Made by a program: the position numbers and the translations under genes. Below, one piece after another: positions 1-27,869 of a stretch of DNA of 27,869 bases; position 1 is the first letter of the stretch; each line of letters opens with the position of its first letter. The DNA is from a virus. The notes beneath the pieces were generated by a model, which was not told the DNA's origin, did no database searches, and saw only the letters and a program-made list of their open reading frames with translations. The stretch is from IMG/VR virus record IMGVR_UViG_3300030419_000454, positions 1 through 27,869 of that record, one strand, 5' to 3'.

Positions 1-2
1 TG

Positions 3-983
3 CCTGACGAGTTCAAAGACGCTAACGATGTACTCAAAGAGAATAAACATTCGGTATATACGACAGCGTGGTGGGCAGCTAAGACTTATACACCTTCGGG
101 TGTATATAACCTGTCGGATAAGCGTGAAGATTATCACGATAGACCTCGTAAAGAATCCCTGCCTTTTCCTTGGGAGGGACTTAACAATAAGATCTATGGA
201 CTACGACAAGGTGAATTGATTACCTTCACAGGTGGAACAGGGCTTGGTAAGTCAAGTGTGACGAGAGAACTTAGTCACTGGTTAGTCACACAGACTGAAG
301 ATAACGTAGGTATTATTGCCCTTGAGGAAGATTGGCACAGAACAGTGGATGGTATTTTATCTATTGAAGCGAACGCTAAGTTGCATATTGAACAAGAGCG
401 TGAGATGTTCTCGAAAGATGACCTTAATGTGCTGTATGATAAAGTGTTTATGGGCAAGAACAAAGATCGTGTATGGATTCATTCACATTTAGGACTACAT
501 AATATTGACGAGCTGTTTAGTAAGCTACGTTTTATGATTGTAGGTTGTGGTTGTAAGTGGATAATTCTAGATCATTTACACATGCTTGTGTTGTCTATGG
601 TCGATGGAGATGAACGTCAAGGTATTGATCATATTATGGGTAGGCTTAGAGAACTTGTAGAAGAGACTCATGCAGGACTGATTCTTGTATCACATCTACG
701 TAGAGTGGATGGTAATCGAGGTCACGAGAATGGTATTGAGACAAGCCTATCTCACTTGAGAGGCTCTCAGAGTATAGCGCAAGTGAGTGATACTGTTTGT
801 TCTATCGAAAGGGATCAGCAAGCTGACTGTCCTATCACAGCTAATACCAGTAAGATACGTGTGCTGAAGTGTCGCTATTCTGGTGACGTAGGATTAGCTA
901 CAAGTTTGCTATATGATAAGGTAACTGGTAGGTTATCTGAAGTAGAGATGGATACAGATGAGTTGACAGGAGAAACTCTATGA
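3..983 (+). CDS. T7 gp4-like primase-helicase, C-terminal helicase part (5' partial)
   Basis: The frame is open from the left edge of the window to the TGA at 981-983, so the gene begins outside. A TTG at 216 looks like a start but lies inside the conserved helicase core and is not one. The 326 visible residues show a linker like that between primase and helicase in T7 gp4 (PDEFKDANDVL), then EGLNNKIYGLRQGELITFTG, a Walker A motif GGTGLGKSS and a Walker B segment WIILDHLHML. A later SHLRR motif fits the RecA-like DnaB/gp4 helicase fold. The family forms a hexameric ring that unwinds DNA at the phage fork using NTP. Any primase domain would be upstream and is not seen. The stop overlaps the polymerase start as ATGA, which suggests coupled translation of helicase and polymerase. 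Confidence 0.9.
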   Translation, partial: PDEFKDANDVLKENKHSVYTTAWWAAKTYTPSGVYNLSDKREDYHDRPRKESLPFPWEGLNNKIYGLRQGELITFTGGTGLGKSSVTRELSHWLVTQTEDNVGIIALEEDWHRTVDGILSIEANAKLHIEQEREMFSKDDLNVLYDKVFMGKNKDRVWIHSHLGLHNIDELFSKLRFMIVGCGCKWIILDHLHMLVLSMVDGDERQGIDHIMGRLRELVEETHAGLILVSHLRRVDGNRGHENGIETSLSHLRGSQSIAQVSDTVCSIERDQQADCPITANTSKIRVLKCRYSGDVGLATSLLYDKVTGRLSEVEMDTDELTGETL

Positions 984-2731
984 AGTCTTTAGTCTTTGAC
1001 ATTGAAGCGAATGATATAGATGCTACAAAGATCTGGTGTCTAGCAGCAGTTGATGTAGATACTAATCAACAGTATTCCTATGGGCCTAGTCAGCTTGATG
1101 AAGCCTGGGAGCTATTGAAATCTTATGATAGATTGATAGGACATAATATTATTGGTTATGATATACCAGTAATAAAGAAGTTAGCTGGTGTTGATCTCTC
1201 TGATAAGACTGTACTTGATACACTTGTACTGTCTCGTCTGTTTAATCCAGTGCGTGAAGGTAATCATGGGCTTGAGAGTTGGGGCTATAGATTGAATACT
1301 CCTAAGGGAGACTTTGAAGACTTTGATAGTTTTAGTACAGAGATGCTAGACTATTGTGAACGAGATGTTCTATTGAATGCTAAAGTCTTTCATGCGTTGC
1401 GGCAAGAAGCAAAAGGATTCAGTAAGAAGTCGGTTGCTTTGGAAACAGAAGTTGCCCACATCCTGCACGAACAACGTGAGCGTGGGTTCTTGTTTGATGT
1501 TGAAGCTGCTTCAAAGTTATTGGCTAAATTACAAGAACGTCTATCTCAAGTAGAAGCAGATGTTCAAGAAGATTTTAAATCCAAGATAGAAGTGATAAAC
1601 ATCTATCCTTTCAGAACTAAGACAGGCTCTATATCAAAAATGGGTTGTGTTAGTCCCGAAAAGAAAGTACGTTTAACTGATGAAGAGTATCAACAGTTTC
1701 AAGAAGGAACTAAAGTTATTGTACGTACCAATGAAAAGGAATTTAATCTAGGTAGCCGTAAACAAATAGGAGAATACCTACAAGAATACGGCTGGGTTCC
1801 TGATAAGTTTACACCCACCGGGCAGCCTATTGTAGATGAAGGAATATTAAATAAGATTAAGGATATTCCACAGGCTCAAATGATTGCTGAGTATCTGATG
1901 TTGCAAAAGCGTATAGCTCAGATTAATTCCTGGTTTAAAAATCTCAAAGAAGACAATCGAGTACACGGTTTTGTTAATCCGAATGGTACAATTACTGGAC
2001 GGATGACACACAGAGATCCTAACCTAGCTCAAGTACCTAGCACGAAGTCAACCTATGGTTCTGAATGCAGGGCTTGTTGGATTGTACCTGATGGATATAA
2101 ACTTGTGGGCATTGATGCGAGTGGGCTAGAGCTACGCATGTTGGCACACTACATAGACAGTGAGGACTTTACAAATGAAATTCTCGATGGAGACATACAC
2201 ACCTCTAATCAAAAAGTTGCAAAACTTGAATCAAGAAATCAGGCGAAACATTGTATCTATGCCATCATCTACGGAGCAGGAGATCTTAAACTTGGTCAAG
2301 TGGTCGGAGGAAGTGCAAGAGATGGTAAAAGAATTAGACAATCTATTGCTCGTAATATCCCATCATTTGAGGATCTTAGAAATCGAGTGCAAGGAGCAGC
2401 TCGAAAAGGTTACATCAAAGGATTAGATGGTAGAAAGGTTACTATTCGTAGTGAACATGCTGCTTTAAATTCTTTGTTGCAATCGGCTGGTTCAATTGTG
2501 ATGAAGGAAGCTTTGGTGTTGTTCAACAGGATTATAAAAGAAAAAGGACTTGATGCTCACTTTGTCGGCAACATACATGATGAGTGGCAGCTTGAAGTAA
2601 GAGAGGATCTGGCAGAACAAGTAGGCCAGTTAGGTGTCCAGGCTATTGAAGAGGCTGGTAAAACATTACAACTTAAATGTCCATTAACAGGAGAATACAA
2701 TGTGGGGATTAACTGGAGTGAAACACACTGA
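980..2731 (+). CDS. family A DNA polymerase with 3'-5' exonuclease, T7 gp5-like
   Basis: This 583-residue replicative polymerase has an N-terminal proofreading domain. Exo I is DIEA (D7, E9), Exo II is HNIIGYD (D61) and Exo III is YCERD (Y125, D129), so all catalytic acids are present. The polymerase domain has motif A GIDASGLELR (D379), motif B running from R419 through K423 and Y427 to Y431-G432, and motif C HDE (533-535). The strings NPNGTITGRMTHRDPNLAQVP and GLDGRKV are close to T7 gp5. The roughly 60 residues between the first thumb helices and FNLGSR correspond to the region holding the thioredoxin-binding loop in T7 and look shorter. Y427 occupies the position of E. coli Pol I Phe762 and T7 Tyr526. 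It overlaps the helicase gene by four bases and is part of the replication operon. It is shorter than T7 gp5 (704 residues). Confidence 0.97.
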   Translation: MKSLVFDIEANDIDATKIWCLAAVDVDTNQQYSYGPSQLDEAWELLKSYDRLIGHNIIGYDIPVIKKLAGVDLSDKTVLDTLVLSRLFNPVREGNHGLESWGYRLNTPKGDFEDFDSFSTEMLDYCERDVLLNAKVFHALRQEAKGFSKKSVALETEVAHILHEQRERGFLFDVEAASKLLAKLQERLSQVEADVQEDFKSKIEVINIYPFRTKTGSISKMGCVSPEKKVRLTDEEYQQFQEGTKVIVRTNEKEFNLGSRKQIGEYLQEYGWVPDKFTPTGQPIVDEGILNKIKDIPQAQMIAEYLMLQKRIAQINSWFKNLKEDNRVHGFVNPNGTITGRMTHRDPNLAQVPSTKSTYGSECRACWIVPDGYKLVGIDASGLELRMLAHYIDSEDFTNEILDGDIHTSNQKVAKLESRNQAKHCIYAIIYGAGDLKLGQVVGGSARDGKRIRQSIARNIPSFEDLRNRVQGAARKGYIKGLDGRKVTIRSEHAALNSLLQSAGSIVMKEALVLFNRIIKEKGLDAHFVGNIHDEWQLEVREDLAEQVGQLGVQAIEEAGKTLQLKCPLTGEYNVGINWSETH

Positions 2732-2732
2732 C

Positions 2733-3047
2733 ATGAAACAACAAAGCATTTTTGATGATATAAGTCCACATAAATTACACAGAAAAGATGATCCTGAAAC
2801 AAGTAAGGAAGCAGCTCGTACTACTCCTTTGTCTAAAAGGAGAGCTTTTGTTTTAAATTTAATTGAAGAAGCAGGAGCAAGGGGAGTAACTATTAGAGAG
2901 ATGACTAAACGCTTTCCTGAGATGCCCTCTAGTTCAATAACTTCTAGGCCAAACGAACTAGAAAAATTAGGCTTTATCTTTTATGCAGGAGACAAACGAG
3001 ATGGATCAAGAGTTATCAGACATATTGATTATAAAAAAGAAGTGTAG
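2733..3047 (+). CDS. small winged-helix-like putative DNA-binding protein
   Basis: This 104-residue protein has a middle region ([15 protein letters not shown], then [20 protein letters not shown]) that reads as a winged helix-turn-helix: helix, recognition helix and beta wing with basic residues. The N-terminus, SIFDDIS followed by a DPETSKEAA stretch, is a pattern I associate with small phage HTH proteins. I chose ATG 2733, one base after the polymerase stop. An in-frame ATG at 2700 has a GGAG six bases upstream but would add eleven residues overlapping the polymerase C-terminus, and that SD also encodes polymerase sequence, so it may be coincidental. It could regulate phage genes or assist replication; no specific function is recognised. 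Confidence 0.75.
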
Positions 3048-3049
3048 TT

Positions 3050-3517
3050 ATGTCGGAAACAACTGGTCGGAAACTCACTGAGCAATCTGAATTATTTGGA
3101 GAGCTTGAAGAACAACGTATACCAGGCGTAGAGTATCGTAAGTGTATTAAGTGTTTACAAGAACTACCTATTGATGTGTTTTCTTTTCACGATAATAAAG
3201 GTGGTTATCGAAGAACAGAATGCAGATCATGTTCAAATGAACTTGAAAGAATTAGAAAAGAACTGCGTTCTAAAACCGAACCTGCAAAAGAAGATCATCG
3301 TTGCCCTATATGTCTGATGGATAAAGATGAAGCAGAAGGTATTAAACACAATGGAAAACAATATGGAACGTGGGTACTTGACCATGACCATATAACAAAT
3401 ACTTTCAGAGGTTGGCTTTGCCAAAAATGTAATAGAGCTTTAGGTAACTTTAATGATAGTATAGAAAGATTAGAAAGAGCTGTCCAATACTTGAGGAAAC
3501 ATAATGAAAAATCTTAG
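3050..3517 (+). CDS. recombination endonuclease VII-type HNH nuclease
   Basis: This 155-residue protein has two zinc-ligand sets. C32/C35 pair with C58/C61 (KCIKC and CRSC), and C85/C88 pair with C124/C127 (CPIC and CQKC). The second set flanks the catalytic DHDH at 111-114, followed by [16 protein letters not shown]. This is the signature of the phage T4 endonuclease VII family, which cleaves branched DNA including Holliday junctions. The C-terminal helix [14 protein letters not shown] is also typical. An extra N-terminal zinc ribbon (residues 30-62) precedes the nuclease core. It lies three bases after the winged-helix gene and overlaps the next nuclease gene by 14 bases. The likely role is resolving branched replication or recombination intermediates before packaging. 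Confidence 0.92.
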
Positions 3518-4364
3518 CACATTAGTTAAAGACATTTATGCAGCTTTGAATCCTTTAACCAAGGGCGAAGCCATAGCAATTACAGATGAACAGATTGATG
3601 AGTTCGGAGAGTCAATTAAAAATGCATTAAGACAATGGGCTAGACCGGGAGAACGTAATAGTCAGTTCAATCTACGCATGTCTAACATAGGAAGACCAGC
3701 TAGGTTCTTATGGTTCGACAGACGAAGCAGCTCTGAAGATAATACAATGCTTGAAAGCACTATGATTAAGTTTCTTTATGGACATATGTTAGAAGAAATA
3801 CTTATCCTGTTTGCCAAGTTATCAGGACACACAGTAACTGATGAGCAGAAACAAGTAGAAGTTTCAGGTGTGCAAGGACATATCGACTGTAAAGTTGATG
3901 GTGAAGTAGTAGATATAAAGACTGCTTCTAACTATGCCTATAAAAAATTCAGTGAACAGACACTACGAGATGATGATCCTTTTGGATACATTGCTCAATT
4001 GTCTGGCTATGAAGAAGCAGAAGGTACAACAGAAGGTGGCTTTCTTGTTATCAATAAAGAGACAGGACAATTATGCTTGTATCAACCAGGAGAACTTGAT
4101 AAAATTAATGTCAAGTCTAAAATTGATAGCTTGAAAAAAGCTATTGATTCAGATGAAAAGCCCCCTCTTTGTTATCAACCAGTTCCCGAAGGTAAAAAAG
4201 GAAACATGAAGCTACATAGGAATTGTACTTACTGTAACTTTAAATTTGATTGCTTTGAAGATGCTAACAATGGTAAAGGCTTAAGAGTTTTTCAATATGC
4301 TAAAGGCCCAATGTATTTAACTCGTGTAACAGCTCCCCCAAAAGTGCAAGAGATTACCCCATGA
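3504..4364 (+). CDS. PD-(D/E)XK nuclease with C-terminal Cys cluster (Cas4/RecB-like exonuclease)
   Basis: This 286-residue protein has the nuclease motif [19 protein letters not shown]128 and D137-x-K139 are the metal-binding and catalytic residues of the PD-(D/E)XK fold. H94 in YGHMLEE is a plausible upstream conserved histidine as in RecB/Cas4-like nucleases, and a QLSGYEEA helix follows the core. Near the C-terminus C241, C244 and C250 form CxxC-x5-C, with C223 as a possible fourth ligand. That arrangement resembles the Fe-S cluster of AddB/Cas4-type nucleases, though I cannot prove metal content. ATG 3504 has a GAGG seven bases upstream and lies inside the end of the endonuclease VII gene. 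By position it would take the role of T7 gp6 exonuclease, in host DNA breakdown and recombination. Confidence 0.85.
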
Positions 4365-4654
4365 ATAGTAAGAAGATGAAAAAGATTCGGAAGCAAGCGT
4401 TAGTTATCCTTAAAGAATGGTTGCTAACACTTGTTTCTGATGAAGAAAAAGAACAAATTACTGATGACAGACTACCTTATTTACTTCCTAAACAAACACA
4501 TATTAGACATGATTCTACTGTCTATCTTAGTGCTTTCTCTTTTAAATGGACAATTAAAAAACTAAAACATTTAGTTGCTCAAAATCCTTCACGTTCTATA
4601 GAAACCTATACCTATGAAAAAGATATTGAACCCCACGTTGTTACAGTTAGATGA
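4361..4654 (+). CDS. hypothetical protein, 97 residues
   Basis: I do not recognise this protein. It is a 97-residue basic, mostly helical protein without signal peptide or membrane segment. The N-terminus is lysine-rich ([13 protein letters not shown]) and leads into an apparent helix with ILKEWLLTLVSDEEKEQI. The end TYEKDIEPHVVTVR looks like a beta strand. Its ATG overlaps the stop of the nuclease gene as ATGA, so it is translationally coupled inside the replication operon. Its last 41 bases overlap the next small gene in another frame. A role as an accessory factor for neighbouring nucleases is possible but unsupported. Confidence 0.7.
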   Translation: MNSKKMKKIRKQALVILKEWLLTLVSDEEKEQITDDRLPYLLPKQTHIRHDSTVYLSAFSFKWTIKKLKHLVAQNPSRSIETYTYEKDIEPHVVTVR

Positions 4655-4814
4655 TAAAGATCAAACCTTACCTATAGGTATATTTTTAATTATATTAGGT
4701 AAGGCATTGTATGACCATGAAGGAGATATTGAAATTATAGGTGAAGATATTCTTGTTCACTTATATAATTTATTGCTAGATGAACTTGAAGAAAGACAAG
4801 GAACATTACATTGA
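4614..4814 (+). CDS. hypothetical acidic protein, 66 residues
   Basis: This is a 66-residue acidic product. A hydrophobic stretch (IGIFLIILGKALY) is followed by an acidic helical tail (LYNLLLDELEERQ). I do not recognise it. The start at 4614 lies 41 bases inside the previous gene and has no clear Shine-Dalgarno, so the start is uncertain. The stop overlaps the TTG start of the endonuclease I gene as TTGA, the kind of junction seen across this operon. That supports a real gene here, since otherwise a gap of about 150 bases would separate two tightly packed genes. Confidence 0.55.
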   Translation: MKKILNPTLLQLDDKDQTLPIGIFLIILGKALYDHEGDIEIIGEDILVHLYNLLLDELEERQGTLH

Positions 4815-5299
4815 AAAGATTTCATAGAAAGAAAAGACCTATTGATAAAGCTCCTGTCGAGGGATATGATTCTAATTGGGAGTATGAACTACACATGGGT
4901 TTGCTTAAATCCTGGACACACCATGAAGGAAAGATTCCATATATTGTAGAGCATATGTACCATCCAGACTTTGTGTTAGAAGTTAATGGACAGACAATTT
5001 TACTTGAAGCTAAAGGACGCTTCTGGGACTATGCAGAATACAGCAAGTACATCTGGATAAATAAAGTACTTCCAGATCAAACAGAACTTGTGTTCTTGTT
5101 TGCTAATCCTTCTGCACCTATGCCTCAAGCTAAACGCAGAAAAGATGGTACTAAACGCAGTCATGCTGAATGGGCAGAGTCACATGGATTCAGATGGTTT
5201 TCTGAAGAAAGTCTACCTGATATTTGGATAGATAAACGCTACCGTAACAGTAAAGAATTTAAAGAAGTCTCTCAAAACAACTTAAAGGAAATGGAATGA
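4811..5299 (+). CDS. endonuclease I, T7 gp3-like Holliday-junction resolvase
   Basis: This 162-residue protein matches the phage T7 endonuclease I family. SNWEYELH supplies the N-terminal glutamate (E24 or E26), YHPDFVL gives D53, and LLEAKGRF gives E66 and K68. These correspond to T7 E20, D55, E65 and K67. The family is a domain-swapped dimer that resolves four-way junctions and, in T7, helps break down host DNA. The start is TTG at 4811, with AAGGA about seven bases upstream and a TTGA overlap with the previous stop. No ATG gives a complete domain. The C-terminus is longer than the catalytic core and ends in a charged helix. It is the second junction-cleaving nuclease in this operon, next to the endonuclease VII homologue. 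Confidence 0.93.
   Translation: MKRFHRKKRPIDKAPVEGYDSNWEYELHMGLLKSWTHHEGKIPYIVEHMYHPDFVLEVNGQTILLEAKGRFWDYAEYSKYIWINKVLPDQTELVFLFANPSAPMPQAKRRKDGTKRSHAEWAESHGFRWFSEESLPDIWIDKRYRNSKEFKEVSQNNLKEME
5284..5289 (+). promoter_or_regulatory. ribosome-binding site AAAGGA for the 28-residue peptide gene
   Basis: AAAGGA ends six bases before ATG 5296. It lies inside the end of the endonuclease I gene and is the main evidence, together with ATGA overlaps on both sides, that the very short gene at 5296-5382 is translated. Confidence 0.6.
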
Positions 5300-5382
5300 A
5301 ATCACATAATAAAATGGCAATAGGAATAACTCTTATAGGTTTGTGTATATGGTTAATGTCTATATTGGTGACAAGCATATGA
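5296..5382 (+). CDS. 28-residue single-pass membrane peptide
   Basis: This tiny gene encodes a basic start (MKSHNK) followed by one hydrophobic span from about residue 7 to 28 (GITLIGLCIWLMSILV). It ends almost directly after the span, so it would sit in the inner membrane with little on the far side. The ATG overlaps the endonuclease I stop as ATGA, and its TGA overlaps the next ATG (5379) as ATGA, giving seamless coupling on both sides. A good ribosome-binding site lies at 5284-5289. No family is recognisable at this length. Possible roles are a membrane regulator or a holin-like helper, since a secreted cell wall hydrolase follows two genes later; this is inference. Confidence 0.65.
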   Translation: MKSHNKMAIGITLIGLCIWLMSILVTSI

Positions 5383-5756
5383 GTATTAATGAAGTAACAC
5401 CAAAAGAGTGGGACAGTTTAAAAGCTAAAGGGCCAGATAAACCAGAAGATTGTTTAATGTCAGCACAAAAACCAAAGACTATTACAGGTAGTTTATATCA
5501 CCCGGCTGATAGCATGTTAGATAAGCAAATGTTCCCTGAAGAAGATGTGGTAAATCATCCAGCTCATTACAATAAAGGGGGTGTAGAAGCGATAGACTAT
5601 ATCGAACAACAACTTTCCGAAGGCTTTAAATATTACTTAGTAGGCAACGTCTATAAATATCTCCATCGTTGGGAATACAAAGACGGCTTACAGGATTTAA
5701 AGAAAGCTCAGTGGTATCTCAACAGAATGATTTCAGATATTGAGGATACAACATGA
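5379..5756 (+). CDS. DUF3310 protein (T7 gp1.7-like region)
   Basis: I chose ATG 5379 rather than the upstream in-frame ATG 5343, because 5379 forms an ATGA overlap with the stop of the 28-residue gene and because the earlier start would translate through that gene. The product has 125 residues. The C-terminal half carries the DUF3310 signature: NHPAHYNKGGVEAIDYIEQ, then FKYYLVGNVYKYLHRWEYKDG and DLKKAQWYLNRMI. DUF3310 is found in many phage proteins, including the T7 gene 1.7 nucleotide kinase region, so homologues are often labelled nucleotide kinase. I see no P-loop here, so that activity is not shown. The N-terminal half (residues 1-60) is unlike anything I recognise. It lies in the nucleic-acid operon, which fits a role in nucleotide or DNA metabolism. 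Confidence 0.85.
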   Translation: MSINEVTPKEWDSLKAKGPDKPEDCLMSAQKPKTITGSLYHPADSMLDKQMFPEEDVVNHPAHYNKGGVEAIDYIEQQLSEGFKYYLVGNVYKYLHRWEYKDGLQDLKKAQWYLNRMISDIEDTT

Positions 5757-6220
5757 TAAAATTACTATGTACTTTATTATTAATATGTTCGGGCATATCT
5801 TTTGCAGACACAGAACAGGCAGAAATTAATTGCCTTGCTCAAACAATTTACTTTGAAGCTCGATCAGAACCAGTAGAAGGACAATATGCAGTAGGTTTGG
5901 TAGCTCTTAACAGAGTTCAAAGTCCACAGTTTCCTAGTACATTATGTGGTGTAACACAACAAGCGTGGCGAGATGAAAAAGGACAACCTATTAAATATAA
6001 GTGTCAGTTTAGTTTTTACTGTGATGGTGAACCAGAGCATGTTAAAGATGAAAAAGCCTGGATATTGGCTTGGACATTAGCTGAAGGATTAGTACGACAT
6101 ACTCCATCCAAAGATATAACTAATGGAGCGTTATACTACCATGCGAATTATGTAAGTCCGTATTGGGCTGTAGCGCAAACACAAACCGTACAAATAGATA
6201 CCCATATTTTTTACAAGTAA
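5753..6220 (+). CDS. secreted cell wall hydrolase, SleB/Hydrolase_2 family
   Basis: This 155-residue protein starts with a classical signal peptide (MIKLLCTLLLICSGISFA) with cleavage probably after A18, so it is exported by Sec. The mature part matches the SleB cell wall hydrolase domain: INCLAQTIYFEARSEP with the catalytic glutamate E35, GQYAVGLVALNRV, then CQFSFYCDG and ALYYHANYVSPYWA. The family cleaves peptidoglycan glycan strands. Its start overlaps the DUF3310 stop as ATGA. It sits in the replication operon and not with the other lysis genes on the minus strand, so it could be made earlier. Its export signal means it would not need a holin. C27, C65, C84 and C90 may form disulfides in the periplasm. 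Confidence 0.9.
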   Translation: MIKLLCTLLLICSGISFADTEQAEINCLAQTIYFEARSEPVEGQYAVGLVALNRVQSPQFPSTLCGVTQQAWRDEKGQPIKYKCQFSFYCDGEPEHVKDEKAWILAWTLAEGLVRHTPSKDITNGALYYHANYVSPYWAVAQTQTVQIDTHIFYK

Positions 6221-6238
6221 GAAGGTAAGGTAATAGCT

Positions 6239-6367
6239 ATGACAGATTATTACAATCGCAAAGATGAAAGGCGTAAGAAGTTCAACAAGAAAAAGAAAGA
6301 TACTTTCAAACATAACAATCACCATAAGGATAAGTTAAAAGATGAAACAAAGCACAACAGAAGGTAA
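6239..6367 (+). CDS. 42-residue very basic small protein
   Basis: ATG 6239 is preceded by TAAGG with an eight-base spacer. The product of 42 residues is almost only charged and polar: MTDYYNRKDERRKKFNKKKK, then a Lys/His/Asn/Asp-rich tail ending HNRR. Nearly half the residues are Lys, Arg or His, and there is no hydrophobic core. This looks like an intrinsically disordered nucleic-acid-binding peptide; low-complexity A-rich DNA could also give such an ORF by chance. It fills the gap between the SleB gene and the last plus-strand gene. No family is recognised. Confidence 0.5.
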   Translation: MTDYYNRKDERRKKFNKKKKDTFKHNNHHKDKLKDETKHNRR

Positions 6368-6398
6368 TCTAGCGTCCTTTAAAATCTTTGTAAATTCA

Positions 6399-6405
6399 AA
6401 GGGGG
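6399..6405 (+). promoter_or_regulatory. ribosome-binding site AAGGGGG that sets the start at 6411
   Basis: AAGGGGG lies five bases before ATG 6411. The upstream in-frame ATG at 6342 overlaps the basic 42-residue gene and has no such site, so 6411 is preferred as the start of the last plus-strand gene. Confidence 0.55.
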
Positions 6406-6410
6406 TAGTA

Positions 6411-6572
6411 ATGACAGAGTTTAGTATGCTTCCCCCTAAAGAAGCCAACAAAGTTTTTAAAGATGATGAGTTGCTTTTAATAAAGAAATTATTAACTGAA
6501 GCTGAAGTAAAACTTGGAGGGCTGCACGAATACTTAGAAAATGAACTAAGTAGTTTTGTACAGCCTACCTAG
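6411..6572 (+). CDS. hypothetical protein, 53 residues, last gene of the plus-strand unit
   Basis: The start at 6411 has a strong Shine-Dalgarno; an in-frame ATG at 6342 would give 76 residues. The 53-residue product MTEFSMLPPKEANKVFKDDE, continuing into LLLIKKLLTEAEVKLGG and a Glu-rich helix, looks like a short helical hairpin with no membrane span. I do not recognise it. Its TAG at 6570-6572 overlaps tail to tail by 8 bp with the stop of the minus-strand gene at 6565, so it closes the plus-strand transcription unit. Confidence 0.6.
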   Translation: MTEFSMLPPKEANKVFKDDELLLIKKLLTEAEVKLGGLHEYLENELSSFVQPT

Positions 6573-7038
6573 AATAGTTCATTAACACATTATAAAAACC
6601 ATATAAAATCGCAACACTTATTCCTATACCGATAAGTACAGCAATACCATCAAGGATTGAACGTCTTCTTCTTTTCTGTTTATAGACTAATCTTTCTCGT
6701 TTAGTTCTTATATCTTTACGCATCTGTATCATTTCACGATACGTTTCAATTCCATATACGACAACGATTAGATCTCGTATCTCCCTTTCTTGCTGTTCAA
6801 TCTTTTTCTTTACGATAATTGCATTCAGAGCTTCTTGTTCTACTGATCCTTTATCTAATAGTTTTCTAAATATAGGAGGCTTTTCAGATTCTCTTTGAGC
6901 TTCATTGATATCAGCTACATAGCCATACCATCTGCCTAGATGTTGAGCAACATCTTCAATTTCTCGCCCACGTTTTACAAGAGTCTGAACACCTTTAAAG
7001 GCAGTCGTAGCCATTGATAATAATGCAAGAGGCTCCAC
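6565..7038 (-). CDS. coiled-coil protein with C-terminal membrane anchor
   Basis: This 157-residue product starts at GTG 7038, with AAGGAG eight bases upstream. Residues 60-125 are strongly charged helix (EQQEREIRDL, MRKDIRTKRERL) and end in a KQKRRRRS cluster. A hydrophobic span follows at about 129-148 (GIAVLIGIGISVAILYGF). The arrangement suggests a tail-anchored inner-membrane protein with its coiled coil in the cytoplasm. It is the last gene of the minus-strand unit, after the lysis and accessory genes, which fits a role in lysis or in altering the host membrane. An i-spanin would have its membrane span at the N-terminus, so spanin is not supported. No family name is recognised. Confidence 0.75.
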   Translation of the reverse strand: MEPLALLSMATTAFKGVQTLVKRGREIEDVAQHLGRWYGYVADINEAQRESEKPPIFRKLLDKGSVEQEALNAIIVKKKIEQQEREIRDLIVVVYGIETYREMIQMRKDIRTKRERLVYKQKRRRRSILDGIAVLIGIGISVAILYGFYNVLMNYSR

Positions 7039-7039
7039 A

Positions 7040-7120
7040 CTATTTGCTCCTTTTTTTCTTGCGCTTAAATTCTTTCAAGCGTTTTCTTGGATTTGTAATA
7101 GATACAAAATATGAACCCAC
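7040..7120 (-). CDS. possible 26-residue basic peptide
   Basis: GTG 7120 overlaps the stop of the lipoprotein gene (TAGTG), and this frame stays open to TAG 7042-7040, two bases before the next gene's GTG. The product is very basic in its second half (NPRKRLKEFKRKKKRSK). There is no clear ribosome-binding site, and most of the sequence encodes the region that also holds the AAGGAG for the next gene, so it may be chance. Confidence 0.3.
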   Translation of the reverse strand: MGSYFVSITNPRKRLKEFKRKKKRSK

Positions 7121-7914
7121 TATTGTACAGTTGGACAAACAGGCAATTCTGTATTCACACCACCAACACCTATTACTCCCGATGATTGGTTATTAACACA
7201 GTTAACACCAGCAACCCATATAGTGTTAGCATCATCAATTTTATTGAGTATATTATCTAATTGTGCATCATAGTTAGGAATTGTTATACCTCCAATAGCA
7301 TCTAAAATACTTTGAAAATTTTCAGTCCAATTAGGAAATGTCATATTGTCTAAAGCATCTAGTATATTTGAATTATCTGTACCACCTGATACACTATTTA
7401 TACTTGCTAGTCCTAGGCCAAGTCCTAAATCAACAGACTGTTGACCTGCTACATTGATAGCATCATAAGATCCTAATCCTAGATTCAACATGTTCTCGCT
7501 ATTTTGACCTAACATACCATAAAGAGCTGCGGTTTTTTGACCGTCTTGTTGTATACGAGCTAAGTTGCTTTGCATATTATGCCTGGAAATAGATTTCTGA
7601 GCATCGCTAGACACCCACATACTTCCAAGGCTTCCGACAACCGGGAGGACTGCCTTAGTCCACTCAAGAGCTACCGATTGTTGAGGCATTACTTGGGTGT
7701 TTGGAGACTGCATAAGGGCTAAAGCCATTACTGCTGAACCTGCTGCACTGTTATCTCCACTAGCTGCTATCTTTGATAAAGCTTCAGACTTAGCTTGTTG
7801 AGCTTGTGCTTGAGCTATCGCTACTTTTTCTACAGCTTGATAGTATTCCATTCCAGCAGACTGACAGCCTGTTAAGACTACAAAGCATAATGCTGTAAAT
7901 AGTTTTTTAATCAT
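7120..7914 (-). CDS. phage-encoded lipoprotein
   Basis: This 264-residue protein starts with a lipoprotein signal peptide. MIKKLFTALCFVVLTGC has a clear lipobox LTGC with Cys17 as the lipidated residue, and Gln at +2, which permits sorting to the outer membrane. Residues 25-50 form an Ala/Gln-rich helix, 80-135 are mixed helix, and about 185-235 contain two related segments (NILDALDNMTFPNW and SILDAIGGITIPNYD). Cys residues near the end (GVNCVNNQ and LPVCPTVQ) could form a disulfide. GAGG lies upstream of ATG 7914. It sits in the late accessory cluster. Plausible roles are surface exclusion of other phages or lysis; the length is too great for a typical outer spanin. No named family is recognised. 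Confidence 0.85.
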   Translation of the reverse strand: MIKKLFTALCFVVLTGCQSAGMEYYQAVEKVAIAQAQAQQAKSEALSKIAASGDNSAAGSAVMALALMQSPNTQVMPQQSVALEWTKAVLPVVGSLGSMWVSSDAQKSISRHNMQSNLARIQQDGQKTAALYGMLGQNSENMLNLGLGSYDAINVAGQQSVDLGLGLGLASINSVSGGTDNSNILDALDNMTFPNWTENFQSILDAIGGITIPNYDAQLDNILNKIDDANTIWVAGVNCVNNQSSGVIGVGGVNTELPVCPTVQ

Positions 7915-7926
7915 TTGTCTTATCCT

Positions 7927-8265
7927 CTAATATGTAAAATGTTTTAGGTATCTAAAAATACCTGTTAATAAAATTACAGAAGCAGCACCATTAACAATTA
8001 TAATTGCTCTATCCTTCCAAAGAATACCTACCCATAACCAGCCAAGCATTCCTATAAAAGAAAGTCCAAGGTCTAATGCTGCATTAAACTGAGCAGATCG
8101 TATACACATAGCAACTAATAATAATATAGAAGCTATCCACTTTATGTACCAATCAATCGTATACTTAGGAGTTGCAGACTTGTAAATTCTTTTAGAGTTT
8201 GCAATCTCTTCTTGGGTATACTTAGCCTCACTCTCCCCAGACTTTTGTTTTTTTGCCGCCTTCAT
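7927..8265 (-). CDS. small membrane protein, three predicted spans
   Basis: The 112-residue protein has a charged N-terminal third (KAAKKQKSGESEAKYTQEE) and three hydrophobic spans at about 44-60 (WIASILLLVAMCI), 66-84 (LDLGLSFIGMLGWLWVG) and 87-104 (AIIIVNGAASVILLTGI). The segment TIDWYIKWIASILLLVA resembles small membrane proteins common in marine phages, which I recall as DUF6552-like; this is from memory and unverified. The start lies 38 bases inside the nuclease gene upstream; no later Met would keep the first span. It could be a holin-type or auxiliary lysis protein, since it follows the holin and endolysin genes in the same unit. Confidence 0.75.
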   Translation of the reverse strand: MKAAKKQKSGESEAKYTQEEIANSKRIYKSATPKYTIDWYIKWIASILLLVAMCIRSAQFNAALDLGLSFIGMLGWLWVGILWKDRAIIIVNGAASVILLTGIFRYLKHFTY

Positions 8266-8593
8266 ATTCTACTGCGTGTCCTTCAGTTATTAGAGTTGCA
8301 CATACATCTACATTATCAACGTATGGTATCCCTAATATTCTTCCAAATTTTCCTTTGCCTAAACTTTTAAGTTTAAACGTGTCTTTTAAAATCTCTGCTA
8401 ATCTTTCTTTTGCCAATAGTCCTAACTTCTTTTCTATAGGTCTACGACAACGGGTTTCAGGTGCATCAATTCCAGCTAGTCTAATAAACTGTTCAGAGAG
8501 TACAACATCAAACCCTAAATCAATATTACATACGATTGTATCTCCGTCTACTACACGAACTAATGTACAATTATATATGTAAGGTTCTACCAT
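8228..8593 (-). CDS. staphylococcal nuclease (thermonuclease) homologue
   Basis: This 121-residue SNase-fold protein has all the active-site motifs. VVDGDT includes D18 as Ca ligand, RLAGIDAPET includes R38, D43 and E46, and KFGRILG includes R85; these match Arg35, Asp40, Glu43 and Arg87 of the staphylococcal enzyme. The family hydrolyses DNA and RNA with calcium. There is no signal peptide, so it would act in the cytoplasm until lysis. It overlaps the basic protein gene by 7 bases and the downstream membrane protein gene by 38. Being in the late unit it may degrade remaining host nucleic acid, but how it spares phage DNA is unclear. Confidence 0.92.
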   Translation of the reverse strand: MVEPYIYNCTLVRVVDGDTIVCNIDLGFDVVLSEQFIRLAGIDAPETRCRRPIEKKLGLLAKERLAEILKDTFKLKSLGKGKFGRILGIPYVDNVDVCATLITEGHAVEYEGGKKTKVWGE

Positions 8594-8874
8594 TTAACTT
8601 TATCAGCCCAATATGCAGCAGACATTTTTCCTTTTTTAATATTTTTACCATGTCTAGCTTTAAAACTTTTACGTTTAGCTTTCATTCGTGCTGATTCACC
8701 AGCTTTAGGTTTACCTGCTGTCTTAGCTCCTTGCTCACCAAATCGAATTGTTTTAACTTTATCACCTACTTTAGCTACAACCACATGAGATTTTTTAGGA
8801 TGATTAGGTGTACGTTTTGGTTTGTTATATCCTGATACTCCTGCCCTTTTTAATCTAGAATCTTTTGTAGTCAT
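8587..8874 (-). CDS. small basic phage protein (DUF6321-like)
   Basis: The 95-residue product is rich in Lys and Arg and has no hydrophobic span. Recognisable strings are RLKRAGVSGYNKPKRTPNHP, KSHVVVAKVGDKVKTIRFG and KARHGKNIKKGKMSAAYWAD. This pattern (a YNKPKRTP start, a short beta core, a KSFKARH tail ending in W) recurs in marine phage genomes and I recall it as DUF6321, unverified. The charge suggests nucleic-acid binding or a virion-associated role. ATG 8874 overlaps the stop of the small membrane protein gene as ATGA, and the gene upstream of it is the holin. Confidence 0.8.
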   Translation of the reverse strand: MTTKDSRLKRAGVSGYNKPKRTPNHPKKSHVVVAKVGDKVKTIRFGEQGAKTAGKPKAGESARMKAKRKSFKARHGKNIKKGKMSAAYWADKVKW

Positions 8875-9071
8875 TCCTGTTTCCCCTTACCTAAAAATAA
8901 ACCGAACACGGCAGTCATCGCTCCAGTACATACAGATACTAAACCAGCCTGTTCAATTGTTGGAGCTTCTAAAGTTGTGAACCAATGTATAACATCCCAA
9001 CAAGCTAAAGCCATCATCAATACTAATAGTCGTGGGACTATACGCCACTTGTCAAATTCTTCAGGACTCAT
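8871..9071 (-). CDS. small two-span membrane protein, possible second holin or antiholin
   Basis: This 66-residue protein starts MSPEEFDKWRIVPRLL and has two hydrophobic spans at about 14-32 (LVLMMALACWDVIHWF) and 42-59 (GLVSVCTGAMTAVFGLFLG), separated by a short loop with APTIEQ. Size, two spans, a charged tail (GKGKQE) and coupling by ATGA to the holin gene upstream fit a class II type holin or antiholin. Such pairs with a 3TM holin are common in lysis cassettes. No catalytic features are seen. The assignment rests on topology and position. Confidence 0.75.
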   Translation of the reverse strand: MSPEEFDKWRIVPRLLVLMMALACWDVIHWFTTLEAPTIEQAGLVSVCTGAMTAVFGLFLGKGKQE

Positions 9072-9445
9072 TTGCGTAACTTCATAAGTTTGTCTGCACC
9101 TCTAATACCAAAACTCGCACTGACCCCAATAAAAAGGAGGTACTGATACCAATCAGGGAGGTTAGACAAAGCATCAAAGCCAGCATGAACCCTACCCATA
9201 ACAGCAAGATCATCAAAAGCAACCGCATAACCTACCATAAAGATAGGAACGGCAAGTACAAGCGTCCAAAATTCGTCTTTCCACGAAGCTCCTGATGCCG
9301 CAGCCATTTTAGATTCCCAATCAGCATCATGTTCGATGACAGCCATCTTAGCTTTGTGTTTAGCTTGTGACTGTTCATGCTTATTGTTCATCCATGTACC
9401 AGCAAGATTAGCTACTGGCCCTACAATTGCGCTAAATATATTCAT
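9068..9445 (-). CDS. holin, GTA-type 3TM family
   Basis: This 125-residue protein has an amphipathic or hydrophobic N-terminal segment (MNIFSAIVGPVANLAG), a charged helix (HEQSQAKHKAKMAVIEHDAD), and two strong spans, FWTLVLAVPIFMVGYAVAF at about 59-77 and WYQYLLFIGVSASFGI at about 98-113. The tryptophan-rich linker before the first strong span (SWKDEFWTL) and the ending GADKLMK match the holin family described for gene transfer agent release. Such holins permeabilise the inner membrane so endolysin can reach peptidoglycan. AAGGAAAAAGG precedes ATG 9445. It overlaps the end of the iscU gene by 14 bases, so the two are expressed together. Confidence 0.85.
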   Translation of the reverse strand: MNIFSAIVGPVANLAGTWMNNKHEQSQAKHKAKMAVIEHDADWESKMAAASGASWKDEFWTLVLAVPIFMVGYAVAFDDLAVMGRVHAGFDALSNLPDWYQYLLFIGVSASFGIRGADKLMKLRK

Positions 9446-9821
9446 AACCTTTTTCCTTATAGTCTTTTATAGCAGCTTTAATAGCATCCTCTGCTAAAAC
9501 AGAACAATGAATCTTTACAGGAGGTAAAGATAGTTCTTCTGCTATATCTACATTTTTAATATCTTCTGCTTCTATTAAACTTTTTCCTTTAACCCATTCA
9601 GTTAATAAAGAACTAGACGCTATAGCAGAACCACAACCATATGTTTTAAACTTTGCATCTTCAATCATTCCTTTAGGACTGACTTTAATTTGAAGCTGCA
9701 TAACATCTCCACAAGAAGGTGCACCTACAATACCTGTACCAACTTGTTTATCCTCTTTGTCTAAACGTCCTACATTACGAGGATTGTCATAGTGATCCAT
9801 TACTTTATCGCTATATGACAT
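9432..9821 (-). CDS. iscU: IscU-type iron-sulfur cluster scaffold protein
   Basis: This 129-residue protein is a complete IscU of the classical ISC pathway, colinear with bacterial IscU from MSYSDKVMDHYDNPRNVG to the C-terminal helix. The cluster ligands are all present: C37 with D39 in GAPSCGD, C63 in KTYGCGSAIASSS, and H105-C106. The HscA-binding motif LPPVK is at 99-103. IscU receives sulfur from IscS, assembles a 2Fe-2S cluster and passes it to acceptor proteins with HscA/HscB. No iscS, iscA, hscA, fdx or iscX lies in the window, so it would have to work with host partners. The gene is one base downstream of the 61-residue gene and overlaps the holin gene by 14 bases, so it is embedded in the lysis cassette and is not an assembly chimera. 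Confidence 0.97.
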   Translation of the reverse strand: MSYSDKVMDHYDNPRNVGRLDKEDKQVGTGIVGAPSCGDVMQLQIKVSPKGMIEDAKFKTYGCGSAIASSSLLTEWVKGKSLIEAEDIKNVDIAEELSLPPVKIHCSVLAEDAIKAAIKDYKEKGYEYI

Positions 9822-9822
9822 A

Positions 9823-10008
9823 TTAATCTCTAAAGATAGTAGTCTGTGAAACTATTACAGGCTTACAGTATCCAGTTACTTTAGATTCCCTATCTTCTAA
9901 TCGGTCTGCAAAGTAGCGACATCTATTAACATCTCTAAAGTGCATACCTTTGGTGTTGATTTCTTCTCCTTCTACAATTACTATTAGAAGGAAAGCCATA
10001 AGTCTCAT
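9823..10008 (-). CDS. small exported or membrane-anchored protein, 61 residues
   Basis: The 61-residue product begins with a short hydrophobic segment (MRLMAFLLIVIV) that could be a signal sequence or anchor, though without a clear cleavage site. The rest is polar, with two cysteines in NRCRYFADRLEDRE and VTGYCKPVIVSQ. The spacing C-x17-C in a putative periplasmic domain could allow a disulfide. The start ATG overlaps the stop of the 42-residue gene as ATGA, and the TAA is followed after one base by the iscU start. I recognise only a general resemblance to small cysteine-containing phage proteins, not a named family. Confidence 0.65.
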   Translation of the reverse strand: MRLMAFLLIVIVEGEEINTKGMHFRDVNRCRYFADRLEDRESKVTGYCKPVIVSQTTIFRD

Positions 10009-10133
10009 TTAACTACCAATAAACCTAACAACAAAATAACAATAGCTAACTCAACTGCAAGTATTGTATGATAAATTGTCCAAATTATTGGGTACTGTCC
10101 ACCTCTTCCTAACTTCTTCTTTAATAACTCCAT
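10005..10133 (-). CDS. 42-residue membrane protein next to the endolysin
   Basis: Start ATG 10133 lies 13 bases inside the endolysin gene, and the TGA at 10007-10005 overlaps the next ATG as ATGA. The peptide starts MELLKKKLGRGGQYPIIWT and has one long hydrophobic span at about 21-41 (TILAVELAIVILLLGLLV). Basic N-terminus and hydrophobic end suggest a single-pass protein with the N-terminus in the cytoplasm. It fills what would otherwise be a 110-base gap. Its place directly after the endolysin fits a small holin or spanin-like helper, unproven. Confidence 0.65.
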   Translation of the reverse strand: MELLKKKLGRGGQYPIIWTIYHTILAVELAIVILLLGLLVVK

Positions 10134-10495
10134 ATCCAGGGCCTTGGTCTTGTTGATGAATTATCTATGATATCTAGATGTATAAACCTAGAGTTCACTT
10201 GTCCTTTTTGATTGATACCAATCCCTGTGAAACCAGCCTTCAGAGCCTCTTCTAAGAGCGTCAAAGCCTTTTCTCCAGTTACATGGATATCCATAGCCTT
10301 TCCAGTTACATGCGCTCCAGGCGTTGACTTACGTTTTTCTATTGGATGCTGCTCACATCTGTATGCACTTGAGACTACGAATGGAAACCCTACTGCTTCT
10401 CGTAGAGCTTCTATCTTCTTTATAAATTCATCATCAATAACAAGATTACCGCAGTGCGAACACTTTAGTTCATCTTCTGTAAAATACTTATACAC
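10121..10495 (-). CDS. endolysin, M15 zinc peptidase (Peptidase_M15_3)
   Basis: The 124-residue product shows the M15 zinc site: GAHVTGKAMDIHV supplies H62 and D69, and FIHLDI supplies H106, with the typical opening KYFTEDELKCSHCGN and a VSSAYRC segment. The family cleaves peptide stems or crosslinks of peptidoglycan (D,D-carboxypeptidase or L-alanyl-D-glutamate peptidase type). I chose GTG 10495, which has AAGGG at 10507-10503 with a seven-base spacer and overlaps the previous stop by 8 bases. An in-frame TTG at 10522 lacks a good site and would extend the overlap to 35 bases. No signal peptide, so release depends on the holin at 9068-9445. Short for a full endolysin, with no separate binding domain. 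Confidence 0.92.
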   Translation of the reverse strand: MYKYFTEDELKCSHCGNLVIDDEFIKKIEALREAVGFPFVVSSAYRCEQHPIEKRKSTPGAHVTGKAMDIHVTGEKALTLLEEALKAGFTGIGINQKGQVNSRFIHLDIIDNSSTRPRPWIWSY

Positions 10496-13400
10496 TAGCT
10501 TGCCCTTGTAATTTCTTGCCAAGAGCTGATACTACAAGTCCTTGACGATCTTCAATATCTATGAAGGCTCCTCCAGCTTGTTCACTATATGGTCTGCCTG
10601 TCATCTTATCTATTCTTTCATCAGGTTCTACAGGAGCATTAGGTACTAAAGCAAGTCCACCTTTATCTTTTTTAACTTTAACTTTTTCTTTATCATGTTT
10701 ATAGAAAGGACTAAGACCTGCTTTAATAAAAGGCATTGCATGTTTGGCTGCTGTATCTACAATTTGTTTTTCTATAGGAATTTTAGTATTAAATCCTTGT
10801 CCACCTTCCATATTACGCATGTATTCTAGAGCTTCTTCAGTTTGTCCCGGTACAAGTGTTGGTATTAAAATTTCTTTACCATCTATTTCAATACCAGTAG
10901 ACATCTCAGTCATTATTTCGCCTCTACTATTTTTTATAGGGCCTAAGAAACCATGTTCATCTTTTCTAGTACCATCAAGTCTAAACATACTAGGATGATC
11001 ACTGCGTCCTCCTTGTGCTTTCTGTAAGCGTGATTTAATTAGTCCTCCCTCTGCTCTACCTGAAGGTCTATCTTCTGTAAACTCCCAATCCATACCTTCT
11101 GCAAGAGCTTTAGCTTCTTTACCAAAAGGCGCACGAATAATATATTGATGTGCTGCTCCTTCAAAATCTCCTTCAACTAAATTCTGTACAGCATAAGTTG
11201 TACCTGTACCAAATTCACCTATCCAAGCATAGACAGGACTAATAGAATCTAAACTTTGTCGATAGGCAGCACCACTCCAAAGTCTTGAAGTCTTATCAAC
11301 AAGCCAGTTAACATTACCAGAATAAGGAACGACTCTTGCAAATTGCTCTGAACTAACCATCTTTTCTGCAAAACTGTCATAATCTTTATTGCTTTCACTT
11401 TCCATTGTAGGATCATTTAAGAAATCTCTAAATGTTAGAATGCCATCATAAAGTACTAATGTACCTAAAGCTCTTACAGCTAAAGCAGTATCACCATCTT
11501 CTATTCTCTTAACTAAAGCATTTAACTGACTTGTTTTAGCCATTGCCCAAGACATAAATTGTGCTAAAGATTTTATATGTGGATTTCTAGATTGAGCAAA
11601 AGCTCTACGATTACTTAGTTGTGGAATAAGTGCATCTCTATCAGCAGCTCTTATACCCATTCTATTCAATAGTTCTTTACCAGAAGGATCTGCAAAAGCA
11701 GCATCCACATTATCAAAACCAGATAAATATTTAGCCATATCAGCCGTCATCTTATATTGTTCGGCTTGACTAATTAAACCCGAAGATGGTTTTTTAGCTA
11801 TCTTTTTAGAAAGTTTAAAAGCATCTTCAATACCAGCATTATAAGCATACCGTCTAGCAAATGTAGTTAGTTGTGTAAGACCTATTGTTTTAAAAAATTT
11901 CTCATTTACTTTTCTAGTATATCGTTGTGTCCTAGAATGTGGTTTATCAATTGTAAAGTACTGTCTAAGTTCTTCTACCGTAATATCTCTAGTATCAAAA
12001 CCAGAAAGAGATGCAAAATCTTTTTCTCTATCTGTTTTAATGGCTCTGCCTAATCCTTTTATAGCAGAAAAAGCTCCACTGTTTTGAAAGGGTTGTATAA
12101 TATCACCTAAACTAGAGATCGTTGCTTTAGGTAAGAAAGTTAAGTTAGCCATTGTTGAAACAATACTATAAAAATTATTAACAATTGTATTATTACTATA
12201 CTCATCAGCAGCATGAAGTTTTCCAAAAAATAAATCTACACTATCATGTATAGCTTTTATTTTTCTATTTCTTTGTTTCTTTAAAAAATCTACTTTATTA
12301 TAATCATTAGCTTCTGTTGCTACTTTTATTAAAGGATCATACTCAGCTACAATAGCTCTTTTAATTGATGTAATTCCTTCTCCTTTTGATCCAAACCTAC
12401 GAGAAAATTCAATTTTGTCTGTATTATTTTCTACATACTTTTTTAAAAGAACAGCAGGATCACGAACTAAAAAATCTTTTATTTCTTTTCTAGCACCAGG
12501 AGCTTTAAAAGTTCTATCTCTTTCCACATTTGCAGCTAAGTCAACCATAACTAAATCAGGATCTGTATAATCCGCTTTTGATCCAACTTCCCAAGATTTA
12601 TTACTTCCAGCACTAGGTTTACCATAAGTAGCAAAGTTTTCTACTATCGTATCTGCCTTTGCTCGTGCTACCTCTTCCGCTGACATACCTGTTTTAGCAG
12701 TAACACCCTGTTTTAAATAAGCTTTTGTAAATGCTTGTTTAGCAAGTTCTGGATTCTTTAAAATTTCATCTACATCGTAGATATGACTTAGCCCATAATT
12801 TAATAATTTTTTACCTTCTAGTCCTGCGTTATCTATAGCGTCTGTGAAATAATCGTTGCTATATTTTTTTGCCCAATCTCCATAACTAATAACTTGTTGC
12901 ATTTGGGTAGCTGAAAGTTCTCCTTGCTTAACTTTATTTTTTAAATCTTTTTTAAAAATAAATCCATTAGCATAATCTGTTGCTAACATACGCAAAGGTA
13001 ACATGTCTTCACCGTTTAATTGATGAGCTATTGTAGCTTTATCAATTGCTAACCAGTGTTGTTGTATAACATTAGATACAGTTTCTTCTACCGAAGGTGC
13101 GGCTGTTCCTTTTAAATTAAATCCTTTTTGAGCAAATAACTGTTTATTAAAATCGTTAACTACTCCCCCTAAAACTTTCATAGCAGAACTATGTGACCCT
13201 GCAAAGGCAAGATTAACATTAGCCCATAGATTTCTACGTTGGAGATCTTTAATTCCTTGTAAGCTAATTTCTTTAGAAGCTGTTGACATATCTGAATTAA
13301 TAATTTTTTTAGATAATTGCCCACTAGCTGCTCCCAAAAGAGCAAACACTGCTGGACTTACTGAGTCATCTTCAGTTATAAAGTTATTAGTTACTCCTAT

Positions 13401-15836
13401 ACTATATCCTGTAGCTGCTCCAATTAAAGGGCGTGTAATAGCTCTGGCAAACGTATTTCCATTTAATATATTATCAGAATCTAAACCTTCAATTATATTT
13501 AAATATCCATTTGTTAAGCTATCTCCAGCTTCGTGATACTCTTTAACTAAATCATCAAGAGTTTTATCAGCTTCTGCTGCTGCTTCTAAAGCTTCAGGAT
13601 AATTATTTTCTATATACTTTAAAACTCTTGGATGATCCTTTTTAATAGGAGCAGTTGTATTTAAAGTTACTGAAGAAGCACTAATAGTAGGCGTTTCAAT
13701 TTCATCAACACCTGGAAAAGATATACCAGCATCCTCTAATTGTTTTGTCCAAGCGGCTGGCTGACTTTTAGGACTAGCATTTAAAGTAGATGTCCATGTT
13801 TTAGACCAGTTATAACTTTCATCTACATTAAACCCTGTATAATCCTCTCCAACCCACATCCATTTATGATGCCAAATGCTATTACTAGCTTTTCCTTTTT
13901 TCATTCCTCCTTTAACAGTATAAGACCACGTTTTACCTACCCTTGGTTCAGTAGCTGTATCAAAATCAGGAGCTTCATCAAAGCGTATTCGTGCTGGTTT
14001 TCCTTTCTGTGCTTTTTCATACATTAAAGTATTAAAGGAAGCATCCTCTGGTAGTTCTTTAATAGCTTTGTTATATAAATTCTGCAAAGTTTTAGGCATC
14101 TGTTCAATATAATTTTTATGAAAATAAATTTGATTGCCTATAATTTTTCCTACTGGATTAGTTTTGTCACCTCTCTTATAAGAAGTACCTTTAGGATTTT
14201 TAAAAACTTCTCTACCGTTTATTAAATTAGTTGGTACAGAATCATCAATTATTGTTGAAATATTATCTGGTATAAAGGTACTATCTTTAGTAGCTATAAT
14301 AGTGTTACCTTTTCGTTGTACATTTCCCTTACCGAAAACACTTTCAATTAAAGGCATATAGTCTTCAAGAGGCTTATTATTTTGCCAACTGGTAGGATCT
14401 TTCTTACTAGAAGGGCCTGGAGCTTTACCTTTAACACCTGCATAAACTGAAAAGAAAGCTTGCTTACCGTCTTTAAGAGCATCATGCGCTTGTTTAATAA
14501 CTAGACTTTGATTACTTTCTTCTTTTATAGTATTTAAAACATTAGCATTTATAACACCATCTACTTGCCCACCTTTAACTTTACCAGCCACTTCTATATT
14601 ATGTTCTGCTGTTCGATTAAAAGGATCATAAACTAAATATTCAACGCCCTCTTCTGTATAAACTGTTTCAGCTTTAGTAGCTCCACCATCTTTACCTGCA
14701 CCACCTCCAATATCAAGAACTCTATCGCCCTCTTTAAAAGTTCCATCTTTTCGTAATTTTGTTATTAAGGCTGGAAACTTATTATAATTAACAACTGTAT
14801 TTTTAGAAGTAAATTCTTGTTTAGGAACAAACCATACATCATCTTCTAAGTTTCTTAATGCCTCATCCATTTTAGCTAGTTCTTCTAGTTCATCAATTTG
14901 ACTTGTAGACGCTCTAACCGCATCTTCATTTGTAATTAATGCCGCAACTCTTTCTTTTAGCTCATTAAAGTCTTGTTTAGCTGCTCTAGCTTCTTTAATT
15001 CTTTTACCAAAAACAGGAATATTATAGAGGGCTGCAACAAGAGGACTATCTTCAGCATCTGCTTGTTCAAAAAATTGTCTAATAGTTGCTGCCTCATCTG
15101 GTGTAACTTCAGAAGAGTCAATAGGTTCTAAATCTTTTTTTGTACCATCTTGAAATTCTATTGTTTCAGGACGAGAAGCTTCTGATCCTTCTGGTAAAGC
15201 CTCTAAATTATCTAAGGCTTCATCATCCGCATCTACACTTTGTTTTGGAGGAACAGTAGGTGTTTCATCACTAGGCAAGTCTTTTACTGCCTTACGAGTT
15301 GGGCCTAAAATATAAGCAGGGATTGCTCCCAAACTAAAATATAAAGCAACTTCATTAGCTCCTATCTCTCTATTATTTATAGATGCATTAAGAGCTTCAT
15401 CAGCCGCTACTAGACTACCTATTGCAGCACCTTGTTTAGCTCTACCAAATGCTTTAGCTGCAAATGATGCAGTCTTAGCAGTTGCACCAATTCCTCCTAG
15501 TCCTGGAACTGCATAACTAAGATCAAGAATTTCTCCAGTTCCTTCACCTACTTTAGCCAACATAGATTTTTTACTTCGTAAAGGTAAATCATCATAACGT
15601 CTAGCGAGTCTTGCGTTTTCTTCACGCTGTAGTTCTTTAACATCAATACCTTTTATTGCAGCAGTGGCTTTTCTATGAAGATCACCAATAAACCAAGAAG
15701 ATTTATCTAGTCCATATTGGAACTGCCTGAGTTTACTTCCTTCATATTTAGTAGCATCTATTTCTTCAAGTGTAAGATTGTCTTCGACCTCTTGCATTCT
15801 ATCAAATTCTTCTTGAGGAGCTATTAGTTTTTCCAT
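10488..15836 (-). CDS. 1782-residue polyvalent virion-type protein with embedded SAM-methyltransferase domain
   Basis: Residues 1-345 hold a basic N-terminus, a Gly/Ala-rich hydrophobic region (about 105-180) and acidic low-complexity linkers. At about 345-517 lies a class I methyltransferase fold: motif I VLDIGGGAGKDGG (D375-G385), an acidic residue at the end of strand 2 in YLVYDPFNR (D404), GVINANVLNTI and FFSVYAG, then SWQNNKPLEDYMPLIESVF. A domain with ARIRFDEAPDFDTA and a Trp-rich segment (WHHKWMWVGEDYTGF) follows to about 690. Residues 800-1580 are long helical regions without motifs I know. The end has a module HGFLGPIKNSRGEIMTEMS, ILIPTLVPGQ, then a tail DKMTGRPYSEQAGGAF, both of which I associate with phage virion proteins. 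Multi-domain proteins of this size injected with DNA are known, for example P1 DarB. Its start overlaps the 951-residue gene as TAATG. An injected protein acting on DNA is inference. Confidence 0.85.
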   Translation of the reverse strand: MEKLIAPQEEFDRMQEVEDNLTLEEIDATKYEGSKLRQFQYGLDKSSWFIGDLHRKATAAIKGIDVKELQREENARLARRYDDLPLRSKKSMLAKVGEGTGEILDLSYAVPGLGGIGATAKTASFAAKAFGRAKQGAAIGSLVAADEALNASINNREIGANEVALYFSLGAIPAYILGPTRKAVKDLPSDETPTVPPKQSVDADDEALDNLEALPEGSEASRPETIEFQDGTKKDLEPIDSSEVTPDEAATIRQFFEQADAEDSPLVAALYNIPVFGKRIKEARAAKQDFNELKERVAALITNEDAVRASTSQIDELEELAKMDEALRNLEDDVWFVPKQEFTSKNTVVNYNKFPALITKLRKDGTFKEGDRVLDIGGGAGKDGGATKAETVYTEEGVEYLVYDPFNRTAEHNIEVAGKVKGGQVDGVINANVLNTIKEESNQSLVIKQAHDALKDGKQAFFSVYAGVKGKAPGPSSKKDPTSWQNNKPLEDYMPLIESVFGKGNVQRKGNTIIATKDSTFIPDNISTIIDDSVPTNLINGREVFKNPKGTSYKRGDKTNPVGKIIGNQIYFHKNYIEQMPKTLQNLYNKAIKELPEDASFNTLMYEKAQKGKPARIRFDEAPDFDTATEPRVGKTWSYTVKGGMKKGKASNSIWHHKWMWVGEDYTGFNVDESYNWSKTWTSTLNASPKSQPAAWTKQLEDAGISFPGVDEIETPTISASSVTLNTTAPIKKDHPRVLKYIENNYPEALEAAAEADKTLDDLVKEYHEAGDSLTNGYLNIIEGLDSDNILNGNTFARAITRPLIGAATGYSIGVTNNFITEDDSVSPAVFALLGAASGQLSKKIINSDMSTASKEISLQGIKDLQRRNLWANVNLAFAGSHSSAMKVLGGVVNDFNKQLFAQKGFNLKGTAAPSVEETVSNVIQQHWLAIDKATIAHQLNGEDMLPLRMLATDYANGFIFKKDLKNKVKQGELSATQMQQVISYGDWAKKYSNDYFTDAIDNAGLEGKKLLNYGLSHIYDVDEILKNPELAKQAFTKAYLKQGVTAKTGMSAEEVARAKADTIVENFATYGKPSAGSNKSWEVGSKADYTDPDLVMVDLAANVERDRTFKAPGARKEIKDFLVRDPAVLLKKYVENNTDKIEFSRRFGSKGEGITSIKRAIVAEYDPLIKVATEANDYNKVDFLKKQRNRKIKAIHDSVDLFFGKLHAADEYSNNTIVNNFYSIVSTMANLTFLPKATISSLGDIIQPFQNSGAFSAIKGLGRAIKTDREKDFASLSGFDTRDITVEELRQYFTIDKPHSRTQRYTRKVNEKFFKTIGLTQLTTFARRYAYNAGIEDAFKLSKKIAKKPSSGLISQAEQYKMTADMAKYLSGFDNVDAAFADPSGKELLNRMGIRAADRDALIPQLSNRRAFAQSRNPHIKSLAQFMSWAMAKTSQLNALVKRIEDGDTALAVRALGTLVLYDGILTFRDFLNDPTMESESNKDYDSFAEKMVSSEQFARVVPYSGNVNWLVDKTSRLWSGAAYRQSLDSISPVYAWIGEFGTGTTYAVQNLVEGDFEGAAHQYIIRAPFGKEAKALAEGMDWEFTEDRPSGRAEGGLIKSRLQKAQGGRSDHPSMFRLDGTRKDEHGFLGPIKNSRGEIMTEMSTGIEIDGKEILIPTLVPGQTEEALEYMRNMEGGQGFNTKIPIEKQIVDTAAKHAMPFIKAGLSPFYKHDKEKVKVKKDKGGLALVPNAPVEPDERIDKMTGRPYSEQAGGAFIDIEDRQGLVVSALGKKLQGQASV
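10503..10507 (-). promoter_or_regulatory. ribosome-binding site AAGGG that sets the endolysin start at GTG 10495
   Basis: On the minus strand AAGGG ends seven bases before GTG 10495. It favours this start over the in-frame TTG at 10522, which has AAGGA only about 17 bases upstream. Confidence 0.5.
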
Positions 15837-18691
15837 TATGCTTTATTCCTGCGTAAATAATCTGCTACAGTACCTTTTGCATTTTTATGGTAGCTGTTAT
15901 AATGCTTCTTCCAATATTTACCCCTCTCTTGTACTGTATCAGGAATAGGATCTTTCTTCATAGCATAAGCTAAACGTGCAAAAATAACTGCTTTAGTATC
16001 ATCTTTTAAATCTTCATACTTTATAGCTCTAGGATCAAACCCAAACTCATCTATAATAGTCTGTACAAATTTAGTAAGATATTGAGGAACACCTTTACTA
16101 CCTTCTAGGCGTTTTTGAATATCATTAAAACGCACTTCATCTAATTGTACAGCACTGAAACTTCCTCTTAATCCAGTTTTAGGATCAGTATACATAGTAT
16201 AAGTATCTGGATGTTTACCCATTGCAGATTCAATATTAATTGTTTCAGTTAAAAGTTCTTCAAGATTAGCTGTTGGCCCTACTGTAGAACTTACTTTTTT
16301 AATAATTGATCTGATATCAGAAGGATCAGCTAATAAAGAAGATGCATCTGCTTCAACAGTAGTTTCCTCTACAGGAGCTAGTGTTGGTAATAAATTATCA
16401 GGGAGTATTTCAAAGCCTTGACGTAAGAAAGCTAAAGCTTCTTGTTTATCTCCCAAGCCTGGCAAATCTATATTATTAGCTAATAAGTTAACTTGCATAT
16501 TAGCTTCTCTTAAAGAAGCAGGTAATCCTTGCATTGCGCCTCTTTCGTAATTACCTAAATAATTTCTTTGTTCGTCAGGACTATATAGTATAGTTGAACT
16601 ACCATATTCTTGTTCGACCTTATGTTCTATGCTTTGCAAAGCAGAAGACATAGTAAGTAAATGTTTTTGTTGGGCATCATTAAGATTATCTAGTATGTCA
16701 TTAAACGTAATGTCACCACCTTTATTGCTTCCAAAACGAGTAACATCCAACTGTCCAGAACTACCTGTAAATTTAACTGTTAATGGGCCAGAAGTATGTT
16801 GTATTGTAGGAACCTGTTGTGTTAGTGTTCCCTTTGAAGTTTTAATAAGAGGATTAGCTTGTGGGTTGTTACTAGCAAATACTAAAGCATTAGTTCCTTT
16901 ATGAGCTAGTTTTCTTAAAGATGATCCTGTACCAGCTTTTGTTTGTATTATACTTTGATGTACTTTAGATAATATATCCTGCATATCATCTGAATCTAAA
17001 TAATCTGGATCAGATGGTGACTGAGGTTTAATATCGGCATCAACTTGTGCTGCCATAGAAGTATCATCAGGTACAGGAGCTTGAGAAAGATCTTCTTCTA
17101 CATCTTTACGCTCGTCCCATGTTAAATAACCAGAGAAGTCTATTTTATCATCTGTTTTAAACCAGCCAACAATAGGCCAACCTTTATATCCTTCAGTTTT
17201 AATTTTTTCTAGATTAATATCTAATAACTTTAAAGTTCTCCATGCAGCTAAACTACGCTGTACGCCTAACTTTGCTTCTGTATTATTAACAGTAGCACCA
17301 TAGATAGGATCTAAAGCATTAAAATTAATAGTACCATCATCGTTTAAACTATTAGTTGTTAACTCAGCAGCCACTTGACCTATAGATCGTCTAGTTATAG
17401 CATTTAAAGCTTTTCCAACTATATCGTCTACTGCTTTTAAATCGGTTCTTATTTTAGAACCAGTACTTTCTGTTTCTAAGTCGAAAGAAAGTTCTTCATA
17501 AGTTTTCTCATACCCTTTATTTTTTAACAAGGCATTTCTAAATTCTTTTAAAATTGGTTGCGCTTCATCAAGCATATTTATTTCATCAGAAATATAATTA
17601 ATTTCGACTGTAGAGTCTCCTTTAATTCCCCATGCATAGCCTTCTAACATACGATTGTTTACTTGTTGATAAGTAGGAAGTGGGCCGTCTGGATTTTCTC
17701 CTTTTAACTGATTAAATACTTTATTAAATTCTTTATTAAACTCTGGATTGGCATCTCGTGCTTCTTCAAATGACTTATAAAATGCAAGTGTAGAAGCATT
17801 ATTGTCTGTAGTTAAAGAAGCTAATCTATTTAGCTCTGTACCCGGTTTATTTATTAAAGCAGCCACTTTTTGATCTATGTCTGCTATAGGTGTACCTTGA
17901 ATACCGTCTGTTAACTCTGTAATAAACGAATTAAATTTTTTGTCTGCGGCAGCTTTAACACTTGGATTATCTGAGCCTTGCTCAAAATAAGTTTTAATTG
18001 TATCTTTACTTAATCCAATTTGAGATAAGGTTGCAAGCACTGCTTGTTTTTCTACATCTTGCTTTGTTTGCCTACGAAAAAATCTTGTAACTCTTTTACC
18101 TAATGCATCTAATAAACCTGTTGAACTAGGATCATTAGCTTGTGCATATTTCATCATTGACTTTTCATCTACCCAAGTACTAGCAACTTTCTCTTGTTTT
18201 AAAAACTCGTCTGCATCTTTTTGTGAAATAGCATTAAGAGAGTTAATAATAGGACTAACTCCAGTTTTAGGATCAACAGTACTTGTAATAAACTTAGCCC
18301 ACTCTGATGGCTCATAGCCTTTTAAAGTTCCTCGTTGTATCAAAGCGTTTTTAAGACGAGGTAAATTATCTTCTGTAAAATAAGCTAGAGTATCTCCACC
18401 ATGATCTTTATTAATTTTTTCTCGTCTAGCCTCAAGTTGTTCTTTTTTAGACCTTAATGTTTCTACCATACTTAGTGTTCGTAAGCCTTCAGGATTTCTA
18501 AAGAAGCTATCTATAGGATCTCTGAAAGGAGCATTGATTATATCACTACCTACTTCTAAGGCACTACCTGCTACTTCTCCAACAATAGCACCTTTTATCA
18601 TGTCAGCATAACTAGGTCTATGCCTATTATATCTTCTTTTTCTAGCTCGACTAGATGAAGCTAGTAAACTACCTAAAGGATTATCTGCCAT
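15836..18691 (-). CDS. 951-residue internal-virion-type protein with C-terminal lysozyme-like domain
   Basis: A large protein of 951 residues, mostly helical and polar. The N-terminus is basic (SSRARKRRYNRHRP). The last about 165 residues read as a lytic transglycosylase or lysozyme-like domain: LTETINIESAMGKH with candidate catalytic E821, then GLRGSFSAVQLDEVRF in the place of the GLMQ motif, and KAVIFARLAYAMKKDP with ERGKYWKKHYNS. T7 gp16 carries a transglycosylase domain in an ejected core protein, but at its N-terminus; here it is at the C-terminus. Such proteins make a local hole in the cell wall during DNA entry. AGGAG precedes ATG 18691, and the stop overlaps the 1782-residue gene as TAATG. 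The middle 600 residues are unrecognised. Confidence 0.75.
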   Translation of the reverse strand: MADNPLGSLLASSSRARKRRYNRHRPSYADMIKGAIVGEVAGSALEVGSDIINAPFRDPIDSFFRNPEGLRTLSMVETLRSKKEQLEARREKINKDHGGDTLAYFTEDNLPRLKNALIQRGTLKGYEPSEWAKFITSTVDPKTGVSPIINSLNAISQKDADEFLKQEKVASTWVDEKSMMKYAQANDPSSTGLLDALGKRVTRFFRRQTKQDVEKQAVLATLSQIGLSKDTIKTYFEQGSDNPSVKAAADKKFNSFITELTDGIQGTPIADIDQKVAALINKPGTELNRLASLTTDNNASTLAFYKSFEEARDANPEFNKEFNKVFNQLKGENPDGPLPTYQQVNNRMLEGYAWGIKGDSTVEINYISDEINMLDEAQPILKEFRNALLKNKGYEKTYEELSFDLETESTGSKIRTDLKAVDDIVGKALNAITRRSIGQVAAELTTNSLNDDGTINFNALDPIYGATVNNTEAKLGVQRSLAAWRTLKLLDINLEKIKTEGYKGWPIVGWFKTDDKIDFSGYLTWDERKDVEEDLSQAPVPDDTSMAAQVDADIKPQSPSDPDYLDSDDMQDILSKVHQSIIQTKAGTGSSLRKLAHKGTNALVFASNNPQANPLIKTSKGTLTQQVPTIQHTSGPLTVKFTGSSGQLDVTRFGSNKGGDITFNDILDNLNDAQQKHLLTMSSALQSIEHKVEQEYGSSTILYSPDEQRNYLGNYERGAMQGLPASLREANMQVNLLANNIDLPGLGDKQEALAFLRQGFEILPDNLLPTLAPVEETTVEADASSLLADPSDIRSIIKKVSSTVGPTANLEELLTETINIESAMGKHPDTYTMYTDPKTGLRGSFSAVQLDEVRFNDIQKRLEGSKGVPQYLTKFVQTIIDEFGFDPRAIKYEDLKDDTKAVIFARLAYAMKKDPIPDTVQERGKYWKKHYNSYHKNAKGTVADYLRRNKA

Positions 18692-19248
18692 TATGTGTTC
18701 TCCTGTGGCGCAGCTAATAAGCTTGTTGCTTGTTTTAGTTTAGATATAATTTCGGGATCAAGAACTTCTGAAGGTTCTTTATCTAAGTCTGCTGTTCCTG
18801 CTTGTTCCATAGCAAGATTTAAATCAAATTCATCTGGTACTCCATCTCTTTCTTCATCTGTTAACGTATCGTCTTCTTCAGGTCTTACTATTACAGGATC
18901 AAACATTTCTACATCTGTAATATAAAGCAACATATACGCAACAGGTTCAGCAAGTAACAACATTAAATCTGGATTAATCTTACCTTCAACAAACGCATTG
19001 AATAATAAAACTTCTGTTAAATCCATAATAGGAAACTTAAATCTTAAAGCAGTAACAATTTGAGGATAATGATCTTCATCAACTATTAAAGAAAAGAAAT
19101 AATGTATTGCATCATCAACATCTGTATACTCAGGTGATCCTTCAAACGGTAAAGGATTAGCTGGATCATTAGTTAAGGATTGTCCAGGAACAGGTCGTTG
19201 AAACGAAAACCTATTATTTTCATAAAGATCTATATCTTCTTGTGCCAT
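18691..19248 (-). CDS. acidic 185-residue phage protein
   Basis: The product has 185 residues and is strongly acidic (DVDDAI, PEEDDTLTDEERD). The opening SFQRPVPGQSLTNDPANPLP and SPEYTDVDDAIHYFFSL recalls a small conserved phage protein seen near internal virion genes, whose function I do not know. Two hydrophobic stretches (MDLTEVLLFNAFVEG and LMLLLAEPVAYMLLYI) look like buried helices and not membrane spans. Its ATG follows a TAGGT site; it sits between the 457- and 951-residue virion-type genes, and its stop shares one base with the next start. It may be a scaffold, adaptor or chaperone for the larger proteins. Confidence 0.75.
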   Translation of the reverse strand: MAQEDIDLYENNRFSFQRPVPGQSLTNDPANPLPFEGSPEYTDVDDAIHYFFSLIVDEDHYPQIVTALRFKFPIMDLTEVLLFNAFVEGKINPDLMLLLAEPVAYMLLYITDVEMFDPVIVRPEEDDTLTDEERDGVPDEFDLNLAMEQAGTADLDKEPSEVLDPEIISKLKQATSLLAAPQENT

Positions 19249-19270
19249 AATTTATATTACCTACAAATAG

Positions 19271-20644
19271 TTAACCAACAAACTGACCCATACCTGTAGA
19301 GGCAGGACGTAAGGCTCTTACAGTATTCGCAAAAATTCCTTGGCCTGGAGGAGCAAAATTAGCACCACTCATTTGCCAATCAAAATTTTGTCCAAGACCT
19401 ATTGTTTGCATCATTGCCATATTAGCAGGAAGTTCTGCCGCATCTGTAATAGGTGTAGAAAACCCCGATGTTCTATCTACGATTGTTGGAGTTTCTGGAT
19501 ACTCATATTCTGACTCACCAAAAATTTGATTTTGAATAGCTTGATTCACTACAGAACTAGGAATTTGTGCCATACCTTCCATTGTCCTTTTACCTAAAGC
19601 TTCCGCAGTATACTGACCTTTAAATTCTTTCAACCACTCTCCAGCCTTGTCTCTAAATCCAACTTTATCACCAGTATCAGTAAGATCAGTACCTGTATCT
19701 GTACCTGTACCTGTACCAGCAGCAGCAGGGTCAGAAACTATGTCATAAGTTTCACCTCCTCCTACAGTCATACGATTTGGATCATAACCTGTAGCTGTAC
19801 TTGTTTTATCTGTATATTCTAAAAGATTTTTAGTTGGATCTTCTACAGGAGGCTCGTAAATACCTAATCTTTCATTATCATAATTTTCTGAATATTGTTC
19901 TGCTTCCCATTTAGTATTAAAAGCTACTTCATCTTGTGGAGAACCACCAAGCCATTTACCTGTTGTAGTTTCTTTAGCATAAGGAGATGCTCCTTCCACT
20001 CCTCTATAGGTTTTTCTATGTTTATCTAAACCTATAGCTGTTTGATGTTGTCCAAAACGACTACCAAATGTTCCAGAGGCTAATTCTGCTTGATATTTTG
20101 CTGTACTTGTCACCATTTCAGTACCAAAATTTGTCCAGTTAGTAGTTAATTTAGTCCAACGATCTCCAGGAATCTGAGAAACTTTCTCTAAAAATCCTCC
20201 TTTACCTGCAAAATTACTAGCTCCTTTAGCAAACCACTCTTTCATTTTAGTTGGGCCTACTTTATCAAGACCAACTGATTTACCGATAAATCTTACAGAT
20301 TCATTTATGAAATCACTAACTGCTCCAGTAACATTAGTAACTGTACCAGATACTGCTTTTCCAAATGAAGCAGCTTTAGTCATTATATTACCCATACCAG
20401 AAATTAAAGGATTAGATGAAGCTAACATTGAGCCACTTAGTTTTAAATAACCTTGTGTTAATTTTGAAAACATGCCAGAGAAAAATTCTCCTATTCCGGG
20501 CAACATAATACTCATAGCAATAGTACCTAATGGCCCTATTTTATTCATAAATTTGCCTATCTTTTTAAAGACACTTTTTATACGCTTGCCTATTTTCTTA
20601 AATACTTTTTTTATAGGCTTAAAAACTTTACTAAGTAATCCCAT
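19271..20644 (-). CDS. 457-residue protein with amphipathic, membrane-active-like N-terminus
   Basis: The first 36 residues are a chain of basic amphipathic repeats: KVFKPIK, KVFKKIGKRIK, SVFKKIGKFMN, spaced by 11 residues. A hydrophobic stretch follows (IGPLGTIAMSIMLPGIGEFF). This looks like a cationic membrane-inserting helix, as in pore peptides. Residues 60-170 are Gly/Ser/Ala-rich with helices (VTNVTGAVSDFINESV). The region about 270-330 is acidic, with a Gly-Thr-Asp run (GTGTGTDTGTDLTDTGD). The last 60 residues contain FDWQMSGANFAPPGQG. AGGAG lies upstream of ATG 20644. Its place in the virion block and its N-terminus fit a DNA-ejection or tail-tip protein that touches the host membrane. 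No named family is recognised. Confidence 0.75.
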   Translation of the reverse strand: MGLLSKVFKPIKKVFKKIGKRIKSVFKKIGKFMNKIGPLGTIAMSIMLPGIGEFFSGMFSKLTQGYLKLSGSMLASSNPLISGMGNIMTKAASFGKAVSGTVTNVTGAVSDFINESVRFIGKSVGLDKVGPTKMKEWFAKGASNFAGKGGFLEKVSQIPGDRWTKLTTNWTNFGTEMVTSTAKYQAELASGTFGSRFGQHQTAIGLDKHRKTYRGVEGASPYAKETTTGKWLGGSPQDEVAFNTKWEAEQYSENYDNERLGIYEPPVEDPTKNLLEYTDKTSTATGYDPNRMTVGGGETYDIVSDPAAAGTGTGTDTGTDLTDTGDKVGFRDKAGEWLKEFKGQYTAEALGKRTMEGMAQIPSSVVNQAIQNQIFGESEYEYPETPTIVDRTSGFSTPITDAAELPANMAMMQTIGLGQNFDWQMSGANFAPPGQGIFANTVRALRPASTGMGQFVG

Positions 20645-20654
20645 ACTTTAACTC

Positions 20655-23600
20655 CTATGTTCCATATCCAAAATCATATGCACCAGATTTGCCTTTATTA
20701 ATAGCTTGTATTAAACCATATAAACTATTAGCTACTTCACCAGCCTCTTTAGGCTTTTCAAGCATTCCACTATTAGCCATTGCATTTTCAACAATCCTTG
20801 CAGCTCTATCTTTATCATTAGTTGCAAGCTGTACAGTATGTGTAGCTGCATCTCGTAACTGTTGCCATACTTGAGCTAATGCAGCATTTTGCAATGCAAA
20901 AGCATTCTGCACATTAATTTGATTTGATTGATTTGCAGCCGCTGTATCTACTGTATTAGCTTTTCTACGCCATTCAACATTAGATTGTTCAACTGCTTGA
21001 GCATTGGCAGCATTCCACTGATCTTTTTGAAAATCTATTTGACTATTAAATTGTTGCATTTGAATAGAATTAGCATTTTCAAGTTGATCAGCCTTTAAAG
21101 TTTGATTAGAATTAAATTGTGCCATTGCATTTTGTTGAGCTACATTTTGTAAATCCATTTGACTTACTAGATTTGTCATAAATTGATTTAATTGATTTTC
21201 AGATGTAGCATTAAACTGTTGTGCAGCATTATCAAAAGATTGATTAGCTAATATTTTTTGTTGCATTTGCTGATTTTCTAAAATTATAGCTTGTTGATCA
21301 GCATTTAAATTAGCCAAATCTAACTGTAAAAAAGACTGAGCATTTTGCATAGCTATTTTAGTTCGTTGATCTACTGCGGCTAAATCTAAATTAGCTAACG
21401 CAGTTGCATCTTGCATAATTGCTTGTTGTTCAGCATTAAAATCTGCCATTGTCATTGTTTGCATAAACTTACTATTAGCTAATGTAACTTGTTGATCAGC
21501 ACTAAATTGCGTTAAATCCATGTTGGCAACCATACCAGCATTTTGTATAGCTTTTTGTTGATCTACATTTAATTGTGCTACTCCTAATCGTTCAGCAATT
21601 TGACCTTGTAAAAGATTTGTTTGCATTCTAGCATTTAAGTTCGCTAATTCTGCTTGCTGTTCTGCTCCTATACGTTCTGATTCTGCTTGATTACGTGATG
21701 TTAAATTAGCTAGACGCATCTGTTGTTCATTAGTTAAGTTAGCTAATTCCATTTGTTGTTTAAATTCTGCATTCTTAGAAAGAAACTCAGCAGCTATTTG
21801 ATTTTCTTGCATAAGAGCTTGTTGTTGATTACTCATATTTTGAGCAGCTCTAGTTTGTAATGCTTGAGCATTAGCTTGTGCAATAGGATAAGCACTTTGA
21901 ATAATAGAATTAAAAAGTGCATCTCTTCCAACTGTTGAGACTTCTAAACCTCTTTGAGCCATCATAGAATTAACGGCTGCTACTGCTGGCCTAGCCCATG
22001 TTGGAATCTTATCATCTTCTAAACCTTCTAATAATTTATCCATTTGTGCTGAAACAAGAGCTTCTTCAGGTAGCTCTGCAACTGCTGCAACTATTGCAGG
22101 TTCAGTAACATCTAAAGCTCCTGGATTGTCTGTTGCTGTAGCGGCTGCTTGAGAAGATAAATTTGAATTTTGAGATAATGAACTAGACGCAGGATTTGTC
22201 ATTGAAGTTTTTAACGAATCCATTATTTGTTTTCTAGTAGATCCAAAACCAAACGTATCTACAATTTGTTGGGCTTGAGCATCATCTGCGGCTGTATTAG
22301 TAATAACAGCACGAGTAGCTTTTTCTGCTTCTTGGGTTGGAGATATATTTATTGCTGATCTAAATGTAACTTCAGGAACAAACGAAGCATCAGAACGTGT
22401 TAATGTAGCACTAGGAGTTCTAGCAGCTTCTTCTTGAGCAGTATCTCTTCTTGCAGCCTCTGTTGTGCCTGTAGTTCTAATTTCAGAAACATCTGCTTGT
22501 TGAGTTAAACCTGTTTGTTGTGCTGCTGTAATATCAGCAGTTTCTGAAACACCTACAGGTGTCCATTCTTTTGCTGTAATAGTATCAGGAGTAGTTGTAG
22601 TCTCTGCTGATTTTGTATAATCACCCATACCAGAAGTAGAAATATCTCCATAATCACCTGTTAGCTTTTGGACATTTTCAGGTTTTGTTATTGACCAAGG
22701 AGCTAATCCTCTCCAAGTCATTATAGGCTTACCTTCTGCATCGTACATAGGTTCGCCAGTTTCAGGATCTAATTTAGGAACTGGAGTTCTACTAATTAAT
22801 CGTTCTGGAGACATTTGTGAAATATCCGACCTTGCCATTTGACTTAATTGAGCAGCAGTTTGAGGATAATTAGAAAGAGGACTTACTCGTTGACGAGTCT
22901 TATCATAAGAAGCAGAAAGATCCGCTTCACTTACCTCTAGATTAGGATCGTCAGCAGAACCCACAGGAACCCAAGCTGTACCAGTCCATACTTCAGTATA
23001 AGTTATCTGACCAAACTCAGAAGGTACATTAATTACTCTTGTATCTCCTACGTTTGGAGTAGTTTCTCCTGTACCATCTCCAGTACCATCTCCAGTACCA
23101 TCTCCAGTACCGTCACCTGTACCGTCACCTGTACCATCACCTGTACCGTCTTTTACGTTGGTAATCTTATCTGTTGGGAAATTATTTTTAAACCAAATTA
23201 ATTCAGGGCCACTTAAAGTACCCTCTTTAAATCTATTGTACATAGAAACTATAGGTGCATATGAAGCAGCATGAGTAGCATTAGGATCAGTCCATATATT
23301 ATATTGGTCAATCATTGATTGGGTAGCAGTACCATCAGCTACTTTATTTAAAATGTGTACAAAATTATTATCACTTTGACCTAATGGATCATTTGGATCA
23401 TCTCCACTATACCACCAAGACGGAAGTTCTGGTTCTTTAAATACTCCAGGTCTTTCATCAGGTATTTCAGGATCATCAAGAGGGGGAGGAGGAGGTCTAT
23501 CTCCTGCGGCAGCTTTAGCATCTGCGGCAGCTTGAGCATCTGCGGCAGCTTTAGCATCTGCTGCTGCTTTAGCCGCTGCTTCTTCATTTATTTTTCTTTG

Positions 23601-23765
23601 AAGTTCTGCTAATCTTTCTTGTTGAGCAGCTAATTGTTCAGGCGTACTTGTAATATTTTGAGAGCTGCCAATACCACCTACACCTATACCACCAACAGCA
23701 GCACGTTTACGCTTCAAAGCCTTTGTAACTGAACGATTATTACGCTTTTTTCTTTTTTTAGCCAT
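20655..23765 (-). CDS. 1036-residue Gln/Ala/Asn-rich repeat protein of the virion block
   Basis: The N-terminus is very basic (MAKKRKKRNNRSVTKALKRK). Residues 58-87 are an Ala-rich AADAKA repeat, followed by prolines (RPPPPPLDDPEIPDERP). Residues 205-231 are a GTGD tetrapeptide repeat. About 330-640 is Thr/Ala/Gln-rich. Residues 674-970 are an unbroken array of 11-residue units rich in Gln, Asn, Ala and Leu, for example LANLTNEQQMR and QFNSNQTLKAD. The C-terminus ends NSLYGLIQAINKGKSGAYDFGYGT. Such a straight helical array could span the envelope or line a tube. There is no signal peptide, no lipobox and no enzyme motif. AAGGT lies upstream of ATG 23765. It sits between the tail-fibre genes and the other virion-type proteins. 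Likely an internal virion or tail protein; I recognise no family name. Confidence 0.8.
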   Translation of the reverse strand: MAKKRKKRNNRSVTKALKRKRAAVGGIGVGGIGSSQNITSTPEQLAAQQERLAELQRKINEEAAAKAAADAKAAADAQAAADAKAAAGDRPPPPPLDDPEIPDERPGVFKEPELPSWWYSGDDPNDPLGQSDNNFVHILNKVADGTATQSMIDQYNIWTDPNATHAASYAPIVSMYNRFKEGTLSGPELIWFKNNFPTDKITNVKDGTGDGTGDGTGDGTGDGTGDGTGDGTGETTPNVGDTRVINVPSEFGQITYTEVWTGTAWVPVGSADDPNLEVSEADLSASYDKTRQRVSPLSNYPQTAAQLSQMARSDISQMSPERLISRTPVPKLDPETGEPMYDAEGKPIMTWRGLAPWSITKPENVQKLTGDYGDISTSGMGDYTKSAETTTTPDTITAKEWTPVGVSETADITAAQQTGLTQQADVSEIRTTGTTEAARRDTAQEEAARTPSATLTRSDASFVPEVTFRSAINISPTQEAEKATRAVITNTAADDAQAQQIVDTFGFGSTRKQIMDSLKTSMTNPASSSLSQNSNLSSQAAATATDNPGALDVTEPAIVAAVAELPEEALVSAQMDKLLEGLEDDKIPTWARPAVAAVNSMMAQRGLEVSTVGRDALFNSIIQSAYPIAQANAQALQTRAAQNMSNQQQALMQENQIAAEFLSKNAEFKQQMELANLTNEQQMRLANLTSRNQAESERIGAEQQAELANLNARMQTNLLQGQIAERLGVAQLNVDQQKAIQNAGMVANMDLTQFSADQQVTLANSKFMQTMTMADFNAEQQAIMQDATALANLDLAAVDQRTKIAMQNAQSFLQLDLANLNADQQAIILENQQMQQKILANQSFDNAAQQFNATSENQLNQFMTNLVSQMDLQNVAQQNAMAQFNSNQTLKADQLENANSIQMQQFNSQIDFQKDQWNAANAQAVEQSNVEWRRKANTVDTAAANQSNQINVQNAFALQNAALAQVWQQLRDAATHTVQLATNDKDRAARIVENAMANSGMLEKPKEAGEVANSLYGLIQAINKGKSGAYDFGYGT
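20856..21746 (-). repeat. hendecad array: 27 tandem 11-residue units
   Basis: Within the 1036-residue protein, residues 674-970 divide into consecutive 11-residue units with no insertion or deletion. The first part pairs into 22-residue units that typically open LANL, LTQF or MADF with xxQQ at positions 8-9. The later part has units that mostly open QFN, QFM, QLE or QWN. The DNA is diverged between units, so this is an old protein-level repeat and not a recent DNA duplication. Eleven residues per three helical turns gives a nearly straight or right-handed coil. Confidence 0.85.
23071..23150 (-). repeat. 12-bp tandem repeat encoding GTGD
   Basis: About 6.7 copies of a 12-bp unit (plus strand GTACCATCTCCA and the variant GTACCGTCACCT) encode GTGD in the minus-strand protein. 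The first copies are nearly identical and the last three share the second variant, suggesting expansion by slippage in two steps. As 12 is a multiple of three, copy-number change keeps the frame. Confidence 0.9.
23505..23576 (-). repeat. 18-bp tandem repeat encoding AADAKA
   Basis: There are four 18-bp units starting at 23505, 23523, 23541 and 23559 (plus strand TGCGGCAGCTTTAGCATC). The first three differ by one base; the fourth is diverged. They encode an alanine-rich helix near the N-terminus of the 1036-residue protein. Length changes would be in frame. Confidence 0.85.
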
Positions 23766-23767
23766 TA

Positions 23768-24040
23768 TTAATTACCTTGAAATGTATAAATAAGTGCCGT
23801 AGCACACACAGTTATTAGTATCCACATGAACCTTTCTGACATTTTAATAGAGCTTGTATTCTTAGATACTTGACTCTGTAATAAAAGAAGATCATCTTCT
23901 TGTTCATCTGCTCTATACTCTAAGCGTTTAACTCTATTTGTTGAAGCTATTAAACGCTCTTCTATTCTTGCCACAGTTGTAGCTGCTTCTGAAAGCTTAT
24001 CAATTTTTTCTTCAATTCTGTCCAATCTTACACTATCCAT
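23768..24040 (-). CDS. coiled-coil protein with C-terminal membrane span (XhlA-like topology)
   Basis: This 90-residue protein has a heptad helix from about residue 4 to 65 (LDRIEEKIDKLSEAATTVAR, RLEYRADEQEDDLLLLQ), then KMSERFMWILITVCATALIY as a span at 67-86. Only four residues follow. Size and layout are like haemolysin XhlA-type or tail-associated phage proteins. The start overlaps the stop of the tail-fibre-accessory gene as TAATG. It lies between the fibre genes and the repeat protein, outside the lysis cassette, so its lysis role is doubtful and the functional call is only structural. Confidence 0.7.
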   Translation of the reverse strand: MDSVRLDRIEEKIDKLSEAATTVARIEERLIASTNRVKRLEYRADEQEDDLLLLQSQVSKNTSSIKMSERFMWILITVCATALIYTFQGN

Positions 24041-24639
24041 TAGTTAGGCCAATCTTGTCCTGCCATTACTGTTGCCAATGCGTCTACATCTGCTGCATTA
24101 GCGATTGCTGTTTCTAGTCTTGCACATTCTGTTATTACTGCTGCACGATAGGTAGCTGTTGCGCTTGGTATCGCTACATCACGCTCGTATTTTCTAATAA
24201 CCATCCAATCTGTTTTAGCTAATAGCTTGTTTGCTGTATCTTTGACTTGAGCAGTCATAGGTGTTTTTAAACCTTGGTTGACTACTTTTTCACTACCGTC
24301 AACCCACTTGCCTTTATCTTTTCCAGCACCATTGTCGTAATCAGCATCCCAAATCTGATGGTATAACTGATTACCATCTTTATCTTTGGCATCCTCATCT
24401 TCTAATCGTTTAGCAGTATTCGTATATTGTTGCGTAGGAACACCATCTACTAATTCAACATTACCTTCTGTAACAAAATAATAATTTTGGTCTTTGCGTT
24501 CTCCTTGAACAATATCCATTACACCTTCAGCAGTTTTAAAGTCTGCATTGGCTACACCACCTGCAAATGAGGTATTTGGGAATAATTGTTTTATGTTTCC
24601 TGTTGCGGTTATTGAACCGTCTTTTACTATTGCATACAT
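24040..24639 (-). CDS. tail fibre accessory or assembly-chaperone-like protein
   Basis: This 199-residue protein follows directly after the large fibre gene. The N-terminal half is beta-rich (MYAIVKDGSITATGNIKQLF, NYYFVTEGNVELVDGV). The C-terminal segment (ANKLLAKTDWMVIRKYERD, then ATYRAAVITECARLETAI and ADVDALATVMAG) is typical of phage tail assembly chaperone proteins, which sit next to tail fibre genes and help fold or attach the fibre. GAGGT lies upstream of ATG 24639. It may be a small fibre-associated virion protein instead. The C-terminal motif supports the family; the exact role is inferred. Confidence 0.75.
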   Translation of the reverse strand: MYAIVKDGSITATGNIKQLFPNTSFAGGVANADFKTAEGVMDIVQGERKDQNYYFVTEGNVELVDGVPTQQYTNTAKRLEDEDAKDKDGNQLYHQIWDADYDNGAGKDKGKWVDGSEKVVNQGLKTPMTAQVKDTANKLLAKTDWMVIRKYERDVAIPSATATYRAAVITECARLETAIANAADVDALATVMAGQDWPN

Positions 24640-24642
24640 TTG

Positions 24643-27132
24643 TTACCTCGCATTGGCATATTTGAATGGAAATTCAGCAAAGGCCATGAAAAATATATTT
24701 TCTCCACTTCCATTAAGGTCATTAGTTGCTCTAAGCTTAAAGCCGTTTGATAAAAAATCAACACCGTTACTGCCAGACGTATAATCAGCAGTCGTTGCGT
24801 TTGGAAAAAGAATAAGAGTGTTCAAGTTTAATGGATCTCTTCCAGTATCGTGAACCCACCACCATGCTGAACTGCCATGATTCTTAAAAAGCACATAAGC
24901 AGGTCTAAAGCCACAATTCACAAAAACTCCATCTACATTTCCGTTTCCGATGTAGTTTCCAAAGCGACTAAAACCTTCAACTTCTGCCCAAGCGTAAATA
25001 AGAAAGTCTTCATCATCTGTTGCATTACTATAAATAACGCTAGATGTGGGTGCTGTAGCAGTCATTGAAGCTGGTGCATCTGTATCATTTAACTGAAAGT
25101 AATCCCAACCACCGTCTAAAGCAGACGTTTGTAAATACCAATCACCTGTATCACTTATAAGTTTTACTATGTAAACTTTTGGAACAACTCCAAGACCATG
25201 ACCATAAGTTGTTGCTGATCCTGTTCCTTCTCCCTGCATAATACTAAATCCAGCCGTTGTATTTACAGATACTGTAGAGGCTTCTGCTCCATCATTATTT
25301 GTACTACTAGAACCACCAGCTTTCCAACACCAAGCCACATAATTTTCAGTGTTTGCATTTCCTGCTGTGTTTGCATTTGCAGTAAAACCATCAGAACCAA
25401 ATGCCGAAACATAAGAAGCTCCTGCGCTTTCTGCTGAATTAGAATTAGTTGAAATCCATGCACGATTAGCTCTTACACTATCATGTAAACCATGATTAGT
25501 AGAACCACCTCTGTCTTTTATCCATACTAAATCAGGTTGATGACCTACTCCAGTAATAGCATTTGTTCCACCATTTCCAGTATAAAGCACAGTATTAAAA
25601 TGCTCTGTAGGTTTTTTAATTGCTGGTGTAGGTAGGTTTTTGGAACATAACGCTTTGAATCCAGACGGTGGCGAATAGAAAAAATTGCCCTCACCGTTAC
25701 CGTCTGCATTGCCTCCAGCCGTTTCTAGTCCACAGAATGTTCCATTTTGACCAAAGTTTAATGTTTGTTTTGAATTACTATTGCTTGCAGAATTTGGCCC
25801 AACTTCTAACTGTATTATAGTATCACTAGTAAAAGTATGAGACTGCCCATTTGATCCTGCTGCTGGATTTCCACTATCCAACCATGTAATACCTGATCCG
25901 CTGTCGTATCCCCCATAAACTTTGTTATTATCTACATCAAGAGCTAAAGCAATAATATAACTTGTAGCAGTAGCACCAGTTACAGTTTCTTGTGCTGATC
26001 CACCATCAAAAAGTCTAATAGTATCAACCGTAGCAATTAAATCTGCTACCATTCCTGTAAAAGCAGAGTTGTTGAAATATTCTCCATCAGTTGCTCCACT
26101 ACCATCTTTTGGAATAATTGCTGTTTTTTGAGGCATAACGCCTATCCAAGATGTGTTGCCTGTTCCAGACTCAACTGCCATTCTTGTTTCAATATACCAT
26201 TTGCCTGATTCTGGAACTTTAAACGTAGCAATGTGATTTCCATAATATCCATTGTTATAAGTTACAGCTTTTACATGTAGATTTCCTTGAGATAAATTTG
26301 TAATAGTTGAATTGTAAGGTGTTGCTGCATTTATTGTCGGGTAGTTATTAGTAGGTGAATCAAGCAGGACATCTGAATTTCCCATACTGCTGGTTGACCA
26401 AGTATTACTGTTCCCAGAACTGTCGGTTCCAATAGCACCTGATGCCAATTTTAAATAAACACCATTATTGCCGTAAGATCCTGTATATTTCTTAGGAATC
26501 CAAGCCCCTGTAACGGCATCGGTTTCTCCAAATGATGAAGGTGTTAATGCTGTTCCATCAACATAGTGAACTTCTGCTACATATCCTTTATACCAAGAAA
26601 CTGTACCTGTTGCATTGATTGCTCCTATCAATGTCCATGTAGCAGAACCTATACCAGTATTAGAATCTTGAGTTGGGTTATTTGTTGTACCAAAAGAAGT
26701 TTCTTGGACTCCGTTTATATATAATTTAACTCTGTCATTTGCTGTTGATTGTGTAGTATCTATTGCCAAGCATAGATGAAACCACGAAGTTACATCTTTA
26801 AATACCCTATTTGTAATTCTCCAGTTTGTATTATATCCACCTATATAAATCTTATCGGCATAAAAATTTAACGCAAAATATTCAGTATCTGTATTCGTAG
26901 AGTCATCCCAAGCGGAAAATAAGATGTTGCCCTTACCAGAATCAGCATGACCAGTTTGAACATGTGCCCTTTTGACCCATGCAGAAAATGTCCATGTTTT
27001 GCGGCTAGTACCAGCACTTCCGTAGTTTTTATAAATGTAAGAATTAGCATCTTCTCCAAACATTAAAGACTGCTCTATTTCATAGGCTTTTCCACCCGAT
27101 GCAGAAATAAGTTTTTGTGCTGCTCTACTCAT
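24643..27132 (-). CDS. tail fibre with LamG-like and SPRY-like domains
   Basis: This 829-residue protein has a short N-terminus, then a concanavalin/LamG-like domain at about 45-205 (WTFSAWVKRAHV, DRVKLYINGVQ, YVAEVHYVDGTALTPSSFGE). A SPRY-like domain lies at about 285-465 (SGKWYIETRMAVES, YIIALALDVDNNKVYGGYD, then HTFTSDTIIQLEVG). The C-terminal 320 residues hold two related beta modules (HQPDLVWIKDRGG, NYVAWCWKAG; then FRPAYVLFKNHGS, IFFMAFAEFPFKYANAR). This architecture is common in marine phage fibres and fits glycan or protein binding on the host surface. It starts directly after the stop of the upstream fibre gene (TAGATG) and is followed by the chaperone-like gene. No trypsin-like or lyase motif is seen. 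Confidence 0.9.
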   Translation of the reverse strand: MSRAAQKLISASGGKAYEIEQSLMFGEDANSYIYKNYGSAGTSRKTWTFSAWVKRAHVQTGHADSGKGNILFSAWDDSTNTDTEYFALNFYADKIYIGGYNTNWRITNRVFKDVTSWFHLCLAIDTTQSTANDRVKLYINGVQETSFGTTNNPTQDSNTGIGSATWTLIGAINATGTVSWYKGYVAEVHYVDGTALTPSSFGETDAVTGAWIPKKYTGSYGNNGVYLKLASGAIGTDSSGNSNTWSTSSMGNSDVLLDSPTNNYPTINAATPYNSTITNLSQGNLHVKAVTYNNGYYGNHIATFKVPESGKWYIETRMAVESGTGNTSWIGVMPQKTAIIPKDGSGATDGEYFNNSAFTGMVADLIATVDTIRLFDGGSAQETVTGATATSYIIALALDVDNNKVYGGYDSGSGITWLDSGNPAAGSNGQSHTFTSDTIIQLEVGPNSASNSNSKQTLNFGQNGTFCGLETAGGNADGNGEGNFFYSPPSGFKALCSKNLPTPAIKKPTEHFNTVLYTGNGGTNAITGVGHQPDLVWIKDRGGSTNHGLHDSVRANRAWISTNSNSAESAGASYVSAFGSDGFTANANTAGNANTENYVAWCWKAGGSSSTNNDGAEASTVSVNTTAGFSIMQGEGTGSATTYGHGLGVVPKVYIVKLISDTGDWYLQTSALDGGWDYFQLNDTDAPASMTATAPTSSVIYSNATDDEDFLIYAWAEVEGFSRFGNYIGNGNVDGVFVNCGFRPAYVLFKNHGSSAWWWVHDTGRDPLNLNTLILFPNATTADYTSGSNGVDFLSNGFKLRATNDLNGSGENIFFMAFAEFPFKYANAR

Positions 27133-27867
27133 CTATTTTAAATCCTGACCTGCTGTAAATCCGTACCAGATTGTTCCACCGTCTGAAGTTGCAAATACAA
27201 AGAAATCATCTGCTCCAGAACTTGTAGAAATTGTTGGCGCAGTTCCATCAGCCCAATCAACTGCACCGGGCCACGTAACTGTTCTGGCACTAGAGTCCTG
27301 TATCAAATGCAAAATAAACGAATAACCTGTGCCACTTGCAGGAGGATTACTAAATGTAAAGGTAGTATTTTCTGTAAGTGTATGCTTAAAGTAATTACCG
27401 CTTTCACATGCAATAGTTGTAGCATTAGATGAGCTTGTTGGAGCTACATAAGTTTCGTTATATGATACTGCTCTAAACTCCTGATTAGCTACTACGTCTT
27501 GATTTTCATCAATACTTATAGCAGGTGTTGTTCCTACTGTTGAGCCTACACCAATTAACAAGTCATCCGCTGAGTCATCGAGACCCACATAGAAATCTTG
27601 AGCGTTTCCATCGAAAATTATTTTAGTGTCTTCTGCACCTGCATCACCGATTGTTAGTGTAGGTGTAGTACCAATTAGCTTTAAACCTGTAGACGTTAAC
27701 TCTGCTTTCTTTTCGTTGTCTGCATAGAAGTTAATTTCATTAGCATCTTCAAAGTCAATCTTGGTTTCATCGTCTTCACCAATCTTGATGTCTGTAGCCA
27801 ATAACGATGTAATAGTTGTTTGTGCTGCTGCAAGTGCAAAGTCTATTGTATTATCTGCATCCTGATA
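27133..27867 (-). CDS. tail fibre-type structural protein, 5' partial at the right edge
   Basis: The frame stays open to the window edge. A TTG at 27801 could be read as a start, but the preceding codons continue in frame (LAAAQTTITSLLATDIKIGE), so the true start lies outside. The visible 244 residues contain two related beta modules (DIKIGEDDETKIDFEDANE; then TLTIGDAGAEDTKIIFDGN and DFYVGLDDSADDLLIGVGS) and a C-terminal beta domain (YFKHTLTENTTFTFSNPP, SFILHLIQDSSARTVTWPG, DDFFVFATSDGGTIWYGFTA). This is the repetitive tail-fibre type widespread in marine phages. The C-terminal domain probably caps the fibre. The next gene, with one ATG directly after the TAG, is the LamG/SPRY fibre, so these may form one appendage. 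Confidence 0.85.
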   Translation of the reverse strand, partial: YQDADNTIDFALAAAQTTITSLLATDIKIGEDDETKIDFEDANEINFYADNEKKAELTSTGLKLIGTTPTLTIGDAGAEDTKIIFDGNAQDFYVGLDDSADDLLIGVGSTVGTTPAISIDENQDVVANQEFRAVSYNETYVAPTSSSNATTIACESGNYFKHTLTENTTFTFSNPPASGTGYSFILHLIQDSSARTVTWPGAVDWADGTAPTISTSSGADDFFVFATSDGGTIWYGFTAGQDLK

Positions 27868-27869
27868 GG

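Follow-up and report, generated by a model that had tools for sequence, protein, structure and literature searches.

The locus and the layout of the giant protein

The window analysed here is the whole of a 27,869-nucleotide stretch of viral DNA (IMG/VR record IMGVR_UViG_3300030419_000454). An ORF at positions 10488-15836 of the minus strand begins with ATG and encodes a product of 1782 aa, and the call of this reading frame in an earlier note, which was made from the sequence alone, proved to be real. The gene belongs to a series encoding tail, internal-virion and lysis proteins, and the following large genes were assigned:

10488..15836, minus strand: giant virion protein of 1782 aa, probably ejected (homology and synteny with HTVC103P gp52 and HTVC104P gp54 of pelagiphages)
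15836..18691, minus strand: probable internal virion protein of 951 aa, immediately upstream, its C-terminus matching phrog_3108
19271..23765, minus strand: two large structural-type proteins of 457 and 1036 aa, with homologues in the same block of HTVC103P
24643..27132, minus strand: virion or tail-fibre-type protein of 829 aa (DUF7483, phrog_19943)

Comparison of the giant protein with its relatives, including the homologue at locus L062, divided it into four parts:

14943..15773, minus strand: N-terminal part, residues 22-298, also present in MTase-free relatives (blastp against L062 residues 54-306, E 5e-35)
13665..14942, minus strand: inserted cassette of ~1.28 kb, residues ~299-724, carrying a methyltransferase (MTase) and a second domain, absent in L062
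10989..13664, minus strand: conserved core of the family, residues 725-1616
10683..10988, minus strand: second, smaller insertion, residues 1617-1718, common to Pseudomonas and Acinetobacter phages (homology)

The "virion-type C-terminal modules" of the earlier note thus resolved into a core of ~890 aa common to marine podophages and the small inserted module at residues 1617-1718. The same core was found in HTVC103P gp52, HTVC104P gp54 and HTVC115P gp40 (26-30% identity), and in HTVC103P-type pelagiphages the giant gene likewise comes after other internal-virion genes. Several relatives carry lysozyme, SLT or tail-lysozyme domains in the same protein; these domains and the gene order suggest that the window protein is packaged and ejected. 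A virion context is plausible, and the best explanation is an HTVC103P-like marine podovirus whose ejection-type proteins end with this one, the largest of them. No homologue of the whole 1782-aa protein was obtained by sequence among solved structures, and weak Pfam matches to ICEA and PBCV_basic_adap, as well as a TYW4-like fold match, were judged to be chance or generic.

The boundaries of the cassette are clear from the L062 alignment, in which window residues 22-298 correspond to L062 residues 54-306 and window residues 725-1616 to L062 residues 305-1193. In the closest relative (49% identical) the site is empty, and the window insertion is clean, ~426 residues in length. Elsewhere in the giant-protein family, of which 79 relatives were compared, the MTase family lies behind the core or is missing, with at least 13 gains or losses; by sequence comparison, both the empty site and the repeated gain and loss are shown. 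In HTVC103P and HTVC104P, unlike in the window, a related MTase is located close to the C-terminus, where it precedes a lysozyme, and the second domain is absent; the giant protein of HTVC115P has no MTase. Two phages that are 99.8% identical over the core were found to carry different MTase cassettes, and such a swap between near-identical phages suggests selection for function. The giant ejection-type protein of these abundant marine podoviruses exchanges MTase cassettes, which provides natural pairs with and without them that bear on the action of such an enzyme during genome entry.

The methyltransferase domain

The first domain of the cassette and its motifs were located as follows:

14289..14819, minus strand: class I SAM-dependent methyltransferase domain, residues 340-516 (PF13489; AlphaFold and Foldseek; hhalign)
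14694..14714, minus strand: motif I, D375-IGGGAG, the SAM-binding loop (sequence and alignments)
14532..14543, minus strand: N432-V-L-N435 after strand 4, where DNA amino-MTases carry NPPY (sequence and alignments)

The motifs named in the earlier note (D375-I-G-G-G-A-G, D404, N-V-L-N and SWQNNKPLEDYMPLI) were all found in place, the D404 codon at 14625-14627 and SWQNNKPLEDYMPLI following N432-V-L-N435. Pfam Methyltransf_23 (PF13489) matched residues 360-466 with E 1.1e-6 and scored 29 bits, above its cut-off of 27. The MTase segment aligned end to end with MTases of unrelated phages, in which D375, G377, G379, P405, N435, Q340, T347 and Q485 were conserved. Structure prediction, a check that the same note had proposed, was carried out with an alignment that left out the jumbo-phage locus L010, the HTVC proteins and the plasmid proteins; AlphaFold returned a confident alpha/beta MTase model with high pLDDT in the core, and the top matches of the PDB fold search were class I MTases complexed with SAM or SAH (E 1.6e-5, probability 1.00). 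The Rossmann-type fold, the D/E-x-G-x-G motif I and the acidic residue after strand 2, which define class I enzymes, are all present. Pfam, alignment and AlphaFold agree on a SAM-binding MTase inside the giant protein, and a predicted MTase fold with intact SAM motifs is accordingly shown at the level of sequence and model.

Fold matches of the MTase core included RPA2492, cg3271, UbiG and GNMT, and by profile it resembled UbiG-like and mRNA-cap MTases. No DNA MTase appeared among the PDB fold matches listed, and this result, along with the motif differing from that of amino-MTases, makes a protein, RNA or small-molecule substrate possible.

The motif after strand 4 also bears on P1 DarB, which had been put forward as a precedent. 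Enzymes of the DarB type are adenine MTases resembling EcoKI, in which NPP(Y/F) is combined with LPD36 and an SF2 helicase (PMC5512222). P1 DarB and the polyvalent proteins (Iyer et al., 2017; PMC5512222) resemble the window protein in being large multidomain phage proteins that contain an MTase and plausibly accompany the DNA on delivery, and a large virion-associated protein containing an MTase domain is what a DarB-type antirestriction methylase would be. However, the window MTase belongs to another family; it has N-A-N-V-L-N in place of NPP(Y/F), no helicase or LPD match (LPD36 included) was obtained in the window protein up to E 1, and its closest cellular relatives are the TIGR04096 proteins described below. 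A DarB-type adenine MTase was rejected since NPPY and the helicase are absent; we regard this identity as highly improbable, and DarB does not hold as a relationship. As in polyvalent proteins, the window protein is large, consists of several functionally unrelated domains and is encoded among phage structural genes, but no domain of their catalogued kinds (LPD, MPTase, ART or similar) was found in it.

The second domain and the TIGR04096 family

The remainder of the cassette is occupied by a second domain, hereafter HHKW:

13719..14240, minus strand: undescribed 'YxHK/IWHHKW' domain of ~175 aa, residues 533-706 (phrog_16075, of unknown function; hhalign; AlphaFold)
13860..13877, minus strand: invariant I654-W-H-H-K-W659 motif (alignments)

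The earlier note had overlooked this domain, as well as the TIGR04096 relation of both domains and the absence of the insertion in the closest relative. HHKW was modelled by AlphaFold with a pTM of 0.83; no PDB fold matched below E 1, and the top PDB sequence match of its profile had E 0.33. With 34 viral loci, an invariant IWHHKW and neither a Pfam model nor a PDB fold match, it is a virus-wide domain. An MTase was present in the same ORF or nearby at 18 of the 34 loci. The other 16 had HHKW without it, and the role of HHKW therefore need not depend on the MTase. These include the KVP40-type phages, whose phrog_16075 proteins (Vibrio phage KVP40 gp0371-type) share the domain at 31-38% identity but carry it in a protein of ~320 aa with no MTase nearby.

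A search of bacterial and archaeal genome contigs with exact viral peptide patterns revealed no HHKW relatives, because the cellular branch has diverged. That branch was reached by profiles. TIGR04096 (NCBIfam dnd_rel_methyl) is a putative methyltransferase associated with DNA phosphorothioation; its gene is found in bacterial dnd loci, next to the anti-phage phosphorothioation genes. With hhalign, the MTase profile matched the dnd MTases with a probability of 98.6 and E 7e-16, and the HHKW profile matched the TIGR04096 flanking domain with a probability of 98.2 and E 3e-14. Across seven whole plasmids, each of the two viral profiles, searched up to E 10, matched only the TIGR04096 gene, and tblastn with an approximate HHKW consensus returned 26 plasmid records, most of them annotated as this family. 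Blastp of the window domain with the Pseudoalteromonas dnd protein gave E 4e-11 as a single comparison. The TIGR04096 model itself aligned to window residues 559-676 with 12.6 bits and E 4.4e-4, which does not reach the curated cut-off of 150 bits. Two genes of a jumbo phage provided a further connection: one encodes HHKW of the dnd type (E 9e-17 against the dnd protein), and the other, at a distance of 0.6 kb, an MTase of the window type (E 2e-8).

The MTases have in common D-x-G-x-G, a D-P that follows strand 2, V-L/I-N-V-I behind strand 4 and, towards the end, a conserved Q; the flanking domains have in common (I/L)Y-x-H, P-x-F-D-x-x-x-x-P and I-x-H-x-K. Judged by these profiles and motifs, both window domains are shown to be remote homologues of the two TIGR04096 domains. 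The arrangement differs: the cellular proteins, mostly of 666-918 aa, carry the flanking domain ahead of the MTase and a divergent second copy behind it, whereas the window protein, of virion type, has a single copy that follows its MTase; no dnd genes lie nearby, none having been recognised among the window ORFs that were read and scanned. Neither the window protein nor the three dnd-associated proteins scanned had a model in PADLOC. No paper on TIGR04096 function or on a phage MTase/HHKW module was found in the literature search, and the few papers retrieved proved unrelated. Two co-travelling domains tie an unstudied phosphorothioation-linked enzyme family to a phage delivery protein.

Possible roles of the cassette

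The earlier note had proposed a role at genome entry, and this is the best-supported guess given the lysozyme-type domains in the same protein of relatives. Packaging, ejection, catalytic activity, substrate and an antirestriction role are all inferred here. The N-terminal third of the giant protein has received the MTase and HHKW cassette, distant phage cousins of TIGR04096; in the favoured reading the packaged protein would then enter the cell with the genome, where HHKW would bind or position a substrate and the MTase would methylate it. The substrate would most likely be the incoming DNA, or else a nucleic acid-linked part of the host restriction machinery, and the entering genome would be shielded. 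We give this reading about an even chance.

An injected and active cassette could also have a target other than DNA, namely a host protein, tRNA or small molecule (e.g. a defence signal), in order to take over the cell. The small-molecule or protein-type class I MTases that its core most resembles, the lack of a DNA amino-MTase motif and a second domain with no known fold implying DNA binding are consistent with such a target. However, outside phage-like elements and Vibrionaceae megaplasmids the only two-domain cellular relatives detected are phosphorothioation-associated by name, and at locus L049 also by gene order, the dnd genes adjoining the TIGR04096 gene. Moreover, at a single phage locus (L036) the gene pair has a gene of the DNA-MTase type on one side and one for the antirestriction protein ArdC on the other. 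A target other than DNA appears rather doubtful to us.

In viruses, the two domains were found in one protein, with either of them first, or in adjacent genes. Standalone pairs next to integrases were seen in jumbo phages as well as on megaplasmids of Vibrio; their neighbours are mixed (integrases, head/tail genes, one ArdC) and lend weak support for function, and these pairs are not obviously injected proteins. Such ordinary non-virion gene pairs, along with the indirect case for packaging of the window protein, would agree with a cassette that is not an entry effector, acting instead as a passenger or regulatory module late in infection or as a catalytically dead scaffold in a structural protein. 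We consider this unlikely, since the window retains conserved SAM-binding and strand-4 motifs, the MTase family repeatedly entered one and the same giant protein, whose relatives have lysozyme-type domains, and the cassette swaps between near-identical phages suggest selection for function.

A bolder form of the entry reading is that phages took a Dnd-island enzyme into the virion, where it would alter DNA at entry and blind phosphorothioation-dependent restriction, HHKW being a new fold that recognises or processes DNA modifications in defence and counter-defence alike; we hold it to be quite improbable. The phage proteins may give a first handle on the role of TIGR04096. Methylation of the phosphorothioate or of its target site would be an example of the DNA alteration in the Dnd-derived case.

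The giant protein and its two inserted domains

The 1782-residue giant protein was found to be encoded by an intact ORF, the last large gene of its block in the reading direction, and small lysis and accessory genes, including an M15 peptidase, come after it. The main features of the block are:

27867-24643, minus strand, tail-fibre-type proteins, at the start of the block in the reading direction
Between these and the giant ORF, 1036-aa and 457-aa structural-type proteins, then a 951-aa protein
10488-15836, minus strand, the giant-protein ORF, 1782 aa

The plus strand carries replication genes (family A DNA polymerase, DnaB-type helicase, endonuclease VII and endonuclease I). The nearest isolates are HTVC103P-type pelagiphages, whose gp52/gp54/gp40 share with the window protein its core (residues 725-1616) and its position after other structural genes; the morphogenesis genes of this group were described as HMO-2011-type (PMC8528129). 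In relatives, the giant protein also contains phage lysozyme, SLT or tail-lysozyme domains, consistent with a protein that is ejected and crosses the cell wall. A GDGTGDGTG tandem repeat was also observed at residues ~205-237 of the 1036-aa protein (20655-23765, minus strand); it yields a weak, probably spurious, Pfam match.

The earlier note had proposed a methyltransferase (MTase) domain inside the giant protein and had called for structure prediction of this region, and both database and model bore it out. In the METHYLTRANSFERASE domain, residues 360-466 of the protein matched Pfam Methyltransf_23 above the curated cut-off (E 1.1e-6), and D375, G377, G379, P405, N435, Q340, T347 and Q485 were nearly invariant in the alignment with phage relatives. 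AlphaFold prediction of residues 330-720 (34 sequences) gave a mean pLDDT of 85, with high confidence for both domain cores and a flexible linker; at a pTM of 0.54 the relative placement of the two domains is not reliable. The top PDB matches of the predicted MTase were the SAM/SAH-bound class I enzymes 3e23 and 3h2b. The motif that follows strand 4 reads N-A-N-V-L-N, where DNA amino-MTases have NPPY.

The second domain (residues 533-706), here called HHKW, carries a YxHK motif, F-D-E-A-P-D-F-D and an invariant I-W-H-H-K-W. It matched no Pfam model, and in PHROGs it corresponds to phrog_16075, listed as of unknown function. The domain was predicted as a compact alpha+beta fold (pLDDT 90, pTM 0.83), for which no PDB match below E 1 was obtained. 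An IMG/VR scan with the HHKW alignment gave 34 loci, T4-like KVP40-type Vibrio phages among them. An HHKW-domain gene was also seen on Cetobacterium somerae plasmid p3 (L058 5998-6537), where iscB and groEL occur too.

Insertion, turnover and pairing of the cassette

The nearest giant protein, that of locus L062, shares 49% identity with the window protein across the core. Its segments that align with window residues 22-298 and 725-1616 abut one another (positions 306 and 305). Window residues ~299-724, which hold both domains, are therefore an insertion, and L062 represents the empty site. The 3'-side genes of the two phages are mostly 86-100% identical, whereas among the ejection-type proteins identity drops to 25% (951-aa), 35% (457-aa) and 49% (giant), indicating rapid evolution or recombination of the ejection-type block.

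Across 79 loci with the giant-protein core, which starts near residue 350-460 in complete proteins and at 797 in the window, the MTase lay in the same ORF as the core in 16. It was N-terminal in only one of these (L060, the near-identical relative of the window) and C-terminal in the others, 13 without HHKW and two with it. In two further loci it immediately followed the core ORF, cut off from it by one in-frame stop (L104) or lying in another frame (L085). In L104 (693-5664) this stop, which the near-identical L106 and L107 read through, may reflect a sequencing error, decay or readthrough. Presence and absence of the MTase required at least 13 changes on a quick core tree with long branches. 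Across 1954 core bases L134 matches L136 at 99.8% identity, yet the two carry different MTase cassettes, one with HHKW and one without, and their downstream ends differ too; this is a natural cassette swap.

With the phage-member MTase profile, which was partly seeded from HHKW loci (non-seed loci: L014, L015, L016, L027, L032, L035, L036, L039, L041 and L042), the MTase was also detected in 18 of the 34 HHKW loci, either within the HHKW protein or encoded nearby. It comes first in the window, L002, L013, L014-L016 and L027, and HHKW comes first in L023 and L026 and, as gene pairs, in L022, L034, L036 and L037. In the neighbourhoods of giant proteins, up to 16 kb each, an MTase lay outside the giant ORF only in L085 and L104, so this co-occurrence is well above background. 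On the Vibrio and Photobacterium megaplasmids the two are fused (L056) or near-neighbour genes (L057), outside any obvious virion context. In L036 (2884-7934) the HHKW and MTase gene pair is flanked by a phrog_757 DNA-methyltransferase-type gene and a zincin-domain ArdC antirestriction gene.

Two further differences from L062 were observed. A second giant-protein insertion, DGTRKDEHGFLGPIKNSRGEIMTEMSTGIEIDGKEILIPTLVPG (residues 1617-1718; 10683-10988, minus strand), is absent from L062 and common to Pseudomonas phage vB_PaP_DMTU_1 and Acinetobacter podophages. A NifU_N/IscU-like Fe-S scaffold gene (9432-9821, minus strand; Pfam E 4.5e-53) was not found in L062, whose neighbouring genes on both sides match those of the window at 91-95% identity; an auxiliary metabolic gene has here been gained or lost as a single unit.

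Relation to a dnd-associated family

We took the domain layout to resemble that of NCBIfam TIGR04096 ('DNA phosphorothioation-associated putative methyltransferase'), and the resemblance was afterwards tested by profile. The TIGR04096 model matched window residues 559-676 far under its cut-off (E 4.4e-4). Eight cellular members were taken from plasmids, one of which (L049) adjoins dndB, dndC and dndD; their usual layout is a flanking domain, the MTase and a diverged second flanking-domain copy. In single profile comparisons, viral HHKW matched the N-terminal cellular domain (probability 98.2, E 3e-14, 142 columns) and the viral MTases matched the cellular ones (probability 98.6, E 7e-16, 145 columns), the latter alignment taking in a family-specific tail with a conserved Q. 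When both viral profiles were run against nine whole plasmid records, matches with E up to 10 fell solely in the TIGR04096 gene in all seven that carry one. A single blastp comparison of the window domain with the Pseudoalteromonas dnd protein gave E 4e-11. Jumbo phage LR745208 (L010 3798-5486) forms a bridge between the cellular group and the phage one. Its window-type MTase gene (E 2e-8) has a dnd-type flanking-domain gene ~0.6 kb away, and the latter matched the dnd protein at E 9e-17 in a 2.3-Gb database. On these comparisons the window protein is distantly homologous to TIGR04096 but falls outside that family.

Precedents and proposed role

Enzymes carried into the cell by large phage proteins are a known theme, with DarB, whose packaging has been described (PMC9024508), and the polyvalent proteins (PMC5512222). 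No paper was found in our literature search on the use of this MTase family, on the HHKW domain, on their homology to the dnd-associated proteins or on cassette exchange, and these are new as far as the literature searched shows.

We propose that the virion would deliver an exchangeable MTase module, which would act during the first minutes after infection, and that HHKW would handle the substrate. We give a DNA substrate, or an antirestriction effect, roughly an even chance. Counting against it, no DNA MTase was among the PDB matches listed, and standalone pairs occur in jumbo phages and on the Vibrio/Photobacterium megaplasmids. Three indirect points favour it: the cellular family is linked to DNA phosphorothioation, at one locus, L036, the pair sits between DNA-MTase-type and ArdC genes, and the cassette turns over fast.
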